Shown piece by piece: positions 1-64,000 of a stretch of DNA of 64,000 nt (its first letter is position 1; the number at the start of each line of letters is the position of its first letter). This stretch comes from Nitrospirota bacterium (GTDB taxonomy: Bacteria; Nitrospirota; Nitrospiria; Nitrospirales; Nitrospiraceae). A model generated the notes under the pieces. That model did no database searches and was not told the origin of the DNA. It saw only the letters and a program-made list of their open reading frames with translations. The stretch is taken from positions 124,001 through 188,000 of the forward strand of contig JAUSMA010000015.1 of assembly GCA_030645475.1 (NCBI GenBank). Reading direction: 5' to 3'. A program made the translations under genes and the position numbers.

Positions 1-3000
1 TTCCGCCAGGCCCAGTTCCCACGGCACTCCCGCATACTTGATAGAGGAAAGCGGTGACGCGCCGGTGCCGCCGGAGTCGCCGCTGATAAGCACCTTGTCC
101 GCATGGGCCTTGGCCACCCCGGCCGCAATGGTGCCGACCCCCACTTCCGACACGAGCTTCACGGACACCGCTGCGTCAGGATTGGAGTTCTTCAAATCGA
201 AAATGAGCTGCGCCAGATCCTCGATGGAATAGATATCATGGTGCGGCGGCGGCGAAATGAGCTGCACGCCCGGCGTGGCGTAACGGAACTTCGCAATGTT
301 CTCATCGACTTTGTGTCCCGGCAACTGCCCGCCCTCGCCCGGCTTCGCTCCCTGCGCCATCTTGATCTGAAGTTCTTTGGCATTGACCAGATAATGGCTC
401 GTCACGCCGAACCGCGCGGAAGCGACCTGCTTGATATAGCTGTTCTTCGAATCCCCGTTGGGCATCGGCTTGAATCGCTCGGGATCTTCCCCGCCTTCGC
501 CGGTGTTGCTCTTGGCGCCCAGGCGGTTCATCGCAATGGCCAGCGTCTCGTGCGCTTCCTTGCTGATCGAGCCGAAAGACATGGCGCCGGTCGTGAACCG
601 CTTCACGATCTCCTTGGCCGATTCCACTTCCTCGACCAGAATCGGTTCCGGCAGGAACTTGAACTCAAGCAGCCCGCGCAGGTTCGAACGCCGCTTACTC
701 TCGTCGTTCACGAGCTGGGAGAATTCGGCGAAGGTCTTTGGATCGTTCGCCTTCGTTGCATGCTGCAGCTTATAAATCGTGTCCGGATTCCAGTTGTGAT
801 GCTCCCCCTGGATGCGATAGTGGATTTCCCCGCCGAAATCCAACTGTCTGATCGGCGCCGGCTCATAGGCCAAACGATGCCGTCGCAATGTTTCGTCCCC
901 GACCTCGCGGATGCCGATTCCCTCCACGCGCGACGGGGTACCGGTGAAGTAGCGGCCAATGAGTTCACGATTCAATCCGATCGCCTCGAAGATCTGCGCG
1001 CCACAGTAGGACTGCACCGTCGAGATGCCCATCTTCGAGAAGATCTTGAGGAGCCCCTTATTGATCGCTTTGATGAACTTGCCTTCCGCGGTCTGCGCGT
1101 CCAACCCCTCGGGGAAGTAGCCATCGCGCTCCAGGTCCACAATCGACTCGAACAGGAGATAGGGATTCACGGTTCCGGCTCCGTAGCCGATCAAACAAGC
1201 GAAATGGTGCACATCGCGGGGTTCGCCGGTTTCCACAATGAGGCCGACTTCGGTCCTCGTGCAGTCGCGCACCAGGTGATGGTGGACGGACGCGATGCCC
1301 AGGAGGCTCGGAATCGGCGCCCATTCTTCGTTGACCCCGCGATCGCTCAGGATCAGAAATTTGTAGCCTTCTTTAATCGCCAGGGAGGCCTGTCGGCAGA
1401 GATCGTCGACGGCGGCTCCGAGCCCCTCAGGCCCCTCAGCCACCTTGAACAACATCTTCAGCGTCTTACTCTTAAAATGCGGATCGGCGATCTCGCGAAT
1501 CTTCTGGAGCTCGGCATTGGTCAGAATCGGCTGTTTGACCCGGATGCGTCGGCAGGACTCCGGATGTTCATCCATCAGATTCGGCTTGGGCCCGATGCTG
1601 GTCGTCAGGGACATGACCAGTTCTTCGCGGATCGGATCGATCGGCGGATTGGTCACCTGAGCGAATAGTTGCTTGAAATACTTAAAGAGCAATTGCGGCC
1701 GCTCAGAGAGCACCGCCAGCGGCGTATCCGTGCCCATCGACGAGGTGGCTTCCTGCCCCTCCACCACCATCGGGGTAATGACCATCTTCAACTCTTCAAC
1801 CGTGTAGCCGAAGGCCTGCTGGCGCTGACGGATCGTCGGATGATCCGGCTGCGGCACATTGCTGGGATCGGGCAACTCGTCGAGCGAAATCCGATACTGC
1901 GTGACCCAGGACCGATAGGGCTTGCGGCTGGCGATCTCGGCCTTCACTTCCTCGTCGTCGATGATGCGCCCCTTCACCGTATCGACCATGAACATTCGGC
2001 CGGGCATGAGGCGCCCCTTTTGCCGGATCTTCTGAGGATCCATCGGCAGCACACCGGCTTCCGACGCCAAGATCACCAGGCCATCGGTCGTCACTTGATA
2101 ACGGCAGGGACGCAGGCCGTTGCGATCGAGCGTCGCGCCGATGAACTTGCCGTCGGTGAAACAGACCGCCGCCGGACCATCCCAGGGCTCCTGCATCGCC
2201 GCGTGATACTCATAGAACCCGCGCCGGTCGAGATCCATTTGCGGATTCGCCACCCAGGGTTCGGGAATCAGCATCATCATCACGTGGGGGAGCGAGCGGC
2301 CTCCCATGGTCAGGAATTCCACGGCATTGTCCAAACAAGCCGAGTCGCTCTGCTGCTCGGACACGATCGGGTAGAGCTTGGCCAGATCCTCGCCGAACAA
2401 TTCAGAATTAAGCCGGCCTTGCCGCGCGCGCATCCAATTCACGTTGCCCTTGAGCGTATTGATCTCGCCGTTATGGCAAATGTAGCGATAGGGATGGGCC
2501 AGGGGCCAGGTGGGGAACGTGTTCGTACTGAAGCGGGAATGGACGAGGGCCAGCGCGCTCGTCAAACGCTCATCCTTCAAGTCCTGGTAGTAGGCGGACA
2601 TCTGCTCCGGGAGCAGCAATCCCTTATACACAATGGTGTTCGCCGACAGGCTCGAGATGTAGAAGTAGTCGCGCCCTTGAATCGCCGATTCACGAACGGC
2701 CTTTTCCACCCGCTTGCGAATGACATAGAGCTTCCGCTCAAACTGCCCTTCGTTGAGGACATCGCGGGCGATGAAGACCTGCCGCATAAAGGGCTCGGTG
2801 CTGCGGGCCACGGGGCCGATCGCATCGCTCTTGACCGGCACATCGCGCCACCCGAGGAGCCGAGCGCCCTCCTCGCCGATAATTTTACTAAAGAGCGCTT
2901 CACATTGTTGCCGCGCATCGACCTGAGGCGGAAGAAACACCATCCCCACGCCATACTCCCCGGCATTGGGTAACGTCACCCCCACATCGCCGGCGGCACG

Positions 3001-3231
3001 CTTGAGAAATTCGTGCGGGACTTGGAGCAGAATCCCTGCGCCGTCCCCCGTGCAAGGATCGCAGCCTTGCGCCCCCCGGTGGCTGAGATTCTCGAGAATC
3101 TGAAGACCCTGCTGCACAATCGTATGGGATTTTTGGCCCTTGATATTGACGACAAAGCCGATGCCGCAGGAGTCCTTCTCCTGTTCAGGGTCGTAGAGGC
3201 CTTGCTTCGGTGGAAGCCCGGGGATGCTCAT
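1..3231 (-). CDS. gltB: Glutamate synthase large subunit, 3' part missing
   Basis: Reading the minus strand from the ATG at 3231 gives 1077 open codons that run off the left edge, so the C-terminal third is missing. The start [11 protein letters not shown] leads to KDSCGIGF, where Cys22 is the N-terminal nucleophile of class II glutamine amidotransferases (released by propeptide removal in this family). FMN and iron-sulfur domain motifs follow, including [24 protein letters not shown] and [11 protein letters not shown]. The enzyme moves the glutamine amide nitrogen onto 2-oxoglutarate to give glutamate, working with a small flavoprotein subunit not seen here. Long plus-strand open frames across 103-2973 are antisense shadows. 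Confidence 0.95.
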
Positions 3232-3439
3232 CGTTCGTATCTCGTTAAAAAGGTAGGCGGTTAGAGTCCTAGACGGAGGCTACACCAGAGAGGCAATCGG
3301 GATGGATAACCCCGTCACTCACAAGGCTTATTCCGTTCGTCTCAGCTGCGCTCACCTTAATAGAAGGACGATTCTTCTGTCAAGATTCCCCCTCGCGCCG
3401 CTGCTCCTTCCCCACGTGCCCCCCAAAGGGGTGATTGGC

Positions 3440-3469
3440 TTGACTTTGTTTCCCCCTCTGCCCTACCAT
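3440..3469 (+). promoter_or_regulatory. Candidate sigma-70 promoter for the polyprenyl synthase gene
   Basis: TTGACT at 3440-3445 and TACCAT at 3464-3469 are separated by 18 bases. If real, transcription would begin almost at the 3477 start codon, implying a leaderless message or use of the in-frame ATG at 3513. Confidence 0.35.
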
Positions 3470-3476
3470 CCGCCGC

Positions 3477-4481
3477 ATGCCCCAAGGCCCAATCACCTCC
3501 ACTATCAACAACATGGCGGACGTCTGGGAGGCGTACCGCGATGAATTGGACGGTGTGGAGCGCCAAGTCCGAACGAACCTCGACTCCAGTGTCGCACTGG
3601 TCAATACCGTTGCCGCCCATATCCTGAACAGCGGCGGAAAACGAATCAGACCGCTCTTACTCCTCCTCTCTGCCCGTCTCTGCGGCTATACCGGCCGCGA
3701 TCATCACCAGCTCGGCAGCCTGGTGGAGTTCATTCATACCGCGACCCTGCTCCACGACGATGTGGTCGACGATGCGGATATCCGCCGAGGCCAGCGAACC
3801 GCCCGGAAAATCTGGGGCAACCAAATCAGCATCCTCGTCGGCGACTACCTCTATTCCAAAGCCATCTGCCAAATCGTCGACTTCCGGAGCCAGGGGATCA
3901 ACGAAGTGCTCGCCGAGGCCTGCAAGAAGATGGCGGAAGGCGAAGTGCTGCAGCTCTATTACAACGGCAACCCCGCCATGCCGGAATTGGAATATCTCAA
4001 AGTGGTCGAACACAAGACGGCCGGCTTGATTGCCGCCTCCTGCCGCATGGGCGCCATTCTCGCCGACGCCACAGAGGCCCAGCAGGACGCGCTCTTCCGG
4101 TTCGGCCAATATCTCGGGATGGCATTTCAAGTCGCCGACGATACACTCGACTACACGGCCAATGGCGAACGGTTGGGCAAGACGCTGGGACAGGACCTCC
4201 GCCAAGGCAAAGCCACGTTGCCGCTGCTCCATCTGCTGCGTCATTGCTCCGAGCAGGACCGGCAGATGATCATCGACCGCATGGAAACCAGGACGCTGAC
4301 GGAGGAAGACCTCGGACGGCTGATTCGCCTCATGGAAGAGTTCGGCTCGATTGCCCATGCCATGGATCGCGCACGAACCTTCGTGGCCTCGGCTCAACAA
4401 GAACTCAGTCAGTTCGAAGACAGTACGGCCAAGCGAGCCCTTTCGGTGGCCGCCGACTATATGGTTACCCGCGATCGATAG
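3477..4481 (+). CDS. Polyprenyl diphosphate synthase (IspB/HepT-like)
   Basis: A 334-residue trans-isoprenyl diphosphate synthase that condenses isopentenyl units into the long side chain of respiratory quinones. GGKRIRPLLLL near residue 45 binds diphosphate. The two aspartate-rich motifs are LLHDDVVDDADIRRG (first) and VADDTLDY (second), both with full metal-binding aspartates. Length matches the octaprenyl/heptaprenyl synthase family. Neither the ATG at 3477 nor the in-frame ATG at 3513 (MADVWEAY) has a Shine-Dalgarno sequence, so the start is uncertain by 12 residues. Chain length cannot be told from the sequence alone. It diverges from gltB. Confidence 0.9.
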   Translation: MPQGPITSTINNMADVWEAYRDELDGVERQVRTNLDSSVALVNTVAAHILNSGGKRIRPLLLLLSARLCGYTGRDHHQLGSLVEFIHTATLLHDDVVDDADIRRGQRTARKIWGNQISILVGDYLYSKAICQIVDFRSQGINEVLAEACKKMAEGEVLQLYYNGNPAMPELEYLKVVEHKTAGLIAASCRMGAILADATEAQQDALFRFGQYLGMAFQVADDTLDYTANGERLGKTLGQDLRQGKATLPLLHLLRHCSEQDRQMIIDRMETRTLTEEDLGRLIRLMEEFGSIAHAMDRARTFVASAQQELSQFEDSTAKRALSVAADYMVTRDR

Positions 4482-4604
4482 CCGTTCCTCCCGCGTATCC
4501 CACGCCATGGGGCGTTGGAAGGCACCGCGGAGCGTGAACGACTCCATCCTTCTGGCCGCTGCGTCGCAACGGCTTCAACCACTTACGGAGTAGAGGACTT
4601 CGCT

Positions 4605-5927
4605 ATGTCGACGATCATTCCATTTCACGGCACCAGGTACAATGCAACGGTTGTTGGCGATGTGAAACAGGTGGTGGCGCCACCGTACGACATCATCGAC
4701 GCAGCCGGACAGAAGGCCCTGCACGATCGCCATCCGCAGAACATCATCCGCCTGGAGCTCGGCCTCGATCAGCCTGGCGACGGTCCGACGCACAATCGAT
4801 ATACCCGCGCCGCTTCGACTCTTCGCGACTGGCTCACGAGCGGGGCGCTCAAACGCGATGCGCAGCCGACCCTCTACTACCATACGATCGAATACCTGCC
4901 GCCCTATGCTCCAGCCGGTTCGCCGACGAAGACCCTGAAGGGATTTCTCGCCACCGTCAAACTGGAAGCGCTCGACTCGGGCCACATCTACCCGCACGAG
5001 AATACGCGCTCGGCGGCGAAGACCGATCGTCTGAATCTCCTCGAAGCCTGCAAGACCAACTTCAGCCCCATTTGGTCGCTCTACTCCGACCCTCAAAATA
5101 CAGTCCTGGGGCTGCTGGAAGCCGCGATTAAAGGGAAGCCGGCTGATATCGACTTTCGCGACGATGTGGGATTCCGGCAACAACTCTGGGCGGTGACGGA
5201 CCCAGCCGTCGTCACACAGGCGGTCGATACCCTCCGCAGCAAGCCGCTGTTCATTGCAGACGGTCACCACCGTTACGAAACCGCATTGAACTATCAGAAA
5301 CTCCGCCGTCAACAGGCCGGGGCACCGGCAGGCCTCCAGCCGTTCGACGGCGTGCTGATGCTGTTGACCTCCCTCGAAGATCCGGGCTTGACCGTGCTCC
5401 CGACACATCGGGTCACGACGACGGCGCTGCCGTCCTATGACCGTGTGCAGGCATTGCTGGGCGCCACGTTCGACCTACGAGAATATCCGTTCACTGCGGC
5501 CACACAAACAGCCTCGCGCGCAACATTTATCGAGGCGATGCGGACGAATGGACGCACCGTACCGGTGTTCGGACTCGCGCTGAAGGGAGACAGCCGCTAC
5601 ACCACCTTGACGCTGAAAGCCTCACATCGCCCGAACGCGCAAGCCTCTCCCCGCACCAAGCTCGACGTGTCCCTGCTCCAACAACTCGTCGTCACGGCAC
5701 TCTGTCCGACACAACAGGAACAAGAGGCCATCCTCTATACGAAGGACGACCATGAAGCTTTGGATTGGGTCGCGAAGGGAACGGGAACCGGAGCTTTGCT
5801 GCTCAACGCCACGAAGGTCAGCGAAGTACAAGCTGTCGCGACGGCCGGCGAACGGATGCCGCACAAGTCGACCTACTTCTTTCCGAAGCCGCTGACGGGT
5901 TTGGTTATTAACGTGATGGAGGGCTAG
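4605..5927 (+). CDS. DUF1015 family protein
   Basis: The 440-residue product begins MSTIIPFHGTRYN and continues with VAPPYDIID, the typical opening of the DUF1015 family, with FIADGHHRYETAL near residue 220 as the other hallmark. The ATG at 4605 follows a purine-rich ACGGAGTAGAGG. No signal peptide or membrane segment is seen, so it should be cytosolic. The function of the family is not established; it often lies near serine or central carbon metabolism genes. It reads in the same direction as the polyprenyl synthase, 123 bases downstream. Confidence 0.88.
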   Translation: MSTIIPFHGTRYNATVVGDVKQVVAPPYDIIDAAGQKALHDRHPQNIIRLELGLDQPGDGPTHNRYTRAASTLRDWLTSGALKRDAQPTLYYHTIEYLPPYAPAGSPTKTLKGFLATVKLEALDSGHIYPHENTRSAAKTDRLNLLEACKTNFSPIWSLYSDPQNTVLGLLEAAIKGKPADIDFRDDVGFRQQLWAVTDPAVVTQAVDTLRSKPLFIADGHHRYETALNYQKLRRQQAGAPAGLQPFDGVLMLLTSLEDPGLTVLPTHRVTTTALPSYDRVQALLGATFDLREYPFTAATQTASRATFIEAMRTNGRTVPVFGLALKGDSRYTTLTLKASHRPNAQASPRTKLDVSLLQQLVVTALCPTQQEQEAILYTKDDHEALDWVAKGTGTGALLLNATKVSEVQAVATAGERMPHKSTYFFPKPLTGLVINVMEG

Positions 5928-6010
5928 AGGCGAGGGGCAAGCGGCCAGGGGTAGGGAAAAGATAAGAACTTTCTGCCACTCGCCCATTGCCTCATGCCTT
6001 TCGCCTACGC
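5926..6010. repeat. Scrambled hairpin repeat, purine arm and pyrimidine arm
   Basis: A purine-rich arm of short phrases (gaggcgagggg, caagcggccagggg) at 5928-5955 is followed after about 20 bases by a pyrimidine-rich arm (ccactcgcccattgcc, tcatgcctttcgcc) at 5976-6007. The arms are complementary as jumbled phrases rather than as one exact palindrome. Similar sequence occurs at 8349-8494 and 12622-12700. Confidence 0.5.
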
Positions 6011-6019
6011 TGGAGCGCG

Positions 6020-7390
6020 ATGAAAGCGAAAATTCTCATCGTCGACGACGACCCCGACATCGCCACCATGTTGGAGGATCGCCTGCAGGCATCCGACTAC
6101 GGAACCGTGATCGCACGGGACGGGATCGAAGCGCTCGAGCTGGTGGAGCAAGAAGCGCCGCACCTCATGCTGCTCGATCTGGATATGCCACGCATGACCG
6201 GCCTGGAAGTCCTCAAGCGGCTCCCGAAAGTCAGACCGGCCGAAGATCTTCCGGTGATTGTCATGACCGCCCATGCCTCGATCGATGCCGCCGTCGAAGC
6301 CATGAAAACCGGCGCCTACGATTTTCTCACCAAGCCCCTGGACAAGGATCACCTCCTCTTCGTGATCAACAAGGCGTTGGAACGAAACACCCTCAAACGG
6401 CAGGTGGCCTGTCTCAAATCTGAAGTCGACAGCCGGTATGCCTCGATTGTGGGCATGAGCACGAAGATCCGGGCCGTGATGGAGTCCGCTCAGCGCGCAG
6501 CCAACTCCGATGCCAGCGTCTTGCTGCTGGGGGAAAGCGGCACGGGCAAGGAACTCTTCGCCCGCTCCGTTCACCAATGGAGTCCGCGTCAGGCCATGCC
6601 GCTGGTCGTCATCAACTGTGTGGCCCTCACGGAGACGCTACTCGAAAACGAACTCTTCGGGCATGAACGCGGCGCCTTCACCGGCGCGGATCGGCTGCAA
6701 AAAGGCAAGCTGGAGATGGCGGACGGAGGCACGATCTTCCTGGACGAGATCGGAGACATGTCCCTCCCACTGCAGGCGAAGCTGCTGCGTGTGCTCCAGG
6801 ACCGGGAATTCCATCGCGTCGGCGGCACGAAACTCGTGTCGGTCAACATCCGAGTCATCGCCGCCACGAACAAGGATCTCCGCCAGGCGGTGAAAAACGG
6901 TGAGTTTCGCGAGGACCTCTTTTTCCGGCTCAACGTCATCAGCCTGACCCTGCCCCCGCTTCGCGAACGAACCGATGACCTGCCTGCCCTGGCCAAGTTC
7001 TTCTTGAACCGGCATGCCAAGGAGGCGAAGCGTCCCGGCATGATGTTCAGCCCCGCAACCATGGACGCCATGGGCCGATACGGCTGGCCGGGGAACATTC
7101 GCGAACTGGACAACGTGATCGCGCGAGCCGTCATCCTGAACCAGTCGGACACGATCGAACCGGACATGCTCACGCTCGATGGAATGAGCCGCACCTCGCC
7201 GGGCGAATCCCTCCCCTACCTCTCACTCCCGTACCATGAGTCGATGGAAGAACATAGCCGTCACATCATCGAGCGAGCCATCAAGGAAGCGGAAGGGAAT
7301 CAGACCAAAGCCGCAGACCGGCTCAAGCTCCAGCGCACCTACCTCGCCCGCTTGATCAAACAGCAGAAGACAAAAGAAGAGCAAGAATAG
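6020..7390 (+). CDS. NtrC-family sigma-54-dependent response regulator
   Basis: A 456-residue three-domain regulator. Residues 1-120 are a receiver with the acidic pocket IVDDD and the phospho-acceptor in MLLDLDMPRMTG. Residues ~140-375 are the sigma-54 AAA+ domain with Walker A GESGTGKE, the sigma-54 contact loop GAFTGA and Walker B GGTIFLDEIGD. The C-terminus is a Fis-type helix-turn-helix (EAEGNQTKAADRL, RTYLARLI). The start at ATG 6020 follows TGGAGCG and places the receiver correctly at the N-terminus. No histidine kinase is adjacent, so its signal and target genes are unknown. Confidence 0.93.
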   Translation: MKAKILIVDDDPDIATMLEDRLQASDYGTVIARDGIEALELVEQEAPHLMLLDLDMPRMTGLEVLKRLPKVRPAEDLPVIVMTAHASIDAAVEAMKTGAYDFLTKPLDKDHLLFVINKALERNTLKRQVACLKSEVDSRYASIVGMSTKIRAVMESAQRAANSDASVLLLGESGTGKELFARSVHQWSPRQAMPLVVINCVALTETLLENELFGHERGAFTGADRLQKGKLEMADGGTIFLDEIGDMSLPLQAKLLRVLQDREFHRVGGTKLVSVNIRVIAATNKDLRQAVKNGEFREDLFFRLNVISLTLPPLRERTDDLPALAKFFLNRHAKEAKRPGMMFSPATMDAMGRYGWPGNIRELDNVIARAVILNQSDTIEPDMLTLDGMSRTSPGESLPYLSLPYHESMEEHSRHIIERAIKEAEGNQTKAADRLKLQRTYLARLIKQQKTKEEQE

Positions 7391-7472
7391 CTGTAGCAAG
7401 CTGCAGAAGAACTACTGTGGCCCCCTCGACCTTCAGTGTTCCCATCTGAGGAATGAACAGGAAAACATTCCC

Positions 7473-7598
7473 GCAGGAGGCTCAAAAAGGCCGTTCAGCA
7501 AGGCCGCAGGTGAATCGAAACCGGAGGCGTACCCTCGGGGTACGTTGAGGATTTCGATGAGCCGAGAACGAAGCTGGCGGGATTTTTCAGCCTCCTGC
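7473..7598 (+). repeat. MITE-like inverted-repeat element, copy 1
   Basis: This 126-bp element begins gcaggaggctcaaaaa and ends tttttcagcctcctgc, so its ends are inverted repeats over 16 bases with one mismatch. An inner palindrome cgtaccc/gggtacg occupies 7528-7544. No coding potential is seen. Its right end runs into the TAG stop codon (7598-7600) of the MurU-like gene. Other copies are at 10273, 13798 and 22638. Confidence 0.85.
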
Positions 7599-8338
7599 TA
7601 GGTGGGGAGCTGTCTGGCCGCAAGAGAAATCAGGCCAAGCGACGCATCATGTTCGGCCTGCGCATACCGTTCAGGAGTCCCGACATCCGACCAGTAGCCG
7701 GTACAATCGTAGCCCAACACCGTTTCTCCCCGCTCAATCGACGCCACATAGGGGTCGATGATGGTCGATGCCACACCCTTCGGCACCTCGCGGAGCAGCC
7801 GCGTACGGAGCACATGAATTCCTGCAAACATGCGAGGCCGGATCGGCACCTGATCCGGACGGCCACGTCCCGTGATTCGCACGATGCGATGGTCCTGATC
7901 CATCTCGACAAGACCCCACTGTGCCGCCTCAGGATCTTCGCGCAAGACCAACGTGGCCATGGCATTGCGCTCTTGGTGAAACGCACAGAGCGCTCCCAAG
8001 TCGAGCTCGACGAGGGTATCGGCGTTGAGCACCAAGACCGATTCACCGCAAAAATGCGGCTCTGCCTGCTTCAGCGCCCCCCCCGTACCCAGGATCACCG
8101 GCTCGCGCGAGTAAATGATCCGCAGCCCGTACCGGGAACCATTGCCGAGCGCCTGCTCGATCATCGGTCCGAGGTGATGCAGATTGATCACGACATCGCG
8201 GAACCCATGCCGCTTCAGCAGCAAGAGGTTCCAGACGATCAGGGGAGTTCCCGCAATGGGGAGGAGCGGCTTCGGAATCGAGTTGGTCAGCGGCCTCAGA
8301 CGCGTGCCTAAGCCCGCTGCGAGGATCATGGCTTTCAT
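7598..8338 (-). CDS. murU: NDP-sugar nucleotidyltransferase, probable MurNAc-1-P uridylyltransferase
   Basis: The 246-residue product starts MKAMILAAGLGTRLRPLT, the G-x-G-T-R-x-R-P-x-T signature of sugar-phosphate nucleotidyltransferases, with PKPLLPI and the metal/base-binding VLNADTLV following. The length (no C-terminal beta-helix) fits the short MurU/GCD1-like group. The next gene upstream on the same strand is an AmgK-like kinase. This is the pairing known from Pseudomonas, where AmgK phosphorylates MurNAc at C1 and MurU makes UDP-MurNAc, bypassing the MurA step. The specific function is inferred mainly from that pairing; glucose-1-phosphate uridylyl- or mannose-1-phosphate guanylyltransferase activity is the alternative. 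Confidence 0.78.
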   Translation of the reverse strand: MKAMILAAGLGTRLRPLTNSIPKPLLPIAGTPLIVWNLLLLKRHGFRDVVINLHHLGPMIEQALGNGSRYGLRIIYSREPVILGTGGALKQAEPHFCGESVLVLNADTLVELDLGALCAFHQERNAMATLVLREDPEAAQWGLVEMDQDHRIVRITGRGRPDQVPIRPRMFAGIHVLRTRLLREVPKGVASTIIDPYVASIERGETVLGYDCTGYWSDVGTPERYAQAEHDASLGLISLAARQLPT

Positions 8339-8348
8339 CGATGGCTCG

Positions 8349-8494
8349 TGCTGGCAAGAGGCACGGGGCGAACGGCAAAAGGGAAAACAAGGGACAGAGG
8401 GCTAGCAGCTAGAGAGAAGATTATTCTACCCATTGCCTCTTGCTCCTCACGGGTCCGATCGCCCATAGCCCCTAGCCTCTTGCCACTAGCCTGG
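8349..8494. repeat. Scrambled hairpin repeat between murU and amgK
   Basis: Nearly the whole intergenic space is a purine arm (ggcaagaggcacgggg, gggacagagggctagc) and a pyrimidine arm (cccattgcctcttgc, cccctagcctcttgcc). The arms match as phrases on opposite strands. The transcript of the murU-amgK pair would cross it and could fold. Confidence 0.5.
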
Positions 8495-8499
8495 ATTTT

Positions 8500-9603
8500 T
8501 CATTGCAACTCCGGCACATACCGGATTAACTGTGCGCGGAGCGCGGACAGCTCCGGATACTTCTGGAGATTTCGCCGGACATAGCCCAGCGTACGGGGGA
8601 TGTCGGCCAGAAACTTGGGATTGCCTTTGATGCGATCGATGTAAACGAATCGCCCGGCTGCTTTGAGGTTGCGCTGGATACTCGTGAAATCGAAGAGGCG
8701 CCGAAAGGTCTCCCGGTTGATCCGGGCTTGCCCGGCTGTTGCCATTCGATCGAAGAAACGATCGATTAACCGGTCGATGAGCGCCTCGTCGAGTTCGATA
8801 TAGGCGTCGCGCAGCAACGAGGCGAGATCGTACGTCGCAGGCCCCATCAAGGCATCCTGAAAGTCGATCACGCCCAACCGTGCGCCGTCCACCATCAGGT
8901 TGCGAGAATGGTAATCCCGATGGACAAACACCCGTGGCGCTCCCGCCAACAATTCGGCAATCTTCTCGAATTCGCCGCGAATCGTGCGTCGAGACTCGGC
9001 CTCGATCGGTGCGCCCCGCTGCGCCTCGATGCCGTACTCGAGAAAATGATCGAACTCCCACATCAGGAGCGGCACATCGAAGCTTCGGTGGAACGCGAGA
9101 CAGTTCGGATCGGCTGGTGAGCTGGCCTTCGCTTGCATCTGCGCGAGGACATCGACCGCCTGCGTATAACGCGCTTCCAACTCCTTCGCACTCGCCTGAC
9201 GACAGGCCTCCGACAGGGTGAGGTCCCCGAAATCTTCGAGATAGAGCAGTCCTGCCGCCCGATCATAATGATAGAGGCGAGGAACGGAGACACCGGCTTT
9301 GGATAGATGGGAGAGGATGTTCAGAAACGGCAACTCGGTGACCTGATGTGCCGCCCCGCTGACAGCTTCTTCCGATTGCTTGAAGGCCTCCGCCTCGGCC
9401 AACTGCATGAGAATCACAGGGCGAGCAGCGGGCCCGGTCAACTCGATGCGAAAATACCGTCGGTTGGAGGCATCGCCCGCTAATGGCGTGAGGGATTTGA
9501 ATTGTCCCTGAAAGGGCAGTCGAGATTCGACTGTGGCTGCCACGAGGATAGGATCCGGCAAGGCCAGTGGCTGTTTCGGCGCGGCAGGATCGACAGTAGC
9601 CAT
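8500..9603 (-). CDS. amgK: APH-fold sugar kinase, probable N-acetylmuramate 1-kinase
   Basis: A 367-residue aminoglycoside-phosphotransferase-fold kinase. SDASNRR-type N-terminal motif appears as AGDASNRRYFR near residue 45. The catalytic loop is FVHRDYHSRNLMV (Asp as base, Asn for metal) and the metal aspartate lies in VIDFQDALMGPATYDL. Small-molecule kinases of this group include AmgK, which phosphorylates MurNAc/GlcNAc at the anomeric carbon. The murU-like gene directly downstream on the same strand supports that role. No membrane segment is seen. The start ATG at 9603 was chosen because it is the first in frame and precedes the conserved region by a normal distance. Confidence 0.78.
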   Translation of the reverse strand: MATVDPAAPKQPLALPDPILVAATVESRLPFQGQFKSLTPLAGDASNRRYFRIELTGPAARPVILMQLAEAEAFKQSEEAVSGAAHQVTELPFLNILSHLSKAGVSVPRLYHYDRAAGLLYLEDFGDLTLSEACRQASAKELEARYTQAVDVLAQMQAKASSPADPNCLAFHRSFDVPLLMWEFDHFLEYGIEAQRGAPIEAESRRTIRGEFEKIAELLAGAPRVFVHRDYHSRNLMVDGARLGVIDFQDALMGPATYDLASLLRDAYIELDEALIDRLIDRFFDRMATAGQARINRETFRRLFDFTSIQRNLKAAGRFVYIDRIKGNPKFLADIPRTLGYVRRNLQKYPELSALRAQLIRYVPELQ

Positions 9604-9738
9604 TGGTCTCGCATTATACCGATGCAGTCAAACCTTGTCACGACATGGATATTCATTACGTGGTGCAGTGGAATTGGAGGGTGGGCTACCGGTCCCCGGT
9701 GCTCGTTAACCGCGCGCAGTGGAGGCCACCCCGCCGCA

Positions 9739-10140
9739 TCATTCCGATCTGATGGACCGCCAGCTCATAGCCCCAATGACCGCACCAATGGTATCGGCCA
9801 GCCAATCCTGCCAACTGGACTCGCGAAGAGGGACGAAGGCTTGATGCACTTCATCCGTGATGCCGTAAACCGAAGCCGTCAGGATCGCGAGCACGACTGC
9901 CTGCCGGGCGATAGCCGGCCCTGCTGCCCAGCGAAATGCCCGGTAACAGAGCACGGCCAAGAGGCCATACTCCACCGCGTGCAAGACCTTGTCGCTCACC
10001 TCTTTGAACAAGAACGATGGTAGGTCATCTTCCGGATGCGACTGGGCCGACAGAAAAAAAATCAATCCGGCATACAGGGCCACCGGCAACCAATACCAAA
10101 GAACCTGAGTCGTCGTATCTTGCCTAGCCACGTCACACAT
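9739..10140 (-). CDS. VanZ family membrane protein
   Basis: A 133-residue protein with about four hydrophobic segments (roughly residues 13-30, 50-66, 80-98 and 110-127). The VanZ-like signatures are FLSAQSHP after the first segment, SDKVLHAVEYGLLA in the second and TDEVHQAFVP in the third. VanZ family members are inner-membrane proteins; low-level teicoplanin resistance is known for the founding member, but most have no proven job. It lies 135 bases upstream of the amgK-like gene on the same strand and may share its cell-envelope context. Confidence 0.88.
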   Translation of the reverse strand: MCDVARQDTTTQVLWYWLPVALYAGLIFFLSAQSHPEDDLPSFLFKEVSDKVLHAVEYGLLAVLCYRAFRWAAGPAIARQAVVLAILTASVYGITDEVHQAFVPLRESSWQDWLADTIGAVIGAMSWRSIRSE

Positions 10141-10272
10141 TAATTTCCTCTCGCTCCGTCCCCTACCCTATGAGATACTTATAACGAACAGGTTGCGGAA
10201 AGACTATATCGATAGCCATGCAAAAACTTCCACGACCCTTTTGTGTAATGTAACCAACAGAACCCTACTCCT

Positions 10273-10399
10273 GCAGGAGGCTCAAACAGTTCGTCCAGCA
10301 AGGCCGCAGGCGAGTCGAAACCGGAGGCGTACCCTTGGGGGTACGTTGAGGATCTCGATGAGCCGGGAACGAAGCTGGCGGACTGTTTCAGCCTCCTGC
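10273..10399 (+). repeat. MITE-like inverted-repeat element, copy 2
   Basis: Same orientation as copy 1, with ends gcaggaggctcaaa and tttcagcctcctgc. The inner palindrome is cgtaccc/gggtacg around 10328-10345. It ends 15 bases before the ATG of the GH57 gene, so it occupies the place of that gene's promoter-proximal leader, and no clear Shine-Dalgarno sequence remains. Confidence 0.85.
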
Positions 10400-10414
10400 T
10401 ACTAGCATTCAACC

Positions 10415-12616
10415 ATGAAAACCGCCCACATCTGTTTTCTCTGGCACATGCATCAGCCCTATTACACGGACCCGGTCGCGGGGTCTGCCAGCATGCCCTG
10501 GGTGCGGCTCCATGCCACCAAGGCCTACTACGACATGGCCTATGTACTGGAGAAGTTCCCCTCGATCAAATCCACGTTCAACTTTACCCCCTCGCTCCTG
10601 CGGCAACTGCAAGAAGTCGGATCAGGAGCCGTACGCGACCTCTTTCTCGAACATGCGCAGCGCCCGGCGGCGGATCTTCGTCCGGAAGAAAAAGCCTTTC
10701 TCATCCGCCATTTCTTCTCCGCCAATTGGGCCACGATGGTGCGCCCCCACCCGCGTTACCATGAATTGCTCGTGAAGCGCGGAACGGACGTCTCAGGCCG
10801 CGAACTGGAGCGGGTGGCGCGGCAGTTTTCCACGCAGGATCTGCTGGACTTGCAGACCTGGCACAACCTCGCCTGGTTCGGCTACGGCACCGTCAGTCGC
10901 TATCCACGCCTGGCAGCCCTGCGTGCGAAAAACCGGGGCTTTACGGAAGAGGACAAACAGGAGGTCTTGGCCCTCCAGCTCGTCGCAGTCCGGGAGATCG
11001 TGCCGCTCTATCGACGACTGCTGGAGCGTGAACAAATCGAGCTCACGACGACGCCGTTCTTTCATCCGATCCTGCCGCTCGTCATCGATACCGACTTTAC
11101 TAGACGCGCCAGACCGGACCTTCCGCTCCCCTCACGATTCCATGCGCCGGAAGATGCCGAGACGCAGCTACGGCGTGCCGTCGAGTTTCATGCCGCCACA
11201 TTCGGCCGAGCCCCGGTAGGCCTCTGGCCGTCGGAGGGCTCCGTCTGTCCGGAACTGATTCCCATGCTGCCGAAGGTCGGGCTGCGCTGGCTCGCGACCG
11301 ACGAAGGCATCCTCGCGCGTTCGCTCAACGCGGCCCAGCAACCCTGGGAACGCCACCGGGATCTCTATCAGCCCTACCAGGTCGGGCCGGACGGCCAGGA
11401 CGTCACGATGCTGTTTCGGGATCGGGAGATCTCCGACGCGCTTGGATTCGTCTACCACAAAACCACGCCTGAGATGGCGGCCGAGGATGTCCTGCGCCGG
11501 CTGCGCCAGATCATTCACGATGCGCCACAGGAACAGGTCACCATCGGGATCGTGCTCGACGGAGAAAACCCCTGGGAGCATTACCACGAGGGAGGCGAGC
11601 AGTTTCTGTCTCTCCTCTATAAGGCTTGCTCGACCGGCGCGCTCGATGGCCACGAGCTCCGCACCACCACCGCCACGATTTCCGACGCGCTCGATGCCGC
11701 GCCGGCCACCCGGCGGGTCAGCCACCTCCATTCAGGTTCCTGGATCAATCAGGACTATAAGATCTGGATCGGCCATCAGGAAGACAATCGGGGATGGGAT
11801 CTGGTGAGCCACACGCGATCCCGCCTCGCCGAGATTTCTGCGACCCTCCCCGCGGATCGGGCCCAGGCCGCCTGGGATGAGCTCTATGCCGCCGAAGGCA
11901 GCGATTGGTTCTGGTGGTATGGGGACGATTTCGATTGCGGCTACAACGAGGAGTTCGACCGGCTCTTTCGCACCCACCTTCGCAACGTCTGGACGATCGC
12001 AGGACTGACGCCGCCGGATCTCTTGAATCAAGCGATCTGTAGTCCACGCGGTATGCCGGATACAGATCTGGTGACTGCGCCGCTTGCGTTGCTGAACCCC
12101 TCCATCGATGGGCGCGTAACCGACTTTTTCGAGTGGCGCGGAGCAGGGAAGATCACGACGCAGCCGCCGCTCGGTGCGATGTGGAAAGCCGAAGGCGTAC
12201 TGACCGATATCCAGTTTGGCTGGAGTCTGGACCACCTCTATCTCCGGCTCGATCCGGACGAGCAGTCGCAGCCTCGGCAGGCAGGACTCACGGTCGAGCT
12301 GCAGCTGCACACACCCGAGCACCTCTATCGGCTGTCCTGTGCACTCGCGCCCTCAGCCACAGACCAATTTATCCTCTCGCAAAAATTGGCCAGTGGGTCG
12401 TGGCAGGAGATCGGCCCCTACTCATCGATCTGTCATCGGCAGATTCTCGAACTGGCTGTGCCGTTCAAGGACTTACAGCTCACGCCCGGGCAGGAACTCC
12501 GCATGACCATTCTGATCCTGGAACATCGCTTGGAAGTGGCACGTTACCCGCAGTACAAGCCCGCGATCTTTCTCGTGCCAGGCCCGGAGTTTGAAGCGAA
12601 TCTGTGGCGCGTATGA
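10415..12616 (+). CDS. Glycoside hydrolase family 57 (alpha-amylase/glucanotransferase type)
   Basis: A 733-residue protein whose N-terminal ~420 residues carry GH57 conserved regions. These are the HMHQPY motif at residues 11-16, GLWPSEGSV near residue 269 (with the likely nucleophile Glu) and VLDGENPWEHY near 381 (with the acid/base Asp). The C-terminal ~300 residues, after a helical region, look like a beta-rich accessory domain ending EANLWRV. There is no signal peptide, so it should act on alpha-glucans such as glycogen in the cytosol. GalT follows 96 bases downstream. Exact activity (amylase, branching or transferase) cannot be assigned. Confidence 0.88.
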   Translation: MKTAHICFLWHMHQPYYTDPVAGSASMPWVRLHATKAYYDMAYVLEKFPSIKSTFNFTPSLLRQLQEVGSGAVRDLFLEHAQRPAADLRPEEKAFLIRHFFSANWATMVRPHPRYHELLVKRGTDVSGRELERVARQFSTQDLLDLQTWHNLAWFGYGTVSRYPRLAALRAKNRGFTEEDKQEVLALQLVAVREIVPLYRRLLEREQIELTTTPFFHPILPLVIDTDFTRRARPDLPLPSRFHAPEDAETQLRRAVEFHAATFGRAPVGLWPSEGSVCPELIPMLPKVGLRWLATDEGILARSLNAAQQPWERHRDLYQPYQVGPDGQDVTMLFRDREISDALGFVYHKTTPEMAAEDVLRRLRQIIHDAPQEQVTIGIVLDGENPWEHYHEGGEQFLSLLYKACSTGALDGHELRTTTATISDALDAAPATRRVSHLHSGSWINQDYKIWIGHQEDNRGWDLVSHTRSRLAEISATLPADRAQAAWDELYAAEGSDWFWWYGDDFDCGYNEEFDRLFRTHLRNVWTIAGLTPPDLLNQAICSPRGMPDTDLVTAPLALLNPSIDGRVTDFFEWRGAGKITTQPPLGAMWKAEGVLTDIQFGWSLDHLYLRLDPDEQSQPRQAGLTVELQLHTPEHLYRLSCALAPSATDQFILSQKLASGSWQEIGPYSSICHRQILELAVPFKDLQLTPGQELRMTILILEHRLEVARYPQYKPAIFLVPGPEFEANLWRV

Positions 12617-12621
12617 AACTT

Positions 12622-12700
12622 TGGCGAGAGGCCAGAGGCTCGAGGCGAGAGGGAAGAGAAGACTTAACCGCTGGCCTCTAGCCCCTTGCCCCTAACCTGT
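12622..12700. repeat. Scrambled hairpin repeat between GH57 and galT
   Basis: A purine arm (gcgagaggccagaggc, tcgaggcgagaggg) at 12624-12653 and a pyrimidine arm (ctggcctctagccccttgcc) at 12671-12690 flank a short loop. The galT ribosome binding site follows directly. Confidence 0.5.
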
Positions 12701-12712
12701 CTGGAGGAAAAG

Positions 12713-13717
12713 ATGCCTGATTTACGACGTGATCCGATTGTCGGCCGGTGGGTGATTATTTCAACGGAACGGAATGCCCGGCCACACGACTTCGTTCCCG
12801 TGCATGCCGCACGGCCATTGGCGGCGTCTCTCTGCCCCTTTTGTCCAGGCCAAGAACGATTGACGCCGAAAGAAATCATGGCCTATCGTCCGCAACCGCT
12901 GGAGCCCAACGGCCCGAACTGGACCGTGCGCGTCGTGCCGAACAAGTTCCCCGCGCTCCAAGTCGAAGGCGGCCTCGACCGCGAAGGCCTCGGCCTCTAT
13001 GACCGGATGAACGGGATCGGCGCCCATGAAGTGATCATCGAAACCCCAAGCCACACCGATAGCCTAGCCGACATGCCGACGAAGCGAATCGAGGATGTCC
13101 TATGGGCCTATCGCGATCGCATGATCGACCTGAAGAAAGACCTGCGGTTCCGCTACATCCTGATTTTCAAAAACCAGGGTGCGTCAGCCGGCGCCACACT
13201 CGAACACAGCCACTCACAACTCATTGCCCTGCCGATTATCCCCACCAGCGTCCAGGAAGAACTCGATGGTTGTCGGGCGCACTACGAACAGAAAGAGCGC
13301 TGCATCTATTGCGACATTCTCCGACAGGATCTCGCAGATGGCGATCGCATCGTGGCGGAGAATCCGGAGTTCGTCTGCGTCACGCCATTTGCGCCACGCT
13401 TTCCCTTCGAAATGTGGATTCTCCCCAAGCGCCATGCCGGCTACTTCGAGGAAAGCCAAAAGACCCAATTCGAGTTTCTCGCGCCGATTCTCTCCGAAAC
13501 ACTCCGACGCATGAACAAGGTGCTGGCCAACCCCTCCTACAACTTCATCTTGCATAGCTCCCCCCTCCACGAGAAGACCGGGGACTTCTACCATTGGCAT
13601 ATCGAAATCATTCCCAAGCTGACCCAGGTGGCCGGCTTCGAATGGGGCACGGGATTCTATATCAATCCTGTGGCACCGGAAGAATCGGCGAAATTTCTGC
13701 GCGAAGCAGCGATCTAA
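12713..13717 (+). CDS. galT: Galactose-1-phosphate uridylyltransferase
   Basis: A 334-residue HIT-superfamily nucleotidyltransferase. It opens MPDLRRDPIVGRWVII, as GalT proteins do. CPFCPGQE near residue 43 is one zinc-binding pair, EHSHSQLIALP near residue 165 holds the active-site histidine environment, and CIYCDI and HWHIEIIPK follow. The start at 12713 has a strong GGAGG ten bases upstream, which beats the upstream in-frame start at 12686. GalT exchanges UMP between UDP-glucose and galactose-1-phosphate in the Leloir pathway. Related bacterial enzymes act on ADP-sugars, which would fit the neighbouring alpha-glucan gene. Confidence 0.9.
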   Translation: MPDLRRDPIVGRWVIISTERNARPHDFVPVHAARPLAASLCPFCPGQERLTPKEIMAYRPQPLEPNGPNWTVRVVPNKFPALQVEGGLDREGLGLYDRMNGIGAHEVIIETPSHTDSLADMPTKRIEDVLWAYRDRMIDLKKDLRFRYILIFKNQGASAGATLEHSHSQLIALPIIPTSVQEELDGCRAHYEQKERCIYCDILRQDLADGDRIVAENPEFVCVTPFAPRFPFEMWILPKRHAGYFEESQKTQFEFLAPILSETLRRMNKVLANPSYNFILHSSPLHEKTGDFYHWHIEIIPKLTQVAGFEWGTGFYINPVAPEESAKFLREAAI

Positions 13718-13797
13718 ACGACCGTCAGACGTGAAACGTGAGACGTCAAACGACATGACGGATGTCCGCACGTGTACCACAACAGAAAAACCCTCCC

Positions 13798-13925
13798 GCA
13801 GGATGCTCAAAAAGGCCGTTCAGCAAGGCCGCAAGCTCATCGAAATCCTCAACGTACCCCCGAGGGGTACGTTGAGGATTTCGATGAGCCGAGAACGATG
13901 CTGGCGGCATGTTTCAGCATCCTGC
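13798..13925 (+). repeat. MITE-like inverted-repeat element, copy 3, with perfect inner palindrome
   Basis: The ends are gcaggatgctcaaaaa and tttcagcatcctgc. Unlike copies 1 and 2, the core is a perfect 26-base inverted repeat (13835-13860 and 13864-13889) around the three-base loop cga. This copy sits between galT and the TtuB-like gene. Confidence 0.85.
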
Positions 13926-13974
13926 CAGACTTCGCCCCTTGCCTCGTGCCTATCGCCCAGCCTATGATGCCCCC

Positions 13975-14214
13975 ATGCAAGTCCAACTCAGCCATCCAGC
14001 AAGAACAGTCGAAGTCAAAGGCCCCAAGAAGGTCAAAGATCTCTTGAGAGAGTTGAACCTCGTCGTCGAAGCACATCTGGTCATCAAGGGCGACGACCTC
14101 GTCACCGAAGATGAGATGCTGTACGACGCCGATCAGGTTGAAATTCGACCGGTCATTTCCGGTGGCTCTCCACATTTCACCCCGCATGGTTCACGCCTCA
14201 CGAGCCAAGAATGA
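13975..14214 (+). CDS. ttuB: Ubiquitin-like sulfur carrier protein (ThiS/MoaD/TtuB family)
   Basis: A 79-residue beta-grasp protein starting MQVQLSHPARTVEV, with the family pattern VKDLLRELNLVVEAHLVIKG and D-QVEIRPVISGG. The Gly-Gly that would be adenylated and thiocarboxylated is followed by about 15 extra residues (SPHFTPHGSRLTSQE) instead of ending the chain. Its stop codon overlaps the next start as ATGA (14211-14214), so it is translationally coupled to the TtuA-like gene. This indicates it supplies sulfur for tRNA thiolation. The symbol rests on that pairing. ATG 13975 was preferred over upstream codons that lie inside repeat DNA. Confidence 0.78.
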   Translation: MQVQLSHPARTVEVKGPKKVKDLLRELNLVVEAHLVIKGDDLVTEDEMLYDADQVEIRPVISGGSPHFTPHGSRLTSQE

Positions 14215-15149
14215 ATTGCACAAAATGTAAAACCAAAGCGGTCATCGGTCTCCCCCGCCACAATGCGGCCTTCTGCAAAGGCTGTTTCAACGGCTTCGTG
14301 CACGATCAAGTGGCGCGGGCGATCAAGTCGGAATGGATGTTTGGGAAAGAAGAGCGGATTCTCGTCGCCGTGTCAGGCGGCAAAGACAGCCTGGCGCTCT
14401 GGGACATTCTCCTCAAGCTGGGCTATCGCGCCGACGCGCTCTATGTCAACCTCGGCATCGGAGCCTATTCCGAACAATCCCATGCCAAGGTGACGAAGTT
14501 CGCTGAGGCGGTCGCCGCCTCCCATGGAGCCAAGCTGCACCTCCACACAGTCGAACAGGAGGCAGGCGCAGGGATCAAGGAACTGGCCATGCTCATCCAT
14601 CGCCCGACCTGTTCTACATGTGGGACCATCAAACGGTACCAGTTCAATCGCGTGGCGATCGAACAGGAATACGATGTCATGGCTACGGGCCATAATCTCG
14701 ACGACGAAGCGGCCAGACTCCTGGGTAACGTGCTGCATTGGCAGGAAGAATACCTCGATAAGCAGGGCCCCTCATTGCCGGCCTCGGTGGCAGGCTTTGC
14801 CAAGAAGGTGAAACCCCTCTACCGGCTCTCTGAGCGGGAACTCGCAGCCTATGCGGTCTTGAACCGGATCGACTACATCGTCGAAGAATGCCCCATGGCC
14901 AAAGGTTCCAAGACGCTCCAGTACAAGGAGGTCTTGAACCGTCTGGAGACCGAATCGCCCGGCACGAAGCAGACGTTCTATTGGGGATTTCTTGAGAAGC
15001 AAAAGAAGAAGCAGCCCACTGCGACGACCATGACAGAGAAAGACCGGGCCGTCCTCCACCCCTGCACCTCATGCAGCCAGCCCACCACCGCCGAGATCTG
15101 CTCGTATTGCAAGATGATGGCGCGGGCCAAAGTCCTCCCTATTTCATGA
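14211..15149 (+). CDS. ttuA: tRNA 2-thiolation enzyme, TtuA-like
   Basis: A 312-residue TtuA/TtcA/Ctu1-type protein. The N-terminal zinc finger is CTKCKTKA with AFCKGCF. The ATP-binding PP-loop is AVSGGKDSLAL near residue 53. PTCSTCGTIKR near residue 130 provides cluster-binding cysteines, and the C-terminal zinc finger is CTSCSQP with ICSYCK. Two zinc fingers around a PP-loop domain are typical of TtuA, which in Thermus makes 2-thioribothymidine at position 54 of tRNA with TtuB as sulfur donor. The overlapping upstream sulfur-carrier gene supports that role. The stop overlaps the pagL start as ATGA. Confidence 0.85.
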   Translation: MNCTKCKTKAVIGLPRHNAAFCKGCFNGFVHDQVARAIKSEWMFGKEERILVAVSGGKDSLALWDILLKLGYRADALYVNLGIGAYSEQSHAKVTKFAEAVAASHGAKLHLHTVEQEAGAGIKELAMLIHRPTCSTCGTIKRYQFNRVAIEQEYDVMATGHNLDDEAARLLGNVLHWQEEYLDKQGPSLPASVAGFAKKVKPLYRLSERELAAYAVLNRIDYIVEECPMAKGSKTLQYKEVLNRLETESPGTKQTFYWGFLEKQKKKQPTATTMTEKDRAVLHPCTSCSQPTTAEICSYCKMMARAKVLPIS

Positions 15150-15766
15150 GGGTTCGATCCCGCTGTCTCCTCGCCATACGGGCCGGTGTGCTGGCAGCCG
15201 TTGTTTGCGTATCCCCTCTTCTCGCTCGCGCTGATGAACCAAGCGCTCCTCCCGCCATCGGCACACAAGCGGTGGGGCTTGCGGCCGGCCCTTTCTTTCC
15301 CATTCGCCTACTGCCTGGCCAATCTTCCAAACTCTTCGGTGGCGCGGCGATACCATCCTGGGCCATGACGCTCACCGATCCAGTTGGCTCAAGCTGGTAT
15401 CGAGGCCAGATCGCGTTAGGCGCCGAGCTGCTGGGGTTCCGGACATCCGAACCGAAGACGGCCTCTGGAGTCGGAGTGACGCCAAAACTGGAATACCGCC
15501 TCACCGGCTTCGGTCGGCTACGCCCGTACATCGAAGGCGGCGGCGGGCCGTTATGGACTGACCTGGGGGGCCGGGTCCCGGAGCAACCGGGACAGTTCAA
15601 CTTCGTGGTCTGGGGTGGGGCCGGATGTGCGTGGCTTCTCACGCCCCAATGGGCCCTGAACGCAGGCTATCGATTCGTCCACATCTCCAATGCCGGCACA
15701 CGCACACCAAATTCCGGCCTCAACTTCGGACTCCCTCTTGTTGGGATTTCCTATTCCTTCTCTTGA
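15146..15766 (+). CDS. pagL: Lipid A 3-O-deacylase (PagL-type)
   Basis: A 206-residue outer-membrane beta-barrel. Residues 1-30 form a signal peptide (hydrophobic core LAIRAGVLAAVVCVSPLLA, cut after ARA). Near the C-terminus, YRFVHISNAGT holds the His-Ser pair of PagL and the chain ends ISYSFS, an aromatic outer-membrane C-terminus. PagL removes the 3-linked acyl chain of lipid A from the outer leaflet. The ATG at 15146 overlaps the ttuA stop; the longer frame starting at 15071 lies inside ttuA and lacks a signal peptide at the start. Confidence 0.85.
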   Translation: MRVRSRCLLAIRAGVLAAVVCVSPLLARADEPSAPPAIGTQAVGLAAGPFFPIRLLPGQSSKLFGGAAIPSWAMTLTDPVGSSWYRGQIALGAELLGFRTSEPKTASGVGVTPKLEYRLTGFGRLRPYIEGGGGPLWTDLGGRVPEQPGQFNFVVWGGAGCAWLLTPQWALNAGYRFVHISNAGTRTPNSGLNFGLPLVGISYSFS

Positions 15767-15858
15767 TCATGTGCTCGGCTCTTGCAAAGATCCGACCGAC
15801 CCCGTAAGCTGCTTTCTCGATAGTTGACCTGCGCTGAAACAACCTTATTTCCTCTCCC

Positions 15859-16887
15859 ATGGCAACCACAGAACGCGATTACTACCAGGTTCTCGGACTC
15901 CCTAAATCTGCCTCGGCAGATGACATTAAAAAAGCCTATCGCCGTCTCGCCCGTCAGGTCCATCCCGATCTCCATAGCGGGTCAAAGAAGTCCGAGATGG
16001 AGAAGAAGTTTAAAGAACTGAACGCAGCGCATGAAGTCCTGAGCGATCCGGATAAACGCAAAAAATACGATCAGCATGGCGCCAACTGGGAGCAAGCCGA
16101 GGCCTACGAGCAGGCACGCCGCCAGGCCGGAGCCCAGGAGTACGGCCAGAACCAGGCGCCCGGAGGAGAAGGTTTCTCCGACATTTTCGAAAATCTGTTC
16201 AAGGGACGAGGGCGAGGCGGCAATGGCCGCGGTTTTGCCATGCAGGGCGAAGACCTTGAGACCGAAGTGCAGCTCACGCTGGCCGAAGTCTTCACCGGCG
16301 TGACCAAACGCATGACCCTGCAAGAGCCCGTGCCCTGTACGACCTGTCGCGGAAGCGGCGCCCTTCGTGGACGAACCTGTCCGACCTGCCAGGGGCATGG
16401 CGCGACGCTGCAACCGAATACCATCGAAGTGCGCATCCCCGCCGGGGTTCAGGACGGCACGAGAGTTCGCGTGGCTGGTAAAGGACAAGCCGGCACCAAC
16501 GGCGGCAAACCGGGCGATTTGTACCTGCGCGTGACGATCGCTCCGGATCATGTCTTTCGCCGACAGGGGAGCGACATTCATGTCTCCCTCCCTGTCTTCC
16601 CTTGGGAAGCGGCCTTGGGCGCTGAAGTGATGGCCCCCACCTTGACGGAGCCGGTTCGGATGAAAGTTCCGCCTGGCAGTCGGGCCGACAGCAAGCTTCG
16701 ACTCAAGGGCAAGGGCCTCCCTGCGGCAGCAGGCGGACACGGCGATCTCTTTCTGACCATTCAGATCGTGATGCCCCCCTCCTTGACCGACGAGGAGCGC
16801 ACATTCTACGGCCAACTCGGAGCCATCGAACATCCGGATCCGCGAGCCGAGCTGCTCGCTCAGGCCCGCCGCCGATCGCACCCATGA
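15859..16887 (+). CDS. DnaJ-like co-chaperone with half zinc finger
   Basis: A 342-residue J-domain protein. Residues 1-75 are the J domain with the HPD motif (RQVHPDLH). A Gly/Phe-type linker follows ([19 protein letters not shown]). Residues ~155-180 hold just two CxxCxGxG-type motifs ([16 protein letters not shown]) where DnaJ has four. Residues ~185-330 are the substrate-binding beta domains ([29 protein letters not shown]). It should stimulate DnaK. The design lies between DnaJ and CbpA. The gene overlaps the MarC gene as ATGA at 16884-16887. Confidence 0.88.
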
Positions 16888-17519
16888 CGCTCACGGAATA
16901 CGCAGTCTTGTCGTTCAGCTCTCTCTTTGTCATCGTCGATCCCATCGCCACGGTCCCGGCATTTTTGGCCATGACGGCGCGCGATTCGATCGGCCACCGG
17001 CTTCATATGGCTCGCACCGCCTGCCTCGTGGCCGTCGGCATCTTGATCGGATTTACGCTCATCGGCCAGCGATTCTTTACCCTCTTGGGGATTACGCTCC
17101 CAGCCATCCAAGTGGCCGGGGCGCTCGTACTCTTATTGGTCGCCCTCGATATGTTGCGTGCACAGCGATCTCCGGTCCAAGAAACGGCGGCAGAAACAGC
17201 CGAAGGCACGACGAAAGACGACATTGCCATTACGCCGCTGGCCGTCCCGATGTTGGCCGGCCCTGCCGCAATATCGACCGTGATTCTGTTGGAGGCGCAG
17301 GCGGGCTCCTGGGCTCAACGGGGGATGTTGTTGGCTTGCGTTGTCTTGGTCGGTCTGGCAAGCTACGTGACCTTGGCCATCGGAGCTTCCAGTGCGAAGT
17401 GGATGAGTCCTATCGTCGAGAAAATTATCACGCGCTTGATGGGGCTGGTGCTGGCGGCCCTGGCGGTACAATTCCTGTTCAACGGGCTCAAAGGCGAACA
17501 GGGGTTACTGGGACAATAG
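16884..17519 (+). CDS. MarC family integral membrane protein
   Basis: A 211-residue protein with about six hydrophobic helices. The MarC/UPF0056 signatures are [17 protein letters not shown] at the N-terminus and [19 protein letters not shown] in the middle, the two halves of an internal duplication. The family sits in the inner membrane; despite the name it is not proven to give antibiotic resistance, and transport of a small solute is suspected. It overlaps the DnaJ-like gene by four bases and should be co-transcribed with it. Confidence 0.9.
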
Positions 17520-17570
17520 GCAGGTGACATTTTTCATGTTTTCATATCGGTTCAACCTAAGGAGGTCTTC

Positions 17571-18191
17571 ATGACACGGAGAACAGGCACGATCGCGACA
17601 CTCGGTCTCGCATCTATTTTTGCCCTCACCGTTGGGGTGACCGGAATCTGGGCTAACGAGCCAGGCTACGGCAAGGAAGGGCATGCCGAAGGCGGGCATG
17701 GTTCGATGGGGGGACATGGTGCGGGCATGATGCATAACAGCACCGGCCACCTCATCCGTCACCTGCTCAAGCACGAGAAGGAAATCGGGTTGACGGCGGA
17801 GCAAGTGGCGAAACTCAAGGAGATGCAGCTCAACCTGGACAAGACCCGCATTAAGAGCGAGGCCGACATTCAGGTGGCGGAGCGGGAGTTGAAGGCCTTG
17901 ACCGAAGATGAAAAGTCGGATTTGGGAGCGATCGAAGCCAAGTTGAAGCAGAGCGGGGATCTGCAGGCCGGCTTACGCATGACCGCCATCAAAGCCAAGC
18001 GGGATGTGCTCGCCCTCTTAACTCCGGAACAGCGCGCCAAGGAGAAGGCCGAGCATGACAAGGTGATGCAGCAGCACAAGGGTGACAGCAAGGGTCACGG
18101 CAACCCCCATGGCGGCGCGATGAAAGAAAATCCTCACAAGAGCGGCGATGCGGCTCATCCGGCACCTCCATCGAGCATGAAAGTACAGTAG
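17571..18191 (+). CDS. Periplasmic His-rich Spy/CpxP-like protein
   Basis: A 206-residue exported protein with a signal peptide (core IATLGLASIFALTVGV, cleavage near IWA-NE). A His/Gly-rich stretch (residues ~35-55: GHAEGGHG, MGGHGAGMMH) is followed by a helical body with the LTPEQRAK signature of the Spy/CpxP/Zn-resistance-associated group, and a second His-rich tail. Such proteins act as periplasmic chaperones or metal sensors. The ATG at 17571 has an excellent AAGGAGG upstream. It starts a run with the PepSY gene and ilvD; the metal-binding role is inferred from composition. Confidence 0.72.
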   Translation: MTRRTGTIATLGLASIFALTVGVTGIWANEPGYGKEGHAEGGHGSMGGHGAGMMHNSTGHLIRHLLKHEKEIGLTAEQVAKLKEMQLNLDKTRIKSEADIQVAERELKALTEDEKSDLGAIEAKLKQSGDLQAGLRMTAIKAKRDVLALLTPEQRAKEKAEHDKVMQQHKGDSKGHGNPHGGAMKENPHKSGDAAHPAPPSSMKVQ

Positions 18192-18245
18192 TTCGATACA
18201 GGACGCGCGAGCAGTCAACCGGGCCATCCACCGAGGAGGTGCACC

Positions 18246-18584
18246 ATGAGAACGTTGGGAATTATCACAGCGGGCGTCGTGGGGTTCCTATTCGCCGTCG
18301 GCTCCAGTGCCTGGGCGGACGACAAGGAAGCGAAGGTTACGGACCTCGTGAAAGAGGCCAAAGTCACGATCGATCAAGCCATCAAGACTGCCTCCGAGAA
18401 GGTGCCTGGGACGGTCGTCGAAGCGGAGCTTGAAAAGAAACATGGCAAGACCATCTGGGAAGTCGAGGTCCTCGGCGCGGATGGAAACGTCACGGAAGTC
18501 CACATCGATGCCGCCACCGGCACCGTGATCGATACGGAAGCGAAGAAGGACGAGAAGAAAAAAGAAGGCAAGAAAGGAAAGTAG
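18246..18584 (+). CDS. Secreted PepSY-domain protein
   Basis: A 112-residue product with a signal peptide ([19 protein letters not shown]) and a single PepSY-like domain, seen in [21 protein letters not shown]-type spacing and the W-E-V-E-V strand with [12 protein letters not shown]. The C-terminal ~20 residues are almost all Lys, Glu and Asp. GAGGAGG lies just before the ATG. PepSY domains are thought to bind or inhibit periplasmic peptidases or to sense metals. It is 54 bases after the Spy-like gene and 7 bases before ilvD. Confidence 0.78.
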
Positions 18585-18591
18585 TTACGCC

Positions 18592-20265
18592 ATGCCGAAA
18601 GAGTTGAAACTGATAAGCCGTGATTTGCTGGCCGGGCCCGATCGGGCACCGGCCCGTGCCATGATGAAAGCCGTGGGATTCACCGATGAGGACCTGTCTC
18701 GTCCGATCATCGGCGTCGCCAATACCTGGATCGAAGTCATGCCCTGCAACTTCCACCTGCGCCGATTGTCGGAGCGGGTGAAGGCCGGTATCAGAGCCGC
18801 AGGCGGCACCCCCGTCGAATACAACACGATCGCCGTGTCGGACGGTATTTCGATGGGCACCGAGGGCATGAAGGCGTCGCTGATCAGCCGGGAAGTGATT
18901 GCCGATTCGATCGAACTCGTGGCTCGCGGACACCTCTTTGACGGCGTGGTGGCACTCTCCGGATGCGACAAGACCATCCCTGGCACCGTGATGGCGCTCG
19001 CGCGCCTGAACCTGCCCTCGGTGATGCTCTACGGCGGCTCGATCATGCCGGGCCAGTTCCAAGGCCATGACGTGACCATTCAAGACGTATTCGAAGCCGT
19101 GGGGAAACATGCAGCCGGCACGATGAACGATGCCGAGCTCAAAGACCTCGAAGACCATGCCTGCCCTGGCCCCGGTGCCTGTGGCGGCCAGTTCACGGCC
19201 AATACCATGGCCATCGCGTTCGAGTTCCTCGGCATCTCGATGATGGGACGGAACGGCGTGCCGGCCATGGATCAGAAGAAAGACGACGTGGCCTTCGAAT
19301 GCGGCGTGATGGTCATGGATCTACTGAAACGAGACCTGCGCCCCAAGCAGATCATCACGCGGAAATCGCTGGAGAATGCCATTGCCGCGGTCGCCACCAC
19401 CGGCGGCTCGACGAATGCCGTGTTGCATCTGCTCGCCATCGCGCGCGAAGCAGGCATCAAGTTGAGCATCGACGATTTCGACAAGATCAATCGGAAGGTC
19501 CCGTTGCTCGCCGACCTGAAGCCGGGTGGACGATTTACCGCGTCGGATCTGTATGCAGCCGGAGGGACCACCTTGGTCGCCAAACGGCTGCTCGATGCCG
19601 GGATCCTGCACGCCAACCAACCGACCGTGACCGGACGAACGATTGGAGAAGAGGCCAAAGACGCCAAGGAAACTCCTGGCCAACAAGTGCTTCGGCCCCT
19701 CTCGAATCCCATCAAGAAAACCGGTGGGCTCGTCATCTTAAAGGGAAACCTCGCGCCAGATGGCTGCGTCGTGAAAGTGGCCGGACATTCGATCATGACA
19801 TTCCGCGGCCCTGCGAAAGTCTATAATCGAGAAGAGGATGCCTTTGCCGCCGTGCAATCCCGCAAAATCAAAGCGGGCGATGTCGTGGTAATCCGCTACG
19901 AAGGCCCGTCCGGCGGCCCAGGCATGAGAGAAATGCTGGGCGTGACTGCGGCCATCGTCGGTGCAGGTTTGGGCGATTCCGTTGCGCTCCTCACCGATGG
20001 CCGCTTCTCCGGCGCCACCCATGGGCTGATGGCAGGCCATGTCGCACCGGAAGCCATCAAGGGAGGCCCGATCGGCGCCGTGAAAAACGGCGATATAATT
20101 GTCTTCGATATCGCCAAACGAACGCTGACCCTGGAGGTTTCGCAGAAAGAGATCAAGGCCAGGCTCAAGAAGGTCAAGCAACCGGCGTCACGCTACACCT
20201 CAGGCGTCATGGGCAAGTACGCGCGGCACGTCTCCTCTGCGTCGGAAGGGGCGATTACCACGTAG
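18592..20265 (+). CDS. ilvD: Dihydroxy-acid dehydratase
   Basis: A 557-residue IlvD/Edd-family dehydratase of full length. The three cluster cysteines are in [18 protein letters not shown] and [14 protein letters not shown], the arrangement of [2Fe-2S] IlvD enzymes, and [11 protein letters not shown] and [11 protein letters not shown] are further family signatures. It converts 2,3-dihydroxy-isovalerate and -methylvalerate to the 2-oxo acids of the valine and isoleucine pathways. The start lies 7 bases after the PepSY stop, so at least part of its expression probably comes from that operon, an unusual company for an amino-acid gene. Confidence 0.96.
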
Positions 20266-20321
20266 GAGTGAACAAGGCTGCGGCTGGAATATTCGGCTAG
20301 CCGTATAGGGGTATCAGTTCA

Positions 20322-20362
20322 CAGCCTGTGCGTTCGGCATGTCGTGCCAGGCGCACAGGCTG
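20322..20362. terminator. Hairpin terminator between convergent genes
   Basis: A perfect 11-base inverted repeat (cagcctgtgcg at 20322-20332, cgcacaggctg at 20352-20362) encloses a smaller ggca/tgcc stem. It lies between the ends of ilvD and the minus-strand protease gene and could serve both. No strong T-run follows. Confidence 0.6.
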
Positions 20363-20386
20363 TATTCAGGCACAGCTCTCTCTCAC

Positions 20387-21376
20387 CTATCTCCCCTTCA
20401 TCCGTCCACGCATCTCTGACATCATGCTGTCGAGATCGGCTTCCGCCTTCGCTCGATCGCTGACCAACTGATCGAGATTGTAGGAACGAGCCGGAGCCGG
20501 CTGAGGCGGGTCTGGCTTCATCATCTGCTTGAGCGGCAAATCGGGCTGAGACGGCGAACCCGGTTTAGCTTGTGACTGAGACAGCGGTTGGTCAATGATG
20601 GGCTGTGTTTGTCCAGTGGGCAGCGGAGTCCCTCGTCCTGCTCGTCCCCCCACTCCCTGCTCTCGCAACCATTGTGTGGCGACACTCGACTTGAGCGAGA
20701 AACTGATACTTGTGATCGGAAGGCCGTCCGAGGCTACCCGAGCAATCGCAGTATTCACCCCGACCATATGCCCTTCGCCATCGAGCAACGGGCCTCCCGA
20801 ATTACCACGATTGAGGCCGGTCTCTGTCTGAAAGACATGCTTGCCCCTGACCCCGTTAAAATTATCGACCTCGGCGCTGATGACACCAGTGGTGAGGGTC
20901 CACAATCCACCTTGTTCGGGATGGCCAATCGCGACTACATGATCCCCGATCCTCGCCTGCCCTGATTCACGTATATCGACGACAGGCAGCGGTTCATTGA
21001 CGCCATCGAGCTTCAACAGGGCCAGGTCTAATGGTTGCGAATAGGCCACGACCTTGGCGCGGACCATCCGTGAAAGATCGCTCTTTGAGTCTCCGGTGAC
21101 CCGAGCTGGCTTGAGATACACGGCCAGACGAGCATAGGGCTTCCCCGTCTGCTCTTCAATCACCACATGCGCGTTGGTGAGGACCAGTCCGTCGGACTGA
21201 ATGATCGAACCGGTTCCGCCACTCCCCTTCCTGCCGCCATCCGCATAGCCCATCACCATCACCACAGCCGGAGAGGCCTGTTCGTATATCTCACGAGGCG
21301 ATAAATCCTTCGCAATGGCTATTGAGCTCCATAGCAAGGAGAGAAGACACAGGCCTCCCCACGTCTTTGACCTCAT
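20387..21376 (-). CDS. Secreted trypsin-like (HtrA-type) serine protease
   Basis: A 329-residue exported protease. The ATG at 21376 has a perfect AAAGGAGG seven bases upstream and opens a signal peptide (MRSKTWGGLCLLSLLW, cut near AIA-KD); this beats the upstream frame start at 21424. The catalytic triad is His in LTNAHVV, Asp in PLDLALLKLD and Ser in NRGNSGGPLL. Unlike DegP there is no PDZ domain. The C-terminal ~90 residues are Pro/Gln-rich and then charged, ending SEMRGRMKGR. It probably handles periplasmic protein quality or processing. Confidence 0.88.
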   Translation of the reverse strand: MRSKTWGGLCLLSLLWSSIAIAKDLSPREIYEQASPAVVMVMGYADGGRKGSGGTGSIIQSDGLVLTNAHVVIEEQTGKPYARLAVYLKPARVTGDSKSDLSRMVRAKVVAYSQPLDLALLKLDGVNEPLPVVDIRESGQARIGDHVVAIGHPEQGGLWTLTTGVISAEVDNFNGVRGKHVFQTETGLNRGNSGGPLLDGEGHMVGVNTAIARVASDGLPITSISFSLKSSVATQWLREQGVGGRAGRGTPLPTGQTQPIIDQPLSQSQAKPGSPSQPDLPLKQMMKPDPPQPAPARSYNLDQLVSDRAKAEADLDSMMSEMRGRMKGR

Positions 21377-21503
21377 CACGGCCTCCTTTTTTTGGCGACG
21401 ATGCTCGCCCCGATTCATGTTCATTGTACGATGAAACGCAGGAACGAACCGGACGTTGACGGGAGCAAGAGTTGACTGGCACGAGAACGTGGCGAGGATA
21501 GCG

Positions 21504-22622
21504 CTAGCCGCGCTTATAGAACTCCGCGATCATCTCCACCACATAAGCCTGCTGCGCTTCCGTCAATTCGGCGTAGATCGGAATAGACATGACCTCTTCC
21601 GCTGCCTGCTCTGACAGAGGGAACGATCCCTTCCGATGGCCTAAATCGCGATAGCAGTGCTGGAGATGCATCGGAAGCGGATAGTACACTTCCGTGCCCA
21701 CGCCTTTCTCTTTGAGGAAGGTGCGCAATTCGTCGCGCTTCGGGACTCGCACCGTAAACTGGTTATAGACGTGGAAATTTCCAGGTACCGTGGACGGCAG
21801 CGTCACTCGATCCGTATGTTTCGTTCTGGAGAACAACTGCTGGTACCGTTCGGCATTCCGACGGCGGCCCTCGGTCCATTGGTCGAGATACTTCAATTTG
21901 ATCTGGAGTACGGCCGCCTGAAGCGCATCCAGCCGGCTATTGATACCGATCGCCTCATGGAGGTAACGGACCTGACTCCCGTGCACACGGAGCATCGACA
22001 TGGAGTCGGCAAGGGACTTGTCATTCGTTGTGATGAGCCCCCCATCGCCAAACCCGCCTAAATTTTTGGTAGGGAAAAAGCTAAAACAACCGGTGTCGCC
22101 AAGGATCCCGGCACGCTTCCCTTGCTGACCGGCGCCGATAGCCTGGCAGGCATCTTCGATGACGTGGATCTTCTTCCGCTTGGCAATCTCGTTGATCGCA
22201 GCCATGTCCGCACATTGTCCAAAGAGGTGCACGGGCATGATGGCTTTTGTGCGAGGCGTGATCGCTTGTTCGATCAGCTTGGGGTCGATGTTGAACGTAT
22301 CCGGCTGAACGTCCACAAACACCGGCTTCGCGCCCAATCGTGAAATCGCGCCCGCCGTAGCAAAAAATGTGAACGGGACGGTAATGACCTCATCGCCAGC
22401 CTTCACGCCCATGGCCATGAGAGAGAGCAACAGGGCATCGCTCCCGGAGGCGCAGCCAATCGCATAACGAGACCCAATGTACCTGGCAACGGATTCCTCG
22501 AACGCCACCACGCGCGGCCCTAGAATAAACCCCTGCTCGTCACAGACCGTTTCTAGCTCCGCCATGATCTCGGCACGGAGGGGCTGGAACTGAGCTTTCA
22601 AATCAAGCAGCGGCACATTCAT
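21504..22622 (-). CDS. DegT/DnrJ/EryC1/StrS-family sugar aminotransferase
   Basis: A 372-residue PLP enzyme starting MNVPLLDLKAQFQPL. Hallmarks are ASGSDALLLSL (PLP phosphate), VPFTFFATAGAI, EDACQAIGA (Asp to the pyridine nitrogen) and the PLP lysine in FFPTKNLGGFGDGG near residue 188. Family members transfer an amino group from glutamate to a keto-sugar nucleotide for surface polysaccharides. No sugar-biosynthesis partner genes are close by. ATG 22622 follows GGGAGCCGC. The end of repeat copy 4 lies 16 bases upstream. Confidence 0.93.
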   Translation of the reverse strand: MNVPLLDLKAQFQPLRAEIMAELETVCDEQGFILGPRVVAFEESVARYIGSRYAIGCASGSDALLLSLMAMGVKAGDEVITVPFTFFATAGAISRLGAKPVFVDVQPDTFNIDPKLIEQAITPRTKAIMPVHLFGQCADMAAINEIAKRKKIHVIEDACQAIGAGQQGKRAGILGDTGCFSFFPTKNLGGFGDGGLITTNDKSLADSMSMLRVHGSQVRYLHEAIGINSRLDALQAAVLQIKLKYLDQWTEGRRRNAERYQQLFSRTKHTDRVTLPSTVPGNFHVYNQFTVRVPKRDELRTFLKEKGVGTEVYYPLPMHLQHCYRDLGHRKGSFPLSEQAAEEVMSIPIYAELTEAQQAYVVEMIAEFYKRG

Positions 22623-22637
22623 CAAAGCGGCTCCCTA

Positions 22638-22760
22638 CAGGATGCTGAAAAAGCCCGCCAGCATCGTTCTCGCGTCGCTCAGAGGCTCAACGTACCACAA
22701 GGGTACGCCTCACCCCTTCGCTCGCTGCGGCCTTGCTGGACGGCCTTTTTGAGCATCCTG
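22638..22760 (-). repeat. MITE-like inverted-repeat element, copy 4 (inverted)
   Basis: Present in the opposite orientation, with ends caggatgctgaaaaa and tttttgagcatcctg. The central palindrome has decayed to cgtacc/ggtacg. It takes up the leader of the DegT-like gene. The remaining 188 bases to 22948 hold nothing I can recognise. Confidence 0.82.
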
Positions 22761-22948
22761 ATGTTATTCTGGCCTCAGGACCATACGAAAGATTCCCATC
22801 ATCTTTTCCGTATCAACCATGCTTTCCCACAGCCTACCGGAGTCAGTCCAAACGGTCGAAGGCTCAACAAGGCAATCGCGACACTCCCTTCAATACCTTG
22901 CTCCTTGACATAATGCAAGTGGAGAATCGGAACCGCGGGCTGGCAGGC

Positions 22949-23710
22949 TTAACGAAAATCTCGCCGTTGAAAAATGAGGCTGGCCATGAAGAGGAGCAAT
23001 GCCGTATACGCCGCTCCGTAGAGGGCGATCAGCATCAGGTCCGAACCACTGACTTCCAGATGATGCACGACATGGCCCTTCAAGTTGAAGCGCTCGAGGT
23101 TTGGGAGGAGATAGTAGATCCCGTTCAAAATTCCCCGGCTAAGACCATCCATCTTCGCCCCGAATGTTTTCAGGTCTGCCGTGAGATGTCCGATCACATA
23201 CAGCGCCAACGTGAAGATGGCGCTCAGCGTTGCGCTGCTAAAGGTTGAAAACATGAGGGCGACCGCTGTGACCACCATGAACTCGACGAAAATCAGCGCC
23301 AGCGCCTTGAAGAGCATCCCCTCGATGGGAACCTCTTGGGCATAGAGCACCACCAAGAGTCCCAGCGCCATAATCGCCGTGTTGACGAATAGAGTGATCG
23401 TGAGCCCCAGATATTTCCCAAGCAGAAATTGGTAACGCGCCACCGGCTTGGACACAATCGTGTAGATCGTCTTCTTTTCGATCTCCTTGCTCACCAATCC
23501 GATCCCGACAAATATCGCAATCAACACCCCGAAGAAATTAATACTCCCGAGCCCAATATCCAGAATGAGCCGATGGAACTCCCCCAAGGTGAGCCGTGAC
23601 AGGAGCACCGAACTGCCGATCATGAGCAGGGCAAACACCAACAGATTATAGAGCAGCTTGTCACGCAGGTTTTCCCGAAATGTATTCAGTGCGATCGACA
23701 GAATCTTCAT
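22949..23710 (-). CDS. ABC-2 type transporter permease
   Basis: A 253-residue membrane protein with about six helices starting MKILSIALNTFRENLRDKLLY. SKEIEKKTIYTIVSKPVARY after the second helix is typical of ABC-2 permeases that pair with a single ATPase. The ATG at 23710 overlaps the ATPase stop as ATGA, so the pair is translationally coupled. The substrate is unknown. A longer frame extends upstream but lies wholly inside the ATPase gene and was rejected. Confidence 0.9.
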   Translation of the reverse strand: MKILSIALNTFRENLRDKLLYNLLVFALLMIGSSVLLSRLTLGEFHRLILDIGLGSINFFGVLIAIFVGIGLVSKEIEKKTIYTIVSKPVARYQFLLGKYLGLTITLFVNTAIMALGLLVVLYAQEVPIEGMLFKALALIFVEFMVVTAVALMFSTFSSATLSAIFTLALYVIGHLTADLKTFGAKMDGLSRGILNGIYYLLPNLERFNLKGHVVHHLEVSGSDLMLIALYGAAYTALLLFMASLIFQRRDFR

Positions 23711-24672
23711 GTTCGATGCTCCGACGAACTCCGATGTTCTTCGACCTCCCGGATGAAGAGATCCTCCAATGAACCCTTCTGAGGATTGAGCGACACCAGA
23801 CAAGCCTTCGCCGCGCGGATAATCTCCAGCGCTCCCTCCACTTGTTGCTGGCTTTGCAGCACCACCAACATCCGATCCCCCTGCATGACCACTTTGTCGG
23901 CGAGCGGACGGAGATGGTCCAATCCAGCAGGGGTCAGACGATCTACAACCAGTTCCACTTGATGGTTCGCTCCTTGATCCAGCAAATCGGTCACCCGGCC
24001 ACAGGCTACCAGCCGCCCCTTCAGGATCATCGCGACCCGATCGCACAACACTTCGGCATCGTGCAAGATGTGGGAGCTGAACATGACCGTTTTCCCGGAC
24101 TCTTTGAGACGGAAGATCAGATCGCGAACTTCTTTCCGTCCGATGGGGTCCAGCCCGGACATGGGTTCATCCAGCACCACCAACTCCGGATCGTTGATCA
24201 TGGCTTGCGCGATCCCTATCCGCTGCAACATGCCTTTTGAGAACTTCCTGAGCTGGAGATCCTTCGCATGCGTCATGCCGACTAACTCTAGGAGTTCGTC
24301 AATTCGCTTATCCAAAACAGCGCCCCACAGCCCAAACAAATGTCCGTAAAACCCAAGAAACTCCCGGCTCGTGAGGTAGTCGTAAAAGTAGGGCGACTCG
24401 GGAAGAAATCCCAGCCTGGCCTTAGTCTCAGGATCGCCCAGATCCCGTCCGAACAGCTGCGCGCGCCCGCTCGTCGGATAGATGAGCCCCATCAACATCT
24501 TGATGGTCGTGGTTTTCCCCGCGCCGTTCGGGCCAAGAAAACCGAATACTTCTCCACGCCGGACTTCGAGACTGAGGCCATCCACAGCGGTAACGCGCTT
24601 TCCCCAAAATCCCACGTGGAAGATCTTCGAGAGTTGCTCAGTCTGTACGACAAGATCGGAACGAGGCGTCAT
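23707..24672 (-). CDS. ABC transporter ATP-binding protein
   Basis: A 321-residue ABC ATPase. Walker A is FLGPNGAGKTTT near residue 46, the signature is FSKGMLQRIGIAQAM, Walker B is LVVLDEPMSGLDP, and the H-loop is FSSHILHD. The ~100 C-terminal residues form the accessory domain seen in CcmA/NatA-like exporters. It works with the overlapping permease gene. The TPR-like gene ends three bases upstream of its start, so all three should be one operon. Confidence 0.95.
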   Translation of the reverse strand: MTPRSDLVVQTEQLSKIFHVGFWGKRVTAVDGLSLEVRRGEVFGFLGPNGAGKTTTIKMLMGLIYPTSGRAQLFGRDLGDPETKARLGFLPESPYFYDYLTSREFLGFYGHLFGLWGAVLDKRIDELLELVGMTHAKDLQLRKFSKGMLQRIGIAQAMINDPELVVLDEPMSGLDPIGRKEVRDLIFRLKESGKTVMFSSHILHDAEVLCDRVAMILKGRLVACGRVTDLLDQGANHQVELVVDRLTPAGLDHLRPLADKVVMQGDRMLVVLQSQQQVEGALEIIRAAKACLVSLNPQKGSLEDLFIREVEEHRSSSEHRT

Positions 24673-24675
24673 GGC

Positions 24676-25644
24676 TCACTCCCAGGTCCTAGGGAAACTA
24701 TAGGAAGGCTCTATCTTGGGAAACCTATAGGCCAGCGGTTTTTTACGTTTAAAAAACGTGCGCAGCCGTTCCGGATGGGTCGAGCTGGAAATTCTACCGG
24801 TCTTAGGGTCCAACCGGTAGTCTCCTCCGAACGGTTCCTCTGGCAGCAGGGGAAGAGTCCCCGACTGCACGAGATCCGCGAGGATCGCAGGGAGAGTCCG
24901 GTGTTGTGCCTGGTAGGCCTCCACCGCGCTTTCCAACATGCGAACATCCCGTTCAATGATAACTTCTTTCACCCGGTTCACCAAGATCTCTTGCATCTCC
25001 GGATCATGCGTCTCCCGCAAACGGGCTTCAAGAAACGCCAAGGCCGTGTTAGGATTCCCCGCCTCAGCCGCCATGCGAGTAGCGAGTCCTGGGAGATAGG
25101 TTGGGCCATCAGGCAAGCCGGCCGCCCGCATGATGGATTCGGCTCCCTTGGCAGGATCGCCGAGCAGAAAATAATAGTTGTATCCAAGCAGAAAGGGAAT
25201 GTACCAGACCTCGGGATTGGCCTCGACCCCCTTTTCAAGCAACCGGTTACTCAAATCCGGTCGGTTCGCGAGATCGCCGAGGATATTCCCCCCGACATAA
25301 TAGGCGTAGGCATATTGAGGATCGAGGGTGGTGATCACGTCTAAGGCGTGATACATCCATTCATACTCGTCCGCACTATTCCGTTTCTTCCCCACCACTT
25401 GCAACAGCCTCAGCCAGAGAAGATCGGCCCCTATGTGTTGATAGCCGAGCAAGGCCGGTTTCAAATATTCCCCCTTGGGAAGCTGCGCGAGGCTTTCGAT
25501 CTGGACGACCGCCCGATCCTGTCGCAAATCGAGCTCCCCTTGCAGCCAGCCGATGCAAGCCAACAGGAGGATGCCCCCCATACCGAGTAGAAGCTGATTC
25601 ACGAGCGCGGCGCTGCGATGATGTATCGTTGTTGAGACCGCCAT
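24676..25644 (-). CDS. Membrane-anchored TPR-like protein, unknown function
   Basis: A 322-residue protein from ATG 25644 with one N-terminal membrane segment (QLLLGMGGILLLACIGWL). A helical repeat region follows, with TPR-like pairs such as TLDPQYAYAYYVGG, PEVWYIPFLLGY and EAGNPNTALAFLEA. The C-terminal part (FGGDYRLDPKTGRISSS) resembles small domains that follow TPRs in Nitrospirota and deltaproteobacterial proteins. Placed three bases before an ABC transporter operon and just downstream of pilA, it may help assemble an envelope export complex; this is only context. Confidence 0.7.
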   Translation of the reverse strand: MAVSTTIHHRSAALVNQLLLGMGGILLLACIGWLQGELDLRQDRAVVQIESLAQLPKGEYLKPALLGYQHIGADLLWLRLLQVVGKKRNSADEYEWMYHALDVITTLDPQYAYAYYVGGNILGDLANRPDLSNRLLEKGVEANPEVWYIPFLLGYNYYFLLGDPAKGAESIMRAAGLPDGPTYLPGLATRMAAEAGNPNTALAFLEARLRETHDPEMQEILVNRVKEVIIERDVRMLESAVEAYQAQHRTLPAILADLVQSGTLPLLPEEPFGGDYRLDPKTGRISSSTHPERLRTFFKRKKPLAYRFPKIEPSYSFPRTWE

Positions 25645-25679
25645 GAGAGTGAAACCGGCAGGGTGAATAAAGCGGAAAG

Positions 25680-25705
25680 TCCCGGCAGCCAAATGGCTGC
25701 CGGGA
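25680..25705 (-). terminator. Terminator hairpin after pilA
   Basis: A perfect 11-base inverted repeat (tcccggcagcc and ggctgccggga) with a four-base loop lies 25 bases past the pilA stop on the minus strand. It probably insulates pilA from the TPR-ABC operon, though the U-tract is weak (ACTTTCCGCTTT). Confidence 0.65.
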
Positions 25706-25729
25706 CCCCCTGACCTGACCTACAGCAAA

Positions 25730-26350
25730 CTAGAAAATCCCGCTTGTGCAGTCCTGGGATCCCTGATCGCTACTCGACGCCCAGAATGAGAGAGCGCCAT
25801 CGCCATCCAAATTCGATGAAGCGGTAGCGACAAACCCTGTGGCGTTCGCCACCACAGCCCCGGTCGCCGCAGCAGGACCGAGAATGCAAGCAGCAATAGG
25901 AGCAGCAACCGCTGACGGACCGGAGATATACTGAAAGGCGGTATTACCCGACGCGACAAATCCAATGTCGGTGAACAACCCGGCAAGCACCGCAACACCA
26001 GCAGGCGGAGCCACGCAAAATGCCGAACCAGCAGCCAGAACTGTGGCGGCATAAGGTTGTCCCACGGCCGTGGACGGCCAGCCAACAGGGATTGTCCTGA
26101 CATTGACAGCCGGTACCGCACCAAGTGCGCCCATCGTGGGAATACCGAGATAGCAGCTTCGTTCAGCCTGAAAGGCGATATTCGACGTCTTAATCGCATT
26201 CAGGTTCACTTTGGCCTCCGACTGCCGCGACTTTAACTGATACTGCAGGAAGTTCGGGATGGCGATGGCCGCCAAGATTCCGATGATCGCGACCACGATC
26301 ATCAACTCGATGAGGGTGAAACCCTCTTGTTTACGCAATGCCTTAAACAT
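25730..26350 (-). CDS. pilA: Type IV major pilin-like protein
   Basis: A 206-residue type IVa prepilin. ATG 26350 has GGAGG upstream and gives the short leader MFKALRKQEG before the cleavage point, then FTLIELMIVVAIIGILAAI with Glu5 of the mature chain. This is the classical prepilin peptidase site and N-terminal helix. The globular part is unusually rich in Ala, Gly and Val with few charged residues, and carries four cysteines. PilT and PilU genes lie at 38.5-40.7 kb. Whether this is the main or a minor pilin cannot be told. Confidence 0.9.
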   Translation of the reverse strand: MFKALRKQEGFTLIELMIVVAIIGILAAIAIPNFLQYQLKSRQSEAKVNLNAIKTSNIAFQAERSCYLGIPTMGALGAVPAVNVRTIPVGWPSTAVGQPYAATVLAAGSAFCVAPPAGVAVLAGLFTDIGFVASGNTAFQYISGPSAVAAPIAACILGPAAATGAVVANATGFVATASSNLDGDGALSFWASSSDQGSQDCTSGIF

Positions 26351-26828
26351 CGTACTGCCTCCTTGTTGATGGTTCACTGACCTTCCCCCTTCACACCCTG
26401 ATTTTTTCTTACCAGGACTCACATCTGTTTCTGCTGCCTTACCCTTTAGCAGGTTCGATGCCGGAGATGAGAGCAGAGGGGTGAAAGCCTTAGTTAGATG
26501 AAATATCATATAGTTACGATGTCCATCCTACGAGGCAGCAGACCATGTGATGACAATTCACTCCGACTTTTATTCTAATCTGCCAATATTTGTCGTCCAC
26601 TGTACAGAGCCTGGCACTCATTACGGCTTCTTGGATGTCCGGGATGGCCCAGATAGAGTCTCCAATAGTCTGAGTTGATAACCCTGTTGTAACAATGGGT
26701 TAGCTGATAATTCTGAGGCTAATAAGTCTCGTTCGCTGTGACATCGCTGGTTCCAATGGATCGCACCATCATATGGGTCAGCGTTTAGAGCAGAGGAGAG
26801 GTGAGGAAAGAAGAAATGCGATACGTGA
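26351..26828. other. Long gene-free leader upstream of pilA
   Basis: These 478 bases hold no convincing gene. A 92-codon minus-strand frame at 26621-26899 overlaps the next gene's end and looks random. The stretch is more AT-rich than its neighbours near 26500-26600, as expected for a pilin promoter. I found no clear sigma-54 or sigma-70 box. Confidence 0.5.
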
Positions 26829-28682
26829 CTATGGATTGGGCGTATGGCTCTGTATCTTATCTGATACACGCCGCTTAGCCTGTTGGATACGTTCCTCATT
26901 GGCGGGGTCGCCCATCCCTAGGTCACGGAATCGGTCCATGAGCTTAGTATTGGAGGGATCAAGTTCCAGCGCATGGAGCCAAGCCTCGCGGGCCTCTGAG
27001 AGGTTCTGTTGCTTCGCGTAGATATCACCGAGATGCTCGTAGAGCACCGGATCGTTACCGGCGAGCGTAAGTGCACGTTTCATCTCGGTCAATGCCTCGG
27101 TCAACAAACCTGATTTAAATAGAGCCCAGGCGAGGCTATCGACATAGTACCCATTGCTCGGTTTCAGCGCGACGGCCTGCTTGGTCAGGGACAGTGCTTG
27201 CTCAATCTTGAGCCCCCGCTCTGCATAGCTATAGCCCAGATAGTTCAGCGCATCGGCATGATGCGGATCCAGCTTAATCGCAGCCTCCATGACGCGCACC
27301 ACGTCCTCAAAGCGATTGAGCTTGTCGTAGGCCGTGCCGAGATTAAAGTGCAAGTCAGCGCTCGCGGGATTCTGGCTGATGCCTTCTTCAAGAGCCCTGA
27401 CCGCATCGTCGAACTGGTCCTGCTGCAGATAGGTCAAGCCCAGCACAATGTGAGATTCTGGCTGCTTCGGATTGATCGTGATGGCCTTGGTCAAATGCGT
27501 AATGGCCTCAGGAAATTGCTTCAACCGATAGAACAACACGCCGAGATGCAGATGCCCCTCGAAATAAGAGGGCTCCAGTTGAACATTAAATGTATAGGTC
27601 TCGATGGCGCTCTTCGTGTCCTTAGACTCCTCGTAGAGAAACCCCAAATAGTCTCTGATTTTGAGCTCCGTCGGGCGTGCCTTGAGAATCTGGATCAACT
27701 GATCGATGGCCTTGGGATATTCCTTCTCTTCTCCATAGACTAGCGCCAGTCGAAGCTGAGCATCGAGGTCCGACGGATCTTCCGTCAGTAAATCGCTCAA
27801 CTCTTTCCTGGCGCCCTGAAAATCTTTTGCCGCCACATAGAGCCGCACCAGCTGGTGCCGGATATCCCGGTTTCGTGGATTCACCGTCTGGAGATATCTC
27901 CGCAACACCGAGACCGCTCGCTCCTGATCCTGGCGTGATTCATACATCGAAGCGAGAGAAAGGTAGGCCGGCTCAAACGAGGCATTGACTGTAATCGCCC
28001 GCTCTAGACTCGCCGCCGCCTCTTCCCCTTTTCCCTCATCCAGAAGTATGCGCCCCAGATGATAATGACCGACAGCCGATTCGGGAACCCGTGCCAGACC
28101 AGCTCGAACAGCCTGCTCCGCCTCGGGCTGCCGCTTCAGATTCAGGAGCAATAGGCCCTTTGTAAAATAGGGGTCACCGGATGTTGGGTCGGCTTCGATC
28201 GCCCGATCCAGCAAGGTCACCGCCCGCTCTCCCTGCCCCGCGCTGGCTAAGATGCCGGCCATCTGTGTGAGGAGTTGACCGTCTTGGCTTGCTCCCTCTG
28301 CAGCCCGATCCGCATAACGAACGGCATTGGGCACATCGCCCAACGAGAAGTAAAGACCGGCCAGCCTTGCATTGACAGACTGAGACGTGGGATCCGTCTT
28401 CAGGGCAGCCTGATATTCCTGAATGGCACGATCCATGTCTTGCGCAAGTTCGGCTTGGTATCCGAGCATAAAATGGAAGGAGGCCGCGGCATCGGGAGAA
28501 TGAGTCGAGGATGTTGCCTTGGGCACATTGGCAGAGGTGAGAGGTTCTTTCGGCGCGTGAGGCGCTGTGGCGCAGGCCAGGAACGCAAAGGGAACCAGCA
28601 CGCCCGCCACTCCTCTGAGTAGTGAACTACCTCGGCTACTCGCCGTTCGGCTCAGGATGAAGTCTGTTATGAAAATATGCAC
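26829..28682 (-). CDS. TPR-repeat lipoprotein
   Basis: A 617-residue protein starting at a GTG (28682) preceded by AAGGGGATC. The N-terminus carries a lipoprotein signal ending LVPFAFLACA, with Cys36 as the lipidation residue. The rest is about a dozen tetratricopeptide repeats (A-x-Y-H-L-G, A-D-A-L-N-Y-L-G-Y type), with no enzymatic domain. Such proteins act as periplasmic scaffolds, for example in pilus, secretion or polysaccharide export. Its place next to pilA and the TPR-ABC operon suggests an envelope role, but no partner is certain. Confidence 0.85.
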   Translation of the reverse strand: MHIFITDFILSRTASSRGSSLLRGVAGVLVPFAFLACATAPHAPKEPLTSANVPKATSSTHSPDAAASFHFMLGYQAELAQDMDRAIQEYQAALKTDPTSQSVNARLAGLYFSLGDVPNAVRYADRAAEGASQDGQLLTQMAGILASAGQGERAVTLLDRAIEADPTSGDPYFTKGLLLLNLKRQPEAEQAVRAGLARVPESAVGHYHLGRILLDEGKGEEAAASLERAITVNASFEPAYLSLASMYESRQDQERAVSVLRRYLQTVNPRNRDIRHQLVRLYVAAKDFQGARKELSDLLTEDPSDLDAQLRLALVYGEEKEYPKAIDQLIQILKARPTELKIRDYLGFLYEESKDTKSAIETYTFNVQLEPSYFEGHLHLGVLFYRLKQFPEAITHLTKAITINPKQPESHIVLGLTYLQQDQFDDAVRALEEGISQNPASADLHFNLGTAYDKLNRFEDVVRVMEAAIKLDPHHADALNYLGYSYAERGLKIEQALSLTKQAVALKPSNGYYVDSLAWALFKSGLLTEALTEMKRALTLAGNDPVLYEHLGDIYAKQQNLSEAREAWLHALELDPSNTKLMDRFRDLGMGDPANEERIQQAKRRVSDKIQSHTPNP

Positions 28683-28818
28683 GATCCCCTTGCTGGACGT
28701 CGCGTAACGACTCAGGTGTTCAGTCTAAAGACCGACGGCTAAAAGTCTTCAGCCTATCTACCTGCAGCCTCTCTGCCTGCATAGGTCAGAAAGATTATAC
28801 GAGTGGGATGGGACCGGG

Positions 28819-30174
28819 TCAAACGACTTCGCGATTGTCGAGGCTTTCGAACTTAGCAAAACGATCGTGGAAGAAAAGTTCTTTTTTCCCAATCGGACCG
28901 TTCCGATGTTTACTGATGAGAATATCGGCAATGCCCTTCCGTTCGGAGTTCTGGTCATAGACCTCCTCACGGTAAATGAACATCACGACGTCGGCATCCT
29001 GTTCGATCGCGCCGCTCTCGCGGAGGTCGGCCAGCATCGGGACAGGCGGCTTTCTGGCTTCCACTGCGCGGCTGAGCTGCGACAGCGCCACAACTGGGAC
29101 GTTGAGCTCCTTGGCCAAGGCTTTCAGCGAGCGAGAGATGTCGGAAATTTCCTGCTGGCGGGACTCGGAATCGCTCCGCCCCTGCATCAGCTGGAGGTAG
29201 TCGACGATTAAGAGATCCAGCCCCCGTTCAGCCTTGAGCCGACGCGCCTTACCCCGCATCTGCTGCACGGTAATACCACCGGTATCGTCGATGTAGATCT
29301 GCGCTTGTTCCAGTCGGCCTGCCGCCTCTGCAAGACGCCACCAATCCTCTTTCTGAAGCTTGCCGGTTCTGAGTCCATGGGAATCGACCCGCGCCTCTGA
29401 ACTCAACATGCGCAACACGATCTGCGGCTTTGACATTTCAAGGCTAAAAATTCCCACCACCGCGTTCGCATGAATGGCGGCATGGACAGCCATCCCCAAC
29501 GCCAGACTCGTTTTCCCCATGCTAGGCCGCCCCGCGATCACCACGAGGTCTGATGGTTGGAGGCCGGCGGTAATGTCGTCAAGATCGTAAAATCCGGTAG
29601 GAACGCCCGTGACATGTTCTTTTCTCTTCGACAACTTGTCGACGAGATCGAGACTTTCCTTAATAATGGAATTAATGGGGGTGAACGACCGATCCAGTTT
29701 CCCCTGGACAATGCCGAATACCGACCGCTCCGCGAAGTCGAGCAAGTCGTCGATTGATGAGCTGCCTTCGTAACCGCGCGTGAGGACCTCCGTCGAGGTA
29801 TTGATCAGCTCTCGCAGCAACGCCTTGTCGCGAACAATCTTGCAGTGGTACCGAATATTGGCGGAGCTGGCCACGCTCTGCACGAGCTCCGCTAAATACG
29901 CCGCGCCCCCGACGGCCTCAATTTCGCCCAGCGCTTTCAACCGTTCCGTCAACGTAATCTGATCGATGACTTCGCCAATGTCCGACAATTCCAACATCGC
30001 ACGGTAAATCTTCCGATGCGACGTCCGGTAGAAATTCTCTTCGACCAGCAACTCCATTGCCTTGGCCATCGCACTATTGTCGAGAAGAATTGCGCCGAGG
30101 ACCGATTGCTCGGCCTCCACATTCTGAGGGGGAAGTTTGGGCTGTGAGAGATCGACGGCTGACATGGATTTCAT
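28819..30174 (-). CDS. dnaB: Replicative DNA helicase DnaB
   Basis: A 451-residue hexameric helicase. The N-terminal domain (PPQNVEAEQSVLGAILLD) binds primase. The RecA-like domain has Walker A AGRPSMGKTSLAL near residue 212, Walker B DLLIVDYLQLM and the arginine-finger region SKHRNGPIG. Full length, with no intein. The start ATG 30174 overlaps the hisZ stop as ATGA, so hisZ and dnaB are translated as a coupled pair. Confidence 0.97.
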   Translation of the reverse strand: MKSMSAVDLSQPKLPPQNVEAEQSVLGAILLDNSAMAKAMELLVEENFYRTSHRKIYRAMLELSDIGEVIDQITLTERLKALGEIEAVGGAAYLAELVQSVASSANIRYHCKIVRDKALLRELINTSTEVLTRGYEGSSSIDDLLDFAERSVFGIVQGKLDRSFTPINSIIKESLDLVDKLSKRKEHVTGVPTGFYDLDDITAGLQPSDLVVIAGRPSMGKTSLALGMAVHAAIHANAVVGIFSLEMSKPQIVLRMLSSEARVDSHGLRTGKLQKEDWWRLAEAAGRLEQAQIYIDDTGGITVQQMRGKARRLKAERGLDLLIVDYLQLMQGRSDSESRQQEISDISRSLKALAKELNVPVVALSQLSRAVEARKPPVPMLADLRESGAIEQDADVVMFIYREEVYDQNSERKGIADILISKHRNGPIGKKELFFHDRFAKFESLDNREVV

Positions 30175-31577
30175 GATCGTTTCTTGGGCTGCCGCAACGC
30201 GCGACGAGCCTCGGCCACTAGATCATCAAGCCCCATTTTCTGCGACTGACGGCTGCGATTGCCGGTTCGGCCGCCAGGCAGGTGAGCCGCCAGGGACTCG
30301 ACCACCAGCACATCATCACGATCTACGCCTGGGGCACCCACAATGACTACAGACGAAGCGTGCTGGGCCAGCCCCGCCGTCGCTGCGGCAGTCACGAGCG
30401 CCGCGTCGCTCCCCTTGATCGTCTGCTGGACCACTCGGGCGCCTGTCTGACGCAACTGTGCGGCCACCTCCATCAAACGTGAAGTGGCCTTAGGTGGCGC
30501 AGCGACAAGATACTCGACTCGCGATGATCCTGCGCCCTCCTCAGGAAATGCCACGGTACGAAAGAGCCGATCGACGTCCAAGCCAAAACCGGTTGAGGGC
30601 AATGGCCGGCCAAATCGACCCATCAAATGGTCATATCGTCCGCCGCCGCCTAACTCCGCCCCCATCCCTTCGGCAAACACGTCAAAGACGACACCATCAT
30701 AATAGTCGAAGCCTCTGAACTCCCCGAGATCCAGGAGGAGTGAATCCCGGTGGCCCGCTGCACAGAGCAACTGATACACCTGCGTAAGCCGTGCGAGTGG
30801 AGCGGCCAGTGCCGGATCACCAGCCGCGAGAACCCGTCCCCGTGCCAAGACCTCCTCTTGGCCATACAGCTCAGGCGCTTCCCGAATAGCACGCGCCGCC
30901 GTTTTAGAGATGCGTTCACTCGCCAGGACCTCTTCGAGTCTCGGCAAATCCTTTCGCGCAGCCGCTTGCTCAGCTAGCTTCTGCCCCTGCAGCGACAGTC
31001 CGGATCTCGAGAGAAGCCCCTTAATAAATCCGACATGCCCTAGAGATACTTTGAAAGACTGCAGGCCGATCGTGTGGAGACATTCGATCATCAAACCAAT
31101 CACTTCACTGTCGCTCGTGGCATCGTCCAGGCCGATGAGTTCGGCTCCGACTTGAAAAATTTCGCGCCCTCGCCCGGCATGCTCCGTTTCATACCGAAAT
31201 ACCGAGGTCCGGTACGACAGCCGCAACGGCAACGTCGCGCCCGTGAGCCCCATCGCAACCGTCCTGGCGATCTGCGCCGTAGCATCCGGACGGAGGAGGA
31301 GCGTCCGCCCTGTCGTGCGATCGACGAATTGGTAACAGTGATCGATCAGTTCCGGTTCAAGCCCCGGAGCCAACACATCGAGATACTCGAATGTGGGAAG
31401 AATGATCTCGTCATAGCCCCAACGATTAATATGCGCGAGCAGCTGTTCTTCTAGGCGGCGAACCTGCTTCGCCGCATGAGGAAGTATCGTCGCCATGCCC
31501 ACGGGCACGAGCGAACGCTCGCGGGACGACGAGACCTGTCCCGAAGAGGGGCGCGGCTTCGGTGGAACGGAGACCAT
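30171..31577 (-). CDS. hisZ: ATP phosphoribosyltransferase regulatory subunit
   Basis: A 468-residue class II aminoacyl-tRNA-synthetase-like protein. It has the histidyl-tRNA synthetase core (LRPDATAQIARTVA, YRTSVFRYE, GGGGRYDHLMGRFG) but diverges from HisS in the motifs that bind histidine and tRNA, as HisZ does. HisZ activates the short form of HisG in the first step of histidine synthesis. It is longer than most HisZ because residues ~350-440 resemble the HisS anticodon-binding domain. HisG is not nearby. It overlaps dnaB and lies 27 bases downstream of serA. Confidence 0.83.
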   Translation of the reverse strand: MVSVPPKPRPSSGQVSSSRERSLVPVGMATILPHAAKQVRRLEEQLLAHINRWGYDEIILPTFEYLDVLAPGLEPELIDHCYQFVDRTTGRTLLLRPDATAQIARTVAMGLTGATLPLRLSYRTSVFRYETEHAGRGREIFQVGAELIGLDDATSDSEVIGLMIECLHTIGLQSFKVSLGHVGFIKGLLSRSGLSLQGQKLAEQAAARKDLPRLEEVLASERISKTAARAIREAPELYGQEEVLARGRVLAAGDPALAAPLARLTQVYQLLCAAGHRDSLLLDLGEFRGFDYYDGVVFDVFAEGMGAELGGGGRYDHLMGRFGRPLPSTGFGLDVDRLFRTVAFPEEGAGSSRVEYLVAAPPKATSRLMEVAAQLRQTGARVVQQTIKGSDAALVTAAATAGLAQHASSVVIVGAPGVDRDDVLVVESLAAHLPGGRTGNRSRQSQKMGLDDLVAEARRALRQPKKRS

Positions 31578-31604
31578 AGCTGACCTGGTGGGTGGCGCGC
31601 GGGG

Positions 31605-33194
31605 TTAGGACAGAGCCGCGACTTTGACTGAAAGAATGTCCTTGCTGGATTTGATCGTCTCAAGCACCGTGTTCGGAAAAACCGCATCGGATCCAATGAT
31701 GAGCAGCGCGGTACCGCCCCGCTTCTCCAGTGCACATTGCATGCGGACAATATTGATCTGGTTGTCGCCAAGGACCTTGCCCACCATCCCGATCACTCCT
31801 GGGCGGTCGACGTTGAGGATCAACAGCATATGTCCTTCCGGCACGACCTCGACATTGAACTGATCGATCTCGACCACGCGCGGATCTTTCTTGTGATAGA
31901 GCGTGCCGGCAACCTGATACGATTTCTTCCCGGCTTCCACTCGCACACGAATCAGGCTGGTGAAGTCTCCCGCATCGGAGCTCTTCACTTCCTTCACTTC
32001 GATCCCGCGCTCCTTCGCCACGATCGGCGCATTCACATAGTTCACGGGCGCTTCCATCATCGGACTCAGCAACCCCTTCAACACGGCGATCGTAAGTGGG
32101 GCGACAGACAGACTTGCCACCTCCCCGCTGTATTCGACGGTCACACGTTCAAGGCCGCCTTCGCATAACTGGGTCTGCAACTTCCCTAGCTGTTCGGCTA
32201 ATGACAGGTAGGGCTGAAGCCGCGGGAGCAACTCGGGAGAGACAGACGGGATATTGACCGCCCCACGGGCAATGCCTTTGGTGAAATAATCGACGACTTG
32301 TTCCGCGATGCCGACGGCCACATTCTCTTGCGCCTCGGCCGTCTGGGCTCCGATATGCGGCGTACAAATAAAGTTATCCAGCGTCAACAACGGATTGTCC
32401 GCCTTCACCGGCTCTTCTTCAAATACGTCGAACGCAGCGGCCGCCACGCGCTTAACCTTCAACGCATCAAACAGATCACCCTCATGGATAATCCCGCCGC
32501 GGGCGCAATTCACAATCATCACCCCCGGCTTCATCGTCGAGATCGATTGCGCATTGATGAGCCCTTTGGTCTCAGGGGTCAACGGCGTATGCACAGAAAT
32601 AATATCGGCACGTTTGAAGAGCTCATCCAGCGGCATCATGGTGACGCCCATCTTCTGCGCGCGCTCTTCGGCCAAGTAGGGATCGTAGGCGATGACGCTC
32701 ATGCCGATCCCCTGAGCCAGCTTTGTGAGATGGCTGCCGATTTGCCCAACGCCGACGATGCCGAGCACCTTGTTATAGAGTTCGACGCCCATAAACTTAT
32801 CTTTTTCCCACTTACCGGCCTTCACGGACGCGGTGGCTTGGGGAATACGACGGCTCATCGCCCAGATCATCGACATCGTATGTTCGGCAGTCGTGACGGT
32901 ATTGCCGCCTGGCGTGTTCATCACCACGATCCCGCGACGCGTTGCGGCCGGCGTATCGACATTGTCCAGCCCCGACCCGGCACGCCCGACAATCTTCAAC
33001 TTCTCGGCTGCCGCAATCAGTTCTGCCGTCACTTTGGTCCCGGACCGCACGATCAAGCCATCGGCGTCCTTGATCTCCTTGAATAGCTCTTCTTTCGCCA
33101 TCTTGGATTTCACGACTACCGTGAATCCAGCCTTTTCAAGAAGCTCCACGCCCTGCTGTGACAAACTATCGCTGATGAGGATTTTCATGCCCAT
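31605..33194 (-). CDS. serA: D-3-phosphoglycerate dehydrogenase
   Basis: A 529-residue long-form SerA. The NAD domain has GIVGVGQIGSHL, and the catalytic Arg and His lie in NCARGGIIHE and CTPHIGAQT. The ASB intervening domain covers roughly residues 320-450, and the C-terminal ACT domain opens at LLILNVDRPGVIG and may sense serine. It oxidises 3-phosphoglycerate to phosphohydroxypyruvate, the first step of serine synthesis. Two ATGs, at 33194 and 33188, are equally possible. The aminotransferase gene for the likely next step is 37 bases upstream. Confidence 0.96.
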   Translation of the reverse strand: MGMKILISDSLSQQGVELLEKAGFTVVVKSKMAKEELFKEIKDADGLIVRSGTKVTAELIAAAEKLKIVGRAGSGLDNVDTPAATRRGIVVMNTPGGNTVTTAEHTMSMIWAMSRRIPQATASVKAGKWEKDKFMGVELYNKVLGIVGVGQIGSHLTKLAQGIGMSVIAYDPYLAEERAQKMGVTMMPLDELFKRADIISVHTPLTPETKGLINAQSISTMKPGVMIVNCARGGIIHEGDLFDALKVKRVAAAAFDVFEEEPVKADNPLLTLDNFICTPHIGAQTAEAQENVAVGIAEQVVDYFTKGIARGAVNIPSVSPELLPRLQPYLSLAEQLGKLQTQLCEGGLERVTVEYSGEVASLSVAPLTIAVLKGLLSPMMEAPVNYVNAPIVAKERGIEVKEVKSSDAGDFTSLIRVRVEAGKKSYQVAGTLYHKKDPRVVEIDQFNVEVVPEGHMLLILNVDRPGVIGMVGKVLGDNQINIVRMQCALEKRGGTALLIIGSDAVFPNTVLETIKSSKDILSVKVAALS

Positions 33195-33231
33195 TGTGCC
33201 TGCCCTATGTATAAGTTTCGAGGCGTACCCG

Positions 33232-34371
33232 CTACGCCATCAAAATTTCTTGTGCCTTCGCCACGCCGCTTCCAAGTTTCACGGGATGACCCAGCCCTTT
33301 AAGCACCATTTCAACAGCTGCCACCGCCATGATGACATCGAAACGGTCCATGTAGCCCATGTGGGAGAGCCGGAAGATCTTTCCCTTCAAATGGTCTTGC
33401 CCGCCGGCTGCTGTAATGCCGTATTGCACACGCAGGTTCTTGTAGATCGCCTGTCCGTCCACGCCCTCCGGCGCTAAAACAGCAGTGAGGGCATCGCTGG
33501 GCGACTCTTTGGGAAACAACGCCAGCCCGGCACCCTGTAACCCTTCGCGCATGGCCTTCGCGAGCATGGCTTGACGTCCGAACACGCCCTCGAGCCCTTC
33601 CGCGCGCATCATTTTCAAGACTTCCTGCAACCCGACGATGAGGGACACAGCCGGGGTATAGGCTGTCTGATTCTTCTGCTGATTCTCATGCTCTTTCTTG
33701 AAATTGAAGTAGAACGCGGTATTCTTCGCTTTCTCCGCCAATTGCCAGGCTTTATCGCTCACGCTCACGAATGCCAGGCCCGGAGGGAGCATCAGCGCCT
33801 TCTGTGACCCTGTGATCACGACATCGATCCCCCACTCATCGGTCTTGATGTCGAACACGCCGAGGGCCGTAATGGCGTCCACTACAAGAATAGTTTCGCT
33901 ATAGGGCTTCACGATTTCCGCAAGCGCCTTGATATCGTGGGCCACGCCGGTCGAGGTTTCACTCGCCTGCACATAGACCGCCTTAATTGAAGGGTCCTTC
34001 TTCAAAGCATCAGCCACCACTTGGGGATCGACGGCCCGTCCCCACTCCACCTTGATCTCGATGACCTCTGCGCCGAACGTCTTGCAGAGCTTCGTCCACC
34101 GTTCCCCAAACTTCCCGCCATTAATGGTAAGCGCTTTGTCGCCGGGAGAGAGGAAGTTCGAGACCGAACCTTCCATGCCTCCGGTTCCGGATGCCGCCAG
34201 CATGAGCACGTTATTTTTCGTTTGGAACAGCCACTTCAGCCCATCCCGGACTTCCGCAAACACCTTATCGAACTCGGGAGCACGGTGGTGGAACATGGGT
34301 CGCGCCATGGCCAACAACACTTCAGGGGGCACAGGCGTGGGACCGGGGGCTAGCAAATACCGCTTCAGCAT
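33232..34371 (-). CDS. Class V aminotransferase, probable phosphoserine/serine-glyoxylate type
   Basis: A 379-residue fold-type I PLP enzyme starting MLKRYLLAPGPTPVPPEV, typical of the serine-pyruvate/alanine-glyoxylate group. The PLP lysine is in ITGSQKALMLPPGLA near residue 190 and the pyridine-binding Asp in VVDAITALG. ATG 34371 has a strong GAGGAGG, which excludes the upstream start at 34473. Because serA follows directly in the same operon, it probably converts phosphohydroxypyruvate to phosphoserine, as some class V enzymes outside the SerC family do. Photorespiratory-type serine-glyoxylate activity is the alternative. Confidence 0.88.
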   Translation of the reverse strand: MLKRYLLAPGPTPVPPEVLLAMARPMFHHRAPEFDKVFAEVRDGLKWLFQTKNNVLMLAASGTGGMEGSVSNFLSPGDKALTINGGKFGERWTKLCKTFGAEVIEIKVEWGRAVDPQVVADALKKDPSIKAVYVQASETSTGVAHDIKALAEIVKPYSETILVVDAITALGVFDIKTDEWGIDVVITGSQKALMLPPGLAFVSVSDKAWQLAEKAKNTAFYFNFKKEHENQQKNQTAYTPAVSLIVGLQEVLKMMRAEGLEGVFGRQAMLAKAMREGLQGAGLALFPKESPSDALTAVLAPEGVDGQAIYKNLRVQYGITAAGGQDHLKGKIFRLSHMGYMDRFDVIMAVAAVEMVLKGLGHPVKLGSGVAKAQEILMA

Positions 34372-34422
34372 CGACGGATCCTCCTCGGATAAAACGTGAA
34401 AAATCCTACGCGGGAAGGGGGG

Positions 34423-34452
34423 ACGATACCATTGCCTCCCAAAAGCTGTCAA
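34423..34452 (-). promoter_or_regulatory. Candidate promoter of the aminotransferase-serA operon
   Basis: On the minus strand a perfect TTGACA (34452-34447) is followed after 18 bases by TATCGT (34428-34423). The predicted start of transcription lies about 45 bases before the aminotransferase ATG. The surrounding 34372-34676 region otherwise holds no gene, only this promoter and the divergent one at 34598. Confidence 0.5.
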
Positions 34453-34597
34453 GGCAAGGAACCGCGTGGGCACGCGTGTTTTCAGACTGTTCCATCCTCC
34501 AGTTCCCGGCGTGATATCCGCTCATGATTTCCTGCAAACGTGAACGAGCCTGACCGCCATATGCCCACGAGCAGAATGCCAATCCTCTTGCAATTCC

Positions 34598-34626
34598 TTG
34601 ACAAGCGCGAGGTCGCTCGGTAGTCT
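34598..34626 (+). promoter_or_regulatory. Candidate promoter of the mltD-like gene
   Basis: TTGACA at 34598-34603 and TAGTCT at 34621-34626 are spaced by 17 bases, about 50 bases before the ATG at 34677. The -35 box is perfect and the -10 box weak. Confidence 0.42.
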
Positions 34627-34676
34627 ACCCTCACAGAATATGTTGAACCTCAGACACCATACTGAATAGTCAACGC

Positions 34677-36041
34677 ATGTCCACGACGCCACTCAGACCA
34701 AGACATGCCGCCTTCCCGATCGCACTCTTCCTGGGAATGTGGCTCAGCCTCTCTCTGCCGATGGAAGGGCACAGCGCCACGTATCCCGAGCCCGTCTTAG
34801 CTGATCCGTCCACAGTCCTGGACGAGAACGCACCGGCAGCAGACGACCCGGACGACAATCTGGTCCCGCTCGATACGGTAGGCCCGGCAACGGAAGGCAC
34901 CAATTCTCCCTCTGTACGAACGAGCAGCGTTCCCCGGGCTGAAGACCTCTTGCAGCTGAACCCAGCGGGAAACTCTCCAGCAACCGCACGCTTTTCAGAT
35001 GCCTTGAATCCTCCGGCTGAACTGGCCCCGACTCAAGACGCCCCTCGAAGCGCGACAGCGGAATATGCCGCCTACGATATGCCGATCGTCATGGACTCCT
35101 CGGTGCAGGCCCACATTCGCTACTTTAATACCGGCATCCACGATCGCTTCGAGCAATGGCTCCTCCGGCTCAGCCGCTATCGACCGCTCGTCGATAAAAT
35201 CTTCTCGGAGTTTCATCTCCCCAGCGACCTGGTCTACCTTTCACTGGTGGAGAGCGGATTCAACCCCTACGCCTACTCCAGAGCCAAAGCCACAGGCCCC
35301 TGGCAGTTCATGCAGGGCACGGCCAAGGCCTATGGGCTCCGCGTCGATAACTATGTGGACGAACGGCGAGATCCCATCAAGTCAACGGTCGCTGCGGCAC
35401 GTTACCTCCGCGATCTCTACGACCTCTTTGGCGCCTGGCCGCTCGCAATGGCCGCCTACAATGCCGGAGAAGGCAAGGTGATGCGAGCCCTCCACAAAGC
35501 CCAGGTCGAAAGTTTTTCCGAGATTTCCAAGACACGATTGATTCGACGAGAAACGAAAGAGTACGTGCCAAGATTTATGGCCGCAACGATCATCGCCAGG
35601 AACCCCGATCGATACGGCTTTTCTCAGGAGTCCGCTGCCCCCCATGAGTTTGACGAGGCCATCATCACTCGAACCGTCCATTTCCGTGCCATCGCCAATG
35701 TAACCGGCATTCCTTATGAGGAGCTCCGGCTCCTCAATCCTGAGCTGCGCCGAGACGCCACACCTCCTGGCGACGAGACCTACCACCTCAAAGTACCGGT
35801 GGGAATGAAAGCGAAGGTGGAGCAGCTCCTTGATCGCATCCCATCCTATAAGTTCCCGCAGCTCCCGGAGAAGGCTCATCTTGCGGCAGCCGGGCCCTCT
35901 CGCTGGTATAAAGTCCGCGTGGGAGACACGCTGGGAAAAGTATCGAAACGGTTTCGCATCCCCATCAAGACGCTCAAGACGAAGAATAATCTCTCCAGCC
36001 CGACCATTCGACCAGGCGACTTTCTCGTCATCAGCCGCTAG
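34677..36041 (+). CDS. mltD: Membrane-bound lytic murein transglycosylase D-like
   Basis: A 454-residue exported enzyme with a signal segment (FPIALFLGMWLSLSLPM). The SLT domain (residues ~160-290) has the catalytic Glu in LSLVESGFNPYAYS and the family motifs ATGPWQFM and MAAYNAGEGKV. A single clear LysM domain sits at the C-terminus (YKVRVGDTLGKVSKRF, IRPGDFLVISR), with a weaker LysM-like stretch before it. It cleaves peptidoglycan glycan strands to 1,6-anhydro ends. Residues ~35-130 are an acidic, Pro-rich linker of low complexity. Confidence 0.92.
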   Translation: MSTTPLRPRHAAFPIALFLGMWLSLSLPMEGHSATYPEPVLADPSTVLDENAPAADDPDDNLVPLDTVGPATEGTNSPSVRTSSVPRAEDLLQLNPAGNSPATARFSDALNPPAELAPTQDAPRSATAEYAAYDMPIVMDSSVQAHIRYFNTGIHDRFEQWLLRLSRYRPLVDKIFSEFHLPSDLVYLSLVESGFNPYAYSRAKATGPWQFMQGTAKAYGLRVDNYVDERRDPIKSTVAAARYLRDLYDLFGAWPLAMAAYNAGEGKVMRALHKAQVESFSEISKTRLIRRETKEYVPRFMAATIIARNPDRYGFSQESAAPHEFDEAIITRTVHFRAIANVTGIPYEELRLLNPELRRDATPPGDETYHLKVPVGMKAKVEQLLDRIPSYKFPQLPEKAHLAAAGPSRWYKVRVGDTLGKVSKRFRIPIKTLKTKNNLSSPTIRPGDFLVISR

Positions 36042-36235
36042 ATTCGGTCTTCCCTACTCCCCGTTCACAGGGCAGAGCAAACCACCAAGCCAAGGCAGCG
36101 AACAGCCTACCGGCTTAATAGATTGCGAAAAACGATGTGGGGTTAGCCCGCGAGAGCTTCGATAGTCGCAGCTGTGGCACGGGAACAGGCTCAGGATAGG
36201 TTGCAGGGATCAACGTGGAACGCTGCCGACGAGGA

Positions 36236-37042
36236 CTACTTCTTGCCGGGTGCGGGAGGAGGAGACGCAGGACTCTTCTGTGGTGCAGCACCAGCCGGGG
36301 CCATCGACGAGGGCGCAGGCGTCGACTCCTGGGATTTCTTCACATCCATGATCTTGGTCCTAATCGTTGCCTCACTGGTGAAGGGAGAACTTGGATAGGT
36401 CTTGATCAGTTCCTGATAATGGGCTAACGCCCCTTCTGGCCGCGACTGAGACTCTTCCAACCGCGCCAACTCAAACAAGGCTTGATCTCGATTCAACGTA
36501 CCGGGGGTCTCCAAGATGCCGGTCAATGCCTTGACGGCTAGATCCCGGTCTCCCTTGAGCAAATACACATAGGCCAACCGTTGTTGTACGAGCCCTGCCA
36601 TTGAGGGATTCGAACCGTACAACATCAAGAATCGCTGATAGGCATCAATGGCCGCACTCAACTCATTGGTCTGGACCAACGTATTTCCCAAATGATACAA
36701 CGCCAGTGGTGCTGAGGGGGTTCGAGGATATTGATCGACCACTTGCCGATACCGCGTGATCGCTTCCTTGAGCGCATGATCGGCCTTTTGAGGATCGCTG
36801 GCGGAAGGAGCGGTCAAGAAACGCATCGCCTCACGTTCAAGCTCTTGAGCCTTCTGCGCGGCCTGGCGGTCAACGTAGAACACCCCGCCAACCACGGCAG
36901 CCGCAAGCACCAACACCCCCAAACCGACCAGTATGGGGCGTCGATAGTTCTGGAGTCGGTGGAACGCATGGTCAAGCCCGCTCAGCATATGGGCTTCATC
37001 GACCGGAAGAACTTTTGCCGGGATCTTAATGCGGTAGCTCAT
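36236..37042 (-). CDS. YfgM/BamD-like membrane-anchored TPR protein
   Basis: A 268-residue protein with one membrane segment at residues ~39-58 (PILVGLGVLVLAAAVVGGVF) in type II orientation. Periplasmic tetratricopeptide repeats follow (APLALYHLGN, DQALFELARLEES, RPEGALAHYQELIKTYP), then a Pro/Ala-rich tail. The layout fits YfgM (a SecYEG/PpiD partner) or related outer-membrane assembly factors. It reads divergently from bioF and has a near-consensus promoter. Confidence 0.8.
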   Translation of the reverse strand: MSYRIKIPAKVLPVDEAHMLSGLDHAFHRLQNYRRPILVGLGVLVLAAAVVGGVFYVDRQAAQKAQELEREAMRFLTAPSASDPQKADHALKEAITRYRQVVDQYPRTPSAPLALYHLGNTLVQTNELSAAIDAYQRFLMLYGSNPSMAGLVQQRLAYVYLLKGDRDLAVKALTGILETPGTLNRDQALFELARLEESQSRPEGALAHYQELIKTYPSSPFTSEATIRTKIMDVKKSQESTPAPSSMAPAGAAPQKSPASPPPAPGKK

Positions 37043-37094
37043 GGATAGATTCGTCAGAGAGGGCGAGGCCCGTTTCGTTAAATAATGTCCGCGC

Positions 37095-37124
37095 CTTATA
37101 CTAAGGATGTCACAAGGTTGTCAA
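37095..37124 (-). promoter_or_regulatory. Strong sigma-70-like promoter of the YfgM-like gene
   Basis: TTGACA (37124-37119) and TATAAG (37100-37095) on the minus strand are separated by 18 bases, with the ATG about 52 bases downstream. This is the best promoter match I found by eye in the window. Confidence 0.62.
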
Positions 37125-37170
37125 TGAGGCAGCGGTTTTCTCTCAGTTTTCAGATGGTAATCAGACCCCT

Positions 37171-38331
37171 ATGTTTAATAAACAGCTCGACGAGTTGGCT
37201 GCGCGACATCTCACCAGACGGCTCACGCCGCTCCATTCGGGCGTCGGCCCGGTCGTTGAAATGGCAGGACGCCAAATCCTCCTCTTCGCCTCGAACGATT
37301 ATTTAGGACTGGCCATGCATCCGGAGGTGATTCAGGCCGCCGTCGAGGCGACGCAACGATTTGGGGCCGGAGCTGGGGCCGCACGGTTGGTCTCAGGCTC
37401 ATTGCCACCGCATCAGGAATTGGAAACCGCATTGGCACAATTCAAGGGAACAGAGGCTACCCTGACCTATGGCTCTGGCTATCTGGCCAACATCGGAACC
37501 ATCCCTACATTGATCGGGCGAGGCGGATTGATTCTGGCCGATCGCCTCTGCCATGCAAGCCTGATCGACGGATGCCGACTGAGCGGAGCCGACTTTCGCA
37601 TCTATCGACACAACGATACCGATCACCTACAGTCTCTCCTAGCCGCAAGACGCCAGTCACGACGCACCCTGATTGTGACCGACGGCCTGTTCAGTATGGA
37701 CGGAGACCTCGCACCGTTGCCCGAACTCAACCGGCTAGCCCAGGAGTATGAGGCTGACCTCTATATCGATGATGCCCACGGCACAGGCGTAATGGGTCCG
37801 CATGGGCGAGGGACGGCCGAACACTTCGGGCTTGATGCACAGATCCCGCTTCAGATGGGGACGTTGAGCAAGGCCTTCGGCAGTAGTGGCGCATACATCG
37901 CCGGTCCCTCGACGTTGATCCAGTATCTGATGAACACCAGCCGATCGTTTATCTTTACCACGGCGCCGCCACCAAGTTCGGCTGCCGCTGCTACGGCAGC
38001 CTTACGAATCATCCAACGGGAGCCGGAGCGGCGAGCGCGCTTGTGGGCTAACCGTGAACGACTGTTCACGGGGCTAACACAATTGGGATTCAACCTCTCT
38101 CCCAGCGTCAGTCCGATCATACCGATCCTCATCGGCAGCGCTGAAACCGCACTCTCGTTCGCCGAGCATCTGTTTGCAGAAGGCATCTACGCTCCGGCAA
38201 TTCGGCCGCCCACCGTTCCGGACGCCACCAGCCGTATCCGCGTCACGGTGACCGCTGAGCATACCGCTGGCCACATTGATCAGGCGCTCGCTGCATTCCA
38301 ATGCGCTGGGCAATCCGCGAGACTGATCTGA
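37171..38331 (+). CDS. bioF: 8-amino-7-oxononanoate synthase
   Basis: A 386-residue alpha-oxoamine synthase. FASNDYLGLA near residue 40, SGSLPPHQELE, the Asp in IDDAHGTGVMG and the PLP lysine in GTLSKAFGSSGAY near residue 232 are all as in BioF. It condenses pimeloyl-ACP/CoA with alanine in biotin synthesis. Related KBL or serine palmitoyltransferase activities are less likely given the start and length. No other bio genes are adjacent. Confidence 0.88.
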   Translation: MFNKQLDELAARHLTRRLTPLHSGVGPVVEMAGRQILLFASNDYLGLAMHPEVIQAAVEATQRFGAGAGAARLVSGSLPPHQELETALAQFKGTEATLTYGSGYLANIGTIPTLIGRGGLILADRLCHASLIDGCRLSGADFRIYRHNDTDHLQSLLAARRQSRRTLIVTDGLFSMDGDLAPLPELNRLAQEYEADLYIDDAHGTGVMGPHGRGTAEHFGLDAQIPLQMGTLSKAFGSSGAYIAGPSTLIQYLMNTSRSFIFTTAPPPSSAAAATAALRIIQREPERRARLWANRERLFTGLTQLGFNLSPSVSPIIPILIGSAETALSFAEHLFAEGIYAPAIRPPTVPDATSRIRVTVTAEHTAGHIDQALAAFQCAGQSARLI

Positions 38332-38469
38332 CCGAGAATTCGGGCAGACACTTCCGGCTATTTCCTTGCTTTCCCATCACCCTGTGGCATCATGCTCTCA
38401 AGCAGCCCTGAGGTCTGACAAACCAAGGCCCTGTCCATTCTCATCTTTTCTTACCGAGGAGTCCTCTTC

Positions 38470-39528
38470 ATGGATATATCGAAACTCCTGACCTTCACGG
38501 CAAAGGAGGGCGCATCGGACTGTCACATCAGCGCCGGCGAACCGCCCATGATCCGGATGAACGGGGACCTCAAAAAACTCGATCATCCCCCATTGACCAC
38601 AGAAGAAACACACTCACTCATCTACGACATGATGAGCGATACCCAGAGGAAGAACTTCGAGGAAAAACGCGAATGCGACTTTTCCTTTGAACTGGGTGAC
38701 ATCGCTCGGTTCCGCGTCAATGTCTTCGTCCAGAATCGCGGTCTTGGCGCCGTATTCCGAAACATCCCCACCGAAATCATTCCGATGGAAAAACTCGGCA
38801 TGCCTCCTGTCGTGCGGCAGCTCTGTGATCGGGAAAAGGGGTTGATCCTTGTGACCGGCCCAACCGGATCAGGCAAATCGACGACGCTCGCCTCCATGGT
38901 CGACTACCTGAACAACACCTTCGAAGGCCACATCATCACCATTGAGGATCCAATCGAGTTCGTCCACAAGACCAAGAAGTGCCTAGTCAACCAGCGAGAG
39001 CTGGGCGTCCATACCCTGTCATTCGCTAATGCGCTGAAGTCCGCACTCCGCGAAGACCCGGACATCATCCTCGTGGGTGAAATGCGGGATCTGGACACCA
39101 TCCAGCTCGCGTTGACGGCCGCAGAAACGGGACACTTGGTCTTCGGCACACTCCACACTTCCAGTGCGCCGAAAACTATCGATCGCATCATCGATGCCTT
39201 TCCCCCGAATCAACAGTCCCAGATCCGCACCCAGATCGCCGAGGCCTTGGAAGCCGTCATCACCCAGACCCTACTGAAGAAAAAGTCGGGCGGCCGTGTC
39301 GCCGCCCTCGAGATTATGGTCGCGACGACCGCGGTCAGGAATCTCATCCGCGAAGGCAAGTTGCACCAGATTCCCGGAGTCATGCAGGCCAGCCAAAAAG
39401 ACGGCATGCAAACGATGGACATGGCACTGGTTGATTTAGTAACCCGTGGACTTGTCACGAAGGGCGAAGCCCAATCGCGCAGTATGAATCCCAATCTATT
39501 TGGATCCGCCATGGGCGGCGCAGCCTAA
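38470..39528 (+). CDS. pilT: Type IV pilus retraction ATPase PilT
   Basis: A 352-residue hexameric secretion ATPase. It has Walker A GPTGSGKSTT near residue 138, the Asp box IITIEDPIEFVH, Walker B DIILVGEMRD and the His box GHLVFGTLHTSSA. The 38-residue tail after the ATPase core and the AIRNLIRE-like motif (AVRNLIREGK) near the end mark PilT. It powers pilus retraction at the cytoplasmic base. GAGGAG precedes the ATG. pilU follows 29 bases downstream. Confidence 0.95.
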   Translation: MDISKLLTFTAKEGASDCHISAGEPPMIRMNGDLKKLDHPPLTTEETHSLIYDMMSDTQRKNFEEKRECDFSFELGDIARFRVNVFVQNRGLGAVFRNIPTEIIPMEKLGMPPVVRQLCDREKGLILVTGPTGSGKSTTLASMVDYLNNTFEGHIITIEDPIEFVHKTKKCLVNQRELGVHTLSFANALKSALREDPDIILVGEMRDLDTIQLALTAAETGHLVFGTLHTSSAPKTIDRIIDAFPPNQQSQIRTQIAEALEAVITQTLLKKKSGGRVAALEIMVATTAVRNLIREGKLHQIPGVMQASQKDGMQTMDMALVDLVTRGLVTKGEAQSRSMNPNLFGSAMGGAA

Positions 39529-39557
39529 GAAACATAGCCGAGGGAACGGGGGTCGCA

Positions 39558-40733
39558 ATGGATGTTCGCAGTCTCTTAAAAGTCATGGTGGATCAGGAAG
39601 CGTCAGACCTGTATCTGACCGTCGATTCAGCTCCGGCCTATCGCGTCCACGGCTCGACACAGCAAACCGACGCGCCGCCGTTTACCAACGAACAACTCGA
39701 AGCCCTCGCGCTGGCGCTGATGCGCGGCCAGCAGCGCGGAGAGTTCGAGGAAAAGATGGAGATGAATCTGGCTCTCTATTACAAAGAGCTCGGCCGTTTC
39801 CGCGTCAATATTTTCCGGCAACGGGGAAACGTCGGCTTGGTCTTCCGGCATATCAAAGCCGAAATCCAGACTGTCGAGCAGTTGGGCCTACCTCCGATCG
39901 TCAAAGACATCGCCATGACGAAGCGCGGGTTGGTGCTCGTCGTCGGGGCCACCGGTTCCGGAAAATCCACCACCCTCGCCGCCATGATCGACCACCGCAA
40001 CACCGTCCATCCCGGCCATATCGTCACGGTAGAAGACCCGATCGAGTTCGTCCACAACCACAAGCGGTCGCTCATTACACAACGAGAAGTGGGCTTCGAC
40101 ACGCTCTCCTTCCAAAATGCGCTCAAGAATACCCTGCGGCAGGCACCGGATGTGATTCTGATCGGAGAAATCCGGGACACGGAAACGATGGAAGCCGCAA
40201 TCACCTTCGCGGAAACCGGACACCTCTGCATCGGCACACTCCACTCGAATAACGCGAACCAAGCCATCGAGCGCATCATGAACTTTTTCCCGGTGGAGCG
40301 GCATGCACAGATCTATCTCCAGCTCTCACTGAATCTCCGCGCCATCATCTCACAGCGGCTCGTGCCGTCCATCGACGGGAAGCGAGCTCCGGCACTGGAA
40401 ATCATGCTGGATACGCCTCGCATAAAAGACCTCATCAAGAAGTCCGAAGTCGATTCGCTCAAAGAAGCGATGGAGCAGGGAGTGGAGGAAGGCTGTCAAA
40501 CGTTCGATCACGTCCTCTTCCAGCTCTACAAGGAAGAACGGATCTCGCTCGAACAGGCCTTGATCAATGCCGACAGCGCGAACAATCTCCGGCTCAAGAT
40601 CAAGATCGAAGGTCTGAGAGGGGACGATGCGGTGAATGCACTCCTCGACAAGAAGTCTGGCGACGAGTCGAACAGTGCCTTTAAAATACAAGGCGGAGCC
40701 TCGGGGAATGTAACCCCTCTACGGAAACGATAG
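39558..40733 (+). CDS. pilU: PilT paralogue, probable PilU
   Basis: A 391-residue paralogue of the gene before it, with Walker A GATGSGKSTT, Asp box IVTVEDPIEFVH, Walker B VILIGEIRD and His box GHLCIGTLHSNNA. MEQGVEEGCQTFDHVLFQLYKEERISLEQAL in the tail and the greater length are as in PilU, the accessory retraction motor that works on PilT. Co-transcription with pilT is likely. The last ~30 residues are Gly/Asn-rich. Confidence 0.92.
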   Translation: MDVRSLLKVMVDQEASDLYLTVDSAPAYRVHGSTQQTDAPPFTNEQLEALALALMRGQQRGEFEEKMEMNLALYYKELGRFRVNIFRQRGNVGLVFRHIKAEIQTVEQLGLPPIVKDIAMTKRGLVLVVGATGSGKSTTLAAMIDHRNTVHPGHIVTVEDPIEFVHNHKRSLITQREVGFDTLSFQNALKNTLRQAPDVILIGEIRDTETMEAAITFAETGHLCIGTLHSNNANQAIERIMNFFPVERHAQIYLQLSLNLRAIISQRLVPSIDGKRAPALEIMLDTPRIKDLIKKSEVDSLKEAMEQGVEEGCQTFDHVLFQLYKEERISLEQALINADSANNLRLKIKIEGLRGDDAVNALLDKKSGDESNSAFKIQGGASGNVTPLRKR

Positions 40734-40772
40734 TCTTACCACCCTGCTCGAATCCGGCAGGAGCCATCGCAC

Positions 40773-41252
40773 TTACGGTGTGGCGGATACCCCTTGCAAC
40801 TCAAGATACGACGCAATTTTCTCCAGCGCGAGCGCGCTCAATTTCGCGCCATACCATGTCGGCATTGTGTGATCTGGATAGCCCGCCACAACAAACACCC
40901 CCGGCTCGATCACCGACTCGATCACATATTGATGCACCGACTGCGCATGGCCCCGGTACGATGGATCGGCCAACCGAAGAGGCCCCGTGACTCCTAACAG
41001 GAGAGTCGGCCCCACGCGTCCATCGGCTCCCGAAATACCGGGGACGGTGTGGCACACTGCGCAACCGGCTTTTGTGAAAATCTCTGTGATCGGTTCGTCT
41101 CCCGTGACAAGCGGAACCATGTCCGGCACAAGTGCTGCCACCGACGGGACAGTCACCGGCGTCACCGAAGAGGAATTGATAGAGTGGAGCGCCCACAGGG
41201 TCCCCAACACCAGTGCAATGATGATAAGAGGCGTAATCAATCGTTCAGACAT
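40773..41252 (-). CDS. Membrane-anchored mono-haem c-type cytochrome
   Basis: A 159-residue protein with an uncleaved N-terminal helix (LITPLIIIALVLGTLWAL). One haem site, CAVCH, lies near residue 65, and HTMPTWYG provides the probable axial Met. Class I cytochrome c fold is likely, facing the periplasm. It could ferry electrons in a respiratory chain; no oxidase or other redox partner is beside it. It converges with pilU. Confidence 0.88.
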   Translation of the reverse strand: MSERLITPLIIIALVLGTLWALHSINSSSVTPVTVPSVAALVPDMVPLVTGDEPITEIFTKAGCAVCHTVPGISGADGRVGPTLLLGVTGPLRLADPSYRGHAQSVHQYVIESVIEPGVFVVAGYPDHTMPTWYGAKLSALALEKIASYLELQGVSATP

Positions 41253-41368
41253 GGAATCGCTTAAAGAAACAGCCTGGAGAGGTTGCGATGGAATGAAACA
41301 TTGTGGCTGATTGGACCTGGCATCCTAGATATCGCCGACCTTCGCCAGCCATACCAGGCTGACCGCAC

Positions 41369-42226
41369 TCACTTCGCCACATTCATCGCACAGCGAAATC
41401 CGATCGTCCGATCCTCATAGTCTGCTTCAGCTGAAAACCGTGCGGTCACGCGCAAGGCAGCCGGCAAATCTGCCCACGATCCACCCCGGAGGACTCGCTT
41501 TTCACCAGTGGCCGGGCCGGTTGGATTTTGCTCAGGACTCTTCTGGTAGTAATCGCGTCCATACCAGTCAGCCACCCATTCTGCCGCGTTCCCAGCCATG
41601 TGGGAAAGACCGAAAGGACTTTTCCCGCCCTCTTTCAGCCCATGCCGCACACTCATGCCCTCAAGACCGCTGGTGACCGCCACCAACGTGATGGCTTCAT
41701 TCACCCACATGCCTCGATTATAGTTCGCAATATCGACGAAGGGCTGCATGTCTCCCCAGGGATACCGGCGCCCGTCGGTCCCCCGCGCCGCCTTCTCCCA
41801 CTCAGCCTCCGTTGGAAGCCGCTTCCCTGCCCATTGGCAATAGGCAGAAGCCGACTCCCACTTCATCCCCGTCGCAGGCCGATCTCCCACGGTCGTCGCC
41901 GCCTCATCGTCCCAGGTTGTAGGAGATTCGTGCTTTCCCGATTCCAAAAACGTTCGATAGCGGCTAAGCGTGACTTCATACTGATCGATGAAGAAGGCAT
42001 CCAGCATGACGCGATGTTCAGGTCGCTCGTTTGGGAGGCCGTCGTTACTCCCCATGATGAAGGGACCGGCAGGGATAAGAATCATCGGAGCACCATCCCG
42101 TCCTCGACCAGCCTCGAACCAAAGAGCCTGCCCGCCCTTGGCAGACTGTGGCTCTGCCGCCCCAAGGCACAGGATTCCCGCCACAAGGCTTATTCCTGCC
42201 CATACCATCATCTGTTGTCCATTCAT
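41369..42226 (-). CDS. SUMF1/formylglycine-generating-enzyme domain protein
   Basis: A 285-residue exported protein. ATG 42226 has GGAGG five bases upstream, better than the codon at 42238. After a signal peptide (MVWAGISLVAGILCLGAA) a FGE-sulfatase domain begins with PMILIPAGPFIMGSNDG and shows EVTLSRY, KRLPTEAEWEKAARG, MAGNAAEWVADWYG and VLRGGSW. The active-site cysteines of true formylglycine-generating enzymes are not evident, so it is more likely a non-catalytic family member, as is common in Nitrospirota. Function unknown. Confidence 0.82.
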   Translation of the reverse strand: MNGQQMMVWAGISLVAGILCLGAAEPQSAKGGQALWFEAGRGRDGAPMILIPAGPFIMGSNDGLPNERPEHRVMLDAFFIDQYEVTLSRYRTFLESGKHESPTTWDDEAATTVGDRPATGMKWESASAYCQWAGKRLPTEAEWEKAARGTDGRRYPWGDMQPFVDIANYNRGMWVNEAITLVAVTSGLEGMSVRHGLKEGGKSPFGLSHMAGNAAEWVADWYGRDYYQKSPEQNPTGPATGEKRVLRGGSWADLPAALRVTARFSAEADYEDRTIGFRCAMNVAK

Positions 42227-42362
42227 CACCACCTCCATCGCGGCAGCATGCTAGAGCAGCCACTCAGCCACTGTCAGTCAGTGTATCCAGCTGAGGAGGC
42301 AAATTCAACGGAGCGAGAGGGTTGAAACAACAAGCCGGCAGCGGGAGAGAAGGAGAGAAATG

Positions 42363-42440
42363 TGGTGTCCCCAACGGGATTTGAACCCGTGTTACTGCCT
42401 TGAAAGGGCAATGTCCTAGGCCAGGCTAGACGATGGGGAC
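42363..42440 (-). tRNA. tRNA-Glu (TTC)
   Basis: The minus strand reads GTCCCCATCGTCTAG at the 5' end and closes with GGGGAC then ACCA, giving a seven-pair acceptor stem and an encoded CCA. The anticodon loop CTTTCAA (42406-42400) between TGCC and GGCA stems gives anticodon TTC. The T arm contains GGTTTGAAATCC-type sequence. All arms are present. Confidence 0.95.
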
Positions 42441-42610
42441 GAAACGGGATCCGCAAAACGAAGTGGATTCTTATCATACTTCCGACTCATGTGTCACTAG
42501 AGCCCGCCGAGGGCCAGGGAGCTGGTCGCGTTTCCGCTCCGAATTCTGTAGGATAAACTTTGCCGAGGGCGTTGAACCTTCACCCGGTAGAAACCCAAGG
42601 AACACGACTC

Positions 42611-43099
42611 ATGACCAGACCCAGACTCGTATCCTGTGCATCAATCCTGCTCGTCGCCTGCGGCCTGCTCATCGCGAGTTGCGCCCACGATACCTACCAG
42701 GAACGGGCGAACCTGATCAAAAATCATGCTGAAACGTTTTATGACAATCTGAAAACCAATCGCGTAGAATCCGCGATCCGAGCCAACGAGCAGATCGAAG
42801 CCATGGCAAGTCAGATAGGGGACACCGTCAAGAAACGGGCCGTGCAACAAGGCACGACACATGTCGAGCGCGAATTTGCGTTGATGAAAACGGCCAATGA
42901 AGCTGCGGCCACAAACTGGCTCGCACTGGGCCAATACTTCGCCATCAAGCGCCAGTACCCCCAAGCCCGCGCCACCTATCGACGCGTGATCGATACCTAT
43001 ACGAATCCCACAGACCAACCATACCGTGAGCAGGCTCTGCGCGCCTTGAAAGATTTGGACATGCTCAACCCACCCACGCCCGCCACGACGAACCCGTGA
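42611..43099 (+). CDS. Small lipoprotein with TPR-like C-terminus
   Basis: A 162-residue protein from ATG 42611, preceded by AAGGA. The signal ends in the lipobox LLIASC at residue 24. The mature part is helical, with YFAIKRQYPQARATYRRVIDTY resembling one TPR hairpin. No enzyme motif is seen. Its end overlaps the next start as GTGA (43096-43099), so the two lipoproteins are coupled. Function unknown; an outer-membrane or periplasmic role is inferred. Confidence 0.8.
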   Translation: MTRPRLVSCASILLVACGLLIASCAHDTYQERANLIKNHAETFYDNLKTNRVESAIRANEQIEAMASQIGDTVKKRAVQQGTTHVEREFALMKTANEAAATNWLALGQYFAIKRQYPQARATYRRVIDTYTNPTDQPYREQALRALKDLDMLNPPTPATTNP

Positions 43100-43653
43100 A
43101 CGGCAACCGTCTCCTGCGCCAATCCACGGGATGTATTCTTAGCGGGCTCCTCTTGCTCAGCTGGGGCTGTGGCCATCGAATTCACGTGACCCCTGCACCC
43201 CTAGCTGTGGCACCGACCATCATCCCTCAATCCCTCTCTGTCGTGGTGCCCTTTCTCGCTTTGGAAGGAGCCGACCATATGCCGGGCATCGCCTTACTGG
43301 AGTGGCCGGCACAGGACCTACGCTCCGCCACGATCGATTACATCCAATCGCGCCAAACCTTTGCCTCGGCAGGAGACAAACCGGCCGACCTCACCCTAAC
43401 CATCAAGGCCTGGCTGACGATGCGATCCCGAGGCAACTATCGCTACAGTCTGCGCTTGGAATCAGACCTTGGCGCATCGGACAAACCGCCGATCAAATCC
43501 TATTTGGTGGAAAAAGAAGCGATGGGATCGAGCGTCAGGTGGGTGACGTCTTCAGATCAGAGCCCCATCGCAGAGGCTGTCCAAGCCGCGTTGGACGATC
43601 TGCTCACGCAGATCGAAGCCGACTACCTGTTGTATCGAAAAGGACTGCGCTGA
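43096..43653 (+). CDS. Small lipoprotein, unknown function
   Basis: A 185-residue product starting at GTG 43096, inside the stop of the previous gene. The signal sequence CILSGLLLLSWGC ends in a lipobox-like SWGC. The mature protein has alternating short strands (ADLTLTIKAWLTMRSRGNYRYSL), resembling the DUF/TolB-like lipoproteins that report on trans-envelope partners, but I do not recognise the family. It is probably co-expressed with the upstream lipoprotein. Confidence 0.75.
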   Translation: MNGNRLLRQSTGCILSGLLLLSWGCGHRIHVTPAPLAVAPTIIPQSLSVVVPFLALEGADHMPGIALLEWPAQDLRSATIDYIQSRQTFASAGDKPADLTLTIKAWLTMRSRGNYRYSLRLESDLGASDKPPIKSYLVEKEAMGSSVRWVTSSDQSPIAEAVQAALDDLLTQIEADYLLYRKGLR

Positions 43654-43719
43654 GGAGATATGAAGCGAGGACGATTCACGCACCAGAGCTTCTGGCGCGT
43701 GTGACGTTGTAGTAATCCG

Positions 43720-43953
43720 CTAGGAGGGGCGAGACCGTCGGTCGAAAAAACGCATCGCCAAACCTCCGGCTGCCAGGCCTGCAGCAAAAAGGGCACTGAT
43801 CATCCACAAGGACGGAACGCCCGTTCGCCTTGGCTCACGACGGCGAAGCTCACGATTGAGATTCGGCATATGGGCCTCAGCCCCGAGCCATTCATCCTCA
43901 GGCGAGCCGTTCGAGCCTTTCTTCACGGACATGGCTGTTCTTCTTTCACTCAT
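43720..43953 (-). CDS. Small single-span membrane protein
   Basis: A 77-residue protein from ATG 43953 (AGGGGAACG upstream). The first ~50 residues are polar and Arg-rich (NLNRELRRREPRRTG). A membrane helix (WMISALFAAGLAAGGLAM) and a basic tail RFFDRRSRPS follow. It lies 61 bases downstream of the MarR-like gene on the same strand and is probably in its operon. No known family. Confidence 0.55.
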   Translation of the reverse strand: MSERRTAMSVKKGSNGSPEDEWLGAEAHMPNLNRELRRREPRRTGVPSLWMISALFAAGLAAGGLAMRFFDRRSRPS

Positions 43954-44014
43954 CGTTCCCCTAACTCTCATACCAACATATACCAACTTCGCATGAACAG
44001 GAGGGAGCCAACCT

Positions 44015-44707
44015 CTAGGCGATACGTGAACGGGAAAAATTGGCCCAGGCCGCATCGACCTGCGCGACCGGAGCCGCCTCGTATTCATGGCAATCCAAAC
44101 GAAGCGAACGATCCCCGAACGACGCGTTCAAATAGTCACAATGATGTGGTCGATCCGCATTGTCATAGTGATTGGGACGAAAATACTGACAGGAGATACA
44201 CATCCGCGCGACTGAAATCTCCCCCTGCTCCTGAAGACTGCGAATCACCTTGACCAAGGACGTAAGGAGAAGGACTTGCTCCGGTGACGAGAGGGTGTCC
44301 GTCGCGGTCGCCAGCCGATCCGGCATACCGGTCGAAGGCGTACAGGACCGATTTCCTTTGGCCGTCAATTGCGCCGTCACCACGCGTCCATCGCTCGTGT
44401 CTCGCCGCCTCCGTACCAATTGCTTCCGTTCGAGTGTCGCAATGACTTCCGACGCAGTGGGAAGCCTGACGGCTAATTCATTGGCCACAGTCGAGACGGT
44501 GGCGCGCTGGCCTGGCTTGGATCGAAGAAGCGTGAGGACCTGCCGCTGCAAGGGGCCGAGACCTGCTCGACCTTCACGTCGCCATGTCCGGCTTTTCATC
44601 GCCAGCCCGATCTTTTCCAGGCCGGCTACCAACTGAGTGGTCATTGCAACCGCATCCTGCAATGACGATGACTTCTTCCCGCTATTGAGTACGCGCAATT
44701 CAGCCAT
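44015..44707 (-). CDS. MarR-family regulator with C-terminal Cys/His-rich tail
   Basis: A 230-residue protein. ATG 44707 has AAGGAGGTG seven bases upstream, so the earlier frame start (44752) is rejected. Residues ~45-160 are a MarR winged helix (LGPLQRQVLTLL, VSTVANELAVRLPTASEVIATLERKQLV, RRRDTSDGR). The tail adds CISCQYF, PHHCDYLN and LDCHEYE, four cysteines and several histidines that look like a metal or cluster site. A metal- or redox-responsive repressor is inferred. A palindrome overlaps its own ribosome-binding region. Confidence 0.85.
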   Translation of the reverse strand: MAELRVLNSGKKSSSLQDAVAMTTQLVAGLEKIGLAMKSRTWRREGRAGLGPLQRQVLTLLRSKPGQRATVSTVANELAVRLPTASEVIATLERKQLVRRRRDTSDGRVVTAQLTAKGNRSCTPSTGMPDRLATATDTLSSPEQVLLLTSLVKVIRSLQEQGEISVARMCISCQYFRPNHYDNADRPHHCDYLNASFGDRSLRLDCHEYEAAPVAQVDAAWANFSRSRIA

Positions 44708-44721
44708 GGAGCACCTCCTTA

Positions 44722-44733
44722 AATACCAGTATT
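44722..44733. promoter_or_regulatory. Palindrome, possible MarR autoregulatory operator
   Basis: aatac and gtatt arms around a two-base centre lie 15 bases upstream of the MarR-like ATG, next to the ribosome binding site. Binding here would block the gene's own transcription. Confidence 0.35.
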
Positions 44734-45039
44734 CGAAAAGTGTAGTGTCCACGCGATAGCCGCGTCAAGGTTTCGCGGGGCCAAATGACCGGCACCCACC
44801 AAGAGCGGGGGAGGGAACAAACGAACGCGCCCGCAAGCGCTCCTCGACCAGCAAACTACGATATAGAGCTGAACGGCACTACCGACGTGCAGACCTTTCT
44901 CAGTAACGAGTGCCAACGGAGAATATCAAGCTAGACCGGGCGGAAGGACCGGAGATTTTAGCAGACAGAAGACAGCCCCTTCGCTCAAGGTACATCACTG
45001 CCTGCCCTATCGCCGAAAGATAAACCGCGTGAATATTTC
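44734..45039. other. Gene-free stretch
   Basis: I see no gene, strong promoter or repeat in these ~300 bases; short frames here have no protein-like character. It should contain the promoter of the MarR-like gene. Confidence 0.45.
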
Positions 45040-45279
45040 CTAGGCAACCGTCACGGAAATCTCATGGAGCCCGGTCGCACCGTCCGGAGCAGGATCTTGC
45101 TCGATCGACGTTTGGACTTTTCCCTCTCCATCGGTCGCGCGAACGACCAGCACATAACGGCCCGGCGGCGGCACCGCCCAGGTATAACTCCAGAAGCGCC
45201 AGGCCGCGTGAACAGTTGGCGGATCAAGCGTTGCGGCCATCCATTGCTCACCACCATCGACACTGCCCCTCCCCCACAT
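45040..45279 (-). pseudogene. Fragment of a sulfite-oxidase-type Mo-co dimerisation domain
   Basis: This 79-codon frame reads SVDGGEQW, WRFWSYTWAVPPPGRYVLVVRATDGEGKVQ and HEISVTVA, the conserved C-terminal strands of the Mo-co oxidoreductase dimerisation domain. In full-length enzymes it is the last ~80 residues after a molybdopterin domain. No molybdopterin domain is found upstream, where the sequence soon reaches the divergent DUF4399 gene. It is either a remnant of a deleted oxidoreductase or, since GGGAGG precedes its ATG, a small gene retaining only this domain. Confidence 0.6.
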
Positions 45280-45421
45280 TGCAGACCTCCCTGGTGCTCA
45301 TAGAGAGTCAGGGGAAGAAAGGAACGTACGCTTACAAAAAATGCGTCCAGGAAAGAAAGTCTCCCGTAGTGGGTGGTATGTTGTAGCCGTTATTCCGCTC
45401 AATTCACACAAGGAGGCCGTT

Positions 45422-45772
45422 ATGCCTATGATGGAACGTATTGGAATGGGATTGGGAATCGCGTTGGTAGGTGCGCTCAGCGGAGCGCCGGTCTTCGCGG
45501 CGGATGCCCCGATCGAAGACGGATCGAAGATCGTGATCACCTCCCCCAAGGATGGAGACAAGGTCGCTGATAGCTTCGAGCTAAAGTACGAGTTGACCAA
45601 GGGATCCGAGGCTGCACATGCCCACGTGTACCTGGACACTCAATATCAGAAGGGCTTTCCCGGATCGTTCAAGGGCCTGAGCAAAGGGACGCACCAGATC
45701 ACCGTGACCGGCGCCAACAAAGATCACAAACTCGTCTCGGCAAGCCAGACCATCGCCGTCGAAGTCCAGTAG
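45422..45772 (+). CDS. Exported DUF4399-like protein
   Basis: A 116-residue product. ATG 45422 follows AAGGAGG and opens a signal peptide (MGLGIALVGALSGAPVFA, cut after FAA). The mature beta-rich domain has the pattern VITSPKDGDKVADSF, HAHVYLDTQYQKGFPG and KGTHQITVTGANKDHK, as in the DUF4399 family of periplasmic proteins. Function unknown. The earlier frame start at 45341 is rejected. A stem-loop follows the stop. Confidence 0.82.
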   Translation: MPMMERIGMGLGIALVGALSGAPVFAADAPIEDGSKIVITSPKDGDKVADSFELKYELTKGSEAAHAHVYLDTQYQKGFPGSFKGLSKGTHQITVTGANKDHKLVSASQTIAVEVQ

Positions 45773-45797
45773 CCTTCACACCTGTCATCGCAATGCC

Positions 45798-45827
45798 GCC
45801 GGGGTCTCTAGCGAAAGAGGCCCTGGC
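45798..45827 (+). terminator. Probable terminator after the DUF4399-like gene
   Basis: gccggggtctct and agaggccctggc pair over 12 positions, two of them as G-U, with a six-base loop. It lies 25 bases past the stop codon. No U-tract follows. Confidence 0.45.
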
Positions 45828-46162
45828 GCGCTGGGCTGCCCATACCACTTCCACGATTACGCGATCCTCCCTCGAAACAACTTCGACATCCACTTCCTTG
45901 ATTGATTAAAAAGAGTGAACGACGACGGAAATCAATCCTGCACGCATTCATATCCCCATTTTCGTTGTCACCTCGCCTTTGCTCTCAGCAAAACATGACT
46001 GCCGCACAAAATTGAAAGCATAAATGCAACAGAGCGTACAGGATTGTACGTATAAGTAGTCACCACAGTGCTAAGTGATTGATATTGCGACCTTGTCAAA
46101 CTGGATCGTAAATTGCTTTACCATCGTACAAGTTCGCCTATCTAATTAAAGGAGAGACGACG
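45828..46162. other. AT-rich gene-free region upstream of a zinc-ribbon gene
   Basis: This stretch is visibly richer in A and T than the rest of the core region, with no gene. It may hold regulatory signals for the small gene at 46163; several weak promoter-like pairs are present but none stands out. Confidence 0.4.
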
Positions 46163-46342
46163 ATGGATTGTCCGAAGTGCAAAGGGCTGATGATGTTGGA
46201 ACGATTCTCAGACTTCTTCTTGGTGTTCTATGCCTGGAAATGTATCAACTGCGGAGCGGTCATCGATCGAACGATCTCCAATAATCGGAGAAACAGCCTC
46301 GCCGCCAAAGCCGCGAAAGAAGCAGAAGAGGCTACGGTATAA
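46163..46342 (+). CDS. Small zinc-ribbon protein (59 residues)
   Basis: An ATG preceded by AAAGGAGAG opens 59 codons. MDCPKCKGLM and KCINCGAVID give two Cys-x-x-Cys knuckles about 25 residues apart, a zinc ribbon. Between them is an aromatic stretch (DFFLVFYAW), and the tail is Ala/Lys/Glu-rich. Small proteins of this shape are common in Nitrospirota and related phyla, without known function. Nucleic-acid or protein binding is possible. Confidence 0.75.
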   Translation: MDCPKCKGLMMLERFSDFFLVFYAWKCINCGAVIDRTISNNRRNSLAAKAAKEAEEATV

Positions 46343-46549
46343 TTCTCGGACCGGCAGACATCGGAACGCTGTCCTCGCACCTGCAGGTTTCGGCAATGAT
46401 CGGACCGGTGTACCTGGATACGCTTCTGACGGCAACAGACGATAGCCTTGGTGTGACAGCTCGGATTCCGCAATCACCTATCGACTCGTAGCGCGCGATC
46501 ACTCCACCCCACCGTTGACACGACATTCTCTGTCCCCTAGCCTACTCCT

Positions 46550-46759
46550 GTGAAAACCTTTTGGCTCGCTTTCTTAGAAGCCATCGGCGGGTATCTCGTC
46601 GGGCTGTTTGGCGGGATGCTGCTCACTGAATTTTTCTCCAGCAACACCCATGACACCTCAGTGGAAGCAGCGATGACCGGAGCGTTTGCCTTCGGCCCGC
46701 TTATGGCGTTGATTGCCGTGATCGCAGTCTTCCATTCGCGGTACTCTCGCACAGATTAG
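46550..46759 (+). CDS. Small membrane protein
   Basis: A 69-residue frame from GTG 46550 with two hydrophobic segments (AFLEAIGGYLVGLFGGMLL and GAFAFGPLMALIAVIAVF), the second preceded by an acidic turn. The composition is convincingly membrane-like, but no clear Shine-Dalgarno sequence precedes it and I do not recognise the family. Confidence 0.5.
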   Translation: MKTFWLAFLEAIGGYLVGLFGGMLLTEFFSSNTHDTSVEAAMTGAFAFGPLMALIAVIAVFHSRYSRTD

Positions 46760-46804
46760 CGCGCAGCGAATCGTGTTGAGGAAACTTCCAGGGGAGATCT
46801 TTGC

Positions 46805-47103
46805 ATGAACATAAGACTGATGTTTGCGTTGGTCTTTCTCCTGCTTCTCAACATACCGGTCTCTGCAGAAAGCACTTGCATGGAATGTCTCCAGGCCTCT
46901 CAGGAAGAGCTGATACATTGCCTCGAAACGCCATTAGCGAAGAGGATAAGCTGGCTTGCGACGAGCGCCAGCATGAGCAGGCCACGGCCTGCGAAGACGG
47001 CGAATGCAAGACGGAAAGAGAAGAACGAGAGAAACGAACTGACACTCCCCTCACAAAAACAGATCAGGGATTGAGCTGCGCATCCTTGCCCCGCCCCCGT
47101 TGA
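46805..47103 (+). pseudogene. Cys-rich secreted small protein with frameshift
   Basis: The frame from ATG 46805 (GGGGAG upstream) gives a signal peptide (LMFALVFLLLLNIPVSA) and then CMECLQASQEELIHCLET. Near 46930 protein-like sequence moves to another frame, with ISEEDKLACDERQHEQATACEDGECKT ending at 47103. Joined, they make a ~97-residue secreted protein with evenly spaced cysteines. The frame continuing from the start gives a basic, low-quality tail to 47074. A one-base indel in the gene or in the assembly is likely. The end overlaps the convergent glucosidase gene. Confidence 0.55.
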
Positions 47104-49157
47104 GCTGACCTCCCCTTCTTCTGCTGAGGCGATGGAGAGGCCACTTCCTTACGCTGCCGCACAACCACTCGTTTTACCGCAACTTCTCCAGCATCGGTCT
47201 GAATACTGAGATCTTCGAGTAGCGCTCTAAGCGGTTCTGCCACCGACCAGGCTTGGGCGAAACAGCCACGCGGCTGATGGGGCGCGTCGGCATCGAAAAT
47301 TTCCGACACCTGCCCCAGACAGCCTTCAGACAGATGCGCCTCAAGGCCTGCGAGAAAGCCACGGGCTTGCGTTCGTACCGCGACACTCCGACCGAATGTT
47401 TTTATCCAGGCTGTGACAAACGGACCCAACAAGAAGGGCCAAACCGTACCCTGGTGATAGGCGCCGTCGCGCTCCGTCACTCCTCCTTCATAGCGGGGCC
47501 GATAGCGACTATCGGCAGGCGAGAGCGTACGGAGCCCCACCGGTGTCAAAAGCTGCGCTTCGGCGAGACGAAGAATCTGCTGCGCGCGGTCGCGCGGGAC
47601 CAGATCGTCAACGAGGGAGATGGCATAGAGTTGATTAGGTCGAAGCGACGCATCATTCCCCTCCGGCCCATCGATCACATCGTAGAGGTACCCGCCCTGC
47701 TCGTACCAGAATCGATTACGGAATGACGCGATCGCACGATTACGATCATTCCGGCACCGATCGGCGTAATCCGCTTCATCGAATCGTCGCGCAAGGGTTT
47801 CCCCCACCGCCAAGGCTCGGACCCAGAGGGCTTGGATCTCGACTGGTTTTCCATGGCGCGGCGTGACGACCCAGTCGCCGACCTTCGCGTCCATCCAGGT
47901 CAGTTGCGTGCCTGGGACTCCACCTGTAATCAATCCATCCTCATCCATCCGAATCCCATAACGCGTGCCTCGGCGATAGCTATCAAGAATCTGTTTGACC
48001 GCAGGCCAGGCAATCTCACGAACACGAGCTTCGTCTCCCGACGCCTCAAGATAACGATCGATGGCATGAATAAACCACAGCGAAGCATCGATCGTGTTGT
48101 ACTCCGGCTGCTCACCCGCGTCCGGGAAACGGTTCGGCACCATGCCTTCCGAGACATGCGCAGCAAAAGATTCGATAACTTGCCAGGCGATATCCGTTCG
48201 GCCGGTGACGAGACAGAGGCCTGGCAACGAGATGAAGGTATCTCGCCCCCAATCAGTGAACCAGGGATACCCGGCAATGACCGTCTGCTGGCTCCCTCTT
48301 TGTGACAGATACTGTTCCGCAGCGCGCCACAGTTGATGTACCAATGGATCACTGCTGGGGGCTGATTGTTGAATACGCGCGCGGCGTTCCCGTTCGACAT
48401 CGATCAGAGCCGCGACATCGAGTGCGTTCATGGACTCGGTGGTAAAGACCAGGGGTGCATCCTCTCCGGCCTTGAGCTGGTACGTGAGCTCACCGGGCGA
48501 CCACCAGTCCTCTGCGTGATCGAGCCCTCGTTGTTGGTCGATGCTGAATTGGACCTGTCGAAACCAACTGGGCTCATGTCGGTACATTCCTGTATGGAAC
48601 GCATGCACCGCCGGAAGATCGCGATAGGGATGCCAGATCACCGTCTGGTCGCCCTCAGTGACGTTGCTGTCGAGCGCTGCATTTTCATGATGGGCAGAAT
48701 GGTAGTCGCGCCCGCTCAGCATTGGCCGTACGCGGAGCGTGACGGGGCATTTCATTTTTTTCAGCAGGCGCCATCGGACGATGACAAGATCGCGGCCTTG
48801 GACGCAGAGAATCTCTCGTTGGATCGAAAACCCGGCGCAGTCATAGGTCCAGGTCGGCCAGGGATCGGTGGTGAAACTGCCACAGGATTTGTATCCATCA
48901 GGATGGATGGTACCGGGATAGCAATTGCTCGAGAGGGGAATCGTCTGACCGTTCACCTCCACCCATTCTTCGAGGTGGTTGACCAGAACGAACCGTTCGC
49001 TCGGCGGCTTGCGGGCCACAAGCAACAACGCGTGATAGCGCCGCGTGTTCGCCCCGGCAACCGTGCCGGACGAGAATCCCCCGCGCCCGTTGGTCTCCAG
49101 CCATTCGAAGCTCAACGCTCGGCCTAAATCTTGACATGTGGTTGCGTCAACCTTCAT
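47064..49157 (-). CDS. Glycogen-debranching amylo-alpha-1,6-glucosidase-like enzyme
   Basis: A 697-residue protein with two domains. Residues ~15-240 are a beta-sandwich typical of bacterial GDE N-termini (LETNGRGGFSSGTVAGANTRRYHALL). Residues ~280-660 are the (alpha/alpha)6 barrel of GDE_C/GH133, with GYPWFTDWGRDTFISLPGL, EYNTIDASLWFIHA and HQGTVWPFLLGPF. The tail is Lys/Arg-rich. It should hydrolyse alpha-1,6 branch points of glycogen-like glucans in the cytosol. The next upstream gene is another (alpha/alpha)6 glucosidase, 79 bases away. Confidence 0.92.
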   Translation of the reverse strand: MKVDATTCQDLGRALSFEWLETNGRGGFSSGTVAGANTRRYHALLLVARKPPSERFVLVNHLEEWVEVNGQTIPLSSNCYPGTIHPDGYKSCGSFTTDPWPTWTYDCAGFSIQREILCVQGRDLVIVRWRLLKKMKCPVTLRVRPMLSGRDYHSAHHENAALDSNVTEGDQTVIWHPYRDLPAVHAFHTGMYRHEPSWFRQVQFSIDQQRGLDHAEDWWSPGELTYQLKAGEDAPLVFTTESMNALDVAALIDVERERRARIQQSAPSSDPLVHQLWRAAEQYLSQRGSQQTVIAGYPWFTDWGRDTFISLPGLCLVTGRTDIAWQVIESFAAHVSEGMVPNRFPDAGEQPEYNTIDASLWFIHAIDRYLEASGDEARVREIAWPAVKQILDSYRRGTRYGIRMDEDGLITGGVPGTQLTWMDAKVGDWVVTPRHGKPVEIQALWVRALAVGETLARRFDEADYADRCRNDRNRAIASFRNRFWYEQGGYLYDVIDGPEGNDASLRPNQLYAISLVDDLVPRDRAQQILRLAEAQLLTPVGLRTLSPADSRYRPRYEGGVTERDGAYHQGTVWPFLLGPFVTAWIKTFGRSVAVRTQARGFLAGLEAHLSEGCLGQVSEIFDADAPHQPRGCFAQAWSVAEPLRALLEDLSIQTDAGEVAVKRVVVRQRKEVASPSPQQKKGRSAQRGRGKDAQLNP

Positions 49158-49174
49158 GGCTTCTCTCTCATTCG

Positions 49175-49233
49175 GAGCGTATGGCCGATGGCAAGAATTT
49201 CTCGCTATACGCTATCAGCCATTTGCCATAAGC
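49175..49233. repeat. Scrambled hairpin repeat between the two glucosidase genes
   Basis: gagcgtatggccgatggcaa is answered by ctatacgctatcagcc and atttgccata on the other strand: the same phrases in changed order. It fills the 79-base gap. It uses different phrases from the 5926/8349/12622 group but has the same jumbled-palindrome design. Confidence 0.45.
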
Positions 49234-49236
49234 GCC

Positions 49237-51918
49237 CTATTCTCCGGATTGCTGAATCAGCTTCGCCACCAATCCCGTCCATCCCGTCTGATGGCTCGCT
49301 CCAATTCCGGCTCCATTGTCCCCATGAAAATATTCATAGAACAAGACGTTGTTGCGCCAATGTGGATCGTCTTGAAAGATCTTGGCACCGCCGAATACCG
49401 GACGTTTACCTTCCGAGTTTTGGAGAAAGATGTGCGTCAAACGGTGTGAGATCTCGGCTGCCACTTGCCAGAGAGTGGAGTGACGGCCCGATCCTGTCGG
49501 ACATTCCACCCGATACTGGTCGCCGAAAAAATAGTGGAACTTTTGCAGGGACTCGATCAGGAGGTAGTTGACCGGAAACCAAATCGGTCCACGCCAATTC
49601 GAATTACCCCCGAACAAGCCCGTCCCGGACTCTGCCGGCTCATAGTCCACGCGATGCTCATGGCCCATAACCGACACCACATAGGGATGATCTTTGTGAT
49701 AGCGCGAGAGGGCGCGGATGCCGTAGGGAGACAAAAACTCTTCTTCATCCAGCAAATATCCCAGCACAGACTTCAGCCGATCGCGGCTGACGAGCGAGAG
49801 AAAGCGCCGCACGCCGCCGTCGTAGGACTGCATTTCCAGATGCTGAGAAAAGTCAGGCCGGTTCTCGATGAACCATTGCATCCGGTGCTTGAAACGAGGG
49901 AGGCTGTCGATGAGCTCCGAATCGAGCGTCTCGACCGCGAACAGGGGAATAAGCCCCACCATGGAGCGGACCTTCATGTGCGTCGTTTCTCCGTTCGGCA
50001 AGTGCAGCACGTCGTAGAAGAACCCGTCCTCGCGATCCCACAACTCGATCTTCTCCCCGCCGATGTTATTCATTGCGCGACAGATGTAGACGAAGTGCTC
50101 GAAGAATTTGCTGGCGACGTCTTCGTAGGCCAGATTCTCACGAGCCAGCTCGAGCGCGATCGTCAGCATGTTGAGGCAATACATACCCATCCAACTGGTG
50201 GCATCCGACTGTTCGATATGGCCGCCGGTGGGTAATGGCGCGCTCCGGTCGAAGACCCCGATGTTGTCCAGGCCGAGAAAGCCGCCTTGGAAGATGTTCT
50301 TTCCCTCGGCATCTTTGCGATTAACCCACCAGGTGAAGTTCAGCAGCAGTTTGTGGAACACGCGCTCCAAGAAGCGGCGATCGCCGACCCCTGTGCGTTT
50401 CTTGTCGATCTTATAGATACGCCAAGCCGCCCAGGCATGGACCGGCGGATTTACGTCGCCGAAGGCCCATTCGTAAGCCGGAATCTGTCCGTTGGGATGC
50501 ATGTACCACTCACGCAGCATCAGGACGAGCTGTTGTTTGGCAAAGGTCGAATCGACGAGCGCGAGCGGAATACAGTGAAACGCGAGATCCCACGCCGCAT
50601 ACCAGGGGTATTCCCACTTGTCCGGCATCGAAATGACATCGGCGTTATAGAGATGCATCCAATCCGAGTTGCGGCCGTGAAGACGCTCTCGCGGCGGTTC
50701 CTCTTCTGTCGGGTCGCCTTTGAGCCATCGGTTCACATCGTAGTGATAAAACTGTTTACTCCAGAGCAATCCGGCAAAGGCTTGCCGCTGCACCAGGCGC
50801 GCGTCCTCCGACAGATTGCTCGGGGCAAGACGGTCATAGAACTCGTCCGCTTCCTTGAGTCGTGTCGCAAACACGGTGTCGAAGTCTTGCTTCGCGAAAC
50901 CCGGGCTCTGTGCCTCGTTGGTCAATCGCAAGCGAACGGTCTTGGCCTCGCCGGACGCGAGTGTGAGCACATACTGGGCCGCGGCCTTGGTGCCGAGGTG
51001 ATCCGGATTCACCGCATCCTTCTCACCCTGCACGATATAGTCGTGAAAGCTGTCTTTCACATACCGGGCGCCCTCCTGATCGCCGTAGAGCCGGCGCGTG
51101 TTGGTGTCATTTTCCGTGAAAAGCAGGCTGGGCTCGCCCTCGCACAGTAGCCGGCGCAGGCCATAGTACTCATGCTGCGTCTCGATCACACTCATCCGGT
51201 CTACCGGCTCACCTTGCTTGAAACGGGGGCGGCGAATGTCCGAACCCCAGGACCAGGTATTGCGAAACCAGATGGTCGGAAGCAGCGTGAGTTCGGCCTG
51301 CTCGGGGCCACGATTCACGACCTGGATACGGATGCACAGATCTTCTGGCGACGCCTTGGCATATTCCACAAAGACGTCGAAGTAGCGGTTGTCGTCGAAC
51401 ACCCCGCTGTCGATCAATTCAAACTCCGGTTCTTGCCGCCCCCGACAGCGATTTTCCTCGACCAGCCGCGTATAGGGGAACGCCGCCTGCGGGTATTTGT
51501 AGAGATATTTCATGTAGGAATGCGTCGGCGTGGAGTCCAGATAGAAGTAGCACTCCTTCACATCCTCGCCGTGATTGCCTTCGTTGCCGGTAAGGCCGAA
51601 CATGCGTTCCTTCAAAATAGGATCGCGTCCGTTCCACAGGGCCACGGCAAAACAGATGAGTTGGTGGCGATCGCAGATGCCGGCAAGCCCGTCCTCGTTC
51701 CAGCGATAGGCGCGTGACCTGGCATGATCGTGGGGAACGGCCTCCCAGGACGTCCCGTGAGGACTATAATCCTCGCGCACGGTTCCCCAAGCCCGTTCGC
51801 TCAGATAGGGACCCCATCGTTTCCAGTGGCGCTGACGCTTGGCGTCCTCTTCGAGGCGCTGCTGTTCTGCCAGGATCGGTGGTGGAGAAGCGGAGGCGGT
51901 CCGAGAATGAGAGGCCAT
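49237..51918 (-). CDS. MGH1/GH63-like glucosidase
   Basis: An 893-residue cytosolic protein from ATG 51918 (GAAGGAG upstream); the frame running to 52104 is not needed. The opening [36 protein letters not shown]-like region and [14 protein letters not shown] mark the family of mannosylglycerate hydrolase/GH63-type (alpha/alpha)6 glucosidases. Barrel motifs include [48 protein letters not shown] and [16 protein letters not shown] role in turnover of alpha-glucosides or compatible solutes is inferred. It is probably co-transcribed with the GDE-like gene. Confidence 0.87.
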
Positions 51919-52185
51919 ATGACTCCTTCGGTAGAAACGGGACACAACTAGAGTCGGCCTGGGGCGGCAAGTCTTACAGCAGGCTAGTATTGGGCGCCCG
52001 TGGTAGTCAAGCGGAGACGATAGACCGATGAGCCCCCTGTGATGAACAGGGTCTACCAGTCTTCTGCCTGTGCGACATCGGACGGGCTGTCGGGTCCCGA
52101 TCATGCCACTACAGGGGCACCCGCCTGACAGGTGCGCGCCCTTACAGCCTGCACTGAAATGAGAAAAATACGTGGGAGGATTATA

Positions 52186-52230
52186 TGGTGAGCCGGCTGG
52201 GCCTCGAACCCAGGACCCTCGCCTTAAAAG
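52186..52230 (-). other. tRNA-Lys(TTT) 3' fragment, integration (att) site
   Basis: The minus strand holds the 3' 45 bases of a tRNA gene. Starting at the anticodon loop (CTTTTAA, anticodon TTT), it continues through the 3' anticodon stem GGCGA, a complete T arm (CTGGGTTCGAGGCCCAG), the acceptor strand CCGGCTC and ACCA. The 5' half is missing: the sequence right of 52230 does not pair. Such fragments are left when an element inserts in a tRNA gene and rebuilds the intact gene at its far end. Confidence 0.85.
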
Positions 52231-52359
52231 CTCGAAAAGACCAATAATATCAATGGCTTGAAATCGTTAAGGTTTCCCCGTTTTTTCTTTACGAACAAGG
52301 ACTTGGGACGTTTCTATGCATTCCATTGATTCTGTAGATTACGATCCATTGTGCAGAGT

Positions 52360-52379
52360 TTTAGCACAAATTTAGCACA
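52360..52379 (+). repeat. Tandem 9-base repeats near the island end
   Basis: tttagcaca occurs at 52360 and again at 52371, eleven bases apart, about 130 bases inside the att fragment. One helical turn of spacing near an attachment site suggests arm-type sites for the recombinase; this is an inference. Confidence 0.4.
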
Positions 52380-52452
52380 GCGTTCGGGTGCCTCAGATCA
52401 ACCCGCATGGTCTGTTGCAAATATGCCAGTTATGGCATAGCATGAAAATGTA

Positions 52453-52572
52453 ATGAAGCCGGTTCATGTTGTTGGAACGTCTCGCGAGGATCTGCGTGAG
52501 CTCCCTGAGCCGGTGCAGGAAACCGCTGGCTTTCAGCTGTTCAAAATTCAACAAGGGAAAAAGCCTGATGAG
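52453..52572 (+). pseudogene. Truncated RelE/Gp49-type toxin
   Basis: The first ~40 codons (MKPVHVVGTSREDLRELP, VQETAGFQLFKIQQGKKPDE) match the N-terminus of the phage Gp49-like/RelE toxin family. The conserved remainder of the family (the G-V-R-E-I-R and F-R-V-I-Y strands) is missing. After about 52572 the frame carries out-of-frame antitoxin sequence to 52707. An internal deletion joined toxin start and antitoxin start. Toxin activity should be lost. Confidence 0.72.
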
Positions 52573-53281
52573 AGGAAGGCCTGTGAAACGCGCCACGGTG
52601 ACGAAGGGCAGTGGGAATATCTTTCGAGACATGGGGTTTTCGGAAGAACGGTCCGCGGAACTGATTCTGAAAAGCAGTTTACTGCAAGCGCTTCAGGAGA
52701 CGATTAGGGGGCGAGGCTGGAAGCAGGCGGAAGCGGCAACCCAACTCGGTATTGACCAAGCCAAGATCTCGAAGATCCTCGCCGGCCAGATGGCCGGGTT
52801 CTCGGTTGAACGCCTGGTTCATTTTCTCTCGTTACTAGGCCAAGATGTAGAAGTGACCGTGCAGCGGGCTCCGCGCGGACAGCGATACGGAACAGTTCGC
52901 GCGAAGGGATCCAGACGAGCGAGTACGGTTTATGGCAGCTCGATCGAAGAACCTGTCATGATCAAAAACGGCATGCGGCCGGTTCATCCAGGAGAAATCC
53001 TGTTCGAGGAATTCATGAAGCCGACAGAGCCGCCGATCAATGCCAATATTCTTGCCAAGGCCCTCGAAGTTCCGGCGAACCGGATCACGGCAATTATCAA
53101 AGGCCAGCGAGGGATTACGGGCGATACCGCGGTACGTCTAGCGACGTTTTTCAACACCACCGCTGAATTCTGGATGAACCTGCAGAAAACCTATGAGCTG
53201 CGCCTGGCGGAAAGAGCTCTGCCTGGGATGGTCATCAAGCACATCGAACAGCACAGGGATGCGCTGGTATCGGCCGGATGA
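52568..53281 (+). CDS. Fused double antitoxin (XRE-type plus HigA-type)
   Basis: A 237-residue protein from ATG 52568. Residues ~10-100 are the antitoxin that usually partners Gp49-like toxins (TKGSGNIFRDMGF, WKQAEAATQLGIDQAKISKILAGQ, FSVERLVHFLSLLGQDVEV). After a basic linker, residues ~130-237 are a HigA/VapI-type helix-turn-helix antitoxin (MRPVHPGEILFEEFM, NRITAIIKGQRGITGDTAVRLATFF, AEFWMNLQKTYEL). A second ATG near 52960 marks where an independent HigA gene could once have begun. No intact cognate toxin for either half is present. Confidence 0.85.
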   Translation: MRGRPVKRATVTKGSGNIFRDMGFSEERSAELILKSSLLQALQETIRGRGWKQAEAATQLGIDQAKISKILAGQMAGFSVERLVHFLSLLGQDVEVTVQRAPRGQRYGTVRAKGSRRASTVYGSSIEEPVMIKNGMRPVHPGEILFEEFMKPTEPPINANILAKALEVPANRITAIIKGQRGITGDTAVRLATFFNTTAEFWMNLQKTYELRLAERALPGMVIKHIEQHRDALVSAG

Positions 53282-53669
53282 TGGTGCGACATTCCATATT
53301 GGGCTATCTCAGTCCGATGGAGTTCGAAATACACGTTGCGTAGGCTGGTGTCAGCCAAACCGGCAGCATCCCATAGTCTGTCTGGTCTATCTGGTTGGGT
53401 TTTCGATTCGGCCAACGCAACAAACGGGACAGGCCTTACAAACTTGCGCCCCGTCTCGCTCGTCCAGTCTGTCTCGCATTTCTCGCGGCTCCGTTCTTGG
53501 ACACGCGCAGAGGGAGACCCTCTAAAGGAAGAAAATAGAAGAATAGTGGTCTCAGTAGCAGAAAAGACTCCCGTTACATGTTCCGCGCTTCAATATGTCA
53601 ATAGTCCTGCCTGACTCCGACTCCGGATCTTGGCAGCCATTTAGGCAGGAAATGTTCCTGTACTGTACC
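53282..53669. other. Gene-free stretch between antitoxin and GHKL ATPase genes
   Basis: No plausible gene in either strand. It includes a T/G-rich phrase (agtctgtctggtctatctgg at 53378-53397) of the low-complexity type common between Nitrospira genes. The convergent genes on both sides should end here, but I see no clear terminator. Confidence 0.45.
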
Positions 53670-54692
53670 TCATCTGTCCAGAAAGTCCCTGGCCAACATT
53701 TGGGAAGCAGTGGATGCTGACAACACTGCACTTTTCCCAAATCTTGCCGCTACTTCATAACCCTCTTCACGAAACTGCTTAAGCTTTGAACTAATATCCT
53801 GAATAGAATCCACACAAAGGCTCAGACGAAGGGCTGTACCCTCAAATGGAATCTGCACATCAGTTTTATCTTTTGCCTTAAGGAGTAATCCACAATCGCC
53901 GCTTGCAATAAAAAAATTACCTCCATTTCTACAAAGGCGGCTGGTCATATACAGTCCAAACCCTGAATTAGCCCATACATTATATCTAGCTTCATTTCTT
54001 TGCTTATGAGCTTTCCCTGAAATTCCTGGCATCAATGCGAGACGTAACGCATCCCCACCTGAATCAAATTGTAGCTTCGGATTTTCCCTGAGGGCAGCAC
54101 CAATTCCAATACCACGATCAACAAGTCCTAATTCGACAGTGCCCTTCTTAGGCCAGTATTGAGCACAAAGCCCGAACTGACTGGACTCACTATGTTCAAC
54201 AACATTTCGCATAATTTCTCGAAGCGAGTAGGCTAGAGCATCGAATAGGGATCCAGAATCATTTTGACAAAGAATACTGGAGATATCTTGGCTTCTAGAT
54301 TCAATTGTCTCAGCGACTGCCACATGAGATTCCGCAGCTTCTCGCCTAAGCTGATCACACTCAAAGAGAGTTATCGGAAAATGAGTTTGACTGCCAGGCG
54401 CCTCTCCGGGAGATTTCCCGAAATCCACACGGAAAGCCCTGAAAAACCCCATATGAGCTGCATAGCCCATGTGTCGATGATTACTAACTGAAAATTTAGC
54501 GGACGGATATTTGTCCACACATCGTTGAACTTCACTCGAGATATACAGGAGTGAAAATGGCGAAACCCAGCCTACTTTGCCAAAGTCAAAAAGGTACTCA
54601 TCAGCTGGAGGTAAGGATCTCAACTGTATGGCAAACTCTATGCTTCCAGCAAGATTTAGCCCATTCGGAACATTCACAACATATTGCTGCAT
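53670..54692 (-). CDS. GHKL ATPase with STAS-like flanking domains
   Basis: A 340-residue protein. Residues ~1-100 look like a STAS-type domain (YVVNVPNGLNLAGSIEFA, DEYLFDFGKVGWVSPFSLLY). Residues ~150-290 are a histidine-kinase-like ATPase fold with N-box LREIMRNVVEHS, G1 box LVDRGIGIG and G2 box SGFGLYMTSRL. No phospho-acceptor His domain or receiver is present. The C-terminal ~50 residues again look STAS-like. Codon third positions are more AT-rich than in the core genes, suggesting separate origin. Such proteins occur as regulators or stand-alone defence-island genes; function here is unknown. Confidence 0.75.
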   Translation of the reverse strand: MQQYVVNVPNGLNLAGSIEFAIQLRSLPPADEYLFDFGKVGWVSPFSLLYISSEVQRCVDKYPSAKFSVSNHRHMGYAAHMGFFRAFRVDFGKSPGEAPGSQTHFPITLFECDQLRREAAESHVAVAETIESRSQDISSILCQNDSGSLFDALAYSLREIMRNVVEHSESSQFGLCAQYWPKKGTVELGLVDRGIGIGAALRENPKLQFDSGGDALRLALMPGISGKAHKQRNEARYNVWANSGFGLYMTSRLCRNGGNFFIASGDCGLLLKAKDKTDVQIPFEGTALRLSLCVDSIQDISSKLKQFREEGYEVAARFGKSAVLSASTASQMLARDFLDR

Positions 54693-54745
54693 GCCATTTT
54701 CCTATGGGGAGCAAGATCGAACAGGCGCGGGGTCACATCTGCAAA

Positions 54746-54957
54746 TCAGAGACTCTTCAGCCAAGAGTGGACAGCCTCCGCTATGAAATCCTCGATGACT
54801 CCGTGCCATACCAGGATTCTTGGCAGCATAGAGAGACAGCTTTCGCTGATTTCCGAAAATGTTTTTCCCTCCCCCACTAGACAGTTCGGTCGAAAGTTAC
54901 ATCATCAAGGAATACCCCAAGTATTTCTCGTTCTTCGACGAACTTGGTGCTCTCCAT
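54746..54957 (-). pseudogene. Frameshifted ~70-residue gene of unknown family
   Basis: From ATG 54957 (AAAGGCG upstream) the frame reads MESTKFVEEREILGVFLDD, VTFDRTV and stops. Adding one base near 54882 gives a smooth continuation LVGEGKTFSEISESCLSMLP, RILVWHGVIEDFIAEAVHSW, LKSL to a stop at 54746, for a total of exactly 71 codons including stop. It lies 53 bases upstream of the GHKL ATPase gene in the same direction, so it may be a damaged partner. The break falls in a G-rich run (GTGGGGGAGGG), so assembly error is possible. Confidence 0.5.
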
Positions 54958-55067
54958 CGCCTTTCAATGCTAGTCACTTGGGCCATTCGGTTGAAACAAG
55001 ACTGGGAAAATCCGATCGAGGCTGCCCCCCAGACCTCGTGAGATGGCATGCAGCTGGCAGGAGAGAA

Positions 55068-56669
55068 TCAATTAGACGGGACTCTCGGAAATTGGTGCAA
55101 CAACACTTTTCCGACAGTTTGAATCGCAGCGCCAACCTCTGCCTGGATCAAGCCCGATGCACCGGCATGACTGAGTTTATTCAGAACGGTTGACCGCATA
55201 GTCTCGACATCGTTTTCCAAAATTTCAGGGATGAGATCGAGAACATGGGAGCCTCTGTGCCTCTGCTCCTCGCGCTCCCGTTGGCGCTGGATGATCCCAT
55301 CCCACAAAACCCCAGCACCGATTTTGTCTGCATCTGGTTTAAAGGGCACCTTGATACCATGCTTCTCGGACACAATGCGGAGCTTCCACTCGAATGCGGA
55401 TCGCGCATAAACAGCCGCTGCCTTCAGGTCTCCGCTAGCGAGATGGGTCTTTGCCCGCTCCAAGTCACTCGCTGATGATTTCAGCTTGGGCACCAGTTGG
55501 CCGGTATCTTCGTCGGCTAGCAGTTCACGGTGGATCCATCCGTCTCTCTCGCGGAGATGTCCTCGCGCGAGATCGAACCAGACCCGGTCGTGAGTAAGCA
55601 GGAATATCTGGTAATTCTTGAAGCCCTCACTGGTCAGGATACGTAAAACTGGTAAGCGGTTTTGGAGCTCTAGCCCTATCAGCGCATCGTCCAGCACGAG
55701 AAAGCGCGGATACTCAGGATTGGCATAGTCATTGTCCGAGAGATGAACTCCGGCGAGGAAAAGGCAAATACTGAGCGCGGACAGCCTTGCCTCATTGAGG
55801 AACAGGTGGTGGTCAAGTACCTGCTTGCCACGAAAAGTGATCTCTGGAACTAAATCGGCGCCTTTGAGCTGGAGCGAGTCTTTTTCCCACGTGAGCGACA
55901 CCGGCTGGAACTTGATGGTGAGCTTGTGGTTCTCGAAGTGATTGAGGAACTCGGTGACCTTCGCTTCCAACTGCGGAAGGATTGCGTTGAAAGCCTGACT
56001 GAAGGCATACGCAGCGTCGTTAGCGAGGCGTAGCGCCCACTTATATCGGCTGGGTGGTCGCGTCTCCCACACTCTGCGCATGAGATCGCCCATGGTTGAT
56101 TCGCCTCCGACTGAGGTCGTGACTCGTACGCCTGCAAGAATCGCCAATGTAACCAAGTCAAAGAGTTGAGCCTCCAAACCCTCCGACTCCGCTCCATAGA
56201 TGGTGTCATGAATCCGAGGGCCACGGTTTGAGCGAGAGAGCGGGGCGGACAGTAGATTCGTCCGAAGCATGACCCGATAGTCCAGGAACCCTGAACGGCG
56301 GGCTCCGTCCACCAACAACGACCGCAACTCCGGGGTAATGGGCCCTGTAGTTGGATCCTTGGGAATAGTCAATGGATGGCCGTCGGCAGCGTTCCAATGG
56401 TACTCCCGATCATGAGGAGTTCCCGTAGCGTCGGTCCCTTTGAGCCACAGCAACACATGGGCGGTGCGGGTTTCCAGAGCGAAATGATTACGATGGTTAG
56501 CGATGGCGTCGCCACGCTCTTCGAAGAAACGTTTCAGAGCAAAGTAGAGGGATGATTTGCCTGCACCGTTTTCACCGTGCAGCAGCAGATTTTTTCCGCC
56601 ATTTAGATCGAGTTCGAAACACTCGTCGAAGGCGCGGAAGTTCTGCAGACTTATTCGCGTGATTTTCAC
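55068..56669 (-). CDS. SMC/RecF-like AAA ATPase, fourth gene of the cassette
   Basis: A 533-residue protein starting at GTG 56669 inside the stop of the upstream gene (GTGA overlap). It opens MKITRISLQNFRAFDECFEL, like RecF/SMC ATPases. Walker A is HGENGAGKSSLYF at residues 31-43. A signature-like LNEARLSALSICLFL, Walker B RFLVLDDALIGLE near 325 (Asp-Asp in place of Asp-Glu) and H-loop LLTHDRVWFD follow. There is no long coiled coil. The last ~130 residues are helical (AAAVYARSAFEWKLR, LNKLSHAG) and may be a HEPN-like or dimerisation domain. A role as DNA-end or phage sensor is inferred from context. Confidence 0.88.
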   Translation of the reverse strand: MKITRISLQNFRAFDECFELDLNGGKNLLLHGENGAGKSSLYFALKRFFEERGDAIANHRNHFALETRTAHVLLWLKGTDATGTPHDREYHWNAADGHPLTIPKDPTTGPITPELRSLLVDGARRSGFLDYRVMLRTNLLSAPLSRSNRGPRIHDTIYGAESEGLEAQLFDLVTLAILAGVRVTTSVGGESTMGDLMRRVWETRPPSRYKWALRLANDAAYAFSQAFNAILPQLEAKVTEFLNHFENHKLTIKFQPVSLTWEKDSLQLKGADLVPEITFRGKQVLDHHLFLNEARLSALSICLFLAGVHLSDNDYANPEYPRFLVLDDALIGLELQNRLPVLRILTSEGFKNYQIFLLTHDRVWFDLARGHLRERDGWIHRELLADEDTGQLVPKLKSSASDLERAKTHLASGDLKAAAVYARSAFEWKLRIVSEKHGIKVPFKPDADKIGAGVLWDGIIQRQREREEQRHRGSHVLDLIPEILENDVETMRSTVLNKLSHAGASGLIQAEVGAAIQTVGKVLLHQFPRVPSN

Positions 56670-57946
56670 TGCGATGTGCCTACTGAATCGTTTTCCCTGG
56701 CGGCTTTGAACTCATTGTAAGCCTCTTCCCAATTGATGCGCGGAAACGCCTGCTGAACCGATTCCAGAAAGTCGGGCCGGTCCAGCGTCTCGAACGTCAT
56801 ATCCTTATATCTCTCTTCCAAGGTCATACTGTGGATCAAATCCTTCGCGGCGGGGAAGACGGTAGAGATTTCCTCCTCGATCCATGACCGGATCGCGGCC
56901 TCATCGGTGCTTGGATTCAAGAGGCTTCCCAAGAGAGCATCTGGTGGGTTCTTAACAGCCAGCGGCAGATAATAATCCACGACCTGCTTCTCCGATTCAT
57001 CGAGTTTCGTCTGTAGCTCAGCTTCTACCTTCTTTTGATGGGCCTCAAGCTTGGCACGCAGGCTCACTATGCGTTTGGTGAGGTAGGGCTTGGCCGATTT
57101 CAACACAACCCTGCCGTGATCCTTCCCCAGCGACGGCGTGAAATTCTTTCGGATGTCGTTCAACTCATCCTCCAGGATCTTCGATGATAGTGAGCTGCCT
57201 TTCTCGATCAGATCGAAGGTGGTCTTGAGCTTGCCCTCCAGGTCTTTGGATGCGCCGAGGTTTTGCAGAGCCTTCGGAATGCGCACCCGGTGCCGCTGCA
57301 CGGCCGCGCCGGTAAGGGACAGTTCCACGTATTGCAAGTAGGGCTCGAAGACGCGCACCTGTCGGACGACGTCGAACTTGACGGGCGGGGCCGTCTCAAT
57401 TGCTGCCTTTACTATATCGAAATGCGTTCTCTCGATAGGACTCATGCCCAGCTCCGTCTGGAGTTGGGCGATTTTCTTGGTCTCTTCCGGTGTTGCAGCC
57501 TGCTCAATAGCTTCCTTCTGAGCGGTAGAAGAAAGATGGATTGCCAGCGTCTTCACCTGTCCGGAAGACAACTCCACGGCATTCGGCGTCTCGTCGCACT
57601 GCGGCTCCTGTTCGAGGTAGAGGGCCGTTGGGGTAAAAATCCAGCCTCGGTCGTCCACGATGAGGATGCCGCAACGCAAGCCGGGGGAATGGGTGGGTTC
57701 AATGTCGGCCTTCCGGAGCATTTCAACCCCTTCGAGAGAACCGTATCCCATACGCAGGGTGTGTTCATCAAAATCGATGCTGACGGTTAATGACAGTCGA
57801 ACCAACTCGCCCACTCGCTCGACAAGGGCTTTGGCTGTCTCAATCTGGATACCTGGAGCGGCGTAAATGACTCGACATTTAGCACTGCGAAACAGGGAGG
57901 CTATCCGACGAGAAGACAAGGCGGAAAGAGTGGATTGCGTGCTCAT
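56666..57946 (-). CDS. Phospholipase-D-fold protein without HKD residues, third gene of the cassette
   Basis: A 426-residue protein overlapping genes on both sides (ATGA, GTGA). Residues ~15-150 look like one PLD half: CRVIYAAPGIQIETAKAL, LTVSIDFDEHTLRMGYGS and the strand GLRCGILIVDDRGWIFTP, where the usual His-x-Lys is Arg-x-Gly. Residues ~165-330 are mixed helices including a Lys/Glu-rich coiled region, and the C-terminus is helical (FPRINWEEAYNEFKAARE). Catalysis by the PLD mechanism is unlikely; a structural or DNA-binding role is inferred. DISARM also carries a PLD protein (DrmC), but that one is shorter. Confidence 0.7.
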   Translation of the reverse strand: MSTQSTLSALSSRRIASLFRSAKCRVIYAAPGIQIETAKALVERVGELVRLSLTVSIDFDEHTLRMGYGSLEGVEMLRKADIEPTHSPGLRCGILIVDDRGWIFTPTALYLEQEPQCDETPNAVELSSGQVKTLAIHLSSTAQKEAIEQAATPEETKKIAQLQTELGMSPIERTHFDIVKAAIETAPPVKFDVVRQVRVFEPYLQYVELSLTGAAVQRHRVRIPKALQNLGASKDLEGKLKTTFDLIEKGSSLSSKILEDELNDIRKNFTPSLGKDHGRVVLKSAKPYLTKRIVSLRAKLEAHQKKVEAELQTKLDESEKQVVDYYLPLAVKNPPDALLGSLLNPSTDEAAIRSWIEEEISTVFPAAKDLIHSMTLEERYKDMTFETLDRPDFLESVQQAFPRINWEEAYNEFKAARENDSVGTSQ

Positions 57947-60900
57947 GCCTTGCCCTCGATAATGCGGATGATATCGAGGGTCTGAAGTTTGTCGAGAGCC
58001 ATGCGGAGAGGATGGTCGCCATCGTACAGAGTCTCGAATATCTGGCGAAGCCGCGCGAGCTGGTCTGGTTCGAGAATGCTTTCGAGATCCGGCAGCCCGG
58101 CCTGCTCCACCAGCTTAAACAATCGAAGACCCGCCCCGTGCACTTCCTCCGGGAAATACAGCTCGTACACCAGTCCGTTCAACACCCGTTCCCAATACGC
58201 CAACATCAACGGATCACGTGTGGATAGGTTCTCAGCGTGGTCGGCATAGTAGCGATGGAGACTGATCAACCATTGCACGACACTGGAGACAACTTGCTCT
58301 AACTCTCGAACCGATAGCGGGACTGGAATGCGCTCGATGAATCGTTTGCCGTAGGACCAATAACCACCGCGAAATGGAGTGCTAATGTTACTGATGAAAT
58401 AGTCGCAAATCCTTGAGTTCAGCAGTGCTTGGAGGAAATGAATCGGCCTGTTGCGGGCTTCACTATTCCAACGGACGCCGTAATACGGCCCATTACCGCC
58501 ACCCGTAAAATAGAGACGGGATGCGTCAAAGGAAAACCTAGGCGATTGAGAAATCACTTGAACAATCAGCTTCGGGGAATCGAAAAGCGTCAAGTTTTTC
58601 CGGTAGATATACCCATACCATTCCAGACTGTCTGCTTTGCCGGATTCACGAGCCCGCAAATCCGCTTCGTTCGACTTTAAGTATTCCCAAAGCTTCGGGC
58701 ATGCGCTTTTTAGCTCTTTCGCCGAAACGAGCTTCGCTTCGTGTTCGCTAAGTATGTAGGGGAAAATTAACCAGTGGTTAGAAGCTGGTGCTCGGTAAGG
58801 AGCGAGCGAGACATCGGCAAGGAAAGGCTTTAGGAATGTCGTTTCAACCTCCCATTGCACTCCATCCCTAGATTCAACTTTCGCTAGCCCAGACGAAGGA
58901 ACAGCCCGTTCACGAAGCACGAAAAGCCTATCAGCACTCGTTTGTAGTCCAACGAAAATCGAGGCGACATCGCCGAGCCGTGTGGGACATTGGTCTAGTT
59001 TCGAAAAAACTGCTGCGTCTTTACCAACTGTAAAGTTCCATTCCGATCCAGTAATGCTTTCGGGTTGGAAGCGCCCATCGACACCGGACAGAGTCGCCTT
59101 CCATGCTTGGAAATCGTGTGCTTTGACAAAACGGCAATCGGGGCTTCCTCCGTTCGCCAAGAACAGCAAGCATGTGTAAATCGTCGCTCCTGGAAAGACC
59201 TGTTCATCGCCAAAATGGACCACATGTCGGAGGCGCTTTCTTCTCGATATAAGCTCACGGAGCGGTTCGCCATATTGGGAGTTGAAAAACTTGTGGGGGC
59301 AAATATAAGCCAGGTGACCGTCCGATTTTAGCAGGCGCAAACCGGCTTCGATGAAAACGACGTAGAGGTCATAATTGCCCTTGGCTGCGCTGGCATAATG
59401 ATCTTTGAAGAAGGTGACGACCTTAGGGTCCTTCTTCTTCAACGTCTGGATGCGCACATATGGTGGGTTGCCTATAACAATGTCAAAGCCGCTCTCGACT
59501 TCTTGTGATTCTGAGGCCGTGAGTTCGGTTTGTCCGGCCGCTTCATTAACAAGTGTGAGGTTACCGAGGAGGGTCGCCGGGGCTTTACCGTTAATCTTCA
59601 CCTTGCCTACAGGAAAGCCGAACATCCATTCTGAGTCGAAAAATGGGGCGAAAGCATTCTGGTCATAGGGGTCCCAAGCTGCGAGCTGGCGGGCGGCTTG
59701 CTTAGGAATCGCGTGCTCGCGTTCGAGTAGCTGGGCTATCTCCTGGCGCTTGGTGGCGTCGGCCTCGCGCCATTTGCGTTTGTTGCCAGGGTCGCGGGCG
59801 TTGAAGTGTTCGTGGCGGATACGAGTGAGGTCGGCGCGGAGTTGGTCTATTTCGCCTGAGTAGAGATCACTCTCGGCCTTCTCGATGGGGATAAGAGTAT
59901 CGGCGGCGACGAGTCGAGTCTCGAGGTTCGGCAGCGGTCGGACACCGAGATTTTTTACCTGATGGTCAACCTTCTGGTCTACGACCAAGGAAATAAAGAA
60001 GCGGAGCTTGGCGATCTGGACGGCGACGGGTTGAATATCGACGCCGTAAATTGCGTTTTCAATGAGGTAAAGCTTGCGGGCAAAGTCGAGGGCGTGGAAA
60101 CGGGTATCGAATGATTTCTCAATGTCGGCGATGCGCGCGTCGCAGGCGCCGATTTCCTCCTTGGGTGCGCCGGACTCCTCAAGTAGAGCTCGATAGCGGC
60201 GGGCCTCAGCAAGACGGTCGCGTTTCCAGGATTCGTTATTGGGGTCGAGCTTCTGGAGCAGGTCCACAAGACGGTGGAGCGCTCCCATGGGGAAGGCGCC
60301 GGAACCGCAGGCGGGGTCGAGGATTTTTACGCGGCCGATGGCGGCGATGAGGGCATCGCGGGTATCGGGCCGGATATCCCGGAGCGTAGCCTTGTTGGAG
60401 AAGAGGTCTTCCAGCGCGCCCTTACAGCGAGGTACCTGGCTCCCGAGGTAGGACTTGAGGGCCTCGTCCACCATGTAGGCAACGATCTCGCGCGGGGTGT
60501 AGAAAGCGCCAAGAGCCTTGCGGGCAGTCGTGCGAGTGTCCTCATTGAAGGAGGCGAGGAGGTTTTCGAAAACCTTCCCGAGGAGTTCTGGATCGAGGGC
60601 GATTTCCTCCTCAAGAGGGGTGTTTTCTTCGATGGTGAACTTGTAGCGGGAGAGAATTTCTATCAGGCCACGGACCTTGGCCTTCTTCGAGCGGGCAGTG
60701 CGGCTGTCTTCATCGCCATAGTCCTTCGAAAGGTCCACTGTGCGCTCTGGGCCGAAGAAGAGGTCATTGGGCAGATGGCAAGCAAGCTTCGGGTTGTCGG
60801 AGAAGCCATCAAGAATGAAGTTGTCCTTCTTCTGGCCGGTTTTGTCGTCGAGGCAGTCGAAGAGGCCGCCGTTCAGGAATGGCACACGGGCAGAGAGCGC

Positions 60901-61989
60901 GGTCCAATCGGCAGAATCACGAAATTCAACCTCGTACCGCCAGAGATTGGTAATGCCAAAGTTTTTATCGTAACGCTGACCGTCCTTCTTTTTTTCGCGG
61001 AAGGCGCGCTGGTCGGACGGCATGTTGAGAGTGCCAAAGAAAAGGTTTTGCAGGACGGCGTGATAGTAGGTAGAGGCTGCTGGTGACAGATCCTTGAGAA
61101 GCTTTTTCAATGTGTAGTCGCGGAATAGCTCAGCAGGCAGCAGGCGCTTCTCGACGAGGAACCAGCAGAAAATGAGACGGGTGAGCAGGCGGATGAGGAA
61201 GAGGGATCTTTCCTCCTCTGTGTCGCAATGCTGCGGGAGGCGGATGGTGCCATCGTCCACCTGATGATGCGCCCAAAAGTACCAGTCGGCGATCTCGCGG
61301 TAAAAGTCGTTGGAGAGTGCGTAGGAACCGAGACGCTTTTGCCAGGCGGTGTGAAGAGCGACGAAGTTGGAGACGCCAAAGTCAGTGTCGAGATTCGTCA
61401 AAGCGAAATCGTTGAGGATTTCGAGGTGGGCTCGAATGGGATCGGCAAAGGCAACGTCCTTGATGAGGGTGACTTTTTCCAGGACATCGCGGGTTTGGTC
61501 GCGCTTGTGCAAGCGGCGGTTAATGACGGCGAGCGTAAGGGTATCGCCGTGTCTGAATAAGATAAGGGCCGGCATGGCGAAGAGCTTATTCACCTCGCGG
61601 GTAATGTTGGCAAGAACGGTGCGAGTGTAGTGACTGCTCTTGAGTTCAATCGCAATAAAGAGGTAGCTCTCAATGACGGCGCCGTCAAAAGAGCCCTTGC
61701 TGTCGAAAAGAACCTTTTGAGAACCGGCGGCGCGTATTTCGTCGTCGGTGAGCTGGAATAGAAAGTCGATGGATCTCCATTCCTCGGGGATGGAGAGCTT
61801 GTAGTTGAAGGTTTTGCCTTGAGCGAAGTTGGCGAGGAACTGCTCGCTGGTGTTGGGCGTGAGCTTGAGGCGCTTTTGGCTGATATAGCCGAGGGACTCG
61901 AAGAGGGACGTGGCAGCGGTGGCCAATGGCTGATTTTCGAATTTCTTGAGCGTGGACTCGATGGCCTGCTTTATTTCTTGAACTTTCAT
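57943..61989 (-). CDS. Eco57I-type adenine-specific DNA methyltransferase with N-terminal nuclease-like motif
   Basis: A 1348-residue N6-adenine methyltransferase. Motif I is KILDPACGSGAFPMG near residue 557 and motif IV is IVIGNPPYVRIQ near residue 840, in gamma-type order. Residues ~1040-1300 look like a TaqI-like target-recognition region (SPKLIVQVISQSPRFSFD, NRPIHFLQALLNS). Near the N-terminus, Asp102 and ELK at 115-117 (FDGAVIES, FIAIELKSSH) fit a PD-(D/E)xK-type nuclease core. Size and layout resemble DrmMI, PglX or type IIG enzymes. The start overlaps the helicase stop and the stop overlaps the PLD-like start, both as ATGA. Confidence 0.92.
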   Translation of the reverse strand: MKVQEIKQAIESTLKKFENQPLATAATSLFESLGYISQKRLKLTPNTSEQFLANFAQGKTFNYKLSIPEEWRSIDFLFQLTDDEIRAAGSQKVLFDSKGSFDGAVIESYLFIAIELKSSHYTRTVLANITREVNKLFAMPALILFRHGDTLTLAVINRRLHKRDQTRDVLEKVTLIKDVAFADPIRAHLEILNDFALTNLDTDFGVSNFVALHTAWQKRLGSYALSNDFYREIADWYFWAHHQVDDGTIRLPQHCDTEEERSLFLIRLLTRLIFCWFLVEKRLLPAELFRDYTLKKLLKDLSPAASTYYHAVLQNLFFGTLNMPSDQRAFREKKKDGQRYDKNFGITNLWRYEVEFRDSADWTALSARVPFLNGGLFDCLDDKTGQKKDNFILDGFSDNPKLACHLPNDLFFGPERTVDLSKDYGDEDSRTARSKKAKVRGLIEILSRYKFTIEENTPLEEEIALDPELLGKVFENLLASFNEDTRTTARKALGAFYTPREIVAYMVDEALKSYLGSQVPRCKGALEDLFSNKATLRDIRPDTRDALIAAIGRVKILDPACGSGAFPMGALHRLVDLLQKLDPNNESWKRDRLAEARRYRALLEESGAPKEEIGACDARIADIEKSFDTRFHALDFARKLYLIENAIYGVDIQPVAVQIAKLRFFISLVVDQKVDHQVKNLGVRPLPNLETRLVAADTLIPIEKAESDLYSGEIDQLRADLTRIRHEHFNARDPGNKRKWREADATKRQEIAQLLEREHAIPKQAARQLAAWDPYDQNAFAPFFDSEWMFGFPVGKVKINGKAPATLLGNLTLVNEAAGQTELTASESQEVESGFDIVIGNPPYVRIQTLKKKDPKVVTFFKDHYASAAKGNYDLYVVFIEAGLRLLKSDGHLAYICPHKFFNSQYGEPLRELISRRKRLRHVVHFGDEQVFPGATIYTCLLFLANGGSPDCRFVKAHDFQAWKATLSGVDGRFQPESITGSEWNFTVGKDAAVFSKLDQCPTRLGDVASIFVGLQTSADRLFVLRERAVPSSGLAKVESRDGVQWEVETTFLKPFLADVSLAPYRAPASNHWLIFPYILSEHEAKLVSAKELKSACPKLWEYLKSNEADLRARESGKADSLEWYGYIYRKNLTLFDSPKLIVQVISQSPRFSFDASRLYFTGGGNGPYYGVRWNSEARNRPIHFLQALLNSRICDYFISNISTPFRGGYWSYGKRFIERIPVPLSVRELEQVVSSVVQWLISLHRYYADHAENLSTRDPLMLAYWERVLNGLVYELYFPEEVHGAGLRLFKLVEQAGLPDLESILEPDQLARLRQIFETLYDGDHPLRMALDKLQTLDIIRIIEGKA

Positions 61990-64000
61990 GACTGTTTGAT
62001 GACGAGCCAGGTGACGAGTTCGAGATGAGTCTTTTCGTGAACCTGTTCCTGTTCATCAGGCAAAACAAAGCCACGACCAACTTGGAGGCCCGAGGCGGCG
62101 CGTTTACGGAACGTCGCAACGACAGAGTCTACAGCTTTTTGCAGAAGCTTGTCGTAAGCTTTCATGTCGCTGCCGTGGTTCGTCTCCTGGTCGAAGAGGT
62201 TGCAAAGCTGCGTGTACGGCTCGCTCTTGCCAGAACAAAGCATGCGGTAGATATCAAGAATCTGCTTCGGATGTGCAAAGCCAAAACGGACATTACCATC
62301 GTCGAGAACATAGACCAAGAAGTAGGGCTGGAGCGGATTGATTGCCTCGGTGGCGTCGCCCTTGGTAGCACCAGTAACACTCGACCTCTTTTCCTGCCGA
62401 AAGCAAAAGATGACGCCGGGCGCGATGACTTTATATTCCAGGTTAGGCGGCACTACGGTGTAGAGGCCAAACGGAGCATCTTTAAGCACGTCACGATTGG
62501 CCTCGATGTATTTCAAAAGCTCAAGACGGAAGTCGTCAAGGGTGAACTCTGTGAGAGAGACGCTGTCGCCAAGGTCCTCCAAGTCAAGCACTTCATCTTT
62601 GAGCTTGAGCAGTTGCTTGTCGCGGTAGCGGAGGTCTTCGTGGATGAGTTCCTCAATTTCTTCGCTCTGAAGAATGTTGTCCTCGACAGTGGCGGCAATG
62701 TCCACGAGCGCCATACGAGCTTCCACACGATTTTTGAGATTGATGTATTTATTGAGGTCCTCGGTCGGCCAGAAATTGACGAGCTGGACTGAGTGGCTGG
62801 CGCTGCCGATTCGGTCAATGCGACCAAAGCGCTGAATGATACGCACAGGGTTCCAGTGAATGTCGTAATTGATGAGGTAGTCGCAATCCTGAAGATTCTG
62901 TCCTTCGGAGATGCAGTCCGTAGCAATTACAAGATCGATCTCCCCTTCCTGTGGCATGGTCGGAATCTTGTTTCGCTCCTTTGAGCGCGGAGAGAAATTG
63001 GTGAGAATCTGGTTGAAGGCTCTATCCCCAAAAGTAGTGCGGGTCTCTCCACCGCCGCAAACGAGCGCGATGTGGATGCCCAGATCTTTGCTGGCCCACT
63101 GCACAAGCGATTCGTAGAGGTAGGTCGCAGTATCGGCAAAGGCGGTAAAAACGAGCACTTTCTTGTTCGACTGGCCAAGCTTGTTGGTGGTTGGCTTGGC
63201 AACCTTTTCCGCGATGAGCTTCTTCAGGTCCTTGAGTTTTGCGTCTGTTTCTGGGGTAACGTTCTGCGCTGCATTCAAGAGTATGCGTAGCTGGTCCTTG
63301 TCCTTCTTTAGGTCCTTGAGCCAGTTCCTTCCACGGTCTAGTTCTAAATGCTCAAGACGATACTTCAGCTTGCCGCCGACCTGCAGGGCCTCTTCGAGCT
63401 CCTCGTCTTCGGCAGGATCGCCAAGATCGAATTCAATCTCGCTTGCGCCAGGACTCCCCGAGGCACCCGCTATGTAGGCATGAATTTTCTTTTCAAGGCC
63501 CTCAATCTTGTCGATCGTGCGTTCCATCGTGATCTCAAAGGACCTTACGGAGCTTTCAAGACGCTTCAGAAAGTTTACCTTCATCATGCCGATTAGGTAG
63601 TTCTCACGATCGGCTTGGCTGAACGGGTCACGGGTGCTCGTCTGATAATTCCCCTGAAACTGTTTCTGAACGTATTTGGATGGATTGAACAGTGAAAGCT
63701 TGTAGCCCGCAATTTCGTCGTTAATCTTGTCGTAGGAAAGGAATCGTCCTTGGGTGTCGATGGCCGAATAGACCGAAATTGGTTTTTTCCGCTGAGGGAA
63801 CCCACCCAATTGCGCAACTGTCTCTTTATAATATTTCTGGATGTGCTTGCGCGAGCGGGCGATGGTGAGTTCATCCAGAAGCTTGAAGAAGGCGGCACTA
63901 AGCCTCTCCAACAGATCCCCAGTTCTTCGTTCCGAACTTTGTTTACGCGCCCAAAGTGAAAAGACCTTCTGGGCTGCGGTCAGCGTATCCTTAAGACTGC
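61986..64000 (-). CDS. SNF2/RapA-type helicase, 5' part missing
   Basis: The frame is open without a stop to the right edge, so the N-terminal ATP-binding half lies outside; an internal TTG at 63911 is not a real start. The ~671 codons present hold the second helicase domain: KVLVFTAFADTATYLYESL, then DLVIATDCISEGQNLQDCD, NYDIHWNPVRIIQRFGRIDR (motifs V and VI with the arginine fingers). A long helical insert precedes it. The C-terminal ~200 residues are an unassigned domain. It resembles the DISARM class 1 helicase DrmD. It overlaps the methyltransferase gene by four bases. Confidence 0.88.
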   Translation of the reverse strand, partial: SLKDTLTAAQKVFSLWARKQSSERRTGDLLERLSAAFFKLLDELTIARSRKHIQKYYKETVAQLGGFPQRKKPISVYSAIDTQGRFLSYDKINDEIAGYKLSLFNPSKYVQKQFQGNYQTSTRDPFSQADRENYLIGMMKVNFLKRLESSVRSFEITMERTIDKIEGLEKKIHAYIAGASGSPGASEIEFDLGDPAEDEELEEALQVGGKLKYRLEHLELDRGRNWLKDLKKDKDQLRILLNAAQNVTPETDAKLKDLKKLIAEKVAKPTTNKLGQSNKKVLVFTAFADTATYLYESLVQWASKDLGIHIALVCGGGETRTTFGDRAFNQILTNFSPRSKERNKIPTMPQEGEIDLVIATDCISEGQNLQDCDYLINYDIHWNPVRIIQRFGRIDRIGSASHSVQLVNFWPTEDLNKYINLKNRVEARMALVDIAATVEDNILQSEEIEELIHEDLRYRDKQLLKLKDEVLDLEDLGDSVSLTEFTLDDFRLELLKYIEANRDVLKDAPFGLYTVVPPNLEYKVIAPGVIFCFRQEKRSSVTGATKGDATEAINPLQPYFLVYVLDDGNVRFGFAHPKQILDIYRMLCSGKSEPYTQLCNLFDQETNHGSDMKAYDKLLQKAVDSVVATFRKRAASGLQVGRGFVLPDEQEQVHEKTHLELVTWLVIKQS

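Follow-up and report, generated by a model that had tools for sequence, protein, structure and literature searches.

Four minus-strand genes close to one end of a 64,000-nucleotide window (the whole stretch of Nitrospirota bacterium DNA analysed here, from contig JAUSMA010000015.1) raise the question of whether they form a self-contained defence system, as an initial annotation proposed, or a smaller core to which other genes have been added. The ORF coordinates bore out the proposed one-strand operon, with overlaps of 4 nt at each of its junctions (GTGA, ATGA and ATGA), and profile matches agreed with the original calls of an SNF2 helicase, an Eco57I methyltransferase (MTase) and an SMC-like ATPase. 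The features are:

61986 to beyond 64000, minus strand: SNF2 helicase gene (ORF call; the window edge cuts its 5' part)
57943–61989, minus strand: Eco57I-type methyltransferase gene (1348 aa, start ATG)
56666–57946, minus strand: gene for the predicted pseudo-PLD protein, X (426 aa, start ATG)
55068–56669, minus strand: ABC/RecF-type ATPase gene (533 aa, start GTG)
52400–64000, no strand: left part of a low-GC island (GC in 1-kb windows)

Chance ORFs were excluded because these ORFs are long and overlapping, carry intact motifs and have full-length homologues. GC content in 1-kb windows across the island was mostly 0.47–0.55, with a single window at 0.58, versus ~0.577 in the flanks, and the right end of the island lies at window-equivalent position ~66700. 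We infer that this Nitrospira island is an acquired DNA-defence island, its defence role being predicted. Upstream of the helicase gene, where drmA, drmB or brx genes had been suggested as worth looking for, we found a 134-aa ORF, YedK, UmuD and UmuC instead; the YedK/UmuD/UmuC genes form an SOS cluster that adjoins the island. Scanned for promoters and terminators, the region upstream of the helicase did not outscore shuffled sequence.

The helicase, the methyltransferase and the placement of the nuclease

In the assembly, the helicase ORF spans 1140 aa and reaches window-equivalent position 65408, beyond the window edge. As homologue alignments mostly begin at residues 28–39, Met33 (~65312) is the likelier start. 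Profile searches identified SNF2 and Helicase_C domains, with motor residues K309 and D392-E393 (1140-aa numbering here and below). The N-terminus beyond the window edge is an HKD/PLD nuclease domain (PLDc_2 E 1.9e-10) with the intact motif residues H154, K156, G171-S-S-N174 and E190, and the system is therefore predicted to contain a nuclease.

The helicase is homologous over nearly its full length to the PADLOC family C3a139 'HKD+Snf2' (453 bits; 38–48% identity for group-A members), for which a literature search returned no paper under either name, nor a relevant one on DUF4391 or DUF3800. The C3a139 operon, which is plasmid and prophage borne, combines a related helicase with DUF4391, a site-specific MTase and a type III Res, and is methylation-coupled like the core of the window locus. 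In this sister group (group A), the helicase carries a dead PLD domain, DUF4391 and the type III N6/N4 Mod are separate proteins, and Res has its own endonuclease domain; in the window core, by contrast, the HKD domain looks active, the MTase is a single large Eco57I enzyme and Res is absent. Since the HxK...GSxN motif was kept in 20/20 N-terminally complete helicases of the window group and in 0/40 of the sister group, these motif patterns suggest that either the one or the other partner carries the nuclease. The comparison thus predicts that the restriction nuclease of the window locus is the helicase HKD domain, and that of the sister system the Res subunit.

The MTase is a type IIG/IIL-like N6-adenine enzyme that matched the Eco57I core at 136 bits (PF07669, cut-off 25) and the PADLOC IIG profile at 339 bits. 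Its motifs, DPACGSG at 558 and NPPY at 841, are intact, and the catalytic motifs are invariant among homologues. Like the type IIG/IIL enzymes MmeI and Eco57I, it joins this core to an MmeI-type helical connector (residues 184–470; structure match 5hr4, Z 7.8) and a TaqI_C-like specificity domain (residues 1133–1223; 23.3 bits, just under the cut-off of 26.5). Unlike them, it is coupled to an HKD helicase and has no recognisable catalytic PD-(D/E)XK at its N-terminus; structure comparison of the N-terminal 180 aa gave no clear fold match, and no E-x-K is conserved there. An N-terminal alpha/beta domain (residues 110–225) is weakly DUF4391-like (E 9e-4, below the gathering cut-off).

The ATPase, protein X and the variable slots

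Protein X had no matches in the Pfam, NCBIfam or PADLOC profile libraries, and the profile match underlying an apolipoprotein homology was rejected as coiled-coil similarity of its long helix. In the AlphaFold2 model (pLDDT 87.9), a PLD fold (residues 1–180) is followed by this helix and a C-terminal domain with no assigned fold. Foldseek alone gave weak PLD matches (E 0.004–0.2); realignment of the model with VIA-align was clearer, placing residues 3–173 on the nuclease Nuc at Z 10.9. The fold is common to Nuc, TrmBL2 and FAM83B (Z 9.9–10.9), from which X differs in its extra, unassigned C-terminal half and in an arginine in the catalytic His region: Arg91, invariant in 61/61 homologues, stands where HxK was, and HxK...GSxN was found in the first 200 residues of 0/61. 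The modelled structure and the motif search thus confirmed the initial description of a PLD fold without catalytic residues, a pseudo-PLD.

X genes also occur in type I RM, BREX-1, BREX-3 and other SNF2/methylase operons, as judged by scanning the nearest large neighbouring gene against Pfam; an MTase motif regex was dropped as too strict (11/70 loci). On an Acinetobacter plasmid, X lies between pglX and pglZ inside BREX-1. Its tree implies at least 11 changes of genomic context. Some solitary X genes lack a large neighbour on their strand, so a role in RM systems is not obligatory for X.

The profile search assigned the fourth protein an ABC/SMC-type P-loop ATPase fold, with Walker A (GENGAGKSS), Walker B (LVLDD) and H-loop (THD) motifs. 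Its C-terminal helical domain carries a conserved N-x(3)-H and is weakly HEPN/DUF4145-like in homologues (E 0.03–0.04 in two homologues only, below the curated cut-off). A plasmid tblastn returned one full-length relative, in Nostoc, where its neighbour is a truncated fragment of a TaqI-like MTase, and a single-sequence scan of viral contigs returned none.

We compared 25 loci from Verrucomicrobiota, Kiritimatiellota, Nitrospirota, Chloroflexota, Pseudomonadota and viral contigs. Only the HKD-SNF2 helicase and the Eco57I-type N6-methyltransferase were constant, and the full gene order of the window occurred at the window locus alone, so that neither the self-contained four-gene system inferred in the initial annotation nor the conserved co-occurrence that it named as possible support was borne out. 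The ABC-ATPase with its weakly HEPN-like tail was present in 7/25 loci and X in 4/25; elsewhere we found DUF3800 (4/25), Fic (4/25), SIR2 (2/25) and AbiEii (2/25), and other cargo of the core pair's relatives includes GmrSD and M78. These replacements are predicted cell-killing or sensing modules. The core is therefore the helicase and MTase, and the ATPase and X are optional, interchangeable add-ons; with X and the ATPase in just 4 and 7 of the 25 loci, any dedicated role for either is putative. The MTase family itself is patchy, occurring in 2/61 relatives (own genome counted), 23/289 Verrucomicrobiota and 2/398 Pseudomonadota.

The role of 'sensor ATPase' first suggested for the fourth protein is plausible; a back-up effector role fits at least as well, because SIR2, DUF3800 and AbiEii genes take the place of the ATPase in other loci. 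DndD/CxC and BrxC, for comparison, have been proposed to scan or clamp DNA. That 18/25 core loci are without the ATPase and 21/25 without X, and that the slot elsewhere holds genes for SIR2, DUF3800 or AbiEii proteins, none of which has an ATPase fold, makes it unlikely that helicase, MTase, pseudo-PLD and ATPase form a true four-subunit complex in which the ATPase would scan or clamp DNA and license the helicase-nuclease, even though the four genes are translationally coupled, helicase, MTase and ATPase occur together in 7 loci (joined by X on the viral contig IMGVR_3300046005, in the order helicase-MTase-ATPase-PLD), and ABC-ATPase and HKD-SF2 systems such as PbeABCD offer a precedent (PMC10853773).

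Relation to named systems and proposed model

Profile searches, the check originally proposed, assigned no single named family to all four genes. Class 1 DISARM (DrmD + DrmMI) likewise places an SNF2 helicase beside a large N6-MTase; the present locus differs in having a fused HKD nuclease and no DrmA or DrmB. A DrmD identity for the helicase was rejected (NF038317, 158 bits versus a cut-off of 610), as was a PglX identity for the MTase, which resembles PglX over the core (best equivalog NF033452, 77 bits versus 500). The MZB/DUF1998 profile (PF09369), positive in 8 control genomes, found no match in this 99.9% complete genome, and PglZ (PF08665) was not found genome-wide, in keeping with the earlier view that this is not a DrmA/DrmB/BrxC/PglZ system. 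DUF499 (PF04465) was found neither in this genome nor in 10/12 core-bearing genomes tested. On these genome-wide absences, membership in DISARM, BREX and Hma/BR was rejected.

Hma, of the DUF499-centred BREX-related (BR) Type-2 systems, combines an HKD-Swi2/Snf2 helicase with an N6-MTase and an ATPase (PMC12839542). The present locus has the same combination, but its ATPase is ABC-type, there is no DUF499, and the HmaA profile scored 80 bits against 453 for C3a139. PbeABCD pairs an HKD-SF2 helicase with an ABC-ATPase (PMC10853773), as does the present locus, which in contrast to PbeABCD/CxC encodes an Eco57I N6-MTase and, within the overlapping operon, no small RHH/DndE-like partner; Pbe/CxC membership was rejected as C-x-C, the Zn-hook, is absent from the ATPase sequence. 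Lamassu was rejected because LmuB matched only in part (ATPase residues 222–375, 51 bits) and none of the scanned island genes matched LmuA. DUF3780 had no Pfam match among the four operon genes.

We consider it probable that the locus is an ATP-dependent, RM-like defence island with an HKD/SNF2 helicase and IIG/IIL-like MTase as its core and exchangeable accessories, which upholds the original proposal of a restriction-like, defence-type locus, the RM-like layout being observed and the defence function predicted. The best reading is an undescribed RM-like system with swappable back-up effectors; a 2020 survey of ABC-ATPase conflict systems may already mention the architecture. For this system we infer the following activities and order of events. 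The MTase, via its TaqI-like domain, would probably recognise a sequence and mark host DNA, and its DUF4391-like N-terminal domain would probably dock it to the helicase. The helicase would probably engage unmarked DNA, translocate and cut with its HKD domain. The ABC-ATPase, in the exchangeable slot, would most likely be a back-up effector that halts growth when restriction fails, possibly through its HEPN-like RNase tail. X is a portable accessory that unrelated methylase-based systems have recruited repeatedly, and it would probably act as an adaptor or a sensor binding nucleic acid or a ligand.

It is improbable that the locus serves solitary epigenetic methylation, with a helicase for repair or chromosome maintenance rather than defence: the adjoining SOS cluster would suit such a role, but the HKD nuclease is intact, relatives carry toxin-type cargo, and the family is patchy, resides in a low-GC island and occurs on viral contigs. 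A decaying or defective remnant of a larger BREX/DISARM-like system after gene loss, which the BREX-1 setting of X on the Acinetobacter plasmid and the PglX-like MTase core might suggest, is very improbable given that all four ORFs and their motifs are intact, that the compact pair recurs at 25 loci with no adjoining BREX or DISARM genes, and that its helicase and MTase families are unlike those of BREX and DISARM.

Returning to the RM-like system with swappable effectors, we tentatively extend it to methylation-guarded immunity, in which a two-gene HKD-helicase/IIG-MTase sensor core might gate swappable suicide effectors (HEPN-ATPase, SIR2, Fic, AbiEii, DUF3800), and the pseudo-PLD might be a general sensor or adaptor common to type I RM, BREX and SNF2-methylase systems. 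With its slot for effectors, the restriction-like core would bring restriction-modification and abortive-infection modules (NADase, RNase, Fic) together in a single operon family. As X is found in both type I RM and BREX loci, its function, once established, would hold for several systems.

Core genes and the probable group-B nuclease

The genome carrying the window (G000:C15:124001-188000; 3.75 Mb, 99.9% complete) encodes four minus-strand genes that overlap by 4 nt at each junction, the first of which crosses the window edge.

61986 to beyond 64000, minus: HKD/PLD-SNF2 helicase, 1140 aa at full length
57943-61989, minus: Eco57I-type N6-adenine methyltransferase (MTase)
56666-57946, minus: pseudo-PLD protein, referred to as X herein, 426 aa
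55068-56669, minus: ABC/RecF-type ATPase, 533 aa

The initial annotation had treated these genes as one four-gene defence cassette; its domain calls were largely right, but the locus is not a single unit. It is real, intact, patchily distributed and restriction-modification (RM)-like, with two core genes and swappable cargo.

Helicase homologues on viral contigs split into two groups. Group A, about 40 loci, combines the helicase with DUF4391, an N6/N4 MTase and a type III Res bearing an endonuclease domain, and is also carried by plasmids. Group B pairs the helicase with an Eco57I MTase, as in the window, and we found the two genes adjoining at 25 distinct loci (L002, the window's own, L016, L040, L090, a viral contig, L094, L095, L096, L154, L167, L168, L169, L197-L202, L204, L205, L209, L211, L214, L215, L223 and L225). 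A search with the MTase alignment recovered the family in 23/289 Verrucomicrobiota, 2/398 Pseudomonadota and 2/61 relatives, the window's genome included.

The helicase part beyond the window contains a PLD domain (PLDc_2, E 1.9e-10; NgoFVII-type PLD, E 4.6e-6), followed by an SNF2 motor with intact motifs. Its top defence model was PADLOC C3a139 'HKD+Snf2' (453 bits), with the DrmD and HmaA models far below. The nuclease motif reads H154-G-K156 ... G171-S-S-N174 ... E190, and HxK...GSxN was present in 20/20 group-B helicases with a complete N-terminus versus 0/40 group-A helicases. Since the motif is kept in group B and lost in group A, where Res carries the endonuclease domain, the HKD domain is probably the group-B restriction nuclease; no other feature of the sequences argues as strongly for that role as this reciprocal pattern.

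The MTase has an Eco57I core (PF07669, 136 bits) and a C-terminal TaqI-like specificity domain (23.3 bits, slightly below cut-off). It is similar over its full length to five relatives from different phyla (31-41% identity), with DPA-GSGAF and NPPY invariant. When residues 1-490 were modelled with AlphaFold2 (pLDDT 72.5), residues 184-470 matched the MmeI helical connector (Z 7.8). In sequence, residues 110-225 gave a weak DUF4391 match (E 9e-4, below cut-off). Three homologues have an insert of about 130-270 aa where connector and MTase meet, past window residue ~524.

L214 9251-9984: MTase insert
L213 10177-10994: MTase insert
L223 9644-10032: MTase insert

At L016, whose own MTase ends differently, in a fusion to DUF3800, two window-type C-terminal fragments lie downstream of X (11266-11553 and 12713-12829; 56-67% identity), and appear to be traces of C-terminal domain replacement.

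Variable cargo and protein X

The genes beside the core varied among the compared loci.

Window-type ABC-ATPase: L002, L090, L094, L095, L167, L169, L225 (apparently frameshifted)
X: L002, L016, L040, L090
SIR2-like: L201 (Pfam SIR2_2, E 2.3e-5); L040 (recognised solely by eye, from GAGAS and motifs further downstream; no Pfam match)
DUF3800: L016 (fused to MTase); assigned by similarity at L154, L202, L204
Fic: L204, L205, L209, L214
AbiEii: L205, L211
GmrSD: L205
Schlafen AlbA_2 and YhcG nuclease: L200
M78-type peptidase: L197 (slightly below cut-off)

The window's helicase-MTase-X-ATPase order occurred nowhere else among these loci; at L090 the last two genes are swapped (helicase-MTase-ATPase-X). 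A more distant Parabacteroides plasmid carries SNF2, MTase, a hypothetical and a TIR protein. The sister system likewise bears inserted cargo, as in this Citrobacter plasmid operon, into which an ATP-dependent endonuclease gene and a DUF2130 gene are inserted.

L228 8989-21261: group-A operon of helicase, DUF4391, site-specific MTase and DEAD/DEAH helicase

Four aligned relatives of the ATPase keep Walker A, Walker B (LDD) and the H-loop. The C-terminal ~150 aa contain a conserved N-x(3)-H, with a weak HEPN/DUF4145 match in two relatives only.

Using a five-sequence profile, we found X at 75 loci in 84,980 genomes; a scan of viral contigs gave 5. It occurs in BREX-1 between pglX and pglZ, in BREX-3-like loci with DUF6079 and PglZ, in type I RM with HsdR and HsdS, with SNF2 and a DUF1156 MTase, and with SNF2, an Eco57I MTase, an AAA_15 ATPase and an RNA ligase; some copies have no large same-strand neighbour. 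Its commonest nearest large neighbours (n=63) were of the helicase, Res, HsdR, Eco57I, DUF1156 and BrxL families. The RNA ligase in a Limnohabitans SNF2-Eco57I-X operon suggests cargo for RNA damage and repair.

L062 9143-9979: RNA ligase gene (PF09414) adjoining an AAA_15/21 ATPase

On a tree of 61 X sequences, five context labels required 11 changes, against a minimum of 4 and a mean of 19 after shuffling, and 3 were required for the four X genes of group B, which argues that X moved between systems repeatedly. Residues 1-180 adopt a PLD fold (model pLDDT 87.9; Nuc, Z 10.9; TrmBL2 and FAM83B, 9.9). Arg91, D58, G67 and G69 are invariant in the 61 sequences, and by our reading of strand order Arg91 would sit where the catalytic HxK strand would start. 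We naturally infer a binding rather than catalytic role.

We propose that the MTase, given its intact motifs, would mark host DNA, and that the helicase-nuclease, judging by its motifs and the sister system, would attack unmarked DNA. The MTase N-terminus may dock the helicase, as its DUF4391 resemblance suggests. The accessory slot, whose genes are swapped across the compared loci, may hold back-up effectors, to judge from the families found there. X could be an adaptor or sensor, the weakest step of the mechanism.

Named systems and the island flanks

DISARM has a DrmA-DrmB core (PMC9142583), which the window genome lacks. MZB/DUF1998, PglZ and DUF499 were absent genome-wide. The closest published architecture found, Type-2 BR, comprises an HKD-Swi2/Snf2 helicase, N6-MTase, DUF499 and DUF3780 (PMC12839542), and differs in its DUF499. 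CxC ABC-ATPase (PbeABCD) systems carry HKD-SF2 helicases with C5/N4 methylases (PMC10853773), but the window ATPase is without CxC. The papers covered do not name the window's combination, though others may.

No gene akin to drmA, drmB, pglZ or brxC was present upstream of the helicase, where a 134-aa ORF precedes YedK, UmuD and UmuC, an SOS cluster flanking the island. Island GC lies below that of the flanks (about 0.577), with 1-kb windows mostly at 0.47-0.55 and one at 0.58.

~52.4 kb to ~66.7 kb: low-GC island (1-kb GC windows)
L002 14035-14439, minus: 134-aa ORF resembling an HhH/EndoIII-type fragment, 625 nt from the helicase on the same strand
L002 14786-17206, divergent: consecutive genes for a YedK-type SRAP protein, UmuD and UmuC, named by eye from sequence
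Window 52466-53281, plus: 271-aa ORF with tandem antitoxin-type HTH domains (HTH_37, HigA-like HTH_3)
Window 53670-54692, minus: protein of 340 aa similar to GHKL-type (histidine-kinase-like) ATPases, encoded 375 nt downstream of the ABC/RecF-type ATPase

The 134-aa ORF had no profile match and no homologue in related loci, and no obvious toxin ORF was found beside the tandem-HTH ORF. The GHKL-like protein, with no Pfam match and no homologue across the compared loci, is possibly encoded by a fifth island gene.
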